The notes under the pieces were generated by a model. The model saw only the letters and a program-made list of their open reading frames with translations. It did not search any database and was not told the origin of the DNA. Shown piece after piece: positions 1-64,000 of a stretch of 64,000 nucleotides of DNA; position 1 is the stretch's first letter; each line of letters begins with the position of its first letter. The DNA comes from Halosimplex halophilum (GTDB lineage: Archaea > Halobacteriota > Halobacteria > Halobacteriales > Haloarculaceae). A program made the translations under genes and the position numbers. The DNA lies in assembly GCF_004698125.1 (NCBI RefSeq), contig NZ_ML214297.1, positions 992,001-1,056,000 of the forward strand. Reading direction: 5' to 3'.

Positions 1-131
1 CCGTCGGCGAGTCCGACGACGATATCACGCCGGTCGCGCAGGAACTGCTCGACATGGGGCTGACCGTCGCCGACGAGGTGCTCGTCCGCAGCCACGAGAC
101 GACCCCGTTCGACGACTTCTCGGCCGAGTGA
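1..131 (+). CDS. C-terminal end of an unidentified protein
   Basis: Only the last 42 residues lie in the window. Reading from base 3 gives an acidic haloarchaeal-type tail ending ...HETTPFDDFSAE before TGA at 129-131. The segment has no recognisable motif and I do not identify the family. About 520 bases separate it from the next gene on the same strand, so it is probably not in the dab operon. Confidence 0.6.
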   Translation, partial: VGESDDDITPVAQELLDMGLTVADEVLVRSHETTPFDDFSAE

Positions 132-653
132 CTCCCCCGCCCGAGCGGCGTCCGCAGTCGACCGGCAGCGGCCGGGACCGGTCCGCACTCGCTGGCCGAC
201 CTCCGGTCGCTCCGCTCGTGATCCCCCGAATAGTACCAGCCCGTTCGCAAAGCCGCTACTGAACACCGATCTGTTCGACGGCGTCGCCACTCGGGTTCAC
301 ACTCGGCTCTGCCCCGCGACTGTTCCACCCCGGACCGAACCGCACGTGCGTCGACCGAATTGGCGCCCGCTGTCTCGACAGATTTCCGCGTTCGACCGCT
401 ATCCCCGGGAACCCAACGCGTAGCGGCACCGCTTGGACCCGCCACGTGGTCCTGGCAGCGAGGTGCGGGGACCGGGCCGTTGTGCTATCCCGTATCAATG
501 ACCATAACGTTCTTTCATTCATTTTCTACGAACGAATTGTGCGAACCAAAGAATATAATAACCGTATTGTTCTACAAGGGTGTAACGACGACCAGTTCGT
601 GTGGGTCCCGGGACGGAACTCGGCGGCCGTGCGGACTGGTCGGGAACACAACG
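132..653. other. Intergenic region upstream of the dab operon
   Basis: I find no convincing gene here. An 88-codon minus-strand reading frame (256-522) has no protein-like features and is probably chance. The right part (about 497-590) is unusually AT-rich for this genome and most likely holds the promoter and control region of dabBA. The forward reading frame of dabB stays open back to base 360, but that extension has composition unlike a membrane protein and is treated as non-coding. Confidence 0.5.
552..561 (+). promoter_or_regulatory. Probable TATA box for dabBA
   Basis: AATATAATAA lies in an AT-rich island of otherwise GC-rich DNA. Transcription starting about 25 bases downstream would leave a leader of roughly 65-70 bases before the ATG at 654, which is longer than usual in haloarchaea. 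The assignment of this box, rather than the start codon, is therefore the uncertain part. Confidence 0.45.
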
Positions 654-2138
654 ATGACCGGCCAAACGGGACGGAACGACGACGCAGCGCTCTCGGAGAC
701 AGTCTCGCCGCCGACCTCGTTCCTCCCGCGAGCGGCCACGGTCGCGGTCTGGACACTCTTCGTCCTCAGCGCGGGCGCCCTCGCCCTCGTCGTGACGGGC
801 GGCGAGCGGGCGGTCGCGGACCTGGTCGTCGTCGACGGGCTGACCGCCGTGATGTGGGTCGTGGTCACCTTCTTCAGCGGCATCGTCCACAGTTACTCCC
901 GCCGGTACATGGCGGGCGACGCCCGCGTCGAGGCCTTCTTCGCCCGGATCTTCGCGTTCACGCTTGTCGTGATGGCGATGACCGCGGCGAACCACGTCGC
1001 GCTGTTCGCGGGGGCGTGGCTGGCGATGGGGCTCCTCATGGCGTCGCTGGTCGGCCACGTCCGCGGCTGGGAGCAGGCCCATGCCGCCGCCGCCAGCGCC
1101 CGCCGGCACTTCCTCGCCAGCAGCGGGCTGCTCGCGGTCGGCCTGGCCGTCCTCGTCTGGGCGACCGGCGCGACCTCGATCTCGGGCATCCTCGGGGAGG
1201 TCGGGACCCTCTCGCAGCCGGTCGCGCTCGTCGCCGTCGGCGCTATCTTCCTCGCGGCGATGCTCCAGTCGGCGCTCGTCCCGTTCCACACCTGGCTGCT
1301 GTCGTCGATGACGGCGCCGACGCCCGCCTCGGCGCTGATGCACGCCGGCTTCGTCAACGCGGGCGGCATCCTGCTGACCCGCTTCGCGCCGCTGCTCGCG
1401 GACACGCCTGCGGTCATGTCCGTCATCGTCGTCGTCGGCGCCGTCAGCGCCCTGCTCGGGCAGGCGCTGCTGCTCGTGCAGACGGACATCAAGCGCAAGC
1501 TCGGCGCCTCGACGGTCGCGCAGATGGGGTTCATGATACTCCAGTGCGGCCTGGGCTTCTTCGCGGCCGCCATCGCGCACCTCGTCCTGCACGGCTTCTA
1601 CAAGGCGTACCTGTTCCTCTCCTCGGGCGAGGCGGTCGAACAGACGGCGCCGAAAGAGTCGAAGCGCGACCGCCTGACCCTCCCCGGCGTCGCGGTCGGC
1701 CTGCTCACGGCGGTCGGCGGCGGCGCCCTGTTCGCCGTCCTCACCGGGAAGGGGACCGAAATCAACAGCGGGCTCGTCCTGGCGCTGGTGGTCGTCCTGA
1801 CGACCATGCACGCGACCCGGGACATCCTGCGGCGGGCGACGCTCTCGCCGGTCGCGCGGCTGCTCAGCGTCCCGGTCGTCGTCCTGACGGCCATCGGCGC
1901 CTACGGCGTGCTGTTCAACGCCATCTCGACCGTGATCGCCGGCGCGCCGATGGCGAAGGCGCCGACCGAGCTGACGGCCGTCCACGTCGGCGTCGCCGCG
2001 CTGTTCGTCCTGGCGTACCTGGCGACGGAGCTCGGCTGGCACCGCTCCAGCGAACGCCTCTACGTCGCGCTGCTGAATCGCTCGCAGCCGCACCCGGACA
2101 CCATCCTCACCGCCACGGAGGACTACGATGACGCTTGA
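654..2138 (+). CDS. dabB: DabB-like proton-conducting antiporter-family membrane subunit (NuoL/MrpA type)
   Basis: This 494-residue integral membrane protein belongs to the NADH-quinone oxidoreductase subunit 5 / Mrp antiporter family. The family signature is clear around residue 212 (PFHTWLLSSM...PTPASALMHAG), followed by the conserved DIKRKLGAST helix. The partner gene overlaps its 3' end by 11 bases and encodes a DUF2309 (DabA) protein. Established work on DAB systems shows that the DabB subunit couples cation flow to CO2 hydration by DabA, trapping bicarbonate in the cell. I chose ATG 654 because upstream codons look non-coding. The pairing with DabA argues against a respiratory Complex I role. 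Confidence 0.85.
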   Translation: MTGQTGRNDDAALSETVSPPTSFLPRAATVAVWTLFVLSAGALALVVTGGERAVADLVVVDGLTAVMWVVVTFFSGIVHSYSRRYMAGDARVEAFFARIFAFTLVVMAMTAANHVALFAGAWLAMGLLMASLVGHVRGWEQAHAAAASARRHFLASSGLLAVGLAVLVWATGATSISGILGEVGTLSQPVALVAVGAIFLAAMLQSALVPFHTWLLSSMTAPTPASALMHAGFVNAGGILLTRFAPLLADTPAVMSVIVVVGAVSALLGQALLLVQTDIKRKLGASTVAQMGFMILQCGLGFFAAAIAHLVLHGFYKAYLFLSSGEAVEQTAPKESKRDRLTLPGVAVGLLTAVGGGALFAVLTGKGTEINSGLVLALVVVLTTMHATRDILRRATLSPVARLLSVPVVVLTAIGAYGVLFNAISTVIAGAPMAKAPTELTAVHVGVAALFVLAYLATELGWHRSSERLYVALLNRSQPHPDTILTATEDYDDA

Positions 2139-4596
2139 ACGCACGACCCTGGAAGACAGCATCGACCGCGCGGCCGAGACCGTCGGCTCGGTCTGGCCGC
2201 TGCACTCCTTTGTCACGGCCAACCCCCTCGCGGGGTTCGAGGACCGGCCGTTCCACCGCGCGGTGAGCGAGGCCGAGCAGCTGTTCGGCGGCCGCGGCTA
2301 CCCTCATCCCTCCGTCTTCCGGCGGGCCTGGGCGGACGGTCGGATCGACCCGGAGGTGCTGCGCGAGGAACTCGACGCCCACGGCGTCTCCGGGACGCCC
2401 GAGGCGCTGCTCGACGAGATGGAAACTGCCGAGGCGGAGCGCGAGCGCGGGAGCGACACCGACGACGCCACCGAGACCGTCGACCGGATCCTCTCGAAGT
2501 GGCTCGCCGCCTTCCTCGACCAGGGGCAGGCCCAGTGGTCGATGCCCAACCGCGAGCGCGGCTTCTACGCCGCCTGGCGCAGCCTGGCACCCCACGACGA
2601 GGAGATCCCGGGCTGCGACGACCCGTCGGACATCCCGGAGTCGCCGGTCGAGGCTGTCGAGGCGGTGCTCTCGGAGTTCCCGGAGGGCCGCTGGGAGGCG
2701 ATCTTCGAGCACCACCTCGCCGCGCTCCCGGGCTGGACCGGGTTCGTCAAGCAGCGCGCCGACGGCCACGCGGGGCCCTGGCAGTCGAAGTACCCCGCCT
2801 CGCTGCTCGACTACCTCGCCGTCCGGCTGACGCTGGTCGACTTGCTGGACGCGCCCGTCGAGCCCGAAGACACCGGGGCGACAGACGGGCCCTCCGACCA
2901 CGAGGCGACCGTCGAGCCCGACGAGTCCGGGGAGGTCCCGCTGGCCGAGGTCTGGCTGACCGCCTGGGAGAAGAGCTACCGCGCCCGCCTGCTCGACGGG
3001 ATCGACCAGTCGATCACGGTCGACCAGTCGGTCACGGCCGACCAGTCCGCCGCGGAGCCGTCGACCGACGGCGGCGACGGGCGCCCGGCCGCACAGCTGG
3101 TCTTCTGTATCGACACCCGTTCGGAGGTCATCCGCCGCCACATCGAGGACGCCGGTCCGTACGAGACCCACGGCTACGCCGGCTTCTTCGGCGTCCCGAT
3201 GCGCTACGAGGGCTACGACTCGGAGGTGGAGATCGACGCCTGTCCGCCCATCGTCGACCCCGAGCACCGGGTCACCGAGCGTCCGGAACACAAGGGCGGC
3301 GAGGCGGCCCACGACCGCTGGACCGGGCTGGCGACGGCCGCCCGGAAGCACCTCAAGTCGCTGAAGACCAACGTGGCGGCCGCCTTCACCTTCGTCGAGG
3401 GCGGCGGGAGCGCCTACGGCGCGGCGATGGCCGCGCGGACGCTGGTCCCGTCGGCCGTGGCCGACCTCTCCGAGGCCGTCGACGACCGGGTCCCCTCGCC
3501 CGCGGAGTTCTGCGAGCCCGCGCTCGACCGCCGCGAGAAGGGGGGTGACGGGGGAGACCTGCCCCACGGGATGACCCTCGCGGAGAAGGTCGACTGCGCC
3601 GGGACCGCCTTCGAGTTGATGGGCTGGGAGGAGTTCGGCCGGCTGGTCGTCTTCGCGGGCCACGCCAGCGAGACGGCGAACAATCCGTTCGGTTCGAGCC
3701 TCGACTGCGGCGCCTGCGCCGGCAACCCCGGCGGCCCGAACGCCCGCGCCCTCGCCGCCATCTGCAACGACGAGGAAGTCAGGGCACAACTCCGCGAGCG
3801 CGGTCACGACATCCCCGAGGACACCGTCTTCCTCGCCGGCGAGCACAATACGACCACCGACGAGATCACGCTGTTCGACGGGGCGGTCCCGGAGAGTCAC
3901 CGCGAGGACCTCGAACGCCTCCGCGCGGACCTCGACGAGGCCCGGGCCGGGGCCGCGGCCGAGCGCGCGGAGTCGATGGCGGGCGCCGACCCCGAGGAGG
4001 GCGTCCGCGAGACGAAGCGCCGGACGGCCGACTGGGCGGAGACCCGCCCGGAGTGGGGGCTGGCCGGCAACGGGTCGTTCGTCATCGGTCCGCGCGAACT
4101 GACCGAGGGCGAGGACCTCGACGGGCGGGCGTTCCTCCACTCCTACGACTGGTCGACCGACCCCGACGGGGCGGCGCTGGAGGCCATCGTGACGGGGCCG
4201 CTCGTGGTCACCCAGTGGATCAACAGCCAGTACTACTTCGCGACGGTCGACAACGCCGTCTACGGGAGCGGGTCGAAGGTCACGCAGAACCCCCGCGGCA
4301 ACATCGGCGTCGTGCAGGGCAACGGCGGCGACCTGATGACCGGCCTCCCGCTCCAGTCGCTGATGGTCGACAGCGAGCGTCCCTACCACCAGCCGCTCCG
4401 CCTCACGGCAGTTATCCACGCTCCCGTCGAGCGCGTGACCGACATCCTCGCCCGCCACGAGGAGGTCGCCAGGCTGTTCGACAACGGCTGGCTCTCGCTG
4501 ACGGTCGTCGACCCCGAGCAGGACAACGTCGCCGTCCACTACCGGGGCGACCTGGAGTGGGAGCGGGCTTCGGCCGCCAGGCCGCTCGCCCACTGA
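2128..4596 (+). CDS. dabA: DabA, DUF2309 zinc-dependent CO2-hydrating subunit of the DAB inorganic-carbon pump
   Basis: This 822-residue soluble subunit is thought to act as a vectorial carbonic anhydrase on the cytoplasmic face of DabB. The zinc-site residues known from bacterial DabA are present with correct spacing: Cys327 and Asp329 in VFCIDTRSEV, His512 in FAGHASET, and Cys527 in SLDCGACAGNPGG. The start codon lies inside the end of dabB, implying translational coupling. Acidic, Asp/Glu-rich inserts near residues 250-325 are less conserved and look like salt-adapted loops. A beta-carbonic anhydrase converges from downstream. The family assignment is firm; activity in archaea is inferred. 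Confidence 0.9.
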   Translation: MTLERTTLEDSIDRAAETVGSVWPLHSFVTANPLAGFEDRPFHRAVSEAEQLFGGRGYPHPSVFRRAWADGRIDPEVLREELDAHGVSGTPEALLDEMETAEAERERGSDTDDATETVDRILSKWLAAFLDQGQAQWSMPNRERGFYAAWRSLAPHDEEIPGCDDPSDIPESPVEAVEAVLSEFPEGRWEAIFEHHLAALPGWTGFVKQRADGHAGPWQSKYPASLLDYLAVRLTLVDLLDAPVEPEDTGATDGPSDHEATVEPDESGEVPLAEVWLTAWEKSYRARLLDGIDQSITVDQSVTADQSAAEPSTDGGDGRPAAQLVFCIDTRSEVIRRHIEDAGPYETHGYAGFFGVPMRYEGYDSEVEIDACPPIVDPEHRVTERPEHKGGEAAHDRWTGLATAARKHLKSLKTNVAAAFTFVEGGGSAYGAAMAARTLVPSAVADLSEAVDDRVPSPAEFCEPALDRREKGGDGGDLPHGMTLAEKVDCAGTAFELMGWEEFGRLVVFAGHASETANNPFGSSLDCGACAGNPGGPNARALAAICNDEEVRAQLRERGHDIPEDTVFLAGEHNTTTDEITLFDGAVPESHREDLERLRADLDEARAGAAAERAESMAGADPEEGVRETKRRTADWAETRPEWGLAGNGSFVIGPRELTEGEDLDGRAFLHSYDWSTDPDGAALEAIVTGPLVVTQWINSQYYFATVDNAVYGSGSKVTQNPRGNIGVVQGNGGDLMTGLPLQSLMVDSERPYHQPLRLTAVIHAPVERVTDILARHEEVARLFDNGWLSLTVVDPEQDNVAVHYRGDLEWERASAARPLAH

Positions 4597-4650
4597 GCGG
4601 CGCCTCGTCCGAGTCTGCGCACGGCTGGCCGGAGTCCGGTCCGGCCCCGA

Positions 4651-5331
4651 TCAGTACTCCCAGATCCGGTCGATCCGGTCCGCCACCTCGGGGTGGGCCT
4701 CCCGGAGCGCGTCGACGCGCCGCTCGCTGTCGACGTTGACGACGTGGATCTCGCCGCGCTGGCCGTCGTACACGTCCTGGAAGTCGTAGACCGCGCCCAC
4801 CACGTCGACGGAGTCGGGCACGCGTTCGCTGTCGACGAGGGATTCGACCTGCTGGTCGACGTTGTACTCGACGAGTCGGTTGACCGCCTCGGCCGCGTCG
4901 ATCCCGTCGGGCAGCGCCGCGACGCCGGCTTCGAGGTGCGGCGCCAGCAGTCGGAGGGAGTGCTCGATCCCCTCCGGTTCGGTCTGGTCGTCGGCCAGCG
5001 CCTGGTACGCCCCGGTCACGGCGCCGCAGCCGGTGTGGCCGACGACGACGGCGGTCCCGGTGCCCGCGTGGGTGATCGGGTAGAGCACGTCGTCGGAGAC
5101 CTCCGCGCCGGCCTCGCCCAGCTGGACGACGCGGTTGCCGATGTTGCCGACGGTGAACAGGTGGCCCGGCTGTTCGTTGCCCCACATCTCGTCCTGGAGC
5201 ACGCGCGAGTCCGAACAGCAGACGGTGACCGCGGCGGGGTGTTGGGCGTCCTGAACCTCGTCGAAGCGGTCGGCGAACCGCTCGGCGTGGCGCGCGTTCC
5301 CCGCAAGCAGGTCGACGACCGTCCCGTTCAT
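4651..5331 (-). CDS. Beta-class carbonic anhydrase
   Basis: This 226-residue protein interconverts CO2 and bicarbonate. The beta-class zinc ligands are visible: Cys39 in CCSDSRV, then His99 and Cys102 in GHTGCGAV. The Asp41-Arg43 dyad that controls zinc access is also present. The family usually has about 200-230 residues, so it is full length. An upstream in-frame ATG four codons earlier (5343) is also possible; I chose 5331, which starts MNGTVVDLLAGN. It converges with dabA, 54 bases apart. The joint presence suggests management of an inorganic-carbon pool, although an enzyme that equilibrates CO2 in the same compartment could also dissipate DAB-made bicarbonate. Confidence 0.9.
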   Translation of the reverse strand: MNGTVVDLLAGNARHAERFADRFDEVQDAQHPAAVTVCCSDSRVLQDEMWGNEQPGHLFTVGNIGNRVVQLGEAGAEVSDDVLYPITHAGTGTAVVVGHTGCGAVTGAYQALADDQTEPEGIEHSLRLLAPHLEAGVAALPDGIDAAEAVNRLVEYNVDQQVESLVDSERVPDSVDVVGAVYDFQDVYDGQRGEIHVVNVDSERRVDALREAHPEVADRIDRIWEY

Positions 5332-5436
5332 ACGACGACCCACTCGCGCCGGGCGTATAGCTCTTTGAGATGGTGTAACAAACTCGCTACTGGATCGCAG
5401 GACCGCGGCGATCGGGGAGCGGCGACGGCGGCGTCG

Positions 5437-6225
5437 TCACGCCGCACCCTCGTCGACGGCCGCGGGGATCCGCTCGATCACGTCGGTCGCGACGAGGCCG
5501 GAGCCGTACTCCTCGGCGGCGAGCTCGCCGGCGCGGCCGACGATCCACGGGCCGAGCCGCGCGGCGTCGACCGGGTCGAGGCCGCCGCCGAGGAGCGACC
5601 CGACGACCCCCGCGAGCGTGTCGCCCGTGCCCGCGACGGTCATCGCGGGCGTCCCCTCCTCGACCGCGAACCGCTCGTCGCCGGCGTAGATCTCGTCCTC
5701 GGCGCCCTTCGAGACGACGACCGCGCCGCTCGTCGCGGCGAACGATCCGAGCGAGCCGTGCTCGGCCTCGATCGCCTCGACCTCCGCGCTGTCGGGCGTG
5801 ACGACGGTCCCGCTCAGGTCGCAGTCCAGCGCGTGTTCGATGGCCGTCGCGTCGACGACCGTCGGCACTTCGACCCGCTCGACGATCTCCCGGACGGCCT
5901 TCCGCGTGGGCGTCTCCAGCCCTGGGCCGACGACGAGCGCGTCGCTCCACTCGGCGACCGACAGCACCTTCCCGACCGAGTCGGGCCGCAACACGTCGCC
6001 GACGAACCGGTTGGTGAGGACGTTCGGCGAGAACCCCGCGACCACCTCGAGTGCGACCTCGGAGGTGAGGACCTTCGCCACGTCCGTCCCCGTCCGCAGC
6101 GCCGCGAGCCCGGACAGCGCCGGCGGGCCGGCGAACTCGATGCTCCCGCCGACGACCCCGACGCGACCGCTGTCGCCTTTCTCCGCGTCGTCGCCGCCGC
6201 CCAGCTCCGCGAGCAGTTGCTCCAT
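5437..6225 (-). CDS. nnrD: ADP/ATP-dependent NAD(P)H-hydrate dehydratase
   Basis: This 262-residue protein of the ribokinase-like YjeF C-terminal (CARKD) family repairs damaged NADH/NADPH hydrates by nucleotide-dependent dehydration. Family marks are the N-terminal GGSIEFAGPPALSGLAALR segment, VVSKGAEDEIYAGD, and the nucleotide-binding GTGDTLAGVVGSLLGGG near the C-terminus. The usual TPHPGE motif is degenerate (TPDSAE). The N-terminal epimerase domain found in many bacterial and archaeal YjeF proteins is absent, so the epimerase must be encoded elsewhere. I preferred the start MEQLLAELGGG over a longer open frame of low-complexity sequence. Confidence 0.85.
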   Translation of the reverse strand: MEQLLAELGGGDDAEKGDSGRVGVVGGSIEFAGPPALSGLAALRTGTDVAKVLTSEVALEVVAGFSPNVLTNRFVGDVLRPDSVGKVLSVAEWSDALVVGPGLETPTRKAVREIVERVEVPTVVDATAIEHALDCDLSGTVVTPDSAEVEAIEAEHGSLGSFAATSGAVVVSKGAEDEIYAGDERFAVEEGTPAMTVAGTGDTLAGVVGSLLGGGLDPVDAARLGPWIVGRAGELAAEEYGSGLVATDVIERIPAAVDEGAA

Positions 6226-6310
6226 GCACCCCGTCGCAGCCGACCGCTCAAGGGCCACCTGCCGGCACACGACGGCCCACCGGGCCGCCCGACCGGTACC
6301 GCCCTCGCCG

Positions 6311-7126
6311 TCAGGCGCGGTTCGCCTCGAACCACTCGACGGCGAAGTCGACGAGCGCGGGCTGGTCGACCAGCCGCGCCTCGGCGGCGCCGACGGTTCC
6401 GCGTTCGACGGCTTCGGGAACTTCGTCCTCGAAGTCGGCACCGAGTTCCGCGAAGTCCGAGGTGTCGGTCTCGATGTCCTCGTACTCGACGCGGACCGCG
6501 TCGCCGTCCTCGATTACGGGCGCCTCGTTCGTCGTCCGCTCCTTCGGGAACGCGGCGCGGTACTCCGCGAGGTGGATCGAGGTGTTCGTGTCGTGGTCAG
6601 TCCCGAGCAGCAGCACCGTCCCGTCGCGGTCGTAGACCTCGGCCAGCGGCGACCCGTCGCCCAGCCCCTCGTCGTAGGAGTGGTCGGCGACGACGGCCTC
6701 GGCGTCGGCGCCCCACGCGGCGAACGAGACGGTCGGGTGGCGGCTCCTGACGGTGTCGGGGTAGCCGCGGAAGCACTCGGCGACCGCGCCCATGCCGCGC
6801 GTCGGCGTCGCCTCGGGGCGGAAGGGCGGTCGCTCCTCGCGGATCGTCTCCATCCACTCGTCGGGCACCGGCGGGTTCGACCAGCTCTCCGGGTCGGTGT
6901 ACTGGCCGGTGTGGGCCGGCATCACGAGCGTCCCCGAGTCGGTGACCACTTTCCGGAGGGCGTCGACGACGGCCTGCGCGTCGCCGGCCACCCAGCCGAG
7001 CGCCGAGAGCGACGAGTGGACGAGCAGCGTCCCGCCCGGCCGGACGCCGAGTTCCCGGAGGTCCTCCGCGAGCGTCGATACCGTCACCGGCTCGTCGACC
7101 CGGTCGACGGCGTCGCGTTCACCCAT
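6311..7126 (-). CDS. Aminoglycoside N(3)-acetyltransferase-family protein (Antibiotic_NAT fold)
   Basis: This 271-residue protein matches the AAC(3) family, which transfers acetyl from acetyl-CoA to amine substrates. Recognisable blocks are LLVHSSLSALGWVAGDAQAV near residue 35, LVMPAHTGQY, MGAVAECFRGYPDTVRSRHP, and the catalytic-region sequence LLLGTDHDTNTSIHLAEY. Archaea are intrinsically insensitive to most aminoglycosides, so the natural substrate is probably an endogenous amine rather than a drug. I chose ATG 7126 because the longer open frame upstream is Pro/Ser/Arg-rich shadow sequence. Gene length is normal for the family. Confidence 0.85.
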   Translation of the reverse strand: MGERDAVDRVDEPVTVSTLAEDLRELGVRPGGTLLVHSSLSALGWVAGDAQAVVDALRKVVTDSGTLVMPAHTGQYTDPESWSNPPVPDEWMETIREERPPFRPEATPTRGMGAVAECFRGYPDTVRSRHPTVSFAAWGADAEAVVADHSYDEGLGDGSPLAEVYDRDGTVLLLGTDHDTNTSIHLAEYRAAFPKERTTNEAPVIEDGDAVRVEYEDIETDTSDFAELGADFEDEVPEAVERGTVGAAEARLVDQPALVDFAVEWFEANRA

Positions 7127-7202
7127 GGCCGGGCTTCGGAAAGTGCCGGGTTGAGTGTTTCGGGACCGTGAGAAGGCGTGGCGGGCGGGACCGCCTCCCC
7201 CG

Positions 7203-8624
7203 TCAGCCCGCGACGGAGACGGTGACGTTGCCGGCCGTGCCCGACGCGGTGGCGTTGCCGACGAACGGTTCGGGGCCGGCGAAGACGACGGTCGTCCCGT
7301 CGCCCACGCGGGCGAGTCGGTAGACGGTGTCGTCGTCGGTCGGCTGGGCAGCCCGCCAGGACTCGAAGGCCGCGGCGAACTCGTCGGCCTCTGCGGGGTC
7401 GTCCCAGCGCAGCGCCCAGGCGAAGGCCGTCCGGCCGGAACTGTCGGCGTCGTGCAGTCGGGCGATCCTGTCGGTGCCCCACCCGGCCGCGGCACTGGCG
7501 GCGGTCGTGCGGTTCAGGTCTGCCCGCAGCATCGTTCGGACGACGATCTCCCCCTTCGTGTCGTAGTGGTCGTAGGGGAAGCGCCACTCGCCGGTCCGAT
7601 TCACCGACAGCGTGAGGTTGCGCTCGGGCTCCTCGCCCGGCGTGTCGCCGTGGATCAGCTGCTCGCCCGTCATCGGCGTGGGCGTCTCGGGGTCGTACAG
7701 CCACGAGACGTTCCGCGGGCTGTCGACCTGCGAGTGGATGTACCGCGCGCCGTAGAGGTACCGGGCCCGGAACAGCCGCCGCCCCTCGGCGCCGTGCTCG
7801 TACTGGTTGCGCAGCTCCTGGGTCTGGTTCCAGGAGGTGTTCAGGTACCGCTCGACGTACTGGTCGGTCACGTAGACCGCCGCGCCCTCGACGAGGCCGG
7901 CGGCAACCTGCTGGGAGTCGGTGTCGTCGACGAACTCGCCGAAGTCCCCGGTGTCGACGGCGTCGCTGTGGAACTGCATCCAGTGGACGTACTCGTGGGC
8001 CAGCAGCGTCTTCTGCTGGGTCGCGTTGGCGTCTTTCGGCATCACCACGATGCGGTTCGGGGTCGCGCTACCGTGGTAGACGCTGGTGTTGATGAACTCG
8101 TCGCCGTAGCCGAACGCGTCGTAGAACGGGTTCTCCGCCAGCTGGCGGTTGTACCGCTCCAGCGCCGGCATCTCCTCGCGGACGTAGACCGTCGGCGGCT
8201 CCACGTCCGTCCCGAGCAGTTCCTGCACGTCCGCGTAGACGGCGTCCTCGTCGACCGAGAGGTTGCCGCCGCGCAGTTCGACGTTCGGTTCGTCGCCGTC
8301 GTCCGGGCTCGGCGTCGGGGTAGCAGTGGGCGTCGCGGTCGGCGTGGGTGTCGGCGTCGGCGACGGGGTCGCGGTGTCGGTCGGCGTAGCCGTCGGACTC
8401 TCGTTCGCGGTGGCCGTCGGGCTATCCGTCGGTGTGGCCGTCGCTGTGGGGGCGGCGGTCGGCGACGGTGTGGCGGTCGCCGTCGCCGTCGGCGTGTCGG
8501 TCGGTTCGTCGGTCGATACGTCGGTTTCGGCGGGCGTCCCCGTCCCCTGGCCGCCGAACAGGCTCCCGCAGCCTGCCAGCAGGAGGAGGGCGACGACGCC
8601 CGCGGTCGCGGCTGTCTGTCTCAT
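7203..8624 (-). CDS. Surface lipoprotein with PT-rich stalk and HExxH motif
   Basis: This 473-residue secreted protein has a Sec-type signal peptide ending in the lipobox LLLLAGC, so it should be lipid-anchored outside the membrane. Residues about 35-110 form a Thr/Pro/Ala/Ser stalk, typical of glycosylated haloarchaeal cell-wall spacers. The globular part contains LLAHEYVHWMQ, an HExxH zinc-metalloprotease-like motif, with a downstream Glu in LVEGAAVYVTDQY that could be the third ligand (gluzincin-like). Several N-glycosylation sequons (NLS, NTS, NAT, NRT) are present. It resembles the Hvo_1808-type surface protein family as I remember it; protease activity is inference. Confidence 0.8.
   Translation of the reverse strand: MRQTAATAGVVALLLLAGCGSLFGGQGTGTPAETDVSTDEPTDTPTATATATPSPTAAPTATATPTDSPTATANESPTATPTDTATPSPTPTPTPTATPTATPTPSPDDGDEPNVELRGGNLSVDEDAVYADVQELLGTDVEPPTVYVREEMPALERYNRQLAENPFYDAFGYGDEFINTSVYHGSATPNRIVVMPKDANATQQKTLLAHEYVHWMQFHSDAVDTGDFGEFVDDTDSQQVAAGLVEGAAVYVTDQYVERYLNTSWNQTQELRNQYEHGAEGRRLFRARYLYGARYIHSQVDSPRNVSWLYDPETPTPMTGEQLIHGDTPGEEPERNLTLSVNRTGEWRFPYDHYDTKGEIVVRTMLRADLNRTTAASAAAGWGTDRIARLHDADSSGRTAFAWALRWDDPAEADEFAAAFESWRAAQPTDDDTVYRLARVGDGTTVVFAGPEPFVGNATASGTAGNVTVSVAG
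8295..8522 (-). repeat. Low-complexity codon repeat encoding the Thr/Pro stalk
   Basis: The DNA encoding the lipoprotein stalk is a degenerate tandem repeat of Thr-Ala, Thr-Pro and Ser-Pro codons (plus strand rich in GTCGGCGTG-like units). Such stretches are prone to slippage, so stalk length probably varies between strains. Confidence 0.7.
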
Positions 8625-8785
8625 CGGTGGGACCGCTGGAGGGCGGTGTGTCCGGCGTATCGCCCGGGCCGGACGTAGTCCTTTCGACTAGCCGACAGTA
8701 CGGCGATCGATCGGTGAGGAGCGCGGACGCAAGGAAGGGCGGTGGGCCGGCCGTGCGGTCGGGGCATGTCGTGCGGTCGAGGCGG

Positions 8786-9577
8786 CTACGCTGCGGGGTC
8801 GTAGGTCTCGGCGAGCGCGTCGAGTTCCTCGTGGTGTTCGGTCGTGTGGGGCGCGGTCAGCGGCGAGACGCTCACCTTCCCGTCGACGACGGCCCGGCGG
8901 TCGCTGCCCTCGGGGTCGGGGATGTCGCCGTCGGCCATCCGCTCCCAGATCCGGTCGTGGAGGTGGACGCCGTCTTCCTCGCGGGTCGCGGTCATCTGGT
9001 ACACCTCCGAGGGGAACGTGACCGCCATCTCCGCCGGCCCCCACTCGGCGACCGGCGCGTTGACGTTCAGGTAGTCCGCGCTGTCGAACACGCCCGTCTC
9101 GGGGGCCCGCTGGACGAGGTACTCCGTGGCGCGTGCCGCCTCGGCGTAGCTGTCGGGGTCGACCTGCACGTCGTTGAACGCCGCGTCGTCGCGGACGGGG
9201 ATGTACATCGACACCGAGATCGCGGGCACGTCGAAGAAGGTCGCCTCGACGGCCGCCGAGACGGTCCCGGAGCGCCCGAGGACGTACGCCCCGAGGTTCG
9301 CGCCCTGGTTGCACCCAGCGACGACGATGTCCGCGTCCGGGACCAGCGACCCGAGTCCGGCGACGGTGCAGTCAGCCGGCGTCCCCTCGATGGCGTGGCC
9401 CAGGTCGTGCTCGTGGACGGTCACCTCGTGGGACAGCGACCGCCCGACCGCGCTCTGGTCCTCCGCCGGAGCGACGACCGTCACGTCGCCGATCTCGGTC
9501 AGCGCCTCGTAGAGCGCACGGAGGCCCGCGCTCTCGATCCCGTCGTCGTTCGTCAGGAGGATCGACGGCTCGTCCAT
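8786..9577 (-). CDS. surE: 5'/3'-nucleotidase SurE
   Basis: This 263-residue protein hydrolyses nucleoside monophosphates (survival protein E family). It begins with the diagnostic ILLTNDDGIESAGLRAL, in which the paired Asp residues bind the metal. It continues with VVAPAEDQSAVGRSLS, VVAGCNQGANLG and SGTVSAAVEAT, all conserved active-site segments. Length is typical. It stands alone between the lipoprotein gene and the hairpin array, with no sign of an operon partner. Confidence 0.93.
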   Translation of the reverse strand: MDEPSILLTNDDGIESAGLRALYEALTEIGDVTVVAPAEDQSAVGRSLSHEVTVHEHDLGHAIEGTPADCTVAGLGSLVPDADIVVAGCNQGANLGAYVLGRSGTVSAAVEATFFDVPAISVSMYIPVRDDAAFNDVQVDPDSYAEAARATEYLVQRAPETGVFDSADYLNVNAPVAEWGPAEMAVTFPSEVYQMTATREEDGVHLHDRIWERMADGDIPDPEGSDRRAVVDGKVSVSPLTAPHTTEHHEELDALAETYDPAA

Positions 9578-9767
9578 ACCTCCCCTGTCGGCGGTACCGG
9601 CAAAAGGACACCGACCGCTGCGAGTCGGGGTCGTTTCGGTCGACGGGTAAGAGCCGCTGTGAGTCGAGTGGGTGTTTCGGGTCGTTCTGGCGCGGAAGAG
9701 ATGAGTACGACAGCGACCGCACTCGACGGTGAGCGCTGAACGCCCTCGGCGCGCTCGCGGTCGCTGT

Positions 9768-10373
9768 CTCCGAAAATCGAAGATTTTCGGGATCTCGCAG
9801 GAGCGGAGCTCCTGCGGACCTCGCGAATCTCCGATTCGCTCAGTGACGAGAGAGCGACGCTCTCTCGAACCAAGCGGGATATCCGCGCTCTCCGCACCGC
9901 CCGCTCACGGCACAGCCGTTCGCTTCGAGGCGCCCAGCGCCTCGCACCGCGCGGATAGTGCCCGCTCAGGCGACTATCGGCGCGAGCGCGCCTCGCCCGT
10001 TCAGTCCGCCGGGAGAGCAAGCTCTCCCGAGCCCGCGCTCACACGTTCGCGCGGACGCCAGGGACCGCACAGCACGGCACCGCGACCGCACCGCAGACGG
10101 CCACGAGCCTCCCCAGCCGATTCGCGACACGCGAGTCGCGAATCCACCGTCGGAGCAAGCTCCGACGAGCCTTCGTTCACACAGTTCACGAAGACCTCGC
10201 GCGGCTACTGTCGCGCGATAAAACGCGCTCCAGCGCGCGCCGACCGCACCGCGACCGCTCACCGCAACACTCCGTACGGCCCGAACGCCGCTCGGACCGC
10301 GTCTGCGACCGGTCGTCGGCCCGGAAGCGACCGTGGAGCAGCCGAGTATCGGGCGTCAGACCTCCGTCTGACG
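9768..10373. repeat. Array of about thirteen short perfect hairpins in a gene-free spacer
   Basis: The 830 bases between surE and the HerA-like gene hold no credible gene. They do contain perfect inverted repeats with 5-10 bp stems and mostly 2-6 base loops. Examples are 9770-9790 (stem CCGAAAATC, loop GAA), 9796-9816 (CGCAGGAGC, GGA), 9823-9839 (GCGAATC, TCC), 9847-9867 (CGAGAGAGC, GAC), 9926-9944 (CGAGGCGC, CCA), 10010-10029 (CGGGAGAGC, AA), 10119-10144 (GATTCGCGAC), 10148-10167 (CGTCGGAGC, AA), 10197-10218, 10224-10237 and 10354-10373 (CGTCAGAC, CTCC). Sequences differ between hairpins, so this is neither a CRISPR array nor a simple tandem repeat. See the findings. Confidence 0.8.
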
Positions 10374-10408
10374 GGGGCTTATGGCTCGGCCGCGGGTGTG
10401 GATCGGTA

Positions 10409-12550
10409 ATGGCAGAGACAGAGTCGATCACCGTCGCGGACGTGAGCGACGGACCGTGCGGGTCGGGCGATCCGGGCCGGGCCGTCGACCTGCCGGTCGT
10501 CGAACTGCTGACCGGGCGCGGGTTCGTCACCGGCAAGTCCGGCTCGGGCAAGTCCAACACCGCCAGCGTCGTCGTCGAGAAGCTCCTCGACAACGGCTTC
10601 GGCATGCTCATCGTCGACATCGACGGCGAGTACTACGGCCTCAAGGAGGAGTACGAGATCCTCCACGCCGGCGCCGACGACGAGTGCGACATCCAGGTCA
10701 CCACCGAACACGCCGAGAAGATCGCCACGCTCGCCTTAGAGCAGAACGTCCCCATCATCCTCGACGTGTCCTCCTTTCTCGACGAGGACGAGGCCGCGGA
10801 CCTGCTCACGGAGGTCTCCAAGCGGCTGTTCGCCAAGGCCAAGAAGCTCAAACAGCCCTTCCTCATGCTCGTCGAGGAGGTCCACGAGTGGATCCCCCAG
10901 AAGGGCAGCGTCGGCGAGTGCGGCAAGATGCTCATCAAGATCTCCAAGCGCGGCCGCAAGCACGGCCTGGGGATCGTCGGCATCAGCCAGCGGCCCGCCG
11001 ACGTGAAGAAGGACTTCATCACCCAGTGCGACTGGCTCGTCTGGCACCGGCTCACCTGGAACAACGACACGAAGGTCGTGAGCCGCGTCCTCGACAACGA
11101 CTACGCCGAGGCCGTCGAGGACCTCGACGACGGCGAGGCGTTCCTGATGAACGACTGGGACGAGGACATCCGGCGGGTGCAGTTCCGCCGCAAGCAGACC
11201 TTCGACGCCGGCGCCACCCCCGGCCTCGACGACTTCGAGCGGCCGGACCTCAAGTCCGTCAGCGACGACCTGGTCTCCGAGTTGCAGGAGATCAGCGAGG
11301 AGAAGGCCGAGACCGAGGACCGAATCGCGGAGCTGCGCGAGGAGTTAGACGAGAAGAACTCCCGTATCGCCGAGCTCGAGGCGGAACTGCAGGACGCCCG
11401 CGACATGCAGCGGATGGCCGACCAGTTCACGCAGGCGCTGGTCGACCACGTCAAGGGCGCGAACCCCGGCCGGACGGAACAGGAGCGGATGCGCGAGCGC
11501 CGGGCGGCCGAGAAGGGCGACCAGTCGTCGTTCGACGACGCCGACGAGTGGGTCGAGGGACCGGCGCGAGCGGACGAGGGTGCGGGCGACGAGGAGCCGC
11601 CGCTGCCCGACGAGACCGCCCGCGAGGACGACGGCTACGACGAGTCGGCGATGACCTGGCCCGGCGACGAGGCCGCCCGCGCCGAGGCCTGGGAGGGCGG
11701 CGCCGACGGGGCGGAGGACGGCGGCGGGGATACGGACGCAGACACCAGCCCCGCAGCCGACGACGGCGGGATGTTCGGCGGAATTGCCGAGGGGTTCGGT
11801 GACGACGCCGAACCCGCCGAGAGCGCGGCTACGGACGGTGGAACGACCGCGCGGGCCGACGAGGGGCTCGACGGGGGCGACGACGCGGCGATGACCCGCG
11901 GGTTCGACGGGGTCGAGGACGACCCGCTGGGCGACCGCGCGACCGACGCCTTCGAGGCGGGCACCTCGACGGCCGTCGACGACGGGACGGTCGAGGACGC
12001 CGCCGCGTTCGCCCGCGACCTGGCCGACGACCTGGCCGACCTGGAGGCCGAGACCCGGCAGATGCTGCGGTACTACCGCGACCACGGGCCGGGGACCCCG
12101 ACCGACGCGCTGTTCGCGGCCGGCGGCTCCGACGACCGCACCCGGGCCTACGCCCGCAACCGGCGGCTGCGCGTCCACGGGCTCGTCGAACACGTCGGCC
12201 GCGGGCGCTACGACTACCGCGTCCCCGCGCTCCTGCGCGAGCGCACCGACCGCGAGACGGTCGACTCGTTCGTCCAGCAGGTCGAGCGCGCGCTCGACGG
12301 GGACGACCCCGAGGACGTGCCGGTCGACGAGGCCGAGGACGGCGACGACCACGAGCAGGCCGACGAACTCGACCAGATCGAGGGCGCCGACGCGGCCACT
12401 GGGACCGGCGCCGGAGACGTACCGGCCGGAGACGCCACCAACGGCCTCGACGACCTGCGACCCGACGACGACGACAGTGCTGACGACGACAGTACCGACG
12501 ACGACTCCGCCCTCGCCGTCGATAACGACGAAGTCGAGATCCTCGACTGA
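10409..12550 (+). CDS. HerA/VirB4-like DUF87 ATPase with coiled coil and acidic C-terminal region
   Basis: This 713-residue protein has a P-loop TGKSGSGKSN at residues 41-50, a Walker B segment FLMLVEEVHEW near residue 160, and the HerA-like GIVGISQRPADVKK sensor segment. After the ATPase come a coiled coil (about 290-350), a long Asp/Glu/Gly-rich disordered stretch, a possible winged-helix segment (about 545-615) and a very acidic tail. HerA relatives translocate DNA or move proteins using a hexameric motor. No nurA, rad50 or mre11 partner is present here, so the role (DNA processing or membrane-associated transport) is open. It begins 36 bases after the last hairpin of the upstream array. 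Confidence 0.8.
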   Translation: MAETESITVADVSDGPCGSGDPGRAVDLPVVELLTGRGFVTGKSGSGKSNTASVVVEKLLDNGFGMLIVDIDGEYYGLKEEYEILHAGADDECDIQVTTEHAEKIATLALEQNVPIILDVSSFLDEDEAADLLTEVSKRLFAKAKKLKQPFLMLVEEVHEWIPQKGSVGECGKMLIKISKRGRKHGLGIVGISQRPADVKKDFITQCDWLVWHRLTWNNDTKVVSRVLDNDYAEAVEDLDDGEAFLMNDWDEDIRRVQFRRKQTFDAGATPGLDDFERPDLKSVSDDLVSELQEISEEKAETEDRIAELREELDEKNSRIAELEAELQDARDMQRMADQFTQALVDHVKGANPGRTEQERMRERRAAEKGDQSSFDDADEWVEGPARADEGAGDEEPPLPDETAREDDGYDESAMTWPGDEAARAEAWEGGADGAEDGGGDTDADTSPAADDGGMFGGIAEGFGDDAEPAESAATDGGTTARADEGLDGGDDAAMTRGFDGVEDDPLGDRATDAFEAGTSTAVDDGTVEDAAAFARDLADDLADLEAETRQMLRYYRDHGPGTPTDALFAAGGSDDRTRAYARNRRLRVHGLVEHVGRGRYDYRVPALLRERTDRETVDSFVQQVERALDGDDPEDVPVDEAEDGDDHEQADELDQIEGADAATGTGAGDVPAGDATNGLDDLRPDDDDSADDDSTDDDSALAVDNDEVEILD

Positions 12551-12643
12551 CCGGCGAGGACTCTATCGACGGAGCTGTCCGCTCGCTTCCCGCTGGTGGA
12601 TTCGTTCCGAATCGTTATCACGTCCGCGAGCGACTGCCGACCC

Positions 12644-13285
12644 GTGCGCCGACGCGACCTGCTCGCCGCGGCCGGAGCGGGAGCGGCCGGATTCGCCGGC
12701 TGTCAGGCCCGCGCGAACTCTACGGACTCGGGGACGCCGACGCCGCCGGCTTGCGAGGGAGCGACCGGGCGGCGGGTGACGCTCGCCGACACCGCCGACG
12801 TGCCCGAGGCCGCCGAACTGATGATCGACCCGGTCGTGACGACCGCCCACAGCAGCCCCGAATCGCCGGCCCAGGTGCGGATCGAATTCGCGAACACGGG
12901 CGCGCGGCGAGAGGCGAACGTCGTCGACGACACGCGGTGTCACCTGTTCAACCGGAACGGGCGGAGCGACGACGGCGGCCTGTGGCTCTACCGGAGCCAG
13001 GACGCGCCCGGGCGCGACGAACGCGCGGGCGAGTGCTGGACCCTCGACCGCGTCCCCGACGGAAGCCCCGCCTACCGGGCGTACTCCTGTGGCGGGTACA
13101 CGCTGGCATCCGGCGGCCAGCGGTACTTCACCTACGAGGTCTGGGACGACTATCTGGCGGACGGCTACATGCGCCCCGGCACCTACCGGTTCACGACACC
13201 AGTTCGGGTCGGCGGCGACGGGGACGCCGAAGCGGTCGAGTTCGACTGGCGGCTGGAACTCGACGTGGAGCGGTGGGACGACTGA
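12644..13285 (+). CDS. Tat-exported haloarchaeal lipoprotein of unknown function
   Basis: The GTG at 12644 starts a 213-residue protein with an N-terminal twin-arginine signal (MRRRDLLAAAGAGAAG) running into the lipobox GFAGC, so export in folded form and lipid anchoring are expected. A longer frame from GTG 12596 adds 16 residues before the signal and is less likely. The mature part has four or more Cys residues (TRCHLF, GECWTL, YSCGGY) and a beta-rich look resembling immunoglobulin-like proteinase-inhibitor folds, but I do not recognise a specific family. It lies 93 bases after the HerA-like gene on the same strand. Confidence 0.7.
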   Translation: MRRRDLLAAAGAGAAGFAGCQARANSTDSGTPTPPACEGATGRRVTLADTADVPEAAELMIDPVVTTAHSSPESPAQVRIEFANTGARREANVVDDTRCHLFNRNGRSDDGGLWLYRSQDAPGRDERAGECWTLDRVPDGSPAYRAYSCGGYTLASGGQRYFTYEVWDDYLADGYMRPGTYRFTTPVRVGGDGDAEAVEFDWRLELDVERWDD

Positions 13286-13320
13286 AGTCGCGGCGGCACG
13301 GGGTGACGAGACGGAGCGAC

Positions 13321-14652
13321 TCAGATCTCGGGCAGCCGCAGGCCCGCAGTGACCATCGCGAGGGCGCCGACCGCCAGCACCGCTAGCCCGGGGGCGAACG
13401 AGCCCGTCAGATCCCTGAGCCCGCCGACGAGGAACGGGCCGAAGAAGCCGCCGAGTTCGCCGACGGCGAAGACGAGGCTCACCGCGGTCGCGGTCAGCGC
13501 CGGGCCGATGTCCTCGATCTCGGTCGGGATAGCGCGGACGAGCGGCGAGACGCCGCCGACGCCGGTCCCGACGACCACGGCGGCGACGCTCGCGGCGAGC
13601 ACGCTCCGGCCGACCGCGAGGCCGGCGACCCCAAGCAGTGCCGCGCCGCCGCAGGCGACGACCGCCTCGCGGCGGCGACCCAGCCGGTCGGAGAGCGGCG
13701 GGACGACGACGGTGCCGGCGGCCTGGCCGACGACGAACAGCGTCGCGACGGCCGCGGCCCGCGCGGGGGCCGCGCCGCGAGCGCCCGCGAGGGTGGGCAG
13801 CCACCCCTGGAGGCTGTGACCCAGCAGGAGGTAGACGGTGCCGACGACGACCAGTAGCCGCATCACGCGGTGGGAGAAGACCCGGGCCACGTCCGCCCGG
13901 AGCGACCCGAGCGCGAAGTCGCTCTCGGCGTCGTCGCCGTAGGGCGTCCCGTGGCGGCGGGCGTGCCACGCGGCGACCGGGATCCAGACGACCAGGAAGG
14001 CCAGCGCCGCGCCGGCGAGGACGCGGAAGGTCGGTCGCCACCCGCCCAGCGCGGGCCCCAGAATCGCCCGGCCGACGCTATAGGCCGCGGCCGTGCCGGC
14101 GTAGGAGCCGAGGATGTACACCGTCGACATCGTCCCGAGCAGCCGCGAGGGGAAGACGCTCGCCACGAGCTTCGGCAGGCCGAACGTGATCCCTGTCGCG
14201 CCGACGGCGAACAGGACGGTCGTCGCGAGCATCCCCGTGAAGCCGGTCGTCGCCGACCGCAGCAGTTGCGCGACGCCGAAGACCCCGACCGCGAGCGCGA
14301 TGCCCCGGCGGGCGCCGATGCGGTCGAGCGCGAGCCCCGACAGCAGCGAGAGCGGGACGTAGGTCAGCGGGACTGCGCCCACCAGCGCGCCCGCCTGGGT
14401 GTCCGAGAGGCCGAGCTGGCGCCCGATGGGTTCGAGGAAGGCCGCCAGGGCGAACCAGTTGGCCATCAGCAGGAGGTAGCTCACAGCGCCGAGGACGACC
14501 AGCGCGTAGGAACTCGGCGGGACCGCGTCCGGGATCGCGCCGTCGGGCGGCCCCGAGCCGTCCGACGGCCGGCCGTCCGACGACGCATCGGCCGACGGTC
14601 CGCCGCCCGTGGCGCCGCTCGCCGCGTCACGACTCGCGTCGTCGCCGACCAT
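13321..14652 (-). CDS. Major facilitator superfamily transporter
   Basis: This 443-residue protein has about twelve predicted membrane helices after a hydrophilic, Gly/Ser/Asp-rich N-terminal 45 residues. The MFS loop 2-3 motif is visible as GLALDRIGARRGIALA and its second-half copy as PPLSDRLGRRREAVVA. Overall character resembles the cyanate/nitroimidazole (CynX/NimT) and related anion-proton families, but substrate cannot be told from sequence. The gene is transcribed convergently with the preceding lipoprotein and has no operon partner. Confidence 0.85.
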   Translation of the reverse strand: MVGDDASRDAASGATGGGPSADASSDGRPSDGSGPPDGAIPDAVPPSSYALVVLGAVSYLLLMANWFALAAFLEPIGRQLGLSDTQAGALVGAVPLTYVPLSLLSGLALDRIGARRGIALAVGVFGVAQLLRSATTGFTGMLATTVLFAVGATGITFGLPKLVASVFPSRLLGTMSTVYILGSYAGTAAAYSVGRAILGPALGGWRPTFRVLAGAALAFLVVWIPVAAWHARRHGTPYGDDAESDFALGSLRADVARVFSHRVMRLLVVVGTVYLLLGHSLQGWLPTLAGARGAAPARAAAVATLFVVGQAAGTVVVPPLSDRLGRRREAVVACGGAALLGVAGLAVGRSVLAASVAAVVVGTGVGGVSPLVRAIPTEIEDIGPALTATAVSLVFAVGELGGFFGPFLVGGLRDLTGSFAPGLAVLAVGALAMVTAGLRLPEI

Positions 14653-14724
14653 ACCGGGGGTAGTGACGAACCGAGGAAATACCCACCGACAGCGGACGGC
14701 CCGACCGCCCGTCGGCGCGGTGAG

Positions 14725-14997
14725 TTACGCCCGTTCCCGGAACCGCACGGTTCCGTCCTGCTCGACTGTGACCCGGAACCCCTCGTAGTCGAACGACACG
14801 TCCATCCGGGCGTCGTCGTCCGGCGGGTCCGAGAAGAGATTGTCGAGTACGCTGTCGGCGCAGCCGTACATGTCCCTCAGCTCGGTCACGTCCGTCCCGC
14901 GGATGTCGGCGACCATCGCCGCGACCTGCGCGGCGGGTTCGGCCTCCTCCGGGTCGAGCTGTCTGCGGACGGCGCCGTCTTTCACGTGGTCTTCCAT
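14725..14997 (-). CDS. HalOD1 output-domain protein
   Basis: This 90-residue single-domain protein matches the haloarchaeal HalOD1 domain. It has a helical N-terminal half (QVAAMVADIRGTDVTELRDMYGCAD) and a C-terminal beta segment ending VSFDYEGFRVTVEQDGTVRFRE. The family is found alone or fused to response-regulator receivers and is presumed to be a signalling output module with unknown target. A second copy of the family occurs at 36.0-36.3 kb. No neighbouring gene is close enough on the same strand to form an operon. Confidence 0.85.
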   Translation of the reverse strand: MEDHVKDGAVRRQLDPEEAEPAAQVAAMVADIRGTDVTELRDMYGCADSVLDNLFSDPPDDDARMDVSFDYEGFRVTVEQDGTVRFRERA

Positions 14998-15111
14998 ATC
15001 CGGCGTAGTGCCGCGAACGACTAAAGGTGCGTCACCGCGGGGAGTATCCGGTATCCAGACGGGATCGAAACGTCAGCGGACGCTTATCGGTGTGAGGGCC
15101 GTACCGATCCC

Positions 15112-15774
15112 GTGAGTGTCATCGGTGACTTCACGGTCCCGACCGAGTCGTTCGCGCTCGCCGAGGCGCTCGCGAGCCACCCGGAGACGAACGTCACGGC
15201 CAACCGGCAGGCCACCCACAGCCCGCGCGAGGTGTTCCCGTTCCTCTGGGCGACGGGCGAGGACCTCGACGCGTTCGGTGAGTCGCTCGCCGAGGCGCCC
15301 GCCGTCGAGACGATGTCGGTCGCCGAGCGGGCCGACGACGCGGTCATGTTCCGGGTCGTCTGGGCGGAGCCCTTCCAGGAGCTGATCCACGACATGGTCG
15401 ACCACCACGCGGCCATCGTCGAGGCGTCGGCGAGCGACGACACCTGGTCGCTCCGGCTCAGGTTCGCCGACGAGGGGATGGTCTCGTCGTTCCAGGAGTA
15501 CTTCGAGGAGACGGGTCGGCGCTTCGAGGTGCGCTCGCTGTGGCATCCCTCCGGCCCGCGCCAGCGGGAGTACGGCCTGACCCCCGAGCAGTACGAGGCG
15601 CTCGCGGCGGCCGTCCGCGCGGGCTACTTCGACGTGCCCCGCGGCGCGTCAGCGGCGGACCTCGGCGAGCAGCTGGGGATCTCCGGGAACGCCGCCTCCC
15701 AGCGGATCCGCCGCGGATCCGCGGCGCTCGTCCGCAACGCGCTGTTGCTCGACGGGTCGGACGAGGGTACTTGA
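15112..15774 (+). CDS. Bacterio-opsin-activator type HTH_10 transcription regulator
   Basis: This 220-residue protein has a regulatory N-terminal part and a C-terminal HTH_10 domain (about 160-212). The HTH shows the family sequence LTPEQYEALAAAVRAGYFDVPR followed by the recognition-helix region LGEQLGISGNAASQRIRRG. Members regulate haloarchaeal metabolic genes. The start is GTG 15112, with a TATA-like CTTATCGG about 25 bases upstream, which suggests a leaderless transcript. The next gene starts 58 bases downstream, so co-transcription is possible. Confidence 0.85.
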   Translation: MSVIGDFTVPTESFALAEALASHPETNVTANRQATHSPREVFPFLWATGEDLDAFGESLAEAPAVETMSVAERADDAVMFRVVWAEPFQELIHDMVDHHAAIVEASASDDTWSLRLRFADEGMVSSFQEYFEETGRRFEVRSLWHPSGPRQREYGLTPEQYEALAAAVRAGYFDVPRGASAADLGEQLGISGNAASQRIRRGSAALVRNALLLDGSDEGT

Positions 15775-15832
15775 ACGGCGGTACGACCGAAGGCGGTACC
15801 TGAACCGGCTGTGGCCCCTCCCTCGAACCAGA

Positions 15833-16189
15833 ATGAGCAGTCAGAGACCCATCGACGGTTCCGCGGACCAGCTCTCCGAAGCAGACCCGAGCCTCGTCTA
15901 CTCCGCGCTCGCCGTCGCCGACCGACGGTTCGTCGTCGCGATGCTCGCCGACCGCGGGGAGAGCCTCCACCTGTCGGCGATCGCGGACGCCCTCGCCGCG
16001 CGGAAACACGACTCCGAGTCGGTCCCCCAGTCGACGGTCCGGTCGGTGACGACGGCGCTCTATCACGTCCACGCCCCCAAGCTCGCCGACGCGGGGATCG
16101 TGGACTACGACCGCGAGACGGAGCGGGTCGCGCTCGCGGTCGACGCCGACGCCGTCCGCGAGGTGGTCGCGCTCCCGTCCGTCGAATGA
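15833..16189 (+). CDS. Small winged-helix protein (DUF7344-like)
   Basis: This 118-residue protein has the haloarchaeal DUF7344 pattern: an N-terminal helix with LVYSALAVADRRFVVAMLADRG, then a winged-helix core with VTTALYHVHAPKLADAGIVDYD and a wing strand ETERVALA. Such proteins are presumed DNA-binding regulators. It follows the HTH_10 regulator on the same strand and may be co-transcribed with it. It ends one base before the stop codon of the converging tpiA. Confidence 0.8.
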   Translation: MSSQRPIDGSADQLSEADPSLVYSALAVADRRFVVAMLADRGESLHLSAIADALAARKHDSESVPQSTVRSVTTALYHVHAPKLADAGIVDYDRETERVALAVDADAVREVVALPSVE

Positions 16190-16190
16190 G

Positions 16191-16838
16191 TCAGGCGAGC
16201 GGCTCGACCAGGTCTTCGAGCGCGGCCCGGGGGTCGTCGGCCTTCGCGACGCCGCTGGCCAGCAGGACGCCCGTCGCGCCCAGCTCGCGGGCCGCGTCGA
16301 GGTCGTCGCCGGTCGAGATGCCGGCGCCGCAGAACACGTCGACCGACTCGTCGACGGCGGCGGCCGCCTCGACTGCGTCGGTGACGATGTCGGGGTCGGC
16401 CTTGCTGACGGGCGTCCCCGTGCCGATGAGTTCCGGCGGTTCGACGGCGACCGCGTCGGGGCCGAGCGCGGCCGCGGCGCCGACCTGACCGGGGTTGTTC
16501 GCGCAGACGACCGTCTCCAGGCCCGCCCGCTCGGCCGCGTCCAGACTGGCGTCGATGTCGGCGAGCTTGCGCCGCGCCTCGGAGTGGTTGAGCAGCGTCC
16601 CTTCGGCGCCGGCGTCGGCGACGGCCTCCGCGAGCGTGCTGCCGGTGTGGCTGCCGTGCTCGACGGGGCTGACGTGCTGGGCCCACGTCTCGACGCCCGT
16701 CTCGGCGACTGCCGAGAGGTGAGCGGCCTGCGGGGCGACGGCGATCCGCACGCCGGTCGCGTCGCTCACGTCGGCGGCCGCCTCGGCGATCTCGACGGGG
16801 TCACACGGGTAGGCCTTCAGGTTGACCAGGACGAACAT
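16191..16838 (-). CDS. tpiA: Triosephosphate isomerase (archaeal type)
   Basis: This 215-residue enzyme interconverts glyceraldehyde 3-phosphate and dihydroxyacetone phosphate. The archaeal short form is recognisable from the N-terminal VNLKAYP with catalytic Asn/Lys, [11 protein letters not shown] with the catalytic His, [12 protein letters not shown] with the catalytic Glu, and the phosphate-binding [10 protein letters not shown] and [11 protein letters not shown]. Bacterial enzymes are about 30 residues longer. There is no operon partner; the next gene upstream diverges. Confidence 0.95.
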
Positions 16839-17084
16839 ACCCGAGTGGGCGACCGCGACGGGGAAATAGGTTGTGAGTCCGGCGACGCCGTCGGGAATCG
16901 CTCCCCGAGGGAGGGGCGACGGCTGCCCGCTCGCAGGCCGGGGAGGCCCCGAGCCGGCCGGGGTCGGTGGCTGTCAGTCGGCGTCCGTCGCCCCGCGGCT
17001 GTCGGTCGGCGTCCGTCGCCCGGCGAACCGGCCCGGGCGGCGAGGGTGAGAGTTAAGACGGTCGTCTCGCAATATCAGTCCGTC

Positions 17085-17645
17085 GTGACACAGGGGACCG
17101 CCGAACGCGGGACGGTGCTGGTCGTGGAGGACGAGGACCACCTCGCCGAGCTGTACACCGAGTACCTCGACGGGGAGTACGACGTGCGGACCGCCTACGG
17201 CGGCGCCGAGGCCCTGGAGATGCTCGCCGCGGACCTGGACGTGGTCCTGCTCGACCGGCGGATGCCCATCGTCTCCGGCAACGAGGTCCTCGCGGAGATC
17301 CAGGAGCGGGGCCTCCGGTGTCGGGTCGCCATGGTCACCGCCGTCGACCCGGACTTCGACATCATCGACATGGGCTGTGACGACTACGTCGTCAAGCCCG
17401 TGACCAGGGACCGGCTCAGAGAGGTCGTCGACCGCCTGCTGAAGCTCTCGGAGTACACCGACCGCAAGCGCGAGCTCACCGCGAAGAAGCTCAAGCGCAA
17501 CGTCCTGCGGGTCGAGAAGACCGAGTCGGAACTCGCCGACAGCGACACCTTCCAGCGCCTCCAGCGGGAGATCGCCGAGATGGAGGAGACCGTCCAGGGG
17601 ATCGCCGACGACCTCGGTGACGACTACGTGACGAAAACGCAGTGA
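17085..17645 (+). CDS. HalX-domain response regulator
   Basis: This protein of about 186 residues has a receiver domain (VLVVEDEDHLAELYTEYL, phospho-acceptor Asp in DVVLLDRRMP, Lys in YVVKPVTRDRL) followed by a HalX helical domain of about 65 residues (LSEYTDRKRELTAKKLKRN...). It lacks a DNA-binding domain. The start is uncertain: GTG 17085 gives the usual short lead into the receiver, while GTG 17046 would add 13 residues. No histidine kinase is nearby, so the partner is encoded elsewhere. Confidence 0.88.
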   Translation: MTQGTAERGTVLVVEDEDHLAELYTEYLDGEYDVRTAYGGAEALEMLAADLDVVLLDRRMPIVSGNEVLAEIQERGLRCRVAMVTAVDPDFDIIDMGCDDYVVKPVTRDRLREVVDRLLKLSEYTDRKRELTAKKLKRNVLRVEKTESELADSDTFQRLQREIAEMEETVQGIADDLGDDYVTKTQ

Positions 17646-17688
17646 CCGGCCGCGTACGGTCCGCTCGTCCGGTTCCGCTCCGCAGCGA

Positions 17689-18225
17689 TCAGGAGTCCTT
17701 TCGTTCGACAACGTCGCCGAGCGTGTACTCCCCGGTCGAGTCGCCGCCCGACCACTCGGACTCGTCGGTCGTCCCGCCGGCGGACAGGTCCACGTCCAGC
17801 GCGCTCTCGAGCTTGCGCTGGACCTCGTCGCTCGGGAGGGTGTCGCCCCGCTCGATCTTCCGGATGAGGCTGGCCTTCTCGTTGAGCTTGCGGGCCAGGT
17901 CCTCCTGACTCATGCCCGCGGACTCCCGGGCCGAGCGGACGATCTCGTCGTAGTCCTGCGCGAGCTCGTCCATCTCGTCGAACATGTCCTGCCGGCGCCG
18001 CGAGGACCCGCCCGAACTCGACGAGGAGCCCGACGACGACCCACCCGAACTCGACGACGAGTCCGACGACGAGGTCGAGTACTTCGTCGAGGCCGACGAC
18101 GAGGACTGCTGTTTGACCTCCGTGCCGAAGTCGGTGCACTCGTCGCAGACGTCGAGCTCCGCCCCCTCGACCTTGACGCGGTTGGGGGAACTCGTCTCGC
18201 TCCCGCACATCTCACACTGAACCAT
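17689..18225 (-). CDS. Archaeal multiprotein bridging factor aMBF1
   Basis: This 178-residue protein starts with a zinc ribbon (CEMCGSET...VCDECTDFG), then a Ser/Gly-rich linker of about 40 residues, then an XRE-type helix-turn-helix (residues about 90-145, SAGMSQEDLARKLNEKASLIRKIERG). This domain order is diagnostic for archaeal MBF1, linked to ribosome and transcription functions. The linker is almost pure Ser/Gly/Asp and unusually long. I chose the start MVQCEMCG at 18225; the upstream open frame is non-coding in character. Confidence 0.9.
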   Translation of the reverse strand: MVQCEMCGSETSSPNRVKVEGAELDVCDECTDFGTEVKQQSSSSASTKYSTSSSDSSSSSGGSSSGSSSSSGGSSRRRQDMFDEMDELAQDYDEIVRSARESAGMSQEDLARKLNEKASLIRKIERGDTLPSDEVQRKLESALDVDLSAGGTTDESEWSGGDSTGEYTLGDVVERKDS

Positions 18226-18377
18226 GATCGCCCCTTGCCGGTCACCGGGCATAAAGCATACGCCAGAATAACTGCCGGACGCGCCGCGCGCTCCCCCGGC
18301 CGGCCGACGGTCGCCTCCCCCCGGACGCACACGCCGGGGGCACCGGGGTTTTTGCCGCTCTCGTCCCTACTCCGGCC

Positions 18378-19256
18378 ATGGAGACCAGACCGCTGGGCGA
18401 CACCGGCCAGGAGAGCACGGTGTTGACCTTCGGCGCGATCGCGCTCGACTTCCTCGACCAGGCCGAGGCCGACGAGATGACCGAGCGGGTCCTCGACCGC
18501 GGAGTCAACCACATCGACGTGGCGCCCCAGTACGGCACGGCTGAGGTCAAACTCGCACCGACGCTGGCCGACCGCCGCGACGAGGTGTTCCTCGGGTGCA
18601 AGACGCTCGAACGGGGCTACGAGGGCGCCTGGGAGAAGCTCGAGGCGTCGCTCGACCGCCTCGGCGTCGACCACATCGACCTGTACCAGTTCCACGCCGT
18701 CACCGAGTCGTCGGAGATCGACGAGATAACCGCCGACGACGGCGCCCTGAAGGCCTACCGCGAGGCTCAGGAGGAAGGGATCATCGACCACATCGGCCTG
18801 ACGAGCCACGGTAGCCCCGACGTGATCCGCGAGGCCGTCGACCGCATCCCGGACCTGGAGACGGCGATGTTCCCGGTCAACGCGACCGTCGCCGCGAAGG
18901 AGGGCCCGGACCACGAGTTCCCCGCGCTGGCCCGCGAGCTCTCCGAGCAGGGGATGGGCGTGCTGGCGATCAAGACGTTCGCGAAGCGGCCGTGGCCCGA
19001 CGACCTGCCCGAGGCGGAGCGGCCCTACAACACCTGGTACGAGCCGTACGACGACCCCGCGGACCTGCGGCGGTGCCTCCGGTTCACGCTCGCACAGGAG
19101 GGCGTCACGACCCTGACCAACGCCGGCGACCCGCGGCTCGTCGGCGACATCCTCGACGCCGCCGCCGAGTTCGAGCCGATGGACGACGACGAACAGGCCG
19201 CGATGGTCGAGGAACGGCGGTCCGACGAGTCGCCCGTCCCGACCGTCGACATCTGA
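18378..19256 (+). CDS. Aldo/keto reductase
   Basis: This 292-residue NAD(P)H-dependent oxidoreductase has the AKR TIM-barrel pattern: N-terminal RPLGDTGQESTVLTFGA, the catalytic-region GVNHIDVAPQYGTAEVKLA with the active-site Tyr, HIDLYQFHAVT, and IGLTSHGSPDVIREA. Substrate is unknown. It is close in style to archaeal oxidoreductases of the AKR11/13 type. The following ABC importer starts 163 bases later with its own TATA box, so it is probably a separate transcription unit. Confidence 0.85.
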   Translation: METRPLGDTGQESTVLTFGAIALDFLDQAEADEMTERVLDRGVNHIDVAPQYGTAEVKLAPTLADRRDEVFLGCKTLERGYEGAWEKLEASLDRLGVDHIDLYQFHAVTESSEIDEITADDGALKAYREAQEEGIIDHIGLTSHGSPDVIREAVDRIPDLETAMFPVNATVAAKEGPDHEFPALARELSEQGMGVLAIKTFAKRPWPDDLPEAERPYNTWYEPYDDPADLRRCLRFTLAQEGVTTLTNAGDPRLVGDILDAAAEFEPMDDDEQAAMVEERRSDESPVPTVDI

Positions 19257-19389
19257 CGGCGGCCGCGCGAGCCGACCGCTGGCGAGTCCCGCGCCCGTGC
19301 CGGTTCGTTCCGTTTCGTTGTCCGATCCTGTCCGTTCGCGTCCCGAAACGGGAGATTTCCTCCGGATCCGTCGGGTCGGGATCGCGGGG

Positions 19390-19400
19390 TATTTTATTCG
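19390..19400 (+). promoter_or_regulatory. TATA box for the thiamine-type ABC operon
   Basis: The segment TATTTTATTCG sits about 25 bases before the GTG at 19420. This is the expected spacing for a leaderless haloarchaeal transcript and supports the GTG as the true start. I see no TPP riboswitch signature between it and the start codon. Confidence 0.65.
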
Positions 19401-19419
19401 CCGCCTATATTCCCTGGTT

Positions 19420-20616
19420 GTGAACCGACGACGTTTCCTGACCACCGTGGGCGCGGGGGCCGCCGGACTCGTGGCCGGCTGTAGCGCCGAACCGACCGAC
19501 GACGCGACCGCGACGGAGGGCGACTCGACCGACACACCCGGGAGCGGTTCGACCGCCACGGACGGCGACGGCACCGCGACCGAGACGGCCGACGGGACGG
19601 TGACCGGAACCGCCTCGGGCGGGACGCCGCTGCTGCGCGTGGGCACGTACCCCTCGTTCGTCGACGCGCCGAGTTCGAGCCCGGGCCCGTGGCTCAAGGA
19701 GCGCTTCGAGTCCGAGTACGACGCTGACCTGCAGTGGTTCGCGCCCGAGAGCAGCATGGACTACTTCCTCCAGCGGCGCCAGCAGGGCGTCAGCATCGAC
19801 ACCGACCTGTTCCTCGGGCTGACGCCGGAGAACCTCGTCAAGGCCGACCGCGGGGTCGGCGAGGGCGACTCGCTGTTCACCAGCGTCGACACGGGGGCGC
19901 TCTCGAACGCCGACGCGGTCGTCGACGACTACCGCTTCGACCCCCAGGAGCGGGCCATCCCCGTCGGCGCCTCCTACATCAGCCTCGTCTACAACCAGAA
20001 CGCCCTCGACGAGCGCGGCGTCGACGCGCCCGAGACGTTCGACGAGCTGGCGAGCGACCCCTACGAGAACGGGCTGCTCGTGCCCAACCCGCAAAACAGC
20101 GAGACGGGCCTGGAGTTCATGTTCTGGACCATCGACCAGTTCGGCGAGGACGGCTACCTCGACTACTGGTCGGAGCTGATGGACAACGGGACGCGCGTCC
20201 TGCAGGACTGGGGGACCGCCTACGACGCCTACTCGAACGACGAGGCGCCGATGGTCGTCTCCTACTCGACGGACCAGGTGTACGCCGACCGCTACGACCA
20301 GGACATGGCCCGCCACCAGGTCGGGTTCCTCAACGATTCGGGCTACGCCTATCTGGAGGGGGCCGCACCGTTCACCGGCACCGACCGGATGGGGCTGGCG
20401 ACGGAGTTCATCGACTTCGTCCTCCGGCCGGAGATCCAGGCGGAGATCGCCCAGCGCAACGTCGCGCTCCCGGCGGTCGACAACGCGGAGCTCCCCTCGG
20501 ACTACTACGACCTCGTCTACGAGCCCGAGGAGATCGTCAGCTTCGGCTACGACGAGCTGATGGGCAACGTCGAGCCGTGGCTCAGCGACTGGTCGCGCCA
20601 GATCGCGACGCAGTAG
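19420..20616 (+). CDS. thiB: Thiamine-type ABC transporter substrate-binding lipoprotein (ThiB/TbpA family)
   Basis: This 398-residue solute-binding protein starts at GTG with a Tat signal MNRRRFLTTVGAGAAG and lipobox LVAGC. A Thr/Asp/Gly-rich spacer of about 70 residues follows. The binding domain is thiamine-binding-protein-like: VGTYPSFVDAPSSSPGPWLK, then WFAPESSMDYFLQRRQQG and a TDLFLGLTPENLVK segment. The permease gene begins at the base after its stop codon. Family resemblance supports thiamine or a thiamine precursor as ligand; another small ligand cannot be excluded. Confidence 0.82.
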   Translation: MNRRRFLTTVGAGAAGLVAGCSAEPTDDATATEGDSTDTPGSGSTATDGDGTATETADGTVTGTASGGTPLLRVGTYPSFVDAPSSSPGPWLKERFESEYDADLQWFAPESSMDYFLQRRQQGVSIDTDLFLGLTPENLVKADRGVGEGDSLFTSVDTGALSNADAVVDDYRFDPQERAIPVGASYISLVYNQNALDERGVDAPETFDELASDPYENGLLVPNPQNSETGLEFMFWTIDQFGEDGYLDYWSELMDNGTRVLQDWGTAYDAYSNDEAPMVVSYSTDQVYADRYDQDMARHQVGFLNDSGYAYLEGAAPFTGTDRMGLATEFIDFVLRPEIQAEIAQRNVALPAVDNAELPSDYYDLVYEPEEIVSFGYDELMGNVEPWLSDWSRQIATQ

Positions 20617-22359
20617 ATGCGGCCCGCCCGGGTCGTCGAACGGCTGAGCGCCCCTGCGCTGGCAGCCGCGACGCTCGCGCTGCTGGGGCTGATGTTCTTC
20701 TACCCGGTGGGGATCGTCCTCGTCGAGGCGGTCCGCGTCGACGGCGTCTACACCCTCGCGACCGTCGCCGAGGTGCTGCGCGACCCGTTCTACTTCGGCG
20801 TCGTCGCCCAGGCGCTGGACGACCCGGCCGTTATCGTGCGGTCGTTCCCCGACTACCGGCTGGGGCTGTTCGGATTCACCGCCTACCAGGCGCTGCTGTC
20901 GACGGTCGCCGCCGTCCTGCTGGGGCTGCCCGGCGCGTACGTCCTCGCCCGCTTCGAGTTCCCCGGCCGCCGGACGGTCCGCTCGCTGACGGCGCTCCCC
21001 TTTGTCATGCCGACGATCCTCGTCGCGATCGGGTTCGTCGCCACGTTCGGCGCGAACGGCGTCGTCACCGGGACGCTGCAGACGCTGGGGCTGCAGGTGT
21101 CCAGTTTCACGGGCACGCTCGGGATCATCGTCCTCGCCCACGCCTTCTACGACGCGCCGCTGGTCGCGCGGATCACCGCCGCGTCGTGGGAGGGCATCGA
21201 CGCGGAGATGACCGAGACCGCCCGCTCGCTGGGCGCGTCGCCGCTGCGGGCGTTCTGGGACGTGGTGATCCCCCAGTTGCTCCCCGCGATCCTGACCGGC
21301 GCCCTGCTCACGTTCATCTTCTCGTTCATGTCGTTCGCCGTCGTGCTCGCGCTCGGCGGGCTCTCGCTGGCGACCGTCGAGGTGTGGGTCTACCACCGGA
21401 TCAGCCAGCTCGACTACGGGACCGCCTCGACGCTCGCGACGATGGAGATGCTGTTCTCGCTGGCGCTGACCTACGCCTACCTGCGCTACGAGGCGCGCCA
21501 GCGGGCGACCGGCGCCGCGCGCCCGGCAGAGCGGGTCGACCTGTTCGGCCCGGCGACGAAACGGCGGCTGTTCGCCTGGGGCTACGCCGTCGTGGCCGTC
21601 GTCGTCTTCGTCGTCCCCATCGTCAGTCTGGTCTACAGCAGCGTCACCGGTCCCGAGGGGTTCACGCTCCGCAACTACCGCTTCCTGGTCGAGCGGCAGA
21701 CCAGCGCCTACGCCTTCCAGGTCAAGCCGCTGACGGCCGTCACGAACTCCCTGATCTTCGGCGCGGGAACGCTTCTCCTGGCGGTCCCGATGGGCGTGTT
21801 CCTCGCCGTCGTCAGCACCCGACAGTTCCGCGGGCGCAAGCTGATCGACACGCTCTCGATGGCGCCGTTCGCCGTCAGCGGCGTCGTCGTCGGCCTGGGG
21901 CTGCTCCGCGGGTGGGTCTTCGGCACCGAAGCTTTCGGCTATCGGTTCACCGCCACGGGCGCGGTCGCCATCGTCGCCGCCCACGCCGTCGGCGCCTACC
22001 CGTTCGTCACGCGCAACGTCGCGCCCGCCCTCTCCGGCATCGACGACTCGGTCGTCGAGTCGGCGCGCTCGCTCGGGGCCTCCCGCGCCCGGGTGATGCT
22101 CGACATCGAACTCCCGCTGGTCGTCCCGGCCGTCCTCGCGGGGACCGCCTTCGCCTTCGCCATCAGCATCGGCGAGTTCGATTCGACGGTTATACTGGCC
22201 ACCGGCGGCTCGGGCTACACCATGCCGGTCGCCATCGAGCGGTTCATCGGCCGACGGCTCGGCCCCGCGACCGCGATGGGCGTCGTCCTGCTCGTCGTGA
22301 CGAGCGTGAGCTTCGTGGTAATCGACCGCCTCGGCGAGGGGAGTGGTTTCGGTGGTTGA
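20617..22359 (+). CDS. thiP: Thiamine-type ABC transporter permease (ThiP-like, two fused domains)
   Basis: This 580-residue membrane protein consists of two BPD-type permease domains in one chain. EAA loops that contact the ATPase are visible in each half: ETARSLGASPLRAFWDVVIP near residue 205 and ESARSLGASRARVMLDIELP near residue 485. The fused architecture is that of ThiP and iron FbpB permeases. It starts immediately after the thiB stop and overlaps the ATPase start by 17 bases, so the three genes form one operon. Confidence 0.85.
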   Translation: MRPARVVERLSAPALAAATLALLGLMFFYPVGIVLVEAVRVDGVYTLATVAEVLRDPFYFGVVAQALDDPAVIVRSFPDYRLGLFGFTAYQALLSTVAAVLLGLPGAYVLARFEFPGRRTVRSLTALPFVMPTILVAIGFVATFGANGVVTGTLQTLGLQVSSFTGTLGIIVLAHAFYDAPLVARITAASWEGIDAEMTETARSLGASPLRAFWDVVIPQLLPAILTGALLTFIFSFMSFAVVLALGGLSLATVEVWVYHRISQLDYGTASTLATMEMLFSLALTYAYLRYEARQRATGAARPAERVDLFGPATKRRLFAWGYAVVAVVVFVVPIVSLVYSSVTGPEGFTLRNYRFLVERQTSAYAFQVKPLTAVTNSLIFGAGTLLLAVPMGVFLAVVSTRQFRGRKLIDTLSMAPFAVSGVVVGLGLLRGWVFGTEAFGYRFTATGAVAIVAAHAVGAYPFVTRNVAPALSGIDDSVVESARSLGASRARVMLDIELPLVVPAVLAGTAFAFAISIGEFDSTVILATGGSGYTMPVAIERFIGRRLGPATAMGVVLLVVTSVSFVVIDRLGEGSGFGG

Positions 22360-23395
22360 CCTGCAGCTCGACGGCGTCCGGAAGGCCTTCGACGACACCG
22401 TCGCGCTCGACGGCGTCACCCTCGACATCGCCGAGGGCGAGTTCTTCACGCTCGTCGGCCCCTCCGGGTGCGGGAAGACGACGACCCTCCGGACGATCGC
22501 CGGCCTCGAATCGCCCACCGCGGGCACCGTCCGCTTCGGCGGCGCGGACGTGGCCGGCGTCCCGACCGAGGAACGGGACGTGGGCATCGTCTTCCAGAAC
22601 TACGCCCTGTTCCCCCACATGAGCGTCCGCGAGAACGTCGCCTACGGGCTGAAGTTCGCCGACCCGCCGGACGGCCAGTCGGTCGACGAACGTGTGGCCG
22701 ACCTGCTGGAGCTGGTGGACCTCTCGGGCATGGGCGACCGCGAGCCCGACCAGCTCTCGGGCGGCCAGCAACAGCGGGTCGCGCTGGCCCGCGCGCTCGC
22801 GCCGGCGCCGGACGTGCTCCTGCTCGACGAGCCGATGTCGGCGCTGGACGCCCGCCTGCGCGAGACGTTGCGCCGGCAGGTCAAGCGCATCCAGACGGAC
22901 CTGGGGGTGACCACCGTCTACGTCACCCACGACCAGGCGGAGGCGCTCGCGATCTCCGACCGCCTCGCCGTGATGAGCGACGGGACCGTCGAACAGGTCG
23001 GCACGCCGCGGGAGGTGTACGAGCGGCCCGCGACGGAGTTCGTCGCCTCGTTCGTCGGGGAGAACAACCTCTTCCGCGGCGAGGCGGTCGGCCGCGACGG
23101 CGACGGGACCACGGTAGCGGTCGACGGGACGGAGTTCCGGATCGACGACGGAGTCGGTGACGGGACGGGCGCGGCGAGCGATACAGTGACCTTCTGCGTC
23201 CGGCCGGAGGACCTGCGCGTGGGCGCCGACGCCAACCGCTTCGAGGTCGCGGTCGACACCGCGGAGTTCCTCGGCGAGACCACCCGCTACTACGCCGACT
23301 GGGGCGACCGGACCGTCGTCTTCCGGACGCCCGACCCTCACGACGGCGACGCGCTGACGCTCGGGTTCGACCCGGCCGACGCTCGGATAGTGTGA
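22343..23395 (+). CDS. thiQ: ABC transporter ATP-binding protein (ThiQ/PotA-like)
   Basis: This 350-residue ATPase drives the importer. It has a Walker A GPSGCGKTTT, Q-loop VFQNYALFPHMSV, signature LSGGQQQRVALARAL, Walker B VLLLDEPMSALD and the switch His in VYVTHDQAEAL. Residues beyond about 240 form a TOBE-type regulatory domain (FVASFVGENNLFRGEAVG onward). Bacterial ThiQ is shorter and lacks this domain, so the protein is closer to polyamine/iron ATPases; the thiamine assignment rests on the binding protein. GTG 22343 or GTG 22352 may be used. Confidence 0.85.
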   Translation: MVSVVDLQLDGVRKAFDDTVALDGVTLDIAEGEFFTLVGPSGCGKTTTLRTIAGLESPTAGTVRFGGADVAGVPTEERDVGIVFQNYALFPHMSVRENVAYGLKFADPPDGQSVDERVADLLELVDLSGMGDREPDQLSGGQQQRVALARALAPAPDVLLLDEPMSALDARLRETLRRQVKRIQTDLGVTTVYVTHDQAEALAISDRLAVMSDGTVEQVGTPREVYERPATEFVASFVGENNLFRGEAVGRDGDGTTVAVDGTEFRIDDGVGDGTGAASDTVTFCVRPEDLRVGADANRFEVAVDTAEFLGETTRYYADWGDRTVVFRTPDPHDGDALTLGFDPADARIV

Positions 23396-23461
23396 GCGGG
23401 CCGCATCGCCGCGCCGGAACAGACCGGGGGAGTTAACCGACGTATCGCCGTGCCATCGGGT

Positions 23462-24238
23462 ATGATAACGCTCGCCTCGGACTTCCCGAGCCCGTACCCC
23501 GCGGCGATGCGGGGCGTGATCTGCTCCCGGTCGGACGCCCGGATCGAGGACATCGCCCACGACTTCCCGCGTCAGGACGTGCGCGCGGCGGCCTTCTGGC
23601 TGCGCGAGGTGCTGCCGTACTTCCCGCCGGCCACCCACTGCGTCGTCGTCGACCCCGGCGTCGGGACGGACCGCGCCGCCGTCGTCGTCGAGGCCGGCGA
23701 CCACCGGATCGTCGCGCCCGACAACGGCGTCGCGATCCCGGTCGCCCGCGAACTCGCCGGCGGCGACGATACGGACGCCGCCGGCCGGGACTTCGGCGTG
23801 TGGCGGGTCGAGTACGAGGACGCCGAGACGGCGAGCAACACGTTCCACGGCCGCGACGTGTTCGCGCCCGCGGCTGCAGACGTACACGACGCGGGCGGCG
23901 CCGGCGACATCGACCGGTGTACCCGGACCGACGAGTGGGTGGACCTGACGTTCCCCGAGCCGGAGGTCACCGGCGCCGGAGCCCGCGGCGAAGTGCTCGT
24001 CGTCGACGGCTTCGGCAACGTCATCACGAACGTCCCCGGCGAGACGGTAGCCGACCGCGAGGCGGTCCGGGTCGACGGCGAGCCGGTCCCGGTCCGCGAC
24101 GCCTACGCCGCCCGCGACCCCGGCGAGCGGCTCGTGACTGTCGGCAGCCACGGCAACGTCGAGTTCGCCGTGAACAGGGGCCGCGGCGACGAGGCGTTCG
24201 ACCTCGGCGTCGGCGACGCCGTCTCGCTGGAGTGGTAG
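23462..24238 (+). CDS. SAM hydrolase, SAM-dependent hydroxide adenosyltransferase family (DUF62)
   Basis: This 258-residue enzyme is expected to hydrolyse S-adenosylmethionine to adenosine and methionine, as shown for archaeal DUF62 homologues related to fluorinase and chlorinase. Diagnostic parts are the N-terminal MITLASDFPSPYPAAMRGVI, VVVDPGVGTDRAAVVVEAGD, APDNGV, TFHGRDVFAPAAA and VVDGFGNVITNV near residue 180. ATG 23462 is preferred over an upstream in-frame codon because it starts directly at the first strand. It may be transcribed alone, 66 bases after the ABC operon. Confidence 0.88.
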   Translation: MITLASDFPSPYPAAMRGVICSRSDARIEDIAHDFPRQDVRAAAFWLREVLPYFPPATHCVVVDPGVGTDRAAVVVEAGDHRIVAPDNGVAIPVARELAGGDDTDAAGRDFGVWRVEYEDAETASNTFHGRDVFAPAAADVHDAGGAGDIDRCTRTDEWVDLTFPEPEVTGAGARGEVLVVDGFGNVITNVPGETVADREAVRVDGEPVPVRDAYAARDPGERLVTVGSHGNVEFAVNRGRGDEAFDLGVGDAVSLEW

Positions 24239-24288
24239 CCGGCACTGCCGCCGTCGGTGCCGCGAGCGCGGCGGTCGTCGCCCGCCGG

Positions 24289-24885
24289 TCAGTCGACGAA
24301 CTCGCGGAGGTTCTCCAGGGTCTCCCGCCCGAGCCCGGCGACCGCCAGGAGCGCGTCGTCCGCCGCGCCGCGCACGTCGCTCTCCGTGACGTAGCCCGCG
24401 GTCCGGAGTTTCCCGGCGGTCTTCGGGCCGATGCCCGGGACCGCCTCGAAGGGGACCTCCGGGTCGGTATCGGGACCGGGGGCGTCGCCCGAACTGTCGC
24501 CGCTCCCGTCCGGATCACTGTCGTCCCGGTCGCGCTCCGGTTCGGCGAGCAAGTCCAGCGCCTCGCGGAGCGCGTCGGCCTTGTGTCTCGCCTTGCGGCC
24601 CTCCTCGCGCTCGTAGGCGGCAAGCCGTTCGCGGAGGCGGTCGTACTGGCCGGCGTCGCTCGGCGCCTCGGCGCCCGGCCGCGGGCGGTAGCGCGTCCCG
24701 AGTTCGGCGTCGAAGGCGTCGCGGCGGACGAGCGTCGTCCCGCCCGACTCGTCGCGCAGGAGCACCACCTGCGCGTCGGTGTAGATCACCTGCCGTCGCT
24801 CGGCGGTGCGCCGGTCTTCGAGGACGAGTCCGATCGCCGTGTCGATCCTGCTGGTTCTCGACGGATCGCGATGTGCGTCTGCCAT
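24289..24885 (-). CDS. Helix-hairpin-helix domain protein
   Basis: This 198-residue acidic protein ends in tandem helix-hairpin-helix elements: FEAVPGIGPKTAGKLRTAGY and LLAVAGLGRETLENLREFV. These are non-specific DNA-binding motifs. The N-terminal half (IGLVLEDRRTAERRQVIYTDAQVVLLRDE) looks like a small beta domain conserved in haloarchaea, and the middle is charged and probably disordered. Function is unknown. No partner gene points to a particular repair pathway. Confidence 0.75.
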   Translation of the reverse strand: MADAHRDPSRTSRIDTAIGLVLEDRRTAERRQVIYTDAQVVLLRDESGGTTLVRRDAFDAELGTRYRPRPGAEAPSDAGQYDRLRERLAAYEREEGRKARHKADALREALDLLAEPERDRDDSDPDGSGDSSGDAPGPDTDPEVPFEAVPGIGPKTAGKLRTAGYVTESDVRGAADDALLAVAGLGRETLENLREFVD

Positions 24886-25002
24886 GGTCGGGTTCGAAGC
24901 CGTGCCTGGTTGTTTCTCGGCGGCACGTACCCCGTACGATCACCACGCTATCGGGCGGTTTGGGCCTGTCGATTCGACGGTCTCGGTCGCCCGCCAGGCG
25001 AG

Positions 25003-25428
25003 TCAGAGCAGCGACGCGAGGTGTTCGGGATAGACGGTCACGTCGTCGAGCGCGTCGACCGGCGTCCAGACCGCTCTGTAGGTCTCGTCGGCCTCGGGCT
25101 CTCGCCCATCGAACTCGTCGCGCTCGTACGGCCACGACTCCGCGAGCGTGACGTCGTAGAGAAACCAGATCTCGTGACCCCGCCGACCCTCGAAGGTAAA
25201 CGTGTTCTCCAGGGTCTCCAGCAGGTCGGCCTCGACGACCTCGACGTCGAGTTCCTCCTCGAACTCGCGGGCCAGCGCCTCGTCGCTCGACTCGCCGAAC
25301 TCGATCCCGCCGCCGATGGGGCGATAGAACGTCTCGGTGCCGTCGCTGTCGTGCAGCCGACTCAGGAGCACCTCGTCCTCGCGACGGGGAACGCCGACCG
25401 CCACCGGTCGAATGTCGCGCCAGCTCAT
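25003..25428 (-). CDS. NUDIX hydrolase
   Basis: This 141-residue protein carries an intact Nudix box, with GGGIEFGESSDEALAREFEEEL matching GX5EX7REUXEE in 20-odd residues around positions 38-60. It should hydrolyse a nucleoside diphosphate derivative; the specific substrate is not evident. Family length is normal. It lies on the minus strand between an HhH gene and a divergent beta-CASP nuclease gene. Confidence 0.88.
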   Translation of the reverse strand: MSWRDIRPVAVGVPRREDEVLLSRLHDSDGTETFYRPIGGGIEFGESSDEALAREFEEELDVEVVEADLLETLENTFTFEGRRGHEIWFLYDVTLAESWPYERDEFDGREPEADETYRAVWTPVDALDDVTVYPEHLASLL

Positions 25429-25587
25429 CGGCCGACCGCTACAGGTGTCGGTGGCATAGGCGTTCCGGGTAGGAGCCGACGAACCGCCGGATATGCGGAC
25501 GCTGTCTTCGATGTCATACAGCGTGTACGCGGCGACGGCCGACCGTCCGACGACACGTATATTCGGCCGAGGGGCCTACGGAGGGGC

Positions 25588-26565
25588 GTGACTCGGCGAG
25601 TCCGGCTGGGGAGCGGGATCGAGGTGACGTTCGCGGGCGGCGAGCGGTTCGTCGCGGACGGGAGCGGCGACGCCGACGCGACGCTGGTGAGCCACGCACA
25701 CGGCGACCACTACGCGGCCGGGTCGGCGGTCGTCGCCTCGGAGCTGACGACGGCACTGCTCGGCGCCCGGCGCGACGGCGCCGCCCCGACCGCGGTCGAC
25801 CACCCCGCGGTCGAGCGGTTCCCCGCGGGCCACGTCGCGGGCTCGCGGGCGATGCGACTCACCGACCCGGAGACGGGGCGGCGGTACCTCTACACGGGCG
25901 ACTGCTCGACGCGCGACCGCTTCCACCTCGACGGGTTCGACCCCGTCGCCGCCGACGTGCTGGTCGTCGAGACGACCTACGGGAAGCCCGAGTATCGGTT
26001 CCCGTCGACCGAGGAGACGGTCGAGGCGGTCCGGTCGTGGCTCGCGGCGACGACCGACCGGCCGGTCCTCCTGTTCGGCTACGCGCTGGGACGGGCCCAG
26101 AAGCTCCAGCGGATCCTCGCGGGCGCCGACCGGGAGCGGGTGTTCGTGACCGACGCCGTCGCCGACGTGAGCGACGTGATCGAGCGCCACCGCGACGTGA
26201 CCTTCCCGGGGGAACGCTACGACGCCGAGGTGGAACTCCGGGCGGGCGACGCGCTCGTTCTCTCGGGCTCACCCCGGAGCCCGTGGGTCGAGTCGCTGGT
26301 CGAGTCGACCGGGGCTGCGACGGCCGGGTTCTCCGGGTGGGCCGTCGACGACTCGTTCGTCTACCGCCGGGGATTCGACGAGGGGTTCGTCCTCTCGGAC
26401 CACCCCGACTACGACGAACTGCTCGGCCTCGTCGCCGCCGTCGACCCCGAGCAGGTCTACACCCAGCACGGCTTCGCCGACGCGTTCGCGACCGCCGTCA
26501 CCTCGGAACTCGGGATCCCCGCGCAGTCGCTGAAGAAGAACCAGGCGACGCTGGGCGACTTCTGA
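25588..26565 (+). CDS. Metallo-beta-lactamase fold, beta-CASP-type nuclease (mRNA 3'-end processing factor-like)
   Basis: This 325-residue protein has the metal-binding motif SHAHGDHYAAG near residue 35, a second His in FPAGHVAGSRA, the Asp in YTGDCSTRD, and VLVVETTYGKPEYRFPS followed by LLFGYALGRAQKLQRIL. The last is typical of the beta-CASP part of CPSF73/YSH1-like exonucleases. It lacks the KH domains of archaeal aCPSF1, so it is one of the shorter paralogues. The start is GTG 25588; the very long open frame running upstream belongs to other genes in shadow. Confidence 0.82.
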   Translation: MTRRVRLGSGIEVTFAGGERFVADGSGDADATLVSHAHGDHYAAGSAVVASELTTALLGARRDGAAPTAVDHPAVERFPAGHVAGSRAMRLTDPETGRRYLYTGDCSTRDRFHLDGFDPVAADVLVVETTYGKPEYRFPSTEETVEAVRSWLAATTDRPVLLFGYALGRAQKLQRILAGADRERVFVTDAVADVSDVIERHRDVTFPGERYDAEVELRAGDALVLSGSPRSPWVESLVESTGAATAGFSGWAVDDSFVYRRGFDEGFVLSDHPDYDELLGLVAAVDPEQVYTQHGFADAFATAVTSELGIPAQSLKKNQATLGDF

Positions 26566-26880
26566 TCGTGGGACCGGTTGCCACGCCACGGCAACGCTCT
26601 TGACGGGCGCGGCCGACCCCCCGGACACGGCGATGGAGATCAGACACTTCTGCTGACCGGTCCACCGGTTTCGAGCGCGTCGCGCCTCGTGGATAGCGAT
26701 CCACGGATCAGGCCCGCGCTCGTGGCCGTGTGTCGCCTCCGCGCTCACGCGCCGACGGCGTGACACCGCGGCGGCCCGCGACCGGCGAGTTCCGACGGTC
26801 CGATAGCTCGGCGGCCGTCCGGCGGCCGAGCGGCGGTATCGCCCGCAGACCGACACACCGACGGAGATATCCACACAGAC
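26566..26880. other. Intergenic region with a seven-codon mini-ORF
   Basis: There is no full gene here. At 26633 an ATG in a normal-looking haloarchaeal start context opens a frame that stops after seven codons (MEIRHFC). It could be a leader peptide, a gene remnant or chance. A small hairpin (GTGGAT, loop AGCG) lies at 26690-26706. Otherwise I see nothing distinct before the hflX start. Confidence 0.45.
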
Positions 26881-28188
26881 ATGAGACGACGGACGGGATC
26901 GACAGCGATCGTCGCGGCGCGAGCGGACGAGCGGCCGGTCGACACCGGCGAGATACGGGCGCTGACCGAGGCGGCGGGCTACGAGGTCCGCGGCGCGGTG
27001 ACGCAGGCCCGCGCGGCGGACCCGGGGACGCACTTCGGGCGCGGAAAGGTCACCGAACTCTCGGCGCAGGTCGCGGAGGCCGACGCGGACCTGGTCGCCG
27101 TCGACGGGGAGCTGACGCCCCGACAGACGGCCGCCATCAGGGAGGCGCTGCCCGACGGGACGACCGTCTTCGACCGCTACCGGCTGGTGCTCGCCATCTT
27201 CGCCGACCGGGCGAGCACGCGCCGGGCGCAGCTGCAGACGGAGCTCGCCCGGCTCCGGTACGACCTCCCCCGGCTGAAGGCGCGCTCGGACGTGCAGGGG
27301 ATGAACAGGCGCGTCGAGAAGGGGACGCCGGTCAACGGGGTGAAAAACCGGATCGCCGACCTCGAACGCAAGCTCTCGGACCTGCCGCACCCGGCCGAGC
27401 AGCACCGCGCCGAGCGCCGCGAGCAGGGGTTCGACCTGGTGACCCTCGCCGGCTACACGAACGCCGGCAAGTCGACGCTGTTGCGCCGGCTGGCCGACGA
27501 CCTGGACCTCGACGCGGGCGAGGAGGCGGGCACGAACGGGCGCGACCCCCACCCCGACGCCGCGACGGAGACGGCGGCGGTGCGGGACCGGCTGTTCGAG
27601 ACGCTGGAGACGACGACGCGGCGGGCGACGGTCGACGGCCGGCGGACCCTCTGTACCGACACCGTCGGGTTCGTCGCCGACCTCCCCCACTGGCTGGTCG
27701 AGTCGTTCAGCGAGACGCTGTCGGACGCCGCGGCCGCCGACGCGGTCGTGCTCGTCGCCGACGCGAGCGACGCGCCCCCGGCGTTGCGCGAGAAGGTCGG
27801 GGTCGCGCTCGACGTGCTGGCGGGCCAGGGCGTCGACGAGTCGGCGGTCGTCACGGCGCTGAACAAGGTCGACCTGCTCGACGGCGACGCGCCCGCCGAG
27901 CGCCGCGAGGCGGTCGCAGACCTCGCCCCGGAGCCGGTCGCGGTCAGCGTCCGCGAGGGGACGAACCTCGACCGCCTCCGCGCGGCGATCGCGGACCGGC
28001 TCCCGACCGAGCGCGCCGAGTTACGGCTCCCCAACCGCGACGAGGCGATGGGGATCGTCTCGCGGGCGTACGACCGCGCGGTCGTCGAGTCAATCGAGTA
28101 CGGCGCAGAGACGGTCGCCCTGTCGGTCCGCGGGCGGCCGGCGATAGTCGAACAGCTGCGCGCCGACGCCGAGGCGCTCGGCGAGTAG
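26881..28188 (+). CDS. hflX: GTPase HflX
   Basis: This 435-residue ribosome-associated GTPase has an N-terminal HflX domain (GTHFGRGKVTEL, DGELTPRQ, DRYRLVLAIFADRASTRRA, QTELARLRYDLPRL) and a G domain with GYTNAGKST near residue 187. The G domain also shows CTDTVGFVADLPHWLVESF and the NKVD guanine-specificity motif. In bacteria HflX rescues stalled ribosomes; the archaeal role is less clear. The ATG follows a run of short AT-containing sequence. The gene is not in an obvious operon. Confidence 0.93.
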   Translation: MRRRTGSTAIVAARADERPVDTGEIRALTEAAGYEVRGAVTQARAADPGTHFGRGKVTELSAQVAEADADLVAVDGELTPRQTAAIREALPDGTTVFDRYRLVLAIFADRASTRRAQLQTELARLRYDLPRLKARSDVQGMNRRVEKGTPVNGVKNRIADLERKLSDLPHPAEQHRAERREQGFDLVTLAGYTNAGKSTLLRRLADDLDLDAGEEAGTNGRDPHPDAATETAAVRDRLFETLETTTRRATVDGRRTLCTDTVGFVADLPHWLVESFSETLSDAAAADAVVLVADASDAPPALREKVGVALDVLAGQGVDESAVVTALNKVDLLDGDAPAERREAVADLAPEPVAVSVREGTNLDRLRAAIADRLPTERAELRLPNRDEAMGIVSRAYDRAVVESIEYGAETVALSVRGRPAIVEQLRADAEALGE

Positions 28189-28238
28189 CCTCGGCGGTGG
28201 GACCGCGCTGGGGGCGCCGGGACGGGCCCCGCGAGCGG

Positions 28239-29015
28239 CTACGCCGGCCGCGCTCGCAGCGAGAAGGTCAGCGGGATCGGGTCCCCCGGGAGTCGCCAGC
28301 GACCGGCGTCGTCGCGCACCATCCGCTCCCACCGCCGCCAGTAGTCGAAGGGGTGCTCCCGGAGGAACTCGACCCGCAGCCCGGCCGACGTGAGCGCCGT
28401 GACCACGTCGCCGAGCCGGTGGTGGGTCAGGTAGTGGCGCTCGTCCGCGCCGAAATCGGACTCGGTTCGCTCGCGCGGCCCCGTCTCGAAGTACGAACGC
28501 CCGACTCCCAGGTCGCCGTCGAACGAGTGGACGAGCGGGTGACCCTCGAAGAGGTAGAAGACCCCGTCGCCGGCGAGCGAGCGCGCGACCGCGTCGGCCC
28601 ACCCGTCCAGGTCGGGGAGCCAGCCGAGCACGCCGCGGGAGGTGTAGACCACGTCGAACCGGCGGTCGAGCGCGTCGGCGGCGTCGTAGACGTTGCACTG
28701 GACGAACGCGGCGTCCAGCCCCGACTCGGCGGCCAACTCGCGGGCGACACGCAGGCTCTCGCCGGAGATGTCGATACCCACGGGTTCGGCGCCCTCCCGC
28801 GCCCACGAGAGGGTCTCCAGGCCGTTGTTGCACTGGAGGTGCAGCAGCGACCGGCCGGAGACCGCGCCGACGTCCTCGCGTTCGTGGTCGAACAGCGTCG
28901 ACTCGCCCGCCCGGAACGCCGCCAGCGGGTAGCTGCCGTGGGCCATCTTCCGCGGCGTCGAGTGGTCCCAGTAGCGCCGGTTCGCCGCGAAGACCGTCTC
29001 GGGGTCCTGGGCCAT
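28239..29015 (-). CDS. Class I SAM-dependent methyltransferase
   Basis: This 258-residue protein has the Rossmann-type methyltransferase core: LLHLQCNNGLETLSWAREGAE as motif I, VGIDISGESLRVAREL as the acidic strand-2 motif, and FDVVYTSRGVLGWLPDL as motif IV. A C-terminal region with LREHPFDYWRRW is typical of small-molecule methyltransferases. Substrate is unknown. It diverges from the secreted nuclease gene, with about 110 bases between starts. Confidence 0.85.
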   Translation of the reverse strand: MAQDPETVFAANRRYWDHSTPRKMAHGSYPLAAFRAGESTLFDHEREDVGAVSGRSLLHLQCNNGLETLSWAREGAEPVGIDISGESLRVARELAAESGLDAAFVQCNVYDAADALDRRFDVVYTSRGVLGWLPDLDGWADAVARSLAGDGVFYLFEGHPLVHSFDGDLGVGRSYFETGPRERTESDFGADERHYLTHHRLGDVVTALTSAGLRVEFLREHPFDYWRRWERMVRDDAGRWRLPGDPIPLTFSLRARPA

Positions 29016-29124
29016 GCCGGAGACAGACCGCGCCGCGGCTTATACTCCCGGGCGAGGAGGGGCCGACCGCCCGTCCGGCCTCCGAGGTGCCAACGCTCTT
29101 GCGACTGGGGGCCGGAACGCCGGT

Positions 29125-30177
29125 ATGACCGGTCGACCTGCGCGACTCGCCGCGGTCCTCGCAGTGACGGTCCTGGCGGCCCTGAGCGGCTGCGCGGGGT
29201 TCTCGGTGTCGGTGGGCGAGGAGACCACCACGGGACCGACCGCCGCGGCGCCCGAGGTCGCGAACGGGACGGCGGTGACGGTGGTCGAGGTGGTCGACGG
29301 GGACACCGTCGACGTGCGCTACGCCAACGGGTCGACGGACACGGTGCGGCTGCTGGGCGTGGACACGCCGGAGGTGTACGCCGACAACGACCCCGCCGAG
29401 TTCGAGGGGGTGCCGAACAACGAGACGGGCCGGGCCTGCCTCGAAGCCGCGGGCGAGGACGCCAGCGCGTTCGCCGAGCGGTGGCTGGCCGGCGAGCGGG
29501 TGACCCTGGTCACCGACCCGGCGGCCGACCGGCGGGACCGCTACGGCCGGCTGCTGGCGTACGTCCACGTGAACGCGAGCGGCGCGAACGGGACCGCGAT
29601 GGCGACTCCGAACGGTACCGCAACGAACGGAACCGCAGCGACCGCGACCAACCGCACGGACTTCACCTACCGGCTGGTGGCGACCGGTCACGCCCGCGTC
29701 TACGACAGCACGTTCCGGCGGTCCGACCGGTACTACGCGGCCGAGGCCGACGCACAGAGCGACCGTCGCGGGCTGTGGCGCTGCCGGGATCCGGACGCGA
29801 CCGTACCGGCCACCGGCGACGCGGACGGCCCGGTCGCCACGTCCTCGGCGGGGCTGGCCGTCGAGCGGGTCCACGCCGACGCGGCGGGCAACGACCACGA
29901 GAACCCCAACGACGAGTACGTCGTCTTCGGGAACGACGGCGAGGGGCGGCTGGAGGTGGGCGGCTGGACGGTCAGCGACGAGGCCGACCACACGTACACG
30001 TTCCCCGCGGGATTCGCCCTCGAACCGGGCGAGACCGTGACGCTCCGGACGGGAGAGGGGGAGGACACCGCCGACACGCTCTACTGGGGCAGCGACTCGG
30101 CGGTCTGGAACAACGGCGGCGACACGGTGGTCGTCGCCCGCGACGGCGAGACGGTGCTGCGGTACGCGTACGGCTGA
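29125..30177 (+). CDS. Secreted thermonuclease-family lipoprotein with C-terminal lamin-tail domain
   Basis: This 350-residue protein starts at ATG 29125 with a signal peptide and lipobox ALSGC. An SNase-like domain follows: VVDGDTVDVRYANG, VRLLGVDTPEVY, ERVTLVTDPAADRRDRYGRLLAYV and YRLVATGHARVY, which supply the catalytic Asp, Arg and Glu region. An insert rich in Asn-Gly-Thr sequons (about residues 150-180) may be glycosylated. The last 100 residues (NDEYVVFGNDGEGRLEVGGW...) form a lamin-tail domain. It probably degrades extracellular DNA at the cell surface. An upstream in-frame ATG at 29014 would bury the signal peptide and is unlikely. Confidence 0.85.
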   Translation: MTGRPARLAAVLAVTVLAALSGCAGFSVSVGEETTTGPTAAAPEVANGTAVTVVEVVDGDTVDVRYANGSTDTVRLLGVDTPEVYADNDPAEFEGVPNNETGRACLEAAGEDASAFAERWLAGERVTLVTDPAADRRDRYGRLLAYVHVNASGANGTAMATPNGTATNGTAATATNRTDFTYRLVATGHARVYDSTFRRSDRYYAAEADAQSDRRGLWRCRDPDATVPATGDADGPVATSSAGLAVERVHADAAGNDHENPNDEYVVFGNDGEGRLEVGGWTVSDEADHTYTFPAGFALEPGETVTLRTGEGEDTADTLYWGSDSAVWNNGGDTVVVARDGETVLRYAYG

Positions 30178-30272
30178 GCGACCCGGGGTCCGCGACGGTC
30201 GAGCGGCGGCGGTCTGGCTGTCCGCCGCTTCGTCACCGCTAGAGCCAACTGTGTCCCGCCGCAGGGATCGCT

Positions 30273-31037
30273 ATGGACCTCCCACCGGTCGGACTCGGCA
30301 CGATGGGGATCGACGACCCCGGGGCGGTCGAGACGGCGGTCGACGTGGGGTATCGCCACCTCGACACGGCACAGATCTACGGCAACGAGGCGGTCGTCGG
30401 CGAGGGGATCGCCGCGAGCGACACCCCCCGCGAGGAGCTCACGATCGCGACGAAGCTCTGGGTCGACTCGCTGGCCGCGGGGGACGTGGCGCCCGCCGCG
30501 GCGGCGAGTCTGGACCGGCTCGGCCTCGGCTCGGTCGACCTGCTGTACGTCCACCGCCCGCGCGGCGACTACGACCCCGAACGGACCCTGCCCGCGCTGG
30601 ACGGACTCGTCGACGACGGCCTCGTCGAGGGCGTCGGCCTCTCGAACTTCGAGCCGGACCAGCTGGAACGTGCCCGGGAGGTGCTCGACGCGCCGGTCGC
30701 CGCCCACCAGGTCGAGTTCCACCCCTACTTCGGGAACCGCGAGCTGCTGGCCGACGCGCGGGACCACGGCTACCCGCTGGTGGCCTACTCGCCGCTGATC
30801 GGCGGCGAGGCGTTCGACGATCCCGTGCTGACCGAGATCGCCGCGGCCCACGACACCTCGCCGGCGGCGGTGGCCATCGCGTGGGCGCTCGCCCACGAGA
30901 ACGTCGTCACCATCCCGAAGGCCTCCTCGGAGGAGCACCTGCGAGCGAACCTGGCGGCGCGGTCGCTGGAGCTTTCGTCCGCGGAGATCGAACGCATCGA
31001 CGACATCGACCGCGAGCGGGAACTGTACCCCGAATGA
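30273..31037 (+). CDS. Aldo/keto reductase
   Basis: This 254-residue AKR has the family features GVDVGYRHLDTAQIYGNE-type sequence with Asp and catalytic Tyr near residue 35, then ATKLWVDSL (catalytic Lys), YVHRPRGDY in the place of the usual His, and VTIPKASSEEHLRANL for the NADP phosphate. It resembles 2,5-diketogluconate-reductase-type enzymes. The stop codon overlaps the ATG of a zinc alcohol dehydrogenase by four bases, so the two oxidoreductases are co-translated and may act in one pathway. Confidence 0.87.
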   Translation: MDLPPVGLGTMGIDDPGAVETAVDVGYRHLDTAQIYGNEAVVGEGIAASDTPREELTIATKLWVDSLAAGDVAPAAAASLDRLGLGSVDLLYVHRPRGDYDPERTLPALDGLVDDGLVEGVGLSNFEPDQLERAREVLDAPVAAHQVEFHPYFGNRELLADARDHGYPLVAYSPLIGGEAFDDPVLTEIAAAHDTSPAAVAIAWALAHENVVTIPKASSEEHLRANLAARSLELSSAEIERIDDIDRERELYPE

Positions 31038-32095
31038 GTATGCGCGCAGTCGTCCTCGCCGAGCACGGCGAACCGCTCGAACTCCGCGACGTGGCCGAGC
31101 CCGAACCCGACCCGGACGGCGTCGTCGTCGAGACGGAGGCCTGCGGTATCTGCCGCAGCGACTGGCACGCCTGGCAGGGCCACGGCGACTGGGTCGACGA
31201 CCGCGTCCCGACGGGACAGGTCCTCGGCCACGAGCCGGTGGGAACCGTCCGCGAGGTCGGCGCCGACGTGGAGACGGTCGCGGTCGGCGACCGCGTGGTC
31301 GTCCCGTTCAGCCTCGCCGACGGCACGTGTCCGGCCTGCCGGGCGGGCCGACAGAACTACTGCGAAGGGGCGACCGCGCTGGGGTTCGGCCCCGAGGCGC
31401 CGGGCGCGTTCGCCGAGCGGTTCCACGTCCCCGCGGCCGACGTGAACGCCGTCGCGCTCCCCGAGGGCGTCTCGGCCGTCGCCGCCGCGAGCATGGGCTG
31501 TCGGTTCGTCACCGCCTTCGAGGCGCTGGACGCGACCGCCGACGCGGGCGGCGGCGACGTGGTCGCCGTCGTGGGCTGCGGCGGCGTCGGCCTCTCGGCC
31601 GTCCAGATCGCCGCCGCGCTCGGCGCCACCCCCGTCGCCGTCGACGTGCGCGAGGCGCCGCTGGAGCTGGCCGCCGAGACCGGCGCCGCGGCGACGCTGA
31701 ACGCCGAGGAAGTCGACGCTCCCGAACGCGTCCGCGACCGGTTCGGCGGCGCGGACGTATCGATAGACGCGCTCGGGTCGGGCGAGACGTTCCGGACGGC
31801 CGTCGACTCGCTGGGGAGCGGCGGCACGCACGTCCAGGTGGGGCTGACCGGCGACGAGGACCGCGGCGAGGTCTCCCTGCCGGTCGACCGCCTCGTGCAG
31901 GACGACCTGACCGTCGCCGGCTCGCGCGGCATGCCCCCGCGGCGGTACGACGACATCTTCGCGATGGTCGCCGCCGGCCAACTCGACCCCGGGGCGCTCG
32001 TCACCGACCGCGTCGCGCTGGCGGACGTGCCCGACCGGCTGGCGGCGATGAGCGAGTTCGACACCGTCGGCGTCGAGGTCGTCACCGACTTCTGA
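31034..32095 (+). CDS. Zinc-dependent alcohol dehydrogenase
   Basis: This 353-residue medium-chain dehydrogenase has catalytic-zinc residues in ACGICRSDWH and the GHEPVG motif, and a Rossmann motif VVGCGGVGLSAVQIA near residue 180. The structural-zinc lobe reads DGTCPACRAGRQNYC, so the first of the usual four Cys is Asp and only three Cys remain, a substitution tolerated in several haloarchaeal enzymes. It overlaps the preceding aldo/keto reductase by four bases (ATGA). Natural substrate is unknown; an alcohol or polyol is likely. Confidence 0.9.
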   Translation: MSMRAVVLAEHGEPLELRDVAEPEPDPDGVVVETEACGICRSDWHAWQGHGDWVDDRVPTGQVLGHEPVGTVREVGADVETVAVGDRVVVPFSLADGTCPACRAGRQNYCEGATALGFGPEAPGAFAERFHVPAADVNAVALPEGVSAVAAASMGCRFVTAFEALDATADAGGGDVVAVVGCGGVGLSAVQIAAALGATPVAVDVREAPLELAAETGAAATLNAEEVDAPERVRDRFGGADVSIDALGSGETFRTAVDSLGSGGTHVQVGLTGDEDRGEVSLPVDRLVQDDLTVAGSRGMPPRRYDDIFAMVAAGQLDPGALVTDRVALADVPDRLAAMSEFDTVGVEVVTDF

Positions 32096-32314
32096 GCGGA
32101 CCGAACCGCGCGACCGCTCGGCGGTGCCGCTCGGCGCACGACACTGGCAACTATCCGGTCCGTATCGGCGCGTAGCCGACGAGCGACGGGCGCGTTTCCG
32201 GCGTCGAACCGGGACGTATTGTCAGCGAATGATCGCTTCGCTTATACGGGTTAGTCCGCTCTTCCCCACGACGACGACCGCGGGGCGAGTCGCCTCGCGG
32301 CCCTTCGCACTATC

Positions 32315-32404
32315 ATGACACGGCAACTACTCTCCGAACGGGAACGGACAGGGGGCGATCCGGGTGGACGCGCGCGGGCGGACGGGGTGAGTCACGACGG
32401 ATGA
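32315..32404 (+). CDS. Possible 29-residue ORF overlapping the start of the large sensor gene
   Basis: An ATG at 32315 opens a 29-codon frame (MTRQLLSERERTGG...) whose TGA overlaps the ATG of the 1143-residue regulator as ATGA. The same junction is seen throughout this genome between coupled genes. It could be a leader ORF controlling translation of the regulator or chance. The 219 bases between the alcohol dehydrogenase stop and this ATG contain a TATA-like CTTATACG at 32239-32246 and no other gene. Confidence 0.35.
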   Translation: MTRQLLSERERTGGDPGGRARADGVSHDG

Positions 32405-35400
32405 GTATGGAGCGCCGCGCCGGCGAGGACGGGGGCCGGCCGCTCGGGCTGGACAACGGGACCGAGGCGCTCAGGGAGAGCCCGGAGTTCCGCGGGCCCA
32501 TCGAGCCGCTGGACGGCCACGACCACGCCAACGACCACTTCGCGCTCGTCTACGAGGGCCGCGACGAGCAGTTCGCGGCGGCGGTGCCGTTCCTCCGCCA
32601 GGGGCTCGAACGCGGCGAGAAGTGCATGTACGTCGGCGACGAGGCGTCGCTGTCGACCGTGGCGGACCTGCTCCGCGAGCGCGGCATCGACGTCGACGGC
32701 GCCGTCGAGTCGGGCGCGCTCGTCTTCGAGAGCACCCAGAACACGTACTTGCGCGAGGAGTCGTTCGACCCCGAGTCGATGATGGAGGTCTACGAGGCCG
32801 AGATCGAGGGGGCCACCGCGGAGTTCGACGCGCTCCGGCTGGTAGCCGACATGGAGTGGATCGTAGAGGCGGACGTCCCCGTCGAGACGGTCATGGAGTA
32901 CGAGAGCCGGGTGAACGCGCTGTTCGACGACACCGATGCCATCGCGATGTGCCAGTACGACCGCGAGCGGTTCCCGGCCGACGCCCTGGTCGACGTGGTC
33001 CGCGTCCACCCCCACCTCATCTCCGACACGACGGTCTGTCACAACGTCTACTACACGCCCCCCGAGGAGTTCTGCGGCCCCGACCGGCCCGAGAACGAAC
33101 TCGACCGGATGCTGGGGACGCTGCGCGAGCGGGCGCGAGCGAAGGCGTCGCTGCGCGACCAGACCGCCGTCATGCGCGAGCAACACGAGATCATCTCGCG
33201 GTCGGACCGGTCGTTCGAGCGGAAGCTCCGGCGGCTGTTCGAGCTGGGGTGCGAGCGGTTCGGCCTCGACCTCGGCGCGATGGCACGGGTCGACCGCGAG
33301 AGCGATACCTTCGAGGTCGAGCACGTCAGCGGGGACCACGAACGGTTCCAGCCCGGCCTGGAGTTGCCGCTGTCGGAGACCTACTGCGCGGCGACGGCCG
33401 ACGAGCGCGGCGTCGTCGGCGTCGACGACCCCGAGGCGGCCGGGTTCGCCGACGCGGTCGCCCGCCGCGAGCTGGGCGTCGAGGCCTACCTCGGCACCCA
33501 CGTCGCGGTCGAGGGCGGCGACGACCGGACGTTCTTCTTCCTCTCGGAGCGGCCCCGGGAACGCCCGTTCTCCGACGAGGAGCGGACCTTCCAGCGGCTC
33601 ATGGGCCAGTGGATCGAGTACGAGCTCGGCCGTCGCCGGCGCGAGGCGTTCCAGCGGGAGCTGTACGAGGTCACGGCCGACGGCGACCTGTCCTTCGAGG
33701 GGAAGCTCCGACGGCTGCTCGAACTCGGCCGCGCGCGGTTCGACCTGGAGGTCGGGTTCCTGTCGCGCGTGACCGGCGACCGCTTCGAGATCGTCGACGC
33801 GGTCGGCTCCCACGAGCTGATCCAGTCGGAGGTGACCGCTGACCTCTCGGAGACGTACTGCCGCCGCGTCGTCAAGAACGACGGGCCCGTCGCCGTCGCC
33901 GACGCGCCCGCGGCGGGCTGGGCGGACGACTCGGCCCACGGGACCGACGGCCTCGACAGCTACGTCGGGACGACGGTGACCGTCGGCGGCGACCGCTACG
34001 GGACGCTGTGTTTCGCCGCCCGCGAGGCGCGCGACCGGCCCTTTTCCGACGCCGAGCGGACCTTCCTGGAGCTAACCGCCCAGTGGGTCAGCTACGAGCT
34101 GGAGCGCGAGCAGCGCCAGGCCCAGCTGGCCGCGCTCAACGAGCTGAGCCGCGACCTGATGGACGCCGAGACCGGGGCGGCGATCGCCGAGACGGCCGTC
34201 GACCACGCCGCCGAGCGGCTCGAACTCCCGCTGACGGCGGTGGTCAGCTACGACAGGGACGAGGGCCGCCTGGAGACCGCCGCGCGGACCGACCGCGCGG
34301 TCGACGAACTCCCGACGGCCGCGCTGAGCGAGACGCCGTCGGGGCCGCTCTGGAAGGCGTTCACCGCGGGCGAGACGCGGGTCGTCGACGACGTGGACGC
34401 CTCGGGGACCGGCGACGACGTGACGGCGGTCGCCGCGGTGCCGCTGGGCTCCCACGGCGTGTTCGTCACCGCGACCGAAGCGTCGGCGGGGTTCTGCGAC
34501 GCCGAACTGGAGTTCGTCGAGACGACGGCCGCGACCGTCGAGACGGCCTGCGGCCGGGCCGACCGCGAGCGGCTCCTCGCGGAGCGCGAACGGACCCTGG
34601 AGGAGCAAAACGAGTCGCTCGCACGGCTCAACCGCATCAACGACACCATCCGCTCGATCGGGCGGTCGCTCGTGGGGGCGTCGACCCGCGGGGAGATCGA
34701 GCGGGTCGTCTGCGAGCAGCTGGCCGACGTGGGGCCGTACGAGCTGGCGTGGATCGGGGACCACGACTCGGTCACCGACGAGATCACGCCCCGAGAGTGG
34801 GCCGGCGCCGAGAAGGGGTACCTCGACGCGGTGACCGTCACGGCCGACGAAGACACGACCGGGCGGGGCCCCGCCGGACGGGCCGTCCGGACGCGCGATC
34901 CCCAGGTCGTCGACAACATCGTCGAGGACCCGGACTTCGAGCCGTGGCGCCAGGCGGCGCTGACCCGCGGGTACCACGCCTCGATCGCGCTGCCGCTCGT
35001 CTACGACGGCGCGCTCTACGGCGTGCTCAACGTCTACGCCAACCAGCCCAGCGTGTTCGACGAGCTGGAGCGGTCGGTGCTGTCCGAGCTGGGCGACACC
35101 ATCGCCTACGCCGTCAACGCCGTCGAGAGCAAGCGGTCGCTGGTCAGCGACGAGGTGACCGAACTGGAGTTCGCGGTCGGCGACGACGACCTGGGCATCG
35201 TCGAGGTCGTCCGCGAGACGGGCTGCGAGCTCGCGCTGGAGGGGATCGTCCCCGCCCCGGACGGCCGCCCGCGGGTGTTCGCCTCGACGCGGGGCGTCCC
35301 GGTCGAGGAACTGCGCGCGGCCGCGCCCGACCTGGCGACGACCGACGTGTCGCTCGTCTCCGAGTACGAGGCCGACGACGGGCCGGTCTGTCTGTTCGAG

Positions 35401-35832
35401 GCGACGCTGGGCGAGCGGAGCCTCTGCGAGACGGCCCGCCGCCACGGGGGGCGCCCGCGGCGGCTGACGGTCGAGGACGGCATCGCGAGCCTCGTCGTCG
35501 AGCTCGGCGCCGACGCGGACGTTCGGGGGTTCGTCGAGGCCTTCGGCGGCGCCTACGCGGACACGGAGCTGGTCGCCCAGCGGAGCCGCGAGCGGCCGCG
35601 CCGGTCGCCGACCGAACTGCGCGCGACGCTGACGGCGGAACTCACCGAGCGACAGCTGGAGGTGTTGCAGACGGCCTACTTCGGCGGGTACTTCGACTCG
35701 CCGCGCGCCCAGACCGGCAGCGAGGTCGCCGAGTCGCTGGACATCTCGCAACCGACGTTCAACACGCACGTCCGCACCGCCCACCGCAAGCTCTGTCGGC
35801 AACTGTTCGAGGCGGGCGCACAGGACGGGTGA
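32401..35832 (+). CDS. Large sensor-regulator: MEDS domain, multiple GAF domains and HTH_10 output
   Basis: This 1143-residue soluble protein starts with a MEDS (DcmR sensory) domain at about 40-220 (HFALVYEGRDEQFAAAVPFL, LRLVADMEWI). Tandem GAF domains follow at about 250-405, 420-560, 575-720 and 745-905, separated by short coiled coils. The first two are clear sister copies (LRRLFELGCERFGLDLG and LRRLLELGRARFDLEVG). A BAT-type regulatory region (about 910-1075) precedes the C-terminal HTH_10 (LTERQLEVLQTAYFGGYFDSPR...). There is no kinase domain, so it is a one-component transcription regulator. The signal is unknown; MEDS may bind hydrocarbon derivatives. Confidence 0.88.
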   Translation: MSMERRAGEDGGRPLGLDNGTEALRESPEFRGPIEPLDGHDHANDHFALVYEGRDEQFAAAVPFLRQGLERGEKCMYVGDEASLSTVADLLRERGIDVDGAVESGALVFESTQNTYLREESFDPESMMEVYEAEIEGATAEFDALRLVADMEWIVEADVPVETVMEYESRVNALFDDTDAIAMCQYDRERFPADALVDVVRVHPHLISDTTVCHNVYYTPPEEFCGPDRPENELDRMLGTLRERARAKASLRDQTAVMREQHEIISRSDRSFERKLRRLFELGCERFGLDLGAMARVDRESDTFEVEHVSGDHERFQPGLELPLSETYCAATADERGVVGVDDPEAAGFADAVARRELGVEAYLGTHVAVEGGDDRTFFFLSERPRERPFSDEERTFQRLMGQWIEYELGRRRREAFQRELYEVTADGDLSFEGKLRRLLELGRARFDLEVGFLSRVTGDRFEIVDAVGSHELIQSEVTADLSETYCRRVVKNDGPVAVADAPAAGWADDSAHGTDGLDSYVGTTVTVGGDRYGTLCFAAREARDRPFSDAERTFLELTAQWVSYELEREQRQAQLAALNELSRDLMDAETGAAIAETAVDHAAERLELPLTAVVSYDRDEGRLETAARTDRAVDELPTAALSETPSGPLWKAFTAGETRVVDDVDASGTGDDVTAVAAVPLGSHGVFVTATEASAGFCDAELEFVETTAATVETACGRADRERLLAERERTLEEQNESLARLNRINDTIRSIGRSLVGASTRGEIERVVCEQLADVGPYELAWIGDHDSVTDEITPREWAGAEKGYLDAVTVTADEDTTGRGPAGRAVRTRDPQVVDNIVEDPDFEPWRQAALTRGYHASIALPLVYDGALYGVLNVYANQPSVFDELERSVLSELGDTIAYAVNAVESKRSLVSDEVTELEFAVGDDDLGIVEVVRETGCELALEGIVPAPDGRPRVFASTRGVPVEELRAAAPDLATTDVSLVSEYEADDGPVCLFEATLGERSLCETARRHGGRPRRLTVEDGIASLVVELGADADVRGFVEAFGGAYADTELVAQRSRERPRRSPTELRATLTAELTERQLEVLQTAYFGGYFDSPRAQTGSEVAESLDISQPTFNTHVRTAHRKLCRQLFEAGAQDG

Positions 35833-35833
35833 G

Positions 35834-35998
35834 TCACCGCTCGCGCCAGGCGGTCAGACAGCCGTCGTCGCAAAAGGAGACGACCGAGACCGATCCCCCC
35901 TCGATGCGGGTCGTCGCCGGGAACCACCCTGGGCCCGACAGGCGCGCGCCGCAGTGCGCGCAGGTCTCGAAGGGGCCCTCGTCGGCGGGGGCGGCCAC
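35834..35998 (-). CDS. Small zinc-finger protein (DUF7576-like)
   Basis: This 54-residue protein, starting at GTG 35998, has two Cys pairs: CAHCGARL near the start and FCDDGC near the end, separated by about 27 residues. This is the pattern of the abundant haloarchaeal small zinc-finger proteins. It starts four bases after the HalOD1 stop codon, so the two are co-transcribed and presumably act together in regulation. Translation ends just before the stop of the converging MEDS-GAF gene. Confidence 0.75.
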   Translation of the reverse strand: MAAPADEGPFETCAHCGARLSGPGWFPATTRIEGGSVSVVSFCDDGCLTAWRER

Positions 35999-36001
35999 GG
36001 C

Positions 36002-36313
36002 TTACCCCAGTACCTGGTCGGCGTCACCGTCGCCGACGGTCACCGCGTCGAGGCGGACCTCCCCGTCGCCGGACACGGTCACTCCGTACCCGTAGTACTC
36101 GAAGGAGACGCGCGTCTCCCCCCCGTCGGACGGCTCGCTGGTCCGGTAGAACGCGTCGAGCGCCTCCGGGTCGACGGCCTCGTAGAGCGGCGTCGAGATG
36201 TCGAGCACGCCCACCCCAGCCCGCTCGGCGACCGCGTCGAGGACGGCCTCGCTGGCGGTCTGGTCGTCGTCGATCCGGTAGGTGAACGCCGTGCCGATGG
36301 ATGGCTGCATCAT
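36002..36313 (-). CDS. HalOD1 output-domain protein
   Basis: This 103-residue single-domain protein has the HalOD1 pattern: AFTYRIDDDQTASEAVLDAV, then LYEAVDPEALDAFYR, ending with RVSFEYYGYGVTVSGDGEVRLD. Two adjacent ATGs are possible at 36313 and 36310. The small zinc-finger gene follows four bases after its stop. It converges on the large sensor-regulator and diverges from the vWA operon. A relative is found at 14.7-15.0 kb in this window. Confidence 0.85.
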   Translation of the reverse strand: MMQPSIGTAFTYRIDDDQTASEAVLDAVAERAGVGVLDISTPLYEAVDPEALDAFYRTSEPSDGGETRVSFEYYGYGVTVSGDGEVRLDAVTVGDGDADQVLG

Positions 36314-36473
36314 CTACTAGGTCCCAGGGGATACCGCCCCATAGCCGTTGTATCTCAGTGTGAAGCGTCGGCCCGAACCGGCGGCTATCAGTCTAGAAGG
36401 GACCGCGTCCCCGTCGCGTCCGCGGGTCCCGGCCACAAGACCAATGTGGGTACCAGTCGTTCCCGCAACACGA

Positions 36474-38267
36474 ATGGCCCTCTCCGACGTGTTCCTCGCA
36501 CCGCTCGGGCTCGCCGCCGCCCTGGTCGCGGTCCCCATCCTCGTCCTGTACCTGATCCGCCCCGACCCCGAGCGGGTCGAACTCCCCACGTTCCAGTTCG
36601 TCGCCGACGAACAGCGCCAGCGCTCTGTCACGCCGCTGCTCGAACGGATCTCCCGGAGCCTCCTGTTGCTGATCCAGATCCTCGCCGTCCTGCTGCTTGC
36701 GGGGTCGCTCGCGGCGCCGTACGTCCCCGTCCAGGAGCGGGCGGTCGTCGAGGAGACGGTGCTGGTCGTCGACACCAGCGCGAGCATGGCGACGACCGAC
36801 GGCGACCGGACGCGGCTGGACCGGGCCGTCGCCGCCGCCCGCGAGGAGGTGACGACCCGGACCTCCGTGGTGACGACCGACGGCGGCGGACGGGTGACCG
36901 TCCGGCGCGAACCGCCCGACGCCGCCCGCGACGCGCTCGGCGACCTCGCGGCGACGGACGCGCCCGGCGACCTCCGGGGCGCCGTCGCCCAGGCGCGGGC
37001 GCTCGCCGACGAGGACGTGCGCGTGGTCGTCCTGAGCGACTTCCAGGGCGGGGAGTGGGTCGACGCCGTCCGGGGCCTGCGCGCCCGGGACGTGAGCGTC
37101 AGCCTCCGGCAGTTCGCCGGCGGCGGCGCGGCCAACGTCGGGTTCGTCGACCGCCGGTTCGGCGGCTCGGAGGTGACCCTCTCGGTGAAGAACTTCGGCG
37201 AGGAGTCGGTCACGCGGACCGTCTCGCTGGGCGACCGCGAGCGCGAACTCGAACTCGCCGGCGGCGACGTGGCGACGGTGACGTTCCCGGTCCCCGCGGG
37301 GGCGAGCGAGGCGCGGCTCTCGCCGGGCGACGACTTCGCGACCGACGACGCCGTCCCGGTCGTCGCGCCCGCGGACCCGACCGTCGACACGCTCGTGCTC
37401 ACCAACGACCGCAACCGCTACCTGACGACCGCGCTCTCGCTGGTCGACCAGGTCGACCTGACGGTCGAGACCCCGCCGACGACCGTCGAGGGCGACTACG
37501 ACGTGATCGTCTACAGCAACGTCGAGCCCGACTCGCTGCTGCCCGGCAACGTCCAGGCCGGCCGGGACACCCTCGCCGCCGGCGGCGGCGTCGCCGTCCA
37601 GGCCCAGGAGAGCCCACCCGATCGGTTGCGGGACCTCATGCTGATCGACCCGGGGTCGATCGGCTCGGCGCCCACGGTCCGACAGACGACGGAGACGGAC
37701 CTGACCGAGGGCATCGACTTCCAGGCGCCCGACGAGTACCTGACCGGGTCGCTGCGGTCGGGCGAGACGCTCGTCGAGCTGCGCGACGGGACGCCCCTGA
37801 TCGCGACCGACAGCCGCGACGGCGGGCGGCTGCTGTACTACGGCTACATCGAGGAGCGGTCCAGCTTCAAGTACAACTACCAGTACCCCGTCTTCTGGAA
37901 GCGCGCCGTCTTCCACCTCGCGGGGCGGGAACCCTTGGCGGCGCTGAACCACGAGACGGGCGACACCGTCCAGTTCGGCGCCGAGCGGATCGAGGGGCCG
38001 TCCGGGCAGCTCCGGGGACCGACGGTCACCGTCCGGGAGGCGGGGGTCTACACAGCCGGCGGGACCGCCGAGAGCGCGGCCCTGCTGTCCGAGCGGGAGT
38101 CGACCGTCGACGCCCCCGACCTGACCGAGCGGTCGGGGCCGACCGGCAACGTCACGCGGACCGAGACCAGAACGGTCCCACAGCGGGTCACCGAGTTCGT
38201 CGCCGTCGGGGCGCTGCTCGTGGTCCTCCTGGAGATCGGCTACCTGCGCCGGCGGGGTGAGCTGTGA
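36474..38267 (+). CDS. BatA-type membrane-anchored vWA protein, first gene of the vWA/MoxR operon
   Basis: This 597-residue protein has two N-terminal membrane helices (FLAPLGLAAALVAVPILVLY and LLLLIQILAVLLLAG) flanking a BatA-like segment. A vWA domain follows with a MIDAS-type DTSAS at about residue 100, and one C-terminal helix before RRRGEL. A glutamine-amidotransferase-like region (about 310-450, DVIVYSNVEP) follows the vWA part. ATG 36474 is preferred; in-frame ATG 36444 is possible. The TGA overlaps the next start as TGATG. Such proteins work with MoxR ATPases, probably in envelope protein maturation or chaperoning. Confidence 0.83.
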   Translation: MALSDVFLAPLGLAAALVAVPILVLYLIRPDPERVELPTFQFVADEQRQRSVTPLLERISRSLLLLIQILAVLLLAGSLAAPYVPVQERAVVEETVLVVDTSASMATTDGDRTRLDRAVAAAREEVTTRTSVVTTDGGGRVTVRREPPDAARDALGDLAATDAPGDLRGAVAQARALADEDVRVVVLSDFQGGEWVDAVRGLRARDVSVSLRQFAGGGAANVGFVDRRFGGSEVTLSVKNFGEESVTRTVSLGDRERELELAGGDVATVTFPVPAGASEARLSPGDDFATDDAVPVVAPADPTVDTLVLTNDRNRYLTTALSLVDQVDLTVETPPTTVEGDYDVIVYSNVEPDSLLPGNVQAGRDTLAAGGGVAVQAQESPPDRLRDLMLIDPGSIGSAPTVRQTTETDLTEGIDFQAPDEYLTGSLRSGETLVELRDGTPLIATDSRDGGRLLYYGYIEERSSFKYNYQYPVFWKRAVFHLAGREPLAALNHETGDTVQFGAERIEGPSGQLRGPTVTVREAGVYTAGGTAESAALLSERESTVDAPDLTERSGPTGNVTRTETRTVPQRVTEFVAVGALLVVLLEIGYLRRRGEL

Positions 38268-40657
38268 TGGCGCGAGCGGTCCCGCTTCCGGGTGCGGTCT
38301 CCTACTCGCTGGACGGGCTGACCGTCGGCGTCGAGCACCTCTGGCCGCTCGCTGCGCTGCCGGTCGCCGCCGCCCTGCTCGCGTACCTGATCTTCCGCGG
38401 CGAGGCGGGCCCCCGGTCGGCCTCCGCGCGGAGCCGGCGGCTGCTCTTTGCCAGTCGGCTGCTCGTCGTCCTCCTGCTGGTGGTCGGGGCGATGGGGCCG
38501 TACACCGTCCAGACGCGGGAGACCCCCGGCGAACCGCGCGTGACGCTGCTGACAGACGAGTCGGCGAGCATGGGCGTGTTCCCGAACGCGACCGACGACC
38601 TCGTCGACGACGTCGAGGCGGCGGGGGTCCCGGTGACGACCGCGACCGTCGGCAGCGGGGCGGACTCGCGGCTCGGCGACGGCATCGCCGCCAACCTGCA
38701 GGAGAACGGGACCGTCGTCGTCGCCTCGGACGGCCAGGTGACCGGCGGCCGCAGCCTCGCGGTCGCCGCCGAGGACGCCCGGGCGCTCAACGCGACCGTC
38801 AGCGCCGTCGAACTCTCGCCCGAGCGGACCGAACGAGCCGTCTCGGTCGACGGCCCGTCGACGGCGAGCGTCGGGCTCCCGACGGAGTTCGTCGTCTCCC
38901 TCTCGGGCGTCGAGGCCGACGAGTCCGTCCCGGTCACCGTCGAGATCGACGGCGAGGAGGTACGGACCGGGCGGCTGGCCGAGGGGGAGTCGCTGGCGGT
39001 CAACCACACCTTCGACGCGGTCGGCGACCACCGGGTGACCGCCAGGGTGGACGGCGAGGACATCTACGAGCGCAACGACGCCTTCTACCACGACGTGCGC
39101 GTCGTCGAGAAGCCGCGGCTGCTGTACGTGGCTCAGGGGGAGTACCCGCTGCGGGGCTATCTGGGGTCGCTGTACAACGTGACCAACGCCACGTCCGTCC
39201 CCTCCGACCTCGACGACTACGCGGCCGTCGTCGTCCAGAACACGCCCGCGGGCCGGCTCGGGAACGTCAGCGCCCTGCAGGAGCACGTCATCGACGGGGG
39301 CGGCCTCGTGAACGTCGGCGGTGAGAACGCCTACCAGGAGGGCGGCTACGGCGAGTCGCCCATCGCCGCGATGCTCCCGGTCAGGATGGGCAACGCGACC
39401 GGCGGCCGGACGAACATCGTGATGCTCGTGGACATCTCCGGGAGCGCAGAGGAGGGCCTCTCGACCCAGAAGGGCATCGCGCTGGACGTGCTGGACCAGC
39501 TGGGCGACCGCAACCAGGTCGGGGTCGTCGCGTTCGGCGGCGAGCCCTACCGGATCGCGGACCGCCAGCCCCTGGAGGACGCCCGCGAGACCATCGGCGA
39601 GCGGATCCGCCGGCTGCAGACCACCCGGGGCGGCACCGACATCGCCGTCGGCCTGCTGGGTGCGGCGGACATGCTCGGGGACAGGCCCGGGACGATCATC
39701 CTGCTCTCGGACGGCGCCGACGACGTGGAGGAGCCGGCCGCGGTCGCGAGCCAGCTGGGCCGCCAGGGCGTCCGCGTCATCACCGTCGGCGCCGGCGACC
39801 GCGTCGACGAGGACACGCTCCAGCGGATCGCCGAGGAGTCGGGCGGCTCCTACTTCGCCGCCGACGAGACCAGCCGCCTGCGCCTGCTGTTCGGGGGCTC
39901 CTCCCGGCAGTTCCGCGGGCAGAACCTGACGATCGTCCGCCAGAACACGTTCATCACCTCCGGGGTGACGCTGACGGCCAACCCCTCGCAGGCCAACGAC
40001 GTGGCGGTCAAGGCGGGCGCGGACTACCAGGTGGCGACCGCCGACGGGACGCCCGCGATCGCCTCCTGGCGGTTCGGGCTGGGTCGGGTCGTCTCGCTGA
40101 CCGCCTACGGCGACTCCGGAGGACTGGACGGCCTGCTCGACCGGCCGGACTCGCTGGTCGTCACGAAGTCGGTCAACTACGCCATCGGCGACCCGGCGCG
40201 CGAGCGGACGGGCGTGACCGACGTGAGCGACGCCCGCGTGGGGAGTCGGGCGACGCTCACCTACCGCGGCGACGAGCGCCCGACCGCGGCGAACGTCACG
40301 TTCCGCCAGGTCGCCGAGCGGACCTTCCGCGGGGAGTTCACCCCGCGCGAGGCCGGCTACCACGACCTGCTCGACGCGACCTACGCCGCCAACTACCCGG
40401 TCGAGTACGCTCGCCTCGGCGTCGACCCTGACCTCGAACGGCTGGTCGACGTGACCGGCGGCCGGGAGTTCGCCCCCGACGAGGGCGCGCGGATCGCCGA
40501 GCTGGCCCGCGAGCAGTCCACGCGCGTCCGGTCGGTGCGCAACACCTGGGGGTGGGTCGCGCTGCTCGGCGCGCTGGTCGTCTTTTCGACTGAGGTGATC
40601 GTCCGGCGCGTTCAAGTGTACCGCGGTCGCACGTCACTCACGAGTGGTCTCCCGTGA
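38267..40657 (+). CDS. Membrane-anchored vWA protein with two vWA-like segments
   Basis: This 796-residue protein has N-terminal helices near residues 25-80, a first, degenerate vWA-like segment (LLTDESASMG), an Ig-like stretch and an amidotransferase-like fold. A full vWA domain follows (DISGS at residue 389, RGGTDIAVGL, LLSDGADD). A C-terminal helix (VALLGALVVFSTEVIV) ends the chain. Its ATG overlaps the previous stop; GTG 38264 is an alternative. The MIDAS residues are intact in the second domain, which should bind Mg2+ and a protein partner. The coiled-coil gene starts in its stop codon (GTGA). Confidence 0.83.
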   Translation: MARAVPLPGAVSYSLDGLTVGVEHLWPLAALPVAAALLAYLIFRGEAGPRSASARSRRLLFASRLLVVLLLVVGAMGPYTVQTRETPGEPRVTLLTDESASMGVFPNATDDLVDDVEAAGVPVTTATVGSGADSRLGDGIAANLQENGTVVVASDGQVTGGRSLAVAAEDARALNATVSAVELSPERTERAVSVDGPSTASVGLPTEFVVSLSGVEADESVPVTVEIDGEEVRTGRLAEGESLAVNHTFDAVGDHRVTARVDGEDIYERNDAFYHDVRVVEKPRLLYVAQGEYPLRGYLGSLYNVTNATSVPSDLDDYAAVVVQNTPAGRLGNVSALQEHVIDGGGLVNVGGENAYQEGGYGESPIAAMLPVRMGNATGGRTNIVMLVDISGSAEEGLSTQKGIALDVLDQLGDRNQVGVVAFGGEPYRIADRQPLEDARETIGERIRRLQTTRGGTDIAVGLLGAADMLGDRPGTIILLSDGADDVEEPAAVASQLGRQGVRVITVGAGDRVDEDTLQRIAEESGGSYFAADETSRLRLLFGGSSRQFRGQNLTIVRQNTFITSGVTLTANPSQANDVAVKAGADYQVATADGTPAIASWRFGLGRVVSLTAYGDSGGLDGLLDRPDSLVVTKSVNYAIGDPARERTGVTDVSDARVGSRATLTYRGDERPTAANVTFRQVAERTFRGEFTPREAGYHDLLDATYAANYPVEYARLGVDPDLERLVDVTGGREFAPDEGARIAELAREQSTRVRSVRNTWGWVALLGALVVFSTEVIVRRVQVYRGRTSLTSGLP

Positions 40658-41487
40658 GCGCAATCGGCCGACCGATCAGTCTGGGCCTGGTCGCCCTCGT
40701 CGTCCTCACCACCGCCGGCGCGGCGGGCGCGACCGTCCTCTACCAGGACTCGGCCCAGCAGCTCCGGTCACAGAACGACGCCCTCCGGACGGAGAAAGCC
40801 CAGCTGACCGCCGAGCTCAACGAGACGCGGACCGAGGTAGCGACGCTGCGCCAGCGGCTCAACGAGACGCGGGCGCAGCTGAACACCCGGACCCAGGACG
40901 TCGACCAGGTCGCCGGGGAGCTCAACCGCACCGAGCGCCAGCTCAACACCACCGAGACCCAGCTCGCGCGGACCCGCGAGCGGCTCGCGAACGCCAACGA
41001 GAACATCTCCCGGCTGGAAGGCGAGGTGGCCGCCCTCGAGGACCGGCGGGACGAGCTGGAGGGCCAGGTCGCGGACCTCCGGGAGCGCCGCGACGAGCTG
41101 GAGTCGACGGTCGCCGACCTGCGCGGCCGGGTCGACACGCTCGAGACCGACCTCTCGAACGCCGAGGACCGCATCGACGAGCTGGAGGCGGCGGTCACCG
41201 AGCGCGACGACCGCATCGACGAGCTCGAATCGAACGTGGACGACCTCCGGAACGACCTCGACCGGAAGAACCGCACGATCGCCGACCTGGAGGGCCGGGT
41301 CGACGACCTCACCACCGAGGTCGACCAGCTGCAGGCCGACCTGGCCGAGCGCAACAGCCGGATCGAGGAGCTGGAGGACCGGGTCGACGAGCAGGACGAC
41401 CGGATCGCGACGCTGGAATCCGATCTGAACACCCTGTGCTCCCAGGAGGAGAACCAGGGCAAGAGCGCCTGTGAGGGGTACGGATGA
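40654..41487 (+). CDS. Membrane-anchored long coiled-coil protein
   Basis: This 277-residue protein has one N-terminal membrane helix (LGLVALVVLTTAGAAGATVLY) and then about 225 residues of uninterrupted heptad pattern built from repeats such as LEGQVADLRERRDELE and RIDELEAAVTERDDRIDELE. Many NxT/S sequons (LNET, LNRT, NENIS) suggest that the coil faces the outside and is glycosylated. It ends with a Cys pair (LCSQ...SACEGYG). Overlaps with both neighbours (GTGA and ATGA) tie it to the vWA operon, where it could act as a spacer or scaffold. No specific family is recognised. Confidence 0.78.
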   Translation: MSAIGRPISLGLVALVVLTTAGAAGATVLYQDSAQQLRSQNDALRTEKAQLTAELNETRTEVATLRQRLNETRAQLNTRTQDVDQVAGELNRTERQLNTTETQLARTRERLANANENISRLEGEVAALEDRRDELEGQVADLRERRDELESTVADLRGRVDTLETDLSNAEDRIDELEAAVTERDDRIDELESNVDDLRNDLDRKNRTIADLEGRVDDLTTEVDQLQADLAERNSRIEELEDRVDEQDDRIATLESDLNTLCSQEENQGKSACEGYG

Positions 41488-42410
41488 CCGACGGCGACCC
41501 GCGCGAGCGGATGGACGCGGCGGTCCGGGAGATCCGCCGCGAGGCCTGGAAGGCGGCCGTGACGGCCGCGGCCGTCGAGGCGGCGGCCGCCTTCCTCGGC
41601 GCCAACCTCGTCCTCGCGGCGCTGGATCCGTCGTGGCTCCCGGACCGGCTGCTCGTCCCGGCGGGCGTCACGGAGCCGGTCGGCTCGGCGCTCGGCCGGA
41701 GCCTCGGGACGGTCGCCGTCCCCGGCTCCGCGACCGTGGCCGCCGGCGTCGGCGCGCTCGCGCTCGCGCTCGCGGTGTGGCTGCGGGTCCGGCAGCCGCT
41801 CGTCGAGCAGTTCGAGGCGGTCAACCCCGAGGTCGCCGGGAAGCTGCGGACCGCCCGCGACGCGGTCGAGGCCGACGCCGACTCGCGGATGGCCCGGCGG
41901 CTCTACGAGGAGGTACTGGACGACCTGCGGGGGAGTTCGGCCGTCGGCCTGCTGAACGTCGGTCGGCTCGGCGCGGTCGCGGTCGTGATCGCCGCGCTGA
42001 GCCTCGCGACCCTCCAGGTGGCGGTCGTCGACCTGGCGCTGTTCGACCGGGGCGGGCCCGCGACCGACGACGGCCGGACGGACGAGCCGACCAACTACAC
42101 CGGGCTGCTCGACGGCGACCGCGTCCTCGGCGACCGCGAGGAGGTCTCGGCCGGCGACGACAACCGGACCGCCGAGCTGGAGTCGTCCGGCGGCGGCCGC
42201 GACGTGGCTGAGGACCGGACCTTCCCCGACCGCGAGTCGGGCGGCGCCGACGGCGGGAGTTCGAGCGCCGTCGACAGCCAGCAGGCCGAGTTCGCCGCCC
42301 CCGAGCAGGTCGAAGACGCCGACCTGGTCCGCGAGTACAACCAGCGGATCCGCGGCGGGAACGGCGCCGGCGGCGGAAACGACGACAGCGGCGACGACAA
42401 CGGCAGCTAG
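41484..42410 (+). CDS. Haloarchaeal membrane protein (DUF7502-like) of the vWA/MoxR operon
   Basis: This 308-residue protein has about three or four membrane helices in the first 200 residues (AAVEAAAAFLGANLVLAAL; TVAAGVGALALALAVWL; AVVIAALSLATLQVAVV). A soluble acidic tail rich in Gly/Asp/Ser follows. A conserved segment EQFEAVNPEVAGKLRTARDAV lies between helices. Architecture resembles the DUF7502 / DUF4129-type partners seen beside MoxR and DUF58 genes. The start overlaps the coiled-coil gene stop by four bases. Confidence 0.75.
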   Translation: MTDGDPRERMDAAVREIRREAWKAAVTAAAVEAAAAFLGANLVLAALDPSWLPDRLLVPAGVTEPVGSALGRSLGTVAVPGSATVAAGVGALALALAVWLRVRQPLVEQFEAVNPEVAGKLRTARDAVEADADSRMARRLYEEVLDDLRGSSAVGLLNVGRLGAVAVVIAALSLATLQVAVVDLALFDRGGPATDDGRTDEPTNYTGLLDGDRVLGDREEVSAGDDNRTAELESSGGGRDVAEDRTFPDRESGGADGGSSSAVDSQQAEFAAPEQVEDADLVREYNQRIRGGNGAGGGNDDSGDDNGS

Positions 42411-42428
42411 CGATTGACCCTCCGACTC

Positions 42429-43376
42429 ATGCAAGACGAACCCGACACGGACGACGTGGACGCACTGCAGCGGAAACTCGCGACGGCCCGCGAGGAGGTC
42501 GGCGAGCGGATCGTCGGCCAGCACGACGTGCTCGAAGGGCTCTTCGTGTGCATCCTCGCCGACGGCAACGCCCTGCTCGAATCGAACCCCGGCCTCGGCA
42601 AGACCACCATGGTCCGCACCCTCGCCGAGGTGACCGATCTGGCGTTCTCGCGGATCCAGAACACCCCCGACCTCATGCCCTCGGACATCACCGGCACCGA
42701 GATCATCCGCGAGACCGACGACGGCCGGGAGTTCGTCTTCGAGAAGGGGCCCGTCTTCGCCAACGTCGTGCTCGCCGACGAGATCAACCGCGCGACGCCG
42801 AAGACCCAGGCCGCGCTGCTGGAGGCGATGCAGGAGCGCCAGGTGACCGCCGGCGGCGACACCTACGAGTTGCCCGACCCCTTCTTCGTCCTCGCGACGC
42901 AGAACCCCATCGACCAGGGCGGCACCTACGCCCTCCCCGAGGCCCAGACCGACCGCTTCATGCTCAAGCTGCTGGTCGACTACCCCGAGGCCGACGAGGA
43001 GCGCGACATCGTCGACCTGTACACCAGCCGCAGCCAGCAGGTGCCCGTCGAGCGGGTGCTCACTCGCGCGGAGATCCGCGAGGCCCAGGAACTCGTCCGC
43101 GAGGTGCCCATCGCCGAGGACCTGCGCGACCGCGCCATCGACCTGGTCCGGCGGACCCGCGAGGCGGAGGCGGTGGAGTTCGGCGCCTCCCCGCGGGCGA
43201 GCATGGCGCTGGTCGTCGCCTCGAAGGCCAGAGCCTTCCTCCGCGGCCGCAACCACGTCGCCGAGGAGGACATCGAGGCGCTCGCCGCGCCCGTCCTCCG
43301 CCACCGGATCATCCTCGACTTCCGCGCCGAACGGGACGGGCAGACCCCCGACGACGTGATCGCCGACCTGCTCTAA
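42429..43376 (+). CDS. MoxR-family AAA+ ATPase
   Basis: This 315-residue ATPase has Walker A SNPGLGKTTM at about residue 55, the Walker B VLADEINRATPKTQAALLEAMQ region, and the family sequences RIQNTPDLMPSDITGTE, LATQNPIDQGGTYALPEAQTDRF and GASPRASMALV. MoxR proteins remodel or activate vWA-containing partners, here the BatA-like, vWA and DUF58 products. ATG 42429 is preferred over TTG 42414. It starts 18 bases after the DUF7502-like gene and two bases before DUF58. Confidence 0.93.
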   Translation: MQDEPDTDDVDALQRKLATAREEVGERIVGQHDVLEGLFVCILADGNALLESNPGLGKTTMVRTLAEVTDLAFSRIQNTPDLMPSDITGTEIIRETDDGREFVFEKGPVFANVVLADEINRATPKTQAALLEAMQERQVTAGGDTYELPDPFFVLATQNPIDQGGTYALPEAQTDRFMLKLLVDYPEADEERDIVDLYTSRSQQVPVERVLTRAEIREAQELVREVPIAEDLRDRAIDLVRRTREAEAVEFGASPRASMALVVASKARAFLRGRNHVAEEDIEALAAPVLRHRIILDFRAERDGQTPDDVIADLL

Positions 43377-43378
43377 CC

Positions 43379-44245
43379 GTGACCATCGACCCGGACTTCC
43401 TCGACGAACTCGACCGCTTCGACGCGGCGCTCGACCGGGAGACCGCCGCCCTCCGCCAGGGCGAACAGCAGTCCCCCCGCGTCGGCGAGGGGCTCACCTT
43501 CAGCGACTACCGCCGCTACTCCCCCGGCGACGACACCCGCCTCGTCGACTGGAAGCTGTTCGCCCGCACCGAGGAGTACTACATCAAGCAGTTCGAGGAG
43601 GAGCGCAACCTCACGGTCCACGTCCTGCTCGACGCCTCGGCGTCGATGGACTACGGCGAGGGGCCGGCCCACAAGTTCGAGTACGCCGCGAAGATCGGAC
43701 TCGGGTTCTGCTATCTCACCGCCGAGGAGCACAACGACTTCCGGTTTTCCACGATGGGCGAGCGCTCCGAACGGCTGGACACGGGCCGCTCCAACCGCGG
43801 CGAGGTGCTCGCGCTGATCGACCAGGTCAACGGGCTCGACCCGGAGGGCGAGGCCGACTTCGAGGCGGTGCTCGAAGCCTACGCGGACCGGATCCGCTCG
43901 CGGTCGCTCGTCGTCGTGTTGACCGACTGCCTGGCTGATCCCGAAGAGATCGAATCGGGCGTGTCGGCGCTGGCGCGCAACGACGTCGACGTGTTGCTCG
44001 TGCGGGTGATGGCCCCCGACGAGCGCGACCCCGACGTGGTGGGCGACGCGCTGTTCGCCGATCCGGAGAGCGAGACGACTCGACGCTCGTATTTCAGCCA
44101 GTCGCTGGCCGACACGTATCGGTCACGGCTCGACGCCCACGTCGACGAGGTGAAGAATCGAGTGACGGGGCTGGGAGCCGACCACGTGCTGGTCGACACC
44201 GGCGACGAGTACTTCGACTCGTTCGCGAGCGTGTGGCTGGGGTGA
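43379..44245 (+). CDS. DUF58 vWA-like protein
   Basis: This 288-residue protein follows moxR by two bases and starts with GTG. It carries the DUF58 signature GLTFSDYRRYSPGDDTRLVDWKLFART at about residues 38-62 and a vWA-type MIDAS, LLDASASMDYG, near residue 85. It lacks the N-terminal membrane helices of longer DUF58 proteins, so it is cytosolic. It is the usual MoxR partner and closes the six-gene operon. Confidence 0.9.
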   Translation: MTIDPDFLDELDRFDAALDRETAALRQGEQQSPRVGEGLTFSDYRRYSPGDDTRLVDWKLFARTEEYYIKQFEEERNLTVHVLLDASASMDYGEGPAHKFEYAAKIGLGFCYLTAEEHNDFRFSTMGERSERLDTGRSNRGEVLALIDQVNGLDPEGEADFEAVLEAYADRIRSRSLVVVLTDCLADPEEIESGVSALARNDVDVLLVRVMAPDERDPDVVGDALFADPESETTRRSYFSQSLADTYRSRLDAHVDEVKNRVTGLGADHVLVDTGDEYFDSFASVWLG

Positions 44246-44252
44246 CGCCGCA

Positions 44253-44534
44253 TCATTCGTCGTCTCGGAACCACTGAGCCACCTGCCGGCTGTACGAATC
44301 GTACACGGCGAGTCCCGTCTGGAGCGTCTCGTACACTTCATCCTGCGTGGCGACGTGCTGAGCGAGGTCGGAACTGGCCCGGATAGCGTTCTCGAACATC
44401 CGCTCGACGGCGCGCTGCTCGGTGGTGTCCCGGAGGAACTCGTCCCGTGATAGCGTCTGCTGTTTCTCTTTCAGTTCGCCATGATACTGCTCGATCTGTT
44501 CGAGCTTCGTCGAGACGACCCGTTCGTCAGCCAC
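44253..44534 (-). CDS. hepT: HepT-like HEPN toxin with apparent internal deletion of the catalytic motif
   Basis: This 93-residue protein retains the HepT N-terminus (LEQIEQYHGELKEKQ, TTEQRAVERMFENAIRASSDLAQHV) and the HepT C-terminus (EVYETLQTGLAVYDSYSRQVAQWF). Full HepT proteins have about 130-145 residues. The missing stretch corresponds to the section that normally contains the RX4-6HXY ribonuclease/AMPylation motif (FRNVLAHRY-type). The reading frame is preserved, so it looks like an in-frame internal deletion giving an inactive toxin. It overlaps the end of mntA by eight bases. The comparison is from memory of the family, not an alignment. Confidence 0.75.
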   Translation of the reverse strand: MADERVVSTKLEQIEQYHGELKEKQQTLSRDEFLRDTTEQRAVERMFENAIRASSDLAQHVATQDEVYETLQTGLAVYDSYSRQVAQWFRDDE

Positions 44535-44958
44535 GCAGTCCGTCCTCCGCGATCCGGTCGATTACGTCGTGCTGGTGATCTCGAATCGTGTCGCGCCGTT
44601 CGGCGAAGGTCGCTTCGATGTCCGCCCTGAACCGCTCGAACGCTCGTTCGTCTCCGCAGAGGAACCGCCCGTCGACGGCGTCCCGTGCGATATCCACGGG
44701 GAGCATCTCGATATCCGAGAGGTCGACGAAGGGAGCGTCCTCGCGCTGGAGGTCGCCCGACAGGAAACACCGCTTTTCGAACCGCTCGCGGTCGGAGAGG
44801 TCGTCGGCGAACTTGACGGCGACATCCAGGTCCGACGAGCGGTTCGGTTCGCCCGCGATCTGCGACCCGAACACCACCGCGAATTCGACCGCCGGATCGG
44901 AACAGACCGTCGCTTCGGGAGCGTCGATGGCCGACCGTCGCTCGTCGCTCCCGGTCAT
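44527..44958 (-). CDS. mntA: MntA-type minimal nucleotidyltransferase antitoxin
   Basis: This 143-residue protein has the nucleotidyltransferase motif GSX10DXD intact (VVFGSQIAGEPNRSSDLDVAV, about residues 28-48). MntA antitoxins neutralise HepT by AMPylating a Tyr in the toxin's RX4HXY motif. Here that target motif appears to be absent from the partner. The two genes overlap. Codon and base composition is less GC-rich than the flanking operons, in keeping with acquisition. The rest of the family's C-terminal helix (ERFRADIEATFAERRDTIRDHQ) is present. Confidence 0.85.
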   Translation of the reverse strand: MTGSDERRSAIDAPEATVCSDPAVEFAVVFGSQIAGEPNRSSDLDVAVKFADDLSDRERFEKRCFLSGDLQREDAPFVDLSDIEMLPVDIARDAVDGRFLCGDERAFERFRADIEATFAERRDTIRDHQHDVIDRIAEDGLRG

Positions 44959-45061
44959 AGGTCAAACGACGGCGTATCGTCACAAAAGAATCCCGCCGAC
45001 CGTATCACTGTCGACGGACCGCCGGGACCTCCCGATGGTGAGGTCTCTACGTGTCGAGAAG

Positions 45062-45082
45062 AAGCGGCAGAGCCGGCCGCTT
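45062..45082 (-). terminator. Possible hairpin downstream of tRNA-Trp
   Basis: A seven-base-pair perfect stem (AAGCGGC / GCCGCTT, loop of seven) lies about 16 bases past the tRNA 3' end, with the sequence GTACAAAAGTAAA between. Archaeal termination usually relies on T-runs rather than hairpins, so it may equally be an RNA-processing element. The 139 bases between mntA and the tRNA contain no gene. Confidence 0.3.
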
Positions 45083-45097
45083 TACTTTTGTACGGTA

Positions 45098-45274
45098 TGG
45101 GGTCGGAGGGATTTGAACCCCCGATCGACTGATATCTCCGGTAGCGCCTCGGAACTCCAGAGGGTCATCACAGGGTCAGTGATCAGCCGACCCGTTCAGT
45201 ATATCAGCTGGAGTGTCGTCCCGGGCGCCGTTGCCTCTGGAGTCAGTCGCCATGCCGGACTTGGCCACGACCCC
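45098..45274 (-). tRNA. tRNA-Trp (CCA) with a 103-nt intron
   Basis: Read on the minus strand, acceptor GGGGTCG pairs with CGACCCC followed by discriminator A. The D arm is GCC...GGC, the anticodon stem ACTGA...TCAGT, the anticodon loop contains CCA, and the T arm has GGGGG TTCAAAT CCCTC. The 5' exon covers 45274-45237 and the 3' exon 45133-45098, 38 and 36 nt. The intron interrupts after G37. Intron position and 103-nt length match the well-studied Haloferax volcanii tRNA-Trp gene. Confidence 0.93.
45134..45236 (-). ncRNA. Box C/D guide RNA within the tRNA-Trp intron
   Basis: The intron contains a box C-like GTGATGA (minus strand, 45171-45165) and several CTGA box D/D' candidates. It also contains an antisense element CCTCTGGAGT (45163-45154) that pairs perfectly with ACTCCAGAGG around the anticodon/intron junction. 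In Haloferax the equivalent intron guides 2'-O-methylation of C34 and U39 in the same pre-tRNA; the same role is inferred here. Confidence 0.85.
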
Positions 45275-45300
45275 GCCTGCATCACCGGATAAGCCCAATT

Positions 45301-45312
45301 CCACTAAAGGGG
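45301..45312 (-). promoter_or_regulatory. Promoter of tRNA-Trp
   Basis: On the minus strand the sequence CCCTTTAGTGG lies about 30 bases before the first tRNA nucleotide, the normal position and form of a haloarchaeal tRNA TATA box. It sits just beyond the stop codon of the DUF5795-like gene. Confidence 0.55.
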
Positions 45313-45328
45313 TTTCGGTCTCCCGTAG

Positions 45329-45556
45329 TCAGTCCTCGTCGGTCTCGGCCCAGTCGCACTCCTGGCACTTGTAGCCGGTGACGAAGGAGGTGACGCCGGG
45401 CATGTAGCCGACCTTCAGCACGTTCTCGCCGCACTCGGGGCAGTCCCGGTCGGCGTCCTCGATGGCCTCGGCGTCCATGACCGACTCGCCCTCGATCAGT
45501 TCGGCCAGGCGCTTGGGGGTGACCATCCGCCCCTGCACGACGCGATTGTCTGCCAT
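45329..45556 (-). CDS. Small zinc-ribbon protein (DUF5795-like)
   Basis: This 75-residue protein begins VVQGRMVTPKRLAELIEGE and has a zinc ribbon made of CPECG and CQECDW around a VGYMPGVTSFVTGYK core. I recognise this as the conserved haloarchaeal DUF5795 type. Function is unknown. It lies 69 bases downstream of the DUF5794-like membrane protein on the same strand and is probably in the same transcription unit, with the tRNA-Trp gene following it. Confidence 0.82.
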   Translation of the reverse strand: MADNRVVQGRMVTPKRLAELIEGESVMDAEAIEDADRDCPECGENVLKVGYMPGVTSFVTGYKCQECDWAETDED

Positions 45557-45625
45557 ACCCGTACGTCGCCGCGCCCGCCCGTAAGCCCTCTGCTTCCGGA
45601 CGCCCGCCGCGAGAACGGGCTGGAC

Positions 45626-46531
45626 TCACAGCCAGGGGGCGCGCTCGTCGTCGGCGGTGACGTAGTCGGAGACGCGGCCGGGGACCGAGTCCGACTCGTC
45701 GTCGGGGTCCTCCGGTTCTGCCGCGGTGTCCTCGGGTTCGCCGCCGTCGGCGACCGCGGGGTCGTCGGACACGTCGCCCGGGACGCCGTCGTACTCGCGG
45801 TCGCCGTCGGGGTCGAAGGCGAACAGCGCGGTGACGCCCAGCACCGCCAGCGCGATGGGGGCGTCCCCCGGAACGAGTCCGAAGATCGACAGCGGGAGGA
45901 CGCCGAGCGCGACGGCGCTCCCGAAGCGGAAGCGGTCGATGTCGACGACGGCGCGGAGCCACGGCCCCAGGAGGGCCACGAGCAGGGCGAAGCCGACGCC
46001 GACGCCGGCCGCGGCGACCGCACGCGCGACGAGTTCGGGGTCGGTCGTCACCGACAGCGAGAGGCCGCTCGGGTCGAAACTAGCCACGAGCCCGAGGGCG
46101 ATGACGATCGCCGGACGGGGGAGATACTCGCCGACGCGGGCGCTGGCGGTCTTTGCCGCGACGGTGAGGATGACCAGGCCGGCGAACCGGGAGAACACCG
46201 GCATGTTCAGCATGTCGCGGATGGTCGGCGCCAGCGCCGCCTCGACGGCGGCGACCGGGATCAGCACGGCGCCGACGGCGAGGATCGCCGTGGCGACCTC
46301 GCGGCGGGAGCCGTCCATCTCGGCGAGGACGACGGCCACCGTGGCGCTGCCGCCGAAGATGAGCAGGCCGACCTCGAGGATGCCGATAGGGTCGCCGAGC
46401 GCGCCCGCGAGGACGAGCGCGGGGAAGATGCCGTCGACCAGCGGGAGACACATGATGGTCGCGAGGAGCTTCGTCGCACCGCCGACGCGCCGCTCGACGG
46501 TGAGTGCGACCGGGTGCTGGGAGCTGCTCAT
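45626..46531 (-). CDS. Haloarchaeal multi-pass membrane protein (DUF5794-like)
   Basis: This 301-residue protein has about seven membrane helices in its first 225 residues (LATIMCLPLVDGIFPALVLAG; LLIFGGSATVAVVLAEM; FAGLVILTVAAKTASA and others) and a 70-residue acidic cytoplasmic tail. I recognise it as the DUF5794 type, which commonly lies beside DUF5795. No transport motif is visible. A small ORF ends four bases before its ATG. Confidence 0.8.
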   Translation of the reverse strand: MSSSQHPVALTVERRVGGATKLLATIMCLPLVDGIFPALVLAGALGDPIGILEVGLLIFGGSATVAVVLAEMDGSRREVATAILAVGAVLIPVAAVEAALAPTIRDMLNMPVFSRFAGLVILTVAAKTASARVGEYLPRPAIVIALGLVASFDPSGLSLSVTTDPELVARAVAAAGVGVGFALLVALLGPWLRAVVDIDRFRFGSAVALGVLPLSIFGLVPGDAPIALAVLGVTALFAFDPDGDREYDGVPGDVSDDPAVADGGEPEDTAAEPEDPDDESDSVPGRVSDYVTADDERAPWL

Positions 46532-46535
46532 GCGC

Positions 46536-46757
46536 TCAGGCGTGGCCGTCTCCCGTGGCCAGTGGGTGATCCGACCTCCGATACGGGCGTCGGCGGGCGA
46601 CCGCGGGCCGCCGCTTCGCGCCGAACGTCGAGGTCGATTTCACCCCGAAATTCCAGTCCCATGTAAAGAACTCGGCAGAAGCTTTCGTCGCGACGCCGGC
46701 GGCGTCGCTGGAAGTCTTCTGGCCGATGCCAGCGGTGACGGGACTGGCGGAGTCCAT
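46536..46757 (-). CDS. Possible small protein upstream of the DUF5794-like gene
   Basis: A 73-codon frame starting MDSASPVTAGIGQKTSSDAAG (or three codons earlier at 46766) ends four bases before the next ATG, suggesting co-translation. The N-terminal 40 residues look plausible (KASAEFFTWDWNFGVK) but the C-terminal part is Arg-rich and shadow-like. Upstream DNA is AT-rich (about 46755-46795) and promoter-like. No family recognised. Confidence 0.4.
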   Translation of the reverse strand: MDSASPVTAGIGQKTSSDAAGVATKASAEFFTWDWNFGVKSTSTFGAKRRPAVARRRPYRRSDHPLATGDGHA

Positions 46758-47027
46758 ATCTATCATTATTTTCCTATCGAGTATAAGAATTGCGTGAGAG
46801 ACGGCCACATACGGCGTGCTCCCGACGGATCGCGGGTCGGACGAGACGAACCGTGACACGGCGTGACCGAACCGTTCGCCCGCTAGCTGGAACCACGTGC
46901 CGAGATGACCGAACGCCCGTTCCGATCGGCGCGGATCGCCGGACTTGGGCGGCCCGGTGTCTCGGGAACGGCTGGCACGGAGCGGGCGTCTCGCAACGCT
47001 TTTGGGCCGGCGGGGGCGACGGTTTAC

Positions 47028-48512
47028 ATGGCGAACGATCCCGAACCGTTCTCGGAGAAACTCCGCGTACCGGAGGCGCTGACGTTCGACGATGTGCTCC
47101 TGCGACCGAAGGAGAGCCGCGTCGAACCGGACGACGCCGACACGACGACACGGGTCTCGAAGAACGTCCGGCTGCAGGTGCCGGTCCTCTCGGCGGCGAT
47201 GGACACCGTCACCGAGAGCGACATGGCCATCGCGATGGCCCGCGAGGGCGGCCTGGGCGTCATGCACCGCAACATGGACGTCGACGAGATGGTCGCGGAG
47301 ATCGAGCGCGTCAAGCGCGCCGACGAGCTCATCATCCGCGACGTGGTGACGGCCTCGCCCGACCAGACGGTCCGCGAGGTCGACGAGATGATGGCCCGCG
47401 CGGGCGTCTCCGGCGCGCCGGTCGTCAGCGACGACGACGAGGTGCTCGGCATCATCTCGGGCACGGACATCCGCCCGTACCTGGAGGTCGGCGAGTCCGA
47501 CGAGGTGCGCGAGGCGATGACCGACGAGGTCATCACCGCGCCGGAGGACGTGACCCCGCGCGAGGCGCTCGAACTCATGTACGAACACAAGATCGAGCGC
47601 GTCCCGATCGTCGACGACGGGGACCGGCTCATCGGGCTCATCACGATGCAGGGCATCCTCCAGCGCCGCGAGTACGACGCGGCCGCGCGCGACGAGGACG
47701 GCGCCCTCCGGGCGGGCGTCGCCGTCAGCCCGTTCGAGGCCGAGCGCGCCGAGGCCGCCGACGAGGCCGGCGCCGACGTGCTGTTCATCGACACGGCCCA
47801 CGCGCACAACCTCAACGTCATCGAGGGCGCCCGCGAGATCAAGGAGTCCGTCGACGCCGACGTGGTCGTCGGTAACATCGGCACCCGGGAGGCCGCCGAG
47901 GCCGTCGTCGACTTCGCCGACGGGGTCAAGGTCGGCATCGGCCCGGGCTCGATCTGTACGACCCGCGTCGTCACCGGCGCCGGGATGCCCCAGATCACCG
48001 CCGTCGCGCAGGTCGCCGACGTGGCGAGCCAGCACGACGTGCCCGTCATCGCCGACGGCGGCATCCGCTACTCCGGCGACGCGATCAAGGCCGTCGCCGC
48101 GGGCGCGGACGCGGTCATGCTCGGCTCCTATTTCGCCGGCACCGACGAGGCGCCGGGTCGCGTCGTCACGATGAACGGCAAGAAGTACAAGCAGTACCGC
48201 GGCATGGGCTCGGTCGGCGCGATGTCCGAGGGCGGCGGCGACCGCTACCTGAAGGAGGAGGACGAGGACGAGGAGTTCGTCCCCGAGGGCGTCGAGGCGG
48301 CGACCCCCTACAAGGGGTCGCTGGCCTCCGAACTCCACCAGCTCGTCGGCGGGATGCAGTCGGGCATGGGCTACGTCGGCGCCGAGACCATCCCCGAGTT
48401 CAAGGAGCGCGCCGAGTTCGTGAAGGTCTCGTCGGCGGGCCAGCAGGAGAGCCACCCCCACGACGTGATGATCACCGACGAGGCGCCCAACTACAGCCCC
48501 GACGACGCCTGA
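47028..48512 (+). CDS. guaB: IMP dehydrogenase
   Basis: This 494-residue enzyme oxidises IMP to XMP, the first step to GMP. It has the N-terminal [13 protein letters not shown] and [12 protein letters not shown], two CBS domains inserted at about residues 95-215, and the catalytic loop [13 protein letters not shown] with Cys310. The flap segment [14 protein letters not shown] and [12 protein letters not shown] near the C-terminus are also present. ATG 47028 ([12 protein letters not shown]) is preferred over an upstream in-frame codon. It is transcribed alone; the 260 bases upstream contain no other gene. Confidence 0.96.
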
Positions 48513-48539
48513 GGAGGCGCCCCGGGACGCCGTTTTCGG

Positions 48540-48668
48540 TCAGTTCAGTCCCTTCCCGTCCGACAGACACCGCGGGCTGCAGTAGGTGTCGGTCGCCGCA
48601 CGAGCGCTGTCGTGCGCGACGAACGATTCGCCACACTGTTCGCACTCGTAGGTCTCGAAGTCCGACAT
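48540..48668 (-). CDS. 42-residue zinc-finger protein
   Basis: A very small protein, MSDFETYECEQCGESFV..., has CEQC near the start and CSPRC near the end, a treble-clef-like zinc finger common in haloarchaea. Strong Cys conservation and a clean ATG start at 48668 support it. It converges with guaB, and its divergent neighbour is a GNAT acetyltransferase. Function unknown; roles in regulation or stress have been reported for related small proteins. Confidence 0.75.
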   Translation of the reverse strand: MSDFETYECEQCGESFVAHDSARAATDTYCSPRCLSDGKGLN

Positions 48669-48815
48669 ACCACCCGAGAGATGGGTGCGCGACCGGCAAA
48701 AAATCAACGGGCTCCGTCGACGGCGGCCGGTCCCCGGTCGGGCGAGCGGCGCGGCTCGCTCCGTCGACGCGCCGCGACCGCAATTCTCAGGGCCGTCCGG
48801 CCCCCTCGCTCCCCC

Positions 48816-49244
48816 ATGAGCGTCGACGTTCGCGTCGCCGACGGCGAGGCGGACCGCGAGGCCGCTCTCGCGGTCCGGCGCGAGGTCTTCGTCGAGGAAC
48901 AGGGCGTCCCGGAGGACATCGAGATGGACGGCAAGGACGACGAGGCGGTCCACTTCGTCGCCGTCGACGACGACCCCGTCGGCGCGGCGCGGCTCCGCGA
49001 GGTCGACCCGGACGTCGGCAAGGTCGAGCGCGTGGCGGTGGTCGCCGACCGCCGCGGCGAGGGGCTCGGTCGGGCGCTGATGGACCGACTGGAGGCTACC
49101 GCGGCCGACCGGGGGATCGACCGACTGACGATGCACGCCCAGACCCACGTCGAGGGGTTCTACGAGCGGCTGGGCTACGAACGGACCAGCGACGTGTTCG
49201 AGGAGGCGGGCATCGACCACGTCGAGATGGAGAAAGAACTCTGA
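48816..49244 (+). CDS. GNAT-family N-acetyltransferase
   Basis: This 142-residue protein has the GNAT core: AVRREVFVEEQGVPEDIEMDG, then AARLREV, VERVAVVADRRGEGLGRALM with the acetyl-CoA pyrophosphate loop (RRGEGLG), and FYERLGYERTS. It resembles the ElaA/YjcF type. Substrate unknown. Start ATG 48816 is preferred over an earlier in-frame codon. It lies 15 bases before the end of a converging ModE-like regulator. Confidence 0.87.
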   Translation: MSVDVRVADGEADREAALAVRREVFVEEQGVPEDIEMDGKDDEAVHFVAVDDDPVGAARLREVDPDVGKVERVAVVADRRGEGLGRALMDRLEATAADRGIDRLTMHAQTHVEGFYERLGYERTSDVFEEAGIDHVEMEKEL

Positions 49245-49259
49245 GTCGAACCCCCGCCC

Positions 49260-49985
49260 TTACTCGTCGGTCGTGCGGTCTCGGCCGTCCCGTACGCCCA
49301 CACCGGGCGCCGCGGTCGCGCGCGTCGCGGTCGCCTTGAACGAGGCGACCACGTCCGCGCCGGGCTCCAGGCCGAGCCGTTCGAGACTCGTCTCGGTGAC
49401 TCGCACCGCCAGCGGGTCGCTCGCGCCCACGTCGATACGCACGAGGGCCGTCCCGTCGCCGCGGTCGACGCCGGACACCTCGCCCCGGAACCGGTTGCGC
49501 GCGCTCGTCTCGCCGCCCCCAGGGGCGCTCTCGGGGTCGTGTAGCGTCACCGCGTCCGAGCGAAAGGCGACTCGCACGTCGTCGGCGTCGGCGAGCGCGA
49601 GCGCGCGGACGGTCCCGGCGTCGGTCTCGACGGTGACGAGGTCGCCGTCCCGTTCCGTGACCCGGCCGTCGAGGACGAGCCGTTCGGTGGCGGCCGTCCC
49701 ACCGAGCGCGGCCCGCAGGCGGTCGAACTCGGCGAGGAGTTCGCGCGCCTCCGCCGTCAGGCGGCTCCCGCCGCCCTCACTCCCGCCGCGACGGCGCTCG
49801 ACCAGCGGCCCCGCGGCGTCCTCCAGGTCGCCGATCCGGGCGTGGGCCCGCGAGTACGAGCGCCCGAGCGCCGCGGCCGCGGCGTTGAGCGACCCCTCCG
49901 CGGCCACCGCGCGCAACAGCGCCGCGTCACGCTCGTCGAAAGTCCCCCCGCCGACCCGCAGGTGCGCCTCGAACCCCGCGTCCAT
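49260..49985 (-). CDS. ModE-type transcription regulator with TOBE domain
   Basis: This 241-residue protein has an N-terminal LysR/ModE-type winged helix (about 15-80: RDAALLRAVAAEGSLNAAAAALGRSYSRAHARI) and C-terminal TOBE-like oxyanion-binding segments (about 110-235: VLDGRVTERDGDLVTVETDAG; FRGEVSGVDRGDGTALVRI). The gene diverges from a molybdate/tungstate importer, so it most likely represses that importer when Mo or W is sufficient. I chose MDAGFEAHLRVG at 49985; nine codons further upstream is an alternative. Confidence 0.88.
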   Translation of the reverse strand: MDAGFEAHLRVGGGTFDERDAALLRAVAAEGSLNAAAAALGRSYSRAHARIGDLEDAAGPLVERRRGGSEGGGSRLTAEARELLAEFDRLRAALGGTAATERLVLDGRVTERDGDLVTVETDAGTVRALALADADDVRVAFRSDAVTLHDPESAPGGGETSARNRFRGEVSGVDRGDGTALVRIDVGASDPLAVRVTETSLERLGLEPGADVVASFKATATRATAAPGVGVRDGRDRTTDE

Positions 49986-50015
49986 ACCCAACCCCTCGAC
50001 CCCGCCGACCAAAAT

Positions 50016-50064
50016 CGTTATGTCTCGACCGACACAACGTCGATATGTCTATGCCGACACAACG
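50016..50064. promoter_or_regulatory. Tandem inverted-repeat operators between the ModE-like and importer genes
   Basis: Two 24-base elements lie side by side, 25 bases apart. The left is CGTTATGTC-N6-GACACAACG (50016-50039), with eight of nine positions symmetric. The right is CGATATGTC-N6-GACACAACG (50041-50064), with seven of nine. Both share the core TGTC-N6-GACA. The left copy lies in the promoter region and the right copy covers the importer start codons, which fits repression by the divergent regulator. Confidence 0.72.
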
Positions 50065-51067
50065 GTCGGCCGGCGGGCGTTCCGCGAGTCACACTGACGG
50101 GCGTTCCGGCGTCGGTGCCATCGGCGCGGACGACGATGGCGCCACCCGACGCGGATTCCTGACCGGGCTCGGCGCGGCTGGAGCGGTCGGCCTGTCGGCG
50201 GGACTGGGTGGCTGTGTCGGGAGCGTCGGGAGCGTCGTCGGTGCGGACGGCGACGACAGCGACGGCGAGCGGCCGGTGTCGGTTCTGGCCGCCGGCAGCC
50301 TCCAGCTCGCCTTCTCGGAGGGTCTGCGCGCGGCGGTCGACCGGCGGGTACAGGTGGAAGCTCACGGCTCCGTGACGGCCGCGCGGCTGGTCGCCGCGGG
50401 CAAGCGCGACCCGGACGTGGTCGCGCTGGCCGACACGGCGCTGTTCGACCGCGTGCTCCCGGCCGGCTGGCACGCCGCGTTCGCGACGAACGCGCTCGTG
50501 GTCGCGTACGACGCCGAGAGCGAGGTCGGCCGCCGCGTCGGCACAGCGGAGCGGTGGTTCGACCCGCTGCTCGCAGGCGACGCAACGCTCGGGCGGACCG
50601 ACCCGGACCTGGACCCGCTGGGCTACCGCACGCTGTTCGCGCTCAACCTCGCGAGCGAGTACTACGACCGGCCGAGCCTGCGCGACGCCCTCGTCGACCC
50701 GCGGGCCGTCTACCCCGAGACTTCGCTGCTCTCGCGGTTCGAGACCGGCGACCTCGACGCCGCCGTCGTCTACCGGAGCATGGCCGAGGATCGGGGCTAC
50801 GACTACGTCGACCTCCCCGCCGAACTCGACCTCAGCGACCCCGACCGGGCCGACGCGTACCGCGCGGCCAGCTACGACCTCCCGACCGGCGAGACCGTGC
50901 GGGGCGGCCCCATCGCCTACGGCGCCGTCGCCCGACGGGACGCCGACCGGGTCGCCGAGGCGTTCGAGGCGCTCGTCGGCGGCGAGTACCTGGGCGACCA
51001 CGGCTTCGCCGTCCCCGAAACGTTCCCCGAGTACAGTGGTGATGTCCCGCGTGCCCACCGCCCGTGA
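50045..51067 (+). CDS. wtpA: Tungstate/molybdate ABC transporter substrate-binding lipoprotein
   Basis: This protein of about 340 residues has a Tat signal at residues 33-55 (TRRGFLTGLGAAGAVG) leading to the lipobox LGGC, after an unusually long hydrophilic lead. The binding domain starts VSVLAAGSLQLAFSEGL and continues VEAHGSVTAARLVAAGKRDPDVVALADTALF, typical of the WtpA/ModA family. ATG 50045 or 50051 may be the start; both lie inside the right operator. It overlaps the permease gene. Confidence 0.87.
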   Translation: MSMPTQRSAGGRSASHTDGRSGVGAIGADDDGATRRGFLTGLGAAGAVGLSAGLGGCVGSVGSVVGADGDDSDGERPVSVLAAGSLQLAFSEGLRAAVDRRVQVEAHGSVTAARLVAAGKRDPDVVALADTALFDRVLPAGWHAAFATNALVVAYDAESEVGRRVGTAERWFDPLLAGDATLGRTDPDLDPLGYRTLFALNLASEYYDRPSLRDALVDPRAVYPETSLLSRFETGDLDAAVVYRSMAEDRGYDYVDLPAELDLSDPDRADAYRAASYDLPTGETVRGGPIAYGAVARRDADRVAEAFEALVGGEYLGDHGFAVPETFPEYSGDVPRAHRP

Positions 51068-51836
51068 GTTCTCGCCGTGGGGCACGGCCGCGCCCCTGCT
51101 CGGTGGGCTGTTGCTCGCCCTCTACACCGTCCCGGTCGCGTGGCTGCTCGTCGCCCAGCCCCCGGGTACGGTGCTCGCGGCGCTGGACGCGCCGTTCGTC
51201 GTCGACGCCGCCCGGAACACGCTCCTCTCGGCGTCGGTCAGCACCGCGCTGGCGACGCTGTTCGGCGTGCCCCTGGCCTACTGGCTCGCCCGCGCGCGGT
51301 TCCGCGGCCGGGCGCTCGTCACCGCGGTCGTCGCCTTCCCGCTCGTGCTCCCGCCGGTCGTCAGCGGGATGGTCCTCCTGAGCGCGGTGGGGCCGGAGGG
51401 GCTCGCCGGCCTGCTCGGCGTCGAGGTCACCGGGACCGTCGCGGGCGTCGTCCTCGCGCAGACGTTCGTCGCCTCGCCGTTCGTCGTCCTCACCGCCCGG
51501 AGCGCCTTCGAGCGCGTCGACGCCCACACCGAGGAAGCCGCCCGGACGCTCGGCGCGACGGAGTGGCGGACGTTTCGGCGCGTGACCCTCCCGCTGGCCC
51601 GGCGTGGGATCCTGGCGGGGGTCACGCTCGCGTTCGCCCGCGCGGCCGGCGAGTTCGGCGCGACGCTCGTGCTCGCGTACTACCCGCGCACGCTCCCGGT
51701 CCAGATCTGGGCCACCTTCCAGGGCCGCGGCCTCGAAGCCGCCTACCCCGTCGCCGTCGTCCTCCTCGCCCTCGCCTCGGGCGCGCTGGTCCTCATCAAC
51801 CTGCTCGGCGAGTCCGCGCCCGTCCTCCCCGAGTGA
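51042..51836 (+). CDS. wtpB: Tungstate/molybdate ABC transporter permease
   Basis: This 264-residue membrane protein has about six helices and the ModB/WtpB family features LPPVVSGMVLL, the EAA loop EEAARTLGATEWRTFRRVTLP, and AFARAAGEFGATLVLAYYP. It overlaps the end of wtpA by 26 bases. GTG 51036 or 51039 are alternative starts. The ATPase normally third in such operons is not here; the next gene is unrelated, so the ATPase must be elsewhere in the genome. Confidence 0.88.
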   Translation: MSRVPTAREFSPWGTAAPLLGGLLLALYTVPVAWLLVAQPPGTVLAALDAPFVVDAARNTLLSASVSTALATLFGVPLAYWLARARFRGRALVTAVVAFPLVLPPVVSGMVLLSAVGPEGLAGLLGVEVTGTVAGVVLAQTFVASPFVVLTARSAFERVDAHTEEAARTLGATEWRTFRRVTLPLARRGILAGVTLAFARAAGEFGATLVLAYYPRTLPVQIWATFQGRGLEAAYPVAVVLLALASGALVLINLLGESAPVLPE

Positions 51837-51916
51837 GACGGGAGCGCCCCGCAAGCGGTCGGAGGCGCCGACCCGGAGCCGCGCCACTTTTCACCGCTCC
51901 CCGACTCTCGGCGGAC

Positions 51917-52348
51917 ATGAGCGACCGCGAGGAGTTCCTGGCCGGCGACCGGCCGGAGGACGTGTTCATGTACTTCGCCGACGACGCCGTCTCGGGGATC
52001 GACGCCCTGGCGGGCCACGGCGAGCGCGTCGACGACGGGGTCGTCCTCGTCGTCGAGGGCGACAGCGGCCGCAGCGCCTTCCAGCGCGCGACCGACCTCG
52101 ATCCGATGGCGTTCGCGAAACAGGCGATGCCCAACGAGGGGATCGTCGACGCCGACGCGACCGGCGGGGTCTGCCCCGATAGCGACGACACCGAGGGACC
52201 GCACGACGCCCGGTTCGTCTTCGCTTTCGCCGAGGAACAGAACGAGGATGTCGAGGGGCTGTACAACGAGGGCGACGTGATCCACGCCTACGTCCAGTGT
52301 TCCTGCGGCACCGCCTACTCCGAGAAGTGGCTCGCCGGCGAGAAGTAG
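51917..52348 (+). CDS. Conserved haloarchaeal protein (DUF5807-like)
   Basis: This 143-residue acidic protein begins MSDREEFLAGDRPEDVFMYF and ends with VIHAYVQCSCGTAYSEKWLAG, a short Cys-containing tail that may bind metal. I recognise the overall form as the DUF5807 type, a haloarchaeal family of unknown function. It is separated from the following phosphotransferase gene by seven bases, so both are likely in the same transcript. Confidence 0.78.
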   Translation: MSDREEFLAGDRPEDVFMYFADDAVSGIDALAGHGERVDDGVVLVVEGDSGRSAFQRATDLDPMAFAKQAMPNEGIVDADATGGVCPDSDDTEGPHDARFVFAFAEEQNEDVEGLYNEGDVIHAYVQCSCGTAYSEKWLAGEK

Positions 52349-52355
52349 GTCGGGG

Positions 52356-53405
52356 ATGACCGACCCGAAGTACGGCCCCCGCGACCCGCTCTCGGCCGAA
52401 CAGGTCGCGGCGGCCGTCGCCGCACTCCGCGCTAACTGGACCGTTCTGGACGCCGAGCCGATGCCGGCCGGCAGCGACATCGTGTACGGCGTCACGGTCC
52501 GGGACGCGCACGACCGACGGCGCGAGGTCGTGCTGAAGTGCTTCCGGAGGGACGGGCCGGTCGAGGGTCGCTCCCCGGAACGGTTTTTCGTCGAAGTCGA
52601 CCTGCTCGAACTCGTCGGACGGGAGACGGCCATCCCCGTCCCGGAAGTCTACGGCGCCTATCGCTCCCGGGACGGACTTCCCGCGCCGGCGTTCCTGATG
52701 GAACGACTCCCCGGCGAGCCGCCGCTCGGGGTCGCCGCCGAGGGTCGGGCGGCCGTCGCGGAGCGGCTCCTCCGCGAGTCCGGCCGGTATCTCGCCCGGA
52801 TCCACGACCTGCGGTCGTTCGACGCGTTCGGGGACCTGGTCTCCGGGGACGGCGGTCCGGCCGTCCGCGACGGTCGAGCGACGTGGCCCGCCAGGCTTCG
52901 CGACATCGTCGACGACTCGCTCGACGGGCTGGCCGGCACGCGCTTCGCGGATCTAGCGGAGCGGCTCCGCGAGTACGCCGACGGCCGCTTCGACGAACTC
53001 GACCTCGCGGCCGACGCCGCGCTCCTGCACGGCGACTACCGGCCCGGGAACCTGCTCGCCGACCCCGGGACGGGCGAGCCCACGGCCGTCCTCGACTGGG
53101 GCGCGGCGCAGGCCGGCGACCCGCGATACGAACTGGCCTGGGCCGTCCGCGAGTTCGCCGGGCGGGCGCCCGTCGGTTCGGTCGCCCGGGCGCGCGTTCG
53201 CGAGGCGTTCATCGACGCGTACGAGGAGAGTCGAGGGACCCGGTTCGAGCGCGACGCGGCGTTCGAACGCCGACAGTCGTTCTACCTCGCGGTCACGTGG
53301 CTGGTCGAGTGTCGGTGGTTCGACGCCTGGTGGGGCGGCGCGGACGAGTCCGCGCGCGAGGCGCGGGCCGAGCGACTCCGGGAGAACGTGAAAGAGCTAC
53401 GGTGA
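52356..53405 (+). CDS. Phosphotransferase family protein (APH/choline kinase fold)
   Basis: This 349-residue protein shows the APH kinase features: VVLKCF with the ATP-binding Lys, FLMERLPGEPP hinge, the catalytic LLHGDYRPGNLLADP (Brenner's motif, Asp and Asn) and VLDWGAAQAGDPRYELAW for metal. It probably phosphorylates a small hydroxylated substrate; antibiotic resistance is not implied. It starts seven bases after the DUF5807-like gene. Its stop lies three bases before that of the convergent DHH gene. Confidence 0.87.
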   Translation: MTDPKYGPRDPLSAEQVAAAVAALRANWTVLDAEPMPAGSDIVYGVTVRDAHDRRREVVLKCFRRDGPVEGRSPERFFVEVDLLELVGRETAIPVPEVYGAYRSRDGLPAPAFLMERLPGEPPLGVAAEGRAAVAERLLRESGRYLARIHDLRSFDAFGDLVSGDGGPAVRDGRATWPARLRDIVDDSLDGLAGTRFADLAERLREYADGRFDELDLAADAALLHGDYRPGNLLADPGTGEPTAVLDWGAAQAGDPRYELAWAVREFAGRAPVGSVARARVREAFIDAYEESRGTRFERDAAFERRQSFYLAVTWLVECRWFDAWWGGADESAREARAERLRENVKELR

Positions 53406-53407
53406 AC

Positions 53408-54499
53408 TTACCGCTCGGTGTCGAGGCCTTCCTCGTCCTCGGGCGGGAGCGCGCGGAACGCGTCGAGGATGGCCTGTTTCGCGACCGCGCCGCGGGTCGT
53501 CCAGTGGTGGGCGTAGTCGAGCATGTCGTCGTAGATGTCGGGCTTGCAGCCGGCCGCGCGCGGGTGGCCGCCGCCGTTGACCTGCTCGGCGACCTCGTGG
53601 GCGCGCTCGAAACCCTCCGAGCCGCGGATCGAGGCGCTCCCCGCGGGCTTGACGATCACCGACGCGTCGGCGCCCTCGCGGCGCATCGCCTCGGCGACCT
53701 CGTTCTGCGAGCAGCGGCCGTAGGTGACGCCGACGGTCCACTGACCGACCTCACGGAGCTCGCCCCGTTCGACGGCCTTCTCGATCAGCGCCTCCTTCTC
53801 GACGCGCTCCTCGGCGAGGAACTCCTCGACGGCCTCGGGGAAGTCGACGCCGTAGCGGCGGATGACGCGGACGTACTCCTCCGGCTCGGCCCACATCGCG
53901 TAGTCGGCCAGGTCGTCGCTGCGCTCGTCTTCCTTGATCCACAGGTCGTGGTCGCGGGTGACCCGCGCGAGCGCCTCGAACTTCTCGGGGAAGCCGTAGT
54001 CGAGTTCCGAGAGGGCCACGTCGGTCGTGCAGACCTCGTCGGAGTCGCCGACGGTCAACTCGACCCCGGCGGCCTCGACGGCGGCCGCGAGGTCGTCGTC
54101 CCACTGGTGGTGGTCGAACCAGCGGACCGTCGTCCGTTCCGCCAGCGTCTCGATCCCCTCGATGTCGCCCTCGCTGTCGGGACAGAGGTCGCAGATGAAG
54201 ACGACGGCGTCGTCGGGGGCGTACTCGACGGCCCACTCGATGCTCTGGCGCAGTTCGTGGGGTCCGGAGGGGACCAGGGCGGCGTCGTCGCCGTGGACCT
54301 CGCGGACGAGCGCGACGCAGCCCAGCCCGTCGGCGTCGGTGTCGGCGATCACGACCGTCTCGGCGCCGGACAGCGCCTCGACGGCCTCGCTCTCCTTTTT
54401 CGTCTCGCGCAGCGAATCGGGGTAGAAGAAGCCCTCGCCCGGCAGGACCGACTTCCGTTCGAGCGGGAGCCGGTCGCCGTCGATGATGCGGTCGTCCAT
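53408..54499 (-). CDS. DHH-family phosphoesterase (RecJ/nanoRNase-like)
   Basis: This 363-residue protein has the metal-binding motifs of DHH enzymes: VVIADTDADGLGC near residue 50, FICDLCPDSEGD, WFDHHQW (DHH itself) near residue 127, and the DHHA1 substrate motif QVNGGGHPRAAGCKP near residue 310. Archaeal relatives include RecJ-type exonucleases and oligoribonucleases. It lacks an S1 or OB domain. The enzyme probably degrades single-stranded DNA or short oligonucleotides. Confidence 0.87.
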   Translation of the reverse strand: MDDRIIDGDRLPLERKSVLPGEGFFYPDSLRETKKESEAVEALSGAETVVIADTDADGLGCVALVREVHGDDAALVPSGPHELRQSIEWAVEYAPDDAVVFICDLCPDSEGDIEGIETLAERTTVRWFDHHQWDDDLAAAVEAAGVELTVGDSDEVCTTDVALSELDYGFPEKFEALARVTRDHDLWIKEDERSDDLADYAMWAEPEEYVRVIRRYGVDFPEAVEEFLAEERVEKEALIEKAVERGELREVGQWTVGVTYGRCSQNEVAEAMRREGADASVIVKPAGSASIRGSEGFERAHEVAEQVNGGGHPRAAGCKPDIYDDMLDYAHHWTTRGAVAKQAILDAFRALPPEDEEGLDTER

Positions 54500-54619
54500 A
54501 CGGGCGAGAGCGCCCGAGCGGGTATGAAGCCCCCGGTTGCGGGTCCCGGTCGGTTCCGGTCGCAGTCCCGGACAGGCGCCGTCCGGGCCTCTGGCGGCGG
54601 CGCCGAACGCGGCCGGTCG

Positions 54620-55069
54620 TCAGGCCTCGCCCGGCGCGACCTCGCCCTCGTCGAGCTGGCGGACGGTGAGCACGGGGCGGTCACAGCGGCGGACGACCGC
54701 CTCGGCGACGCTGCCGAGGACGAACCCGTGGTCGCCGTGGCGGCCGCGCGTCCCGAGCGCGACCGCGTCGGCGTCGACCTCCTCGGCGTAGTTGGTGATC
54801 TCGGTGCCCGGGCGGCCGTTGCGGACGGCCGTCTCGACCGACCCCTCGGTGCGCTCGCGCACGTCGTCGAGCGCCTCCTCGGCGGCGGCCTCCAGCGCGT
54901 CGACGAGTTCCTTCCTGAGCTCGTCCGGCGACGCCGCCACGTCCCCCCTGTCGACCACGTACAGCGCGTGGACCTCCGCCCCGAACTTGCCGGCGAAGTC
55001 CAGCGCCACGTCGACGGCCCGCGAGGCGCTGTCCGAGCCGTCGGTCGCGATGACCACCGTGTCGAACAT
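54620..55069 (-). CDS. Universal stress protein (UspA family)
   Basis: This 149-residue protein starts MFDTVVIATDGSDSASRAVD and ends with the ATP-binding loop GTRGRHGDHGFVLGSVAEAVV, which fits G2XG9GS. It is therefore an ATP-binding class member. It diverges from a second UspA gene about 170 bases away; a third follows at 56.2-56.6 kb. I chose the start MFDTV at 55069 rather than a longer upstream frame. Confidence 0.9.
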   Translation of the reverse strand: MFDTVVIATDGSDSASRAVDVALDFAGKFGAEVHALYVVDRGDVAASPDELRKELVDALEAAAEEALDDVRERTEGSVETAVRNGRPGTEITNYAEEVDADAVALGTRGRHGDHGFVLGSVAEAVVRRCDRPVLTVRQLDEGEVAPGEA

Positions 55070-55237
55070 GGTCGAGTGATCCGCGCCCAGTGATATAAAC
55101 CACGCCATCCCCGGCGCGGCCGTGGCCTGGTCGTCGGGCCGTCCAGAGCCGCCGCCTCGCTCCGGCGGTGCCGTCGTCGGCGCGGCGACAGTTCGACCCC
55201 GGTGTCTTTTTCCCCTCGCCCCACCGACCCGGAGACA

Positions 55238-55675
55238 ATGACGCTGGACATCGAGCAGGTCCTCGTGCCGGTCGACGCGACGGACCAGGCCGAACAGGCC
55301 GTCCGCTACGGGCTCGCGATCGCCGACCGGTACGACGCGGCCGTCCACGTGCTACACGTGATCGACGAGCCGGTCAAGCGCGGGATCGAGACCGGCGAGG
55401 TCGACCCCGAGGCGGTCGCCGACGAGCAGGTGTCGTTCGCCGACGACGCCGCCGAGTTCGCCGACGGCGTGTCGGTCACCCACTCGACGGTCGTCGGCTT
55501 CTCGCGGTCGCGGCTGCGCCAGCACCCCGGCAGCGCCATCCTCGACGTGGCCGAGGAGCTCCCCGCGGACTTCGTCGTCGTCCCGCGCGAACACGGGACC
55601 GAACCGGACGAGACGCTCGGCAAGTCCGCGCAGTACGTCGTCGAGTACGCAAGCCAGCCGGTCCTCTCGGTGTAG
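55238..55675 (+). CDS. Universal stress protein (UspA family)
   Basis: This 145-residue protein starts MTLDIEQVLVPVDATDQAEQA and follows the UspA fold. The C-terminal nucleotide loop is poor: VVVPREHGTEPDETLGKSAQYVVE lacks most of the glycine pattern, so it may not bind ATP, unlike its divergent neighbour. It lies convergent to a GNAT gene. Confidence 0.88.
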   Translation: MTLDIEQVLVPVDATDQAEQAVRYGLAIADRYDAAVHVLHVIDEPVKRGIETGEVDPEAVADEQVSFADDAAEFADGVSVTHSTVVGFSRSRLRQHPGSAILDVAEELPADFVVVPREHGTEPDETLGKSAQYVVEYASQPVLSV

Positions 55676-55705
55676 CGCGGGAGTCCGGAGAACGGTCGCG
55701 CCCGA

Positions 55706-56233
55706 TCAGGACAGCCGGACCGCCATCTCCAGCTCGAAGCTCTCGGCGTTGCTCGTCTCGAAGCCGAGCTTCTCGTACAGCGCGATGGCGGGTTCGTTCC
55801 AGCGCTCGACGGTGAGCCAGACCTTCTCGATGTCGGCGGCCTGGCCGGCCCCCAGCAGCGCCTCCAGCAGTTTGGTACCGATCCCGGCGCTCTGGTAGTC
55901 GCCGAGGACGAACACCGCGAGCTCGTAGGCCGCCTCCCGGTCGGGGACGAGGATGGCGTGACCGACCGGCTCGCCCTCGTGGACGGCGACGACGTTGACC
56001 GACTCCTCCGAGAGGAGCGTGTCCAGCCACTCGCGGACGGCCTCCTCCTTGACCGGCGGGATGCCCTGGGCGCGGTCGGCCGGGTCGAACGCGTCGTACA
56101 TCCCGACCAGCCGCTCGAAGTCGTCGACGCCGCTGCGCTCGATGCGGATCTCGCGGTCCTCGCCGTCGGTGAACTCGAGCGGGGGCTCCGGGAACGAGCC
56201 GGCCGGCTCGTCGGGGTAGGTGCGTCCGGTCAT
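55706..56233 (-). CDS. GNAT-family N-acetyltransferase
   Basis: This 175-residue protein has a GNAT domain with GHAILVPDREAAYELAVFVLGDYQSAGIGTKLLEALL carrying the acetyl-CoA loop (QSAGIG), and WLTVERWNEPAIALYEKLGFE. The first 30 residues look like a flexible extension. Its ATG overlaps the stop of the UspA gene upstream (ATGA), so stress protein and acetyltransferase are co-translated, a linkage that suggests related regulation. Confidence 0.88.
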   Translation of the reverse strand: MTGRTYPDEPAGSFPEPPLEFTDGEDREIRIERSGVDDFERLVGMYDAFDPADRAQGIPPVKEEAVREWLDTLLSEESVNVVAVHEGEPVGHAILVPDREAAYELAVFVLGDYQSAGIGTKLLEALLGAGQAADIEKVWLTVERWNEPAIALYEKLGFETSNAESFELEMAVRLS

Positions 56234-56595
56234 CGAACGAGAGTCACCGTCGTATCGGCGTTCAACAGGACGAACTCGGCGACTTCGCCGAGTTCGATCT
56301 TTCCCATCGGGCTGCGCTGGCCGCCCCCGATGACGATGCGGTCGAACTCCTCGCGCTCGGCGAACTGCGAGAGCTGACTTCCCGGGTGGCCGGGGAGCTG
56401 GGTCACCTCGACGTCGATCTCGGCGTCGGCGACCCGGTCGCGGATCCGCGACTCCACGTCGTCGACGTCGTAGTCCTCGGACGTGTCGAGGACGGCCACC
56501 GTCAGGTCGTCGCCCGCCTCGCGGGCGCGGGCCAGCGTCTCGTCGAGCGCGTCGAACCCGTCGGGACTCCCGCCCATGCCCAGGAGGACCTTCAT
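56230..56595 (-). CDS. Small universal stress protein-like
   Basis: This 121-residue protein starts MKVLLGMGGSPDGFDALDETL. It has the UspA alpha/beta order in shortened form, ending FDRIVIGGGQRSPMGKIELGEVAEFVLLNADTTVTLV, in which a nucleotide-loop-like GGGQRSPMGK is seen. It overlaps the following GNAT gene by four bases. Third UspA-type gene within 2 kb. Confidence 0.85.
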   Translation of the reverse strand: MKVLLGMGGSPDGFDALDETLARAREAGDDLTVAVLDTSEDYDVDDVESRIRDRVADAEIDVEVTQLPGHPGSQLSQFAEREEFDRIVIGGGQRSPMGKIELGEVAEFVLLNADTTVTLVR

Positions 56596-56730
56596 ACCCG
56601 ACGGTGCCACGTCCGGACGCAAAAAGCTTCCCGCCTGCACCCGCCCGGTCGGGCCCGCCGCCGCCCCGCAAACGGCCCCAGCACGGCCGCCCCGCGAACA
56701 GCTGCCCGACGCGGTTGTCCGACTCCCGGG

Positions 56731-58686
56731 TCAGTCGTCGTCGCCCGCTTCGGCCTCGGCGTCGGCCTCGACCTTCGAGCGGCGCCGCGCCGCCCGCTCG
56801 ACGAACTCCTCGGGCAGTTCGTCGATCTCGCCGGCCTGGACCGCCCAGAGCTTCGCGTACAGCCCGTCCTCGGCCAGCAGCTCCTCGTGGGTGCCCCGTT
56901 CGACGATCTGCCCGTCTTCGAGGACGACGATCTTGTCGGCGTCCTTGATGGTCGAGAGGCGGTGGGCGATTGCGAAGGTCGTCCGGTCGGCGGTGAGCCT
57001 GTCCAGCGACCGCTGGATGAGCATCTCCGTCTCCGTGTCCACGTCCGAGGTCGCCTCGTCGAGCACGAGGATGTCCGGGTCCTTGAGGATCGCCCGGGCC
57101 AGCGCGATCCGCTGGCGCTGGCCGCCCGACAGCTTCACGCCGCGTTCGCCGACCTTCGTGTCGTAGCCCTCCGGGAGGTTCTGGATGAACTGGTGGGCCT
57201 CGGCCATCTTCGCCGCCTCGACGATGTCCTCGCGGTCGGCGTCGAAGGTGCCGTACTCGATGTTCTCCTCGACGGTCCCGTAGAAGAGGAACGTCTCCTG
57301 GCTGACGTAGCCCAGCGCCCGCCGCAGGCTCGGGATCGTCACCTCGCGCAGGTCCGCCCCGTCGATGCGGATGGCGCCCTCGTCCACGTCGTACATCCGC
57401 AGCAGCAGCTTCATCACCGTCGACTTCCCCGCGCCCGTGGGCCCGACCAGCGCGACCGTCTCGCCGCCCTCCACGTCGAAGGAGATGTCGTCGACGATGT
57501 CCTCGCTGTCGTCGTAGCCGAAGGACACGTCGTCGAACTCGACGTGGCCGTCCTCGACGACCAGTTCGTCGGCGTCGGGGTCCTCGACGATCCGGCTCGG
57601 CGTGTCCATCAACCCGAAGATCCGCTCGCTGGAGGCGTAGGCCCGCTGGTACATGTTGATGATCTGCCCGAACTGCGCCATCGGCCAGATGAACCGCTGA
57701 GAGAGGAGGATGAACCCGACGAACTGCCCCTCGGTCAGCTCGCCCGTGAAGAACCACGGGGCGGTCCCGGTCGTCTGGTAGGAGACCACCCAGATCCCGC
57801 CGATCAGGAACGTGGCGACGAAGCCGACGCCCGACAGCAGCCGGAGGCCGGGGAAGAACTTGATCCGCGTGTTGATCGCCGCCCAGTTGGCGTCGAAGTA
57901 GTCCTCGGAGACGTCCTCGACGCGGTCGGACTCGAAGCTCTCGGTGTTGGCCGTCTTGATGACCTGCACGCCGCCGAGGTTGTTCTCCAGCCGCGAGTTG
58001 AGCTGGCCGACCGACGACCGGACCTCCGCGTACTGGGGCTGGATCGTCTGGACGAACTTGTAGGTGAAGAAGGCGATCATCGGAACGATCACCAGCGTCA
58101 CCAGCGCGAGCTGCCAGTTCCAGTAGACGAGGATGGCCGCGATGGCGACCACCATCACCGACAGCCGGAAGAAGGAGTTCATCCCGTCGTTGAGGAACCG
58201 CTCCAGCCGGTTCACGTCGTTCGAGAGGATCGACATGAGCTCGCCGGTCTGCTTGTCCGAGAAGAACTCCATGTTCAGCCGCTGCATCTTGTCGTAGGTG
58301 TCGGTGCGGACGTCGTGCTGGATGTTCTGGGCGAAGGAGTTCCACCCCCAGTTGCGCGTCCAGTGGAACGCCGCGCCGACCGTGAACGCCGCGCCGATGA
58401 GCGCGACGGTCAGCCAGATCTGGGCCGTCGCCTCCGTCGGGAGCCACGCGTCGGGGACCAGCGGGAGGCTGAAGGGCGTGGTGTCGCGGAAGATCGCGTC
58501 GATCGCCAGTGTCAACAGAAGCGGGGGGAGGAGGTCCAGCACGCGAGCGAAGACGCTGCTGAACAGCCCGACGACGAACTGCGGGACGTTGTCGCGGCCG
58601 TACTCCGCGAACAGCCGGCGCATCGGCCGGTCGACCCGGTCGCGCACGTCGTCGAAGACCTCCTCCTCGTCGAGGTCTACACTCAT
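56731..58686 (-). CDS. ABC exporter with fused membrane and ATPase domains (MsbA/MDR type)
   Basis: This 651-residue half-transporter has six membrane helices in residues about 35-330 (including FSSVFARVLDLLPPLLLTLA and LVIVPMIAFFTYKFV). The nucleotide-binding domain has Walker A VGPTGAGKST near residue 430, Q-loop YVSQETFLF, signature LSGGQRQRIALARAI, Walker B ILVLDEATSDVD and switch AHRLSTI. It should homodimerise and export lipids or drugs. Ends are hydrophilic and acidic. It stands alone as a transcription unit. Confidence 0.92.
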   Translation of the reverse strand: MSVDLDEEEVFDDVRDRVDRPMRRLFAEYGRDNVPQFVVGLFSSVFARVLDLLPPLLLTLAIDAIFRDTTPFSLPLVPDAWLPTEATAQIWLTVALIGAAFTVGAAFHWTRNWGWNSFAQNIQHDVRTDTYDKMQRLNMEFFSDKQTGELMSILSNDVNRLERFLNDGMNSFFRLSVMVVAIAAILVYWNWQLALVTLVIVPMIAFFTYKFVQTIQPQYAEVRSSVGQLNSRLENNLGGVQVIKTANTESFESDRVEDVSEDYFDANWAAINTRIKFFPGLRLLSGVGFVATFLIGGIWVVSYQTTGTAPWFFTGELTEGQFVGFILLSQRFIWPMAQFGQIINMYQRAYASSERIFGLMDTPSRIVEDPDADELVVEDGHVEFDDVSFGYDDSEDIVDDISFDVEGGETVALVGPTGAGKSTVMKLLLRMYDVDEGAIRIDGADLREVTIPSLRRALGYVSQETFLFYGTVEENIEYGTFDADREDIVEAAKMAEAHQFIQNLPEGYDTKVGERGVKLSGGQRQRIALARAILKDPDILVLDEATSDVDTETEMLIQRSLDRLTADRTTFAIAHRLSTIKDADKIVVLEDGQIVERGTHEELLAEDGLYAKLWAVQAGEIDELPEEFVERAARRRSKVEADAEAEAGDDD

Positions 58687-58787
58687 CGCATACGCTCAGG
58701 GGACCAGGTTCCTAAAACGCGTCGAAGCCGTGAGAAACGTTCCCGTATCGGAACTCATCCCGAGAGCTGCCCACCCCTCCCGCCGCC

Positions 58788-59303
58788 TCACCCGCTCGCG
58801 TTGTGTGCCGATTCGGGGATCGCGATCCGGTCGCCGACACCGACGCCCGTGCGGTTGGCCCACCCGCGGGGCACCTCCAGCACCCACTTCCCGCGGCCGC
58901 GATAGGTCTTCTCGTAGCTGCCCTCCGGGACGCCCGCGTGGTGGATCGCCGTGATCTGCTCGTCGGCCCGCACGAAGACGATGTCGAGCGGGAACGACAT
59001 ATCCCGCATCACGTAGCCGTGGTTCTCGACCTCGTCGTGGACGAACAGCATCCCCTCGCCCGTCGCCAGCTCGGAGGTGTTGCTGAGGCCCAGTATCCGC
59101 TTGGGTCGCGTGTCCGCGACGCGGGCCTCGACCGTCGCGAGTTCGGTCCCGTTCTCGTCGTAGGCCGTGACCGTCACCCGCTCGTAGCCGTCCGGGTCCG
59201 GCGGGTTCAGCTGGTAGACGAGCCCGGACTGGACCGCGTAGACGCCCCCGACCACCAGCAGGAGACAGGCCCCGAACCCCCAGACGATCCGACTGTCGAC
59301 CAT
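58788..59303 (-). CDS. DUF192 family membrane-anchored protein
   Basis: This 171-residue protein has one N-terminal membrane helix (VWGFGACLLLVVGGVYAV) and an extracytoplasmic DUF192 domain: ILGLSNTSELATGEGMLFV, then YVMRDMSFPLDIVFV and GSYEKTYRGRGKWVLEVP. The family is widespread with unknown role. NGT and NTS sequons suggest surface glycosylation. It lies next to the tRNA-Val gene, so it marks the end of the chromosomal core before the integrated element. Confidence 0.88.
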   Translation of the reverse strand: MVDSRIVWGFGACLLLVVGGVYAVQSGLVYQLNPPDPDGYERVTVTAYDENGTELATVEARVADTRPKRILGLSNTSELATGEGMLFVHDEVENHGYVMRDMSFPLDIVFVRADEQITAIHHAGVPEGSYEKTYRGRGKWVLEVPRGWANRTGVGVGDRIAIPESAHNASG

Positions 59304-59357
59304 GGTCGGCGGGAGGGCCGCCGTCGGCGTAAGCCTGCGGGTTCGACCGAGAGAGAA

Positions 59358-59367
59358 AGGGTTATTC
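59358..59367 (+). promoter_or_regulatory. Promoter of tRNA-Val
   Basis: AGGGTTATTC lies about 30 bases before the first nucleotide of the tRNA, a TATA-like element in the expected place. Confidence 0.45.
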
Positions 59368-59392
59368 CCACCCGGCCGGAAAGTCGTGGCGA

Positions 59393-59466
59393 GGGTTCGT
59401 GGTCTAGTTGGTTATGACGCGGCCTTTACAAGGCCGAGACCGGTGGTTCAAATCCGCCCGAACCCA
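59393..59466 (+). tRNA. tRNA-Val (TAC)
   Basis: The 74-nt gene has acceptor GGGTTCG pairing with CGAACCC plus discriminator A. The anticodon stem CGGCC/GGCCG holds the loop TTTACAA, giving anticodon TAC. The T arm has CGGTG GTTCAAAT CCGCC. The CCA end is not encoded. There is no intron. Its 3' end is the boundary between chromosomal genes and an element-like region, so it is a likely integration site. Confidence 0.93.
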
Positions 59467-59659
59467 TCCAATATATAAGGAAAGCGGGCATTTCTGCCGG
59501 CTTCCTCACCCCGGTTCTAACCCCGATAACGGGCGGTGAATCCGGGTTTACTCCCCATTGTCGGACTGACACCGATAGCGGGACTTATCGAGATTCGATC
59601 ACAGTCTCGGAGGGTAGGATATCGGGCTGGTTCCCTCCCGGTTCTGGGGGGTGGTCGGC

Positions 59660-59896
59660 GTGAGCCGTTCCCACCCCGATGCGGAGGGGCGCGACGTGCC
59701 GGAGACGGCCGTGCGGAACCGCTCACAGTACGCGGACACCCTCCACCGGCCGGACGCCGACGCCGACGAGCCCCAGCCGGCGTGCGTCGAGTCGGACTAC
59801 CGCGGGGACGCGGACTTCACGGACGTTCCGGTGGCGGCGTACCCCCACTACAAGCTCTGTGAGAACCCGGAGTGTTTCGGGAGTGAGTGGTGGTGA
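59660..59896 (+). CDS. Small element protein with C-terminal Cys pair
   Basis: This 78-residue protein starts at GTG 59660 (GTG 59651 is possible). It is Asp/Pro-rich and ends YPHYKLCENPECFGSEWW, whose CxxxxC may be half of a metal site. Similar short proteins occur at the front of haloarchaeal provirus-like operons as I remember them. The stop overlaps the methyltransferase start (GTGA). Confidence 0.6.
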   Translation: MSRSHPDAEGRDVPETAVRNRSQYADTLHRPDADADEPQPACVESDYRGDADFTDVPVAAYPHYKLCENPECFGSEWW

Positions 59897-60597
59897 CGGG
59901 GGAGCCGTTCGTCATCGACGGCTACAGCGGGCCGGGCGGTGTCGGGCTCGCGCTAGCGGACCTTCCCGTCCGGCACCTGGGCATCGACATCGAGGACTAC
60001 AGCGACACCTACCCTGGGGAGTTCGTCCAGGGCGACGCGTCGGACCCTGGGTTCATGGGGAGTTTCGAATCGCCCGAGTTGCTGTGGCTGTCGCCGCGGT
60101 GTCAGGCGTATTCGAAGCTCTCATGGGCGAACATGGGCCGCTACGACTGGGAGGAGACGCCGAAAGAACGCTACCCTACCTTCGCGGACCTGAACGTCCG
60201 AGAAGTCGTCGCGGCAGTCGACCCGGACGAGTACATCATCGAGAACGTCGCCACGTGCGACGACCTGGAAGAGCCGGCGCGGCTGAACGGGCTGGCGTTC
60301 GGCCTGCCGGTGAACAACTGCCGGCACTTCGAGACGAGCTTCCCCGTCCCCGACGCCTACGAGAGCGGCCGCGCGGAGATCTCTATCGGGTCGGAGTACG
60401 TTCGCCACGAACTCGCCGCCGCGAAGGGCGTGCCCGCCGAGTGGACGGAATCGGAGATTCGGTCGGCCATCCCTCGGGAGTTCGTCCAGTACCTCCTGCA
60501 CTACTGTCCGAGCATCCCCGACGTGTCGCTCCCGTCGGAACTCCGACAGCGCCCGCTCGGAGAGTTCGCCGCCACGACCGGAGGTGAACGGCCGTGA
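59893..60597 (+). CDS. Cytosine-5 DNA methyltransferase-like protein (orphan)
   Basis: This 234-residue protein has C5-methyltransferase motif I as IDGYSGPGGVGLALA, motif IV as WLSPRCQAYSKLSW with a catalytic Cys (PRCQ instead of the usual PPCQ) and motif VI as YIIENVATCDD. It is shorter than standalone C5 enzymes (about 300-400), with little room for a target-recognition domain. No restriction endonuclease accompanies it, suggesting a viral self-protection enzyme. Three consecutive in-frame GTG codons exist at 59887-59895; the last overlaps the previous stop. Confidence 0.8.
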   Translation: MTGEPFVIDGYSGPGGVGLALADLPVRHLGIDIEDYSDTYPGEFVQGDASDPGFMGSFESPELLWLSPRCQAYSKLSWANMGRYDWEETPKERYPTFADLNVREVVAAVDPDEYIIENVATCDDLEEPARLNGLAFGLPVNNCRHFETSFPVPDAYESGRAEISIGSEYVRHELAAAKGVPAEWTESEIRSAIPREFVQYLLHYCPSIPDVSLPSELRQRPLGEFAATTGGERP

Positions 60598-60794
60598 CGT
60601 TCCAGTCATCCCTCTTCCACTACGAGGAAGACCTGTCGGCGCTCTCCGAGGCGGAGCGGGAGGTGTACGAGGCGGTCGAACAGGACGGCTACGGGATGCG
60701 GGAGTACGCCCGCAAGACCTGGCGCTCGCCGGGCACAGTCGGGAATCTCCTACGCCGGGCTCGCCGTCGTCTCGACGGAGGTGAGGCGACGTGA
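60594..60794 (+). CDS. Small sigma-70-region-4-like helix-turn-helix protein
   Basis: This 66-residue protein has the pattern LSEAEREVYEAVEQDGYGMREYARKTWRSPGTVGNLLRRARRRL, similar to sigma-factor region 4 helix-turn-helix domains. It may regulate the element's genes. It starts by GTGA overlap with the methyltransferase and ends by GTGA overlap with the next ORF, so it is embedded in the operon. Confidence 0.72.
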   Translation: MTFQSSLFHYEEDLSALSEAEREVYEAVEQDGYGMREYARKTWRSPGTVGNLLRRARRRLDGGEAT

Positions 60795-60985
60795 ACCCCG
60801 TCGAGTGGATGCTGTTGGCCGCTTCGCTCGCGCTGGCCGGCCACTCGTGCCTGCGGCTGGCGTCGTTCCTGATAGCGCGCTCTGACCGCGTGGAGCGAGA
60901 GGAGGTTTCCGGTGACGTTCGTCCGTGCGTCCCGTCTGTACGACGTGGAGACGGGCGAGCGCGTCCGCTGGGACTGGGGCGGTAA
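60791..60985 (+). CDS. Small protein with one membrane helix
   Basis: A 64-codon frame starting GTG begins MNPVEWMLLAASLALAGHSCLRLASFLIA, one clear membrane helix. The C-terminal third (RPCVPSVRRGDGRARPLGLGR) overlaps the next ORF and looks like shadow sequence, so the native protein may once have ended near residue 42. Moderately supported by its GTGA junction with the preceding gene. Confidence 0.5.
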   Translation: MNPVEWMLLAASLALAGHSCLRLASFLIARSDRVEREEVSGDVRPCVPSVRRGDGRARPLGLGR

Positions 60986-61052
60986 CCAGCCGGTCGCAGA
61001 AAGCGAGGCGCGAGTCCACCGCGCCGTCGCCGAGTTCGAACAGGAGGGATGA
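60912..61052 (+). CDS. 46-residue element protein
   Basis: A small frame starting GTG 60912 encodes TFVRASRLYDVETGERVRWD... and stops at 61050-61052 with an ATGA overlap to the DUF7845-like gene. The composition is normal haloarchaeal protein. No family recognised. It was too short for a usual ORF threshold. Confidence 0.55.
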   Translation: MTFVRASRLYDVETGERVRWDWGGNQPVAESEARVHRAVAEFEQEG

Positions 61053-62695
61053 GCGTGAAGGCCATCGAACCCGCGTGGCACGAGTACGCGGCGAACCTCC
61101 TGTTTGCCGAAGACGGCTTGGCGCCGTACTTCGCGGCGGATTCACGGGTCAAAGCGGGCGGGGGTAGTCAGCACGCCCGCTTCGACGTTGCCGGCGAGTG
61201 TTGGAACGTGAAGCTATATTATCAAGATTCCGGCATCGTTCACCCCGGCCCATCTACGCCCACGGGGACGGACTTCCGCCTGGATGAGATTCGGGAGTTC
61301 CGGCTGCACGTCGCCCGCGACTCCGAGGAGGACCCGGTCGGGGAGCAAAGCTTCAACGCCCACCTCGCGCCCCGCTGGCAGGGGATGGAAGTCGAGAGCG
61401 ACGACGGCCAGCGCTTCGAGATGGACGTACCCGACGAGTTAGACGAGGGCGTGAACGTCCGTATCCAAGGGAGCAACATCAACGCCTTTCGGTACTCCCG
61501 CCTGCTGAAGCGCGCCGCTGAGGCTGTCGGTATCTCGATGGGATACTTCGAGGACCCCCTGGAGTTCAGCAACACTCAAGACGCCGAACGGTAAGTCCGC
61601 GTCCACAAGAACGAGAGCGGGCCGGTTCACGCCCGCGACGGCCCGGTGGCAACGATGGGCCACTTGCTCGAAGACGACCGCACCGGATACCGCAAAGTCG
61701 TGCAGAACGACGACGACGAACACGGCCGGAACCTACCGGGCTACTATCACACGGTCACTCTCGGGCCACAGCGGGTCCGAGAGGCGTTCCCCTCGCATGA
61801 GCTACCCGTGGAGGTGAAGCACTACTATTCGCGGGAGGCGCTCGCTCGGGACCCGGACGACCCGCTCGCACATCCGAAGGTCGGTGTGTCGTATCAGGTG
61901 AGCCGCTGGGACGATACGCTCGGCGCGGACGAGGAAGCGCTGGCACAGCTCGAACGCGAGTTGGACCGGGTACTCCACGCGGTGCTTATCGACGCCGGGC
62001 TGGACGTAGCCCCCGACCACGGGAGCGGCCCGTTCGTCGAAGATGCGTACTTCGATGCGGCGGTGACTGAGGACTTCGAGGAGCCACCGACGCTGGACAT
62101 GGCGCACATCCACCACGAACAGGAGAGCGTCGTACTCAAGCACGTCAAGGACGGCCTCTCGCCGGTCCAGTGGGAATCGCTCGAAGTCCTGGTCACCGAC
62201 GGGGGCGAGGTGGCCCCCGCAGATATCGCGGAACAGAAAGACCGGCACGTCGATAGCGTCCGCGACGCGCTCCGCCGGATGGACGACCTCGTGAAGCGCG
62301 AGTACGGAAGCGTTTCCCTGCGGTCGACCTACGTCGCGGAACTCGTCCACGACGCCGTACAGCGCGCCGAGGAAGCCGTGAAGGACGCCGCCTCGGCGAC
62401 GGCGAAGGCCCTGGAGGCGGCCGAGCGCGGGCTGGACGAGCGCACGAGCGCCTTGCTGGCATTCTGCGACCGCTACGGTATCGACTATCAGGACAAGGGC
62501 GACGCGCGGATGAAAATCCGGTTCGGGGAACTGGACCCGGACGCGGACCCGTCGCCGTCGTTCCTGGCGAAGCGCGCGTTCTCGATGTGGACCGACGCAA
62601 AGCAAGACGCCGAGCGGTTCCGGTCGGCTGTGGTGAAGTGGACCCGGCCGGACGGGGAGAACTGCCGGGTCGACGCCTGGCGGCTACTGGCGTAG
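61049..62695 (+). pseudogene. DUF7845-like gene split by a single in-frame stop codon
   Basis: Two open frames in the same phase (61049-61594 and 61646-62695, or continuous if one stop is ignored) together give 548 residues. The junction reads NTQDAER-stop-VRVHKNESGPVHARDGPVA; I recall intact homologues having a Tyr at the stop, so a TAC to TAA change is likely. The N-terminal part (FAEDGLAPYFAADSRVKAGGG) and the C-terminal part (EEVAPADIAEQKDRHVDSVRDALRR-type winged helix, then a coiled coil) match this mobile-element family. The function of the intact protein is unknown; a role in replication or regulation is possible. Confidence 0.75.
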
Positions 62696-63026
62696 CGGTC
62701 GGCCGCCCGCGGGCCGGGAGCGTCCCGGTTCGCGGGTAGTGGCGACGCTCTCGAAGGCTCTATTTTCCGGGTATTTTCGCCTCATTTGCGGGGCGTAGGC
62801 CAGGGTACCAGGGGAGATCGATGACGTCGAGCCCGGGAGCGATGGGCTATGGGCGATGGGCCTCGGCCACCGCCCGAGCGGAAACCCGACCGGGGCGGTC
62901 GCGTTTCCGCTTAGGGGTGTGGCTAAGGCCACATCATCAAAATACACCACACTGCATCTCAGAGCTCGAAGTCGAAACCTACCGCCCCCTTGCGGGGCGC
63001 GCGAAAATTTTGGATGCTTCAGTCCG
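62696..63026. other. Gene-free stretch with two adjacent hairpins
   Basis: I see no convincing gene. The notable structures are a 33-base hairpin at 62878-62910 and a second at 62918-62933 (TGTGGC, loop TAAG). The first has stem GCGGAAAC, inner CGACC, loop GGGGC, with only one C-C mismatch. A minus-strand reading frame at 62684-62950 spans both and has poor protein character. The stretch could be the transcription end of the preceding operon or a structural site of the element. Confidence 0.6.
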
Positions 63027-63233
63027 CTATATCATATCAAATTCCCTCAGTGCATCTTCAATAGCCTCTCTACGATGCTCTGGGCAGGGATTCGCTCTTG
63101 GCTCTTGCCTATTCGATGCTGGGCCTGCGGTGAGGCCGTGGTCCCCTTTCACGTGAGCAATCCAGCAATTCTTTGCATGGAATCCGTGCTTTTGCTTCAC
63201 ATATTCGCGGATTTCATCATAGGTAGCTGACAT
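63027..63233 (-). CDS. Conserved small protein of unknown function
   Basis: This 68-residue protein has the form MSATYDEIREYVKQKHGFHA, then NCWIAHVKGDHGL and CPEHRREAIEDALREFDMI. I recognise it as a small family widely scattered in bacteria and archaea, often in accessory regions, with no known role that I can name. Its DNA is much less GC-rich than the core, consistent with transfer. Conservation of Trp, His, Cys and Pro-Glu residues suggests a real folded protein. Confidence 0.75.
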   Translation of the reverse strand: MSATYDEIREYVKQKHGFHAKNCWIAHVKGDHGLTAGPASNRQEPRANPCPEHRREAIEDALREFDMI

Positions 63234-63646
63234 TGTGTGCCAGCCTTGAATCTACGATTAGATAAGAGCATCGCGCTCGCCGCGCGTCTTATATATACAC
63301 CCCTCCGGCCGCTGAGAAGGGTAGCCCATGATGTGTATTGCTCTCTAAAGGCGACTGAGCGTGTTCGGTTGTCCATTGTATACTACAGGGGGCCGGGTTT
63401 CCGTTTACATATCTCCACTCGGCTGCCGTCATGTGATTTTGGCAGCTGAAGTGTAAAATGATAATTTGGCCTGGTTAGGGATTAGATTAGAGTCTCAGCT
63501 ATATTCTCCACAATTCAGCGTCTCTGTGGCTATTTTCCGGATTTCATTTCTATAACATGGGAGCAAATATATCAACTATTCATTACGATGTATCGCAAAT
63601 TGGCCTCTTGTAATTTTTATACTTGGAAGGGTTCATCCCGTGTATA
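63234..63646. other. AT-rich gene-free stretch
   Basis: This stretch is far more AT-rich than the rest of the window. A plus-strand frame at 63237-63449 (70 codons) has no protein-like character and no good start context. No repeat, tRNA fragment or integrase remnant is evident. The right end carries the promoter of the next gene. Confidence 0.55.
63614..63621 (+). promoter_or_regulatory. TATA box of the terminal low-GC gene
   Basis: TTTTTATA ends 26 bases before the ATG at 63647, the normal spacing for a leaderless haloarchaeal or viral transcript. Confidence 0.6.
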
Positions 63647-64000
63647 ATGACAGTCGATACCAATTCTACTGACGGCACAGTTCCCGAATACTTCACAGAG
63701 GATGTGCTGAAATCGTATACAATTCTAGCTTCAGCACAGCAAATGCTGCAGTATCGTAGTTTTCTTGCACGTAATGCTAATAATACAATTAAAAAGATAC
63801 ACCAAGGAGGGATTGATTTTCAAGACTCGCCAAATATACAACAAGAGCGAAATATTATTCGTGCTCTTCATGCAGAGATGGTTTCTGAGACGATCTCAAT
63901 ATTGGAAGGATTAGCAGCGGTAAGTATGAATCCAGAGGACCCACCGGAAGAACGGGCAAGAAATCTCCTCACGTATAAGACTTATCAGGTCGGAGACTTC
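63647..64000 (+). CDS. N-terminal part of an unidentified low-GC gene
   Basis: The first 118 codons lie in the window and stay open to its end. The sequence starts MTVDTNSTDGTVPEYFTED, is mainly helical (QQMLQYRSFLARNANNTIKKIHQGG; ALHAEMVSETISILEGLAAV) and shows AT-rich codons (aat, ata, gaa) unlike the core genome. No motif or family is recognised. Its position in an accessory element makes a defence, toxin or viral function possible, but nothing in the visible part shows this. Confidence 0.7.
   Translation, partial: MTVDTNSTDGTVPEYFTEDVLKSYTILASAQQMLQYRSFLARNANNTIKKIHQGGIDFQDSPNIQQERNIIRALHAEMVSETISILEGLAAVSMNPEDPPEERARNLLTYKTYQVGDF

Follow-up and report, generated by a model that had tools for sequence, protein, structure and literature searches.

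Between the gene of a ModE-type regulator and a divergent molybdate/tungstate (Mo/W) importer in the haloarchaeon Halosimplex halophilum lie two inverted repeats, one of which reaches across the start of the importer itself. What does this pair of repeats do, and how has it come to share its bases with a start codon? We examined the locus in the window (the whole 64,000-nucleotide stretch of DNA analysed), in the whole genome and across the order. In our reading, to which we give a probability of about 0.85, the repeats are tandem operators of the divergent ModE-type regulator, at which oxyanion-loaded dimers shut off the importer; we infer the binding, its ligand, the repression and the autoregulation. 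The features of the locus are as follows.

49260-49985, minus strand: ModE-type regulator gene, winged helix plus Mop/TOBE, start ATG at 49985
50010-50015, no strand assigned: CAAAAT, putatively BRE-like for the importer, its TTTT on the minus strand being the putative TATA-like element of the regulator
50016-50039, no strand assigned: candidate operator 1, CGTTATGTC-TCGACC-GACACAACG, over the importer TATA-like element and kept at relatives
50018-50021, plus strand: TTAT, importer TATA-like element of the haloarchaeal TTWT form, within operator 1
50041-50064, no strand assigned: candidate operator 2, CGATATGTC-TATGCC-GACACAACG, with the importer start codon(s) at its centre
50045-51067, plus strand: wtpA-like tungstate/molybdate binding protein gene, ATG at 50045 or 50051, SBP_bac_11 (Pfam)
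51036-51836, plus strand: wtpB/modB-like permease gene, BPD_transp_1 (Pfam)

Two inverted repeats unique in the genome

The original prediction had placed two 24-base inverted repeats with a 25-base period between the divergent regulator and importer, and this is what is found at 50016-50039 and 50041-50064, with a single base separating the two. Their right halves are identical over nine bases, as predicted, and their left halves are one base apart. Symmetry extends to 8/9 half-site pairs in operator 1 and 7/9 in operator 2, and against the consensus CGTTATGTC-N6-GACATAACG the two sites match at 17/18 and 16/18 bases, respectively. The intergenic gap is 59 bp and operator 2 extends into the importer coding sequence; both importer ATGs (50045 and 50051) lie inside it, which bears out the claim that the second repeat covers the start codons.

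With up to three mismatches allowed, the consensus matches operators 1 and 2 alone, both in the window (0 in 100 shuffles) and in the whole 4.47-Mb genome (control 0). The specificity of the motif resides in the outer CGTT/AACG bases. The shorter core that the original prediction had emphasised is not specific in the genome, and its weaker matches stay at control level: TATGTC-N6-GACA has two further exact genomic matches, each at the ATG-TC start of an unrelated gene, while TTATGTC-N6-GACATAA with three mismatches finds 16 genomic places, no more than the 16 of its control pattern. We therefore discarded bare TGTC-N6-GACA as the motif for lack of specificity. A wide regulon in this genome was discarded as well: the full pattern yields two sites only, the weaker matches are at control level or at unrelated genes, and one near-match precedes a gene of no related function (L122).

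The regulator and the importer

The regulator is ModE-type by its winged helix, its di-Mop fold and its conserved Mop residues, with metal and DNA binding predicted. Its Pfam domains are HTH_1 and TOBE, and it is the sole TOBE (PF03459) protein of the genome. The N-terminal ModE winged helix is present (TIGR00637, ModE_repress, 61.6 bits, under its cut-off of 98.5), as is the C-terminal Mop/di-Mop oxyanion-binding fold (TIGR00638, Mop, 65.5 bits, over its cut-off of 55). By sequence, the nearest PDB entries are those of E. coli ModE (1o7l/1b9m best), with 2ijl also matched, and BLASTP against K-12 ModE gives 27% identity (E 6e-08). An AlphaFold model made from 72 aligned sequences (mean pLDDT 88.9) has full-length ModE (1b9m/1o7l) as the top Foldseek match of this predicted structure. 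Within the model, residues 98-226 align to the di-Mop folds of ModG and ModE (1h9r/1h9m) with Z 15-17, the E. coli ModE di-Mop giving Z 15.4. S161, N164 and K217 do not vary among the 72 aligned relatives, and R163 is kept in at least 90% of them; these residues align with the SARN and K of E. coli, and we take S, R, N and K of the Mop domain to be the oxyanion ligands. The effector half (98-226) fits the regulatory domain of M. acetivorans ModC (3d31, Z 17.9) slightly better than it fits the ModE di-Mop, and this comparison with a predicted model suggests that effector half and ATPase tail may have a common ancestry.

The binding protein and the permease of a WtpABC/ModABC-family importer are both present at the locus, and this wtpA encodes the only WtpA in the genome. 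The match to the WtpA model (138 bits) and that to the WtpB model (208 bits) are below the equivalog cut-offs, so the choice between molybdate and tungstate as substrate is not settled; the ModB match of the permease is also below cut-off. No cognate ATPase gene follows wtpB among the open reading frames of the window, and the best WtpC-like ATPases are encoded elsewhere in the genome, one of them in the window near 22364-23227, so that wtpAB (50045-51836) may rely on a shared ATPase.

Both candidate operators fall on predicted core promoter elements

Haloarchaeal promoters have TTWT as TATA element and CGAAA as BRE, and 72% of the protein-coding transcripts of Haloferax volcanii are leaderless, according to an excerpt of PMC4983044. 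Across 32 divergent loci, TTATxT is found at -33 to -28 of the spacer ATG, inside operator 1, and AAAA or an AT-rich block at -40 to -37. Read toward the regulator, the AAAA block is a TTTT about 27 nt from the regulator ATG, and the AT-rich block is kept beside the regulator in two loci where the importer is absent (L009 and L014). Operon-type loci retain the start-codon site alone; in the 27 compared, the region from -30 to -26 of the spacer ATG holds an AT box (TATTT/TATAT). Because of this geometry, together with the TTWT and leaderless rules, we assign operator 1 to the importer TATA element and operator 2 to the start. The distance from the TATA element favours ATG 50045 as the wtpA start (strictly leaderless), whereas comparison with tupA loci favours 50051.

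With plentiful molybdate or tungstate in the cytoplasm, the oxyanion would bind the Mop domains of the regulator, and a loaded dimer would then occupy operator 1, over the importer TATA element. Operator 2, whose centre coincides with the leaderless start site and the start codon, would be occupied by a regulator dimer as well. The bound dimers would exclude TBP/TFB and RNA polymerase, turning wtpAB off; when the metal is scarce, they would leave and the importer would be made. Operator 1 abuts the TATA-like TTTT of the regulator, and the regulator is therefore probably autoregulated through this operator. The proposal that adjacent dimers sit side by side had to be corrected: a period of 25 bp corresponds to 2.4 turns, which would place neighbouring dimers on different faces of the helix. 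This period is found in 18/27 adjacent pairs of sites, the others being spaced at 22, 26, 27 and 29 bp.

Conservation follows the regulator across the order

The original prediction had named conservation at orthologous loci, beside binding by the regulator, as a point on which the motif stands or falls. The motif is conserved there, and also at unlinked importers and importers of a second type. The regulator was found in 91 of the 117 genomes of the order, the other 26 being those with no regulator match at E<=1e-20 (six of them identified by elimination). Among 100 regulator loci (7 from the contig scan and 93 from the genome search), 46 have a match of at least 12/18 within -60 to +260 of the regulator start, versus 12 of 261,827 background windows. 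At loci without a site in this interval, the regulator is mostly not divergent from an importer, and in many it stands behind a different operon. Up to 5 kb upstream was fetched for 40 of these loci, and there the site is usually found at the start of a tupA gene, in the form CGTTGTATC-NATGNN-GATACAACG.

In a further set of comparisons, genes were picked by homology, not by the motif, and scored out of 18. All 58 main tupA genes of regulator-bearing genomes score at least 15/18, a count that takes in ten loci first lost by a start filter, and in 54 of them the start codon lies within the site. The site is likewise carried by 36 of the 37 wtpA genes divergent from the regulator, the single miss (L022) being a search-window artefact at a locus whose sites are known, still counted as a miss. 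At controls, the motif is absent: only 1 of the 13 second tupA paralogs in regulator genomes has a site (L265, score 15), with L268 counted as lacking one though it shares a divergent region and its site (16) with L253, and none of the 13 wtpA-like genes in regulator-less genomes reaches 14/18. Two of the five tupA genes in regulator-less genomes do have a site (G013 and G015, scores 15 and 18); these genomes are 78 and 76% complete, and the tupA genes of the three complete regulator-less genomes score 13. The scoring consensus was taken from the same family and the controls were scored by the same scorer, and the counted species are related, so that the rows are not independent events. As sequence comparisons, these homology-picked tests support a dependence of the site on the regulator.

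The exact 20-mer RTRTCNATGNNGRNACAACG occurs in 32/91 regulator genomes versus 0/26 others (Fisher p 1e-4), and all 33 exact places in these 32 genomes precede importer binding-protein genes; matches with one mismatch contain much noise, e.g. the recurrent ATGTCGATGGTGACACCACG. Four sites are unlinked to the regulator, before TupA in G065, G109 and G107 and before WtpA in G080, those of G080 and G107 being one mismatch from the 20-mer. The same arrangement stands before most related importers, and the two-palindrome design is very probably genuine for this reason. Taken with its absence at controls, the conservation at orthologous loci supports the prediction that the repeats before this Mo/W importer are operators of the divergent ModE-type regulator.

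The operator, the start codon and competing explanations

When the ATG is at position 11 of the site, the right half-site encodes residues 3-5 of the binding protein. Of the 48 homology-picked tupA genes that start at position 11, 45 have ATA as codon 3 and 46 have CAA as codon 4. Elsewhere in such genes, ATA makes up 11/347 Ile codons and CAA 48/385 Gln codons; this background was counted in motif-picked genes and is partly circular. The right half-site imposes these rare codons on the signal peptide. The start codon also lies within the operator at most wtpA loci examined. We consider it probable, with some reserve, that haloarchaea repeatedly wrote a ModE operator into the start and signal-peptide codons of WtpA- and TupA-type Mo/W importers, so that one word would serve as transcription start, start codon, repressor site and first exported residues, the rare codons being forced and leaderless transcription permitting the overlap.

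The overlap could be read the other way round, with site 2 conserved solely for coding the first residues of a Tat signal peptide (M-x-x-Q-R-R), and with site 1 a product of chance. The right half of site 2 is indeed coding in most loci, and Q-R-(R) residues recur. Yet the synonymous positions are fixed to the rare codons counted above, the non-coding left half is conserved too, 12/13 tupA paralogs with similar Tat starts are without the site, and site 1, non-coding for the importer, is nevertheless conserved, with the prevailing 25-bp period. This explanation is largely refuted and highly improbable. Still less credit is due to the idea that the repeats work at the RNA level, forming a hairpin or terminator in the leader of the regulator or of the importer. 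Read on the minus strand, site 1 with its TTTT resembles a terminator (1 such structure found, 0.5 expected in shuffles). We rejected a terminator or RNA role. With the leaderless starts that we infer, neither hairpin would be intact in the mRNA; moreover, site 2 has no T-run, and copies of the site occur both unlinked and within several different arrangements of genes.

Other alternatives accept a protein at these sites and differ in which protein, or to what effect. It is unlikely that the regulator works from these operators as an activator of the importer, or in a dual role, instead of as a repressor: E. coli ModE does carry a dual-regulator annotation and operator 1 lies upstream of site 2, but both sites coincide with parts of the core promoter, one with the TATA element and the other with the start site and start codon, and operon-type loci retain the start-codon site alone. 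Use of the sites by a DNA-binding protein other than the divergent regulator is very unlikely. Two incomplete regulator-less genomes carry tupA sites, and G011 has a different ModE-HTH protein; against this, the exact sites are confined to regulator-bearing genomes and have their frame in common with the E. coli ModE operator.

Relation to known ModE systems

The divergent pair of ModE-type regulator and importer has a close counterpart in E. coli, where ModE, likewise a winged-helix and di-Mop protein, is encoded divergently from the modA importer. The E. coli K-12 modA operator, CGTTATATT-GTCGCC-TACATAACG (L300:1547-1570), has the same 9-6-9 frame and matches 15/18 bases of the haloarchaeal consensus; the 24-bp inverted repeat CGTTAT..N..ATAACG in this frame, near Mo transport genes, is found here as well. 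The published E. coli ModE consensus is ATCGNTATATA-N6-TATATANCGAT, as given in an excerpt of PMC545781. The candidate motif proposed for a haloarchaeal ModE-type regulator therefore holds as an element conserved at importers, but not as one specific to haloarchaea. The systems differ in the half-site core (TATATA in E. coli, TATGTC here, TGTATC in most tupA loci), in the tandem arrangement of two operators here, unlike modA, and in the core promoter, which is archaeal here. In addition, the E. coli operator ends 20 nt upstream of the modA ATG whereas the haloarchaeal one covers the start codon, and E. coli has acrZ between modE and modA.

No description of a haloarchaeal ModE operator was found in the literature searched; outside that search lay most subscription papers and Studholme & Pau 2003, which, by its title, reportedly concerns a ModE DNA element conserved in Archaea. 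The ModE operator itself is of a known kind, and its tandem, start-codon-embedded, haloarchaeal form appears to be new. The ModE site of Geobacter sulfurreducens modDABC, ATCGTTATgTcaTgAAggtTATAGCGtT, has CGTTATGTC as its left half, as here, and is predicted to occur just once, 158 bp ahead of the start, according to the same excerpt (PMC545781). The AcuR operator of the leaderless acuR operon in Rhodobacter sphaeroides is also an inverted repeat with an N6 spacer that overlaps the promoter, although AcuR is a TetR-family regulator with a bacterial promoter (excerpt of PMC3017554).

Haloarchaeal Mo/W homeostasis hereby gains a defined candidate operator, and the site becomes a predicted regulon marker by which unlinked importers can be located. 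Through it, a core promoter of archaeal type is linked with a regulator that E. coli has as well. A regulatory site constrains protein-coding codons across many genera, and importer start codons can therefore be called from the operator.

Variants of the site

Near ModE-HTH genes of the wider phylum, no site scored above 14/18 among 30 loci (29 outside the order and one in G011), a scan that is weak as evidence of absence outside Halobacteria, where the proteins are mostly short and the loci differ. The G011 protein (C78:9360-9614, L298) is a different short ModE-helix protein in a genome without the regulator, and it scores higher to the bacterial model. On one contig, a divergent tupA pair (L253 and L268) apparently has one operator between its members. 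L151 has a second operator-like site at oriented position 3343, about 1 kb downstream of the tupA-start site and before a permease match (3602). Four loci (L060, L067, L069 and L071) in AT-richer genomes of about 1 Mb from the same order have near-perfect operator palindromes, GTTATGTC-N6-GACATAAT; in three of them the operator period is 29 bp, and the start codon of L071 falls outside the operators, on their downstream side.
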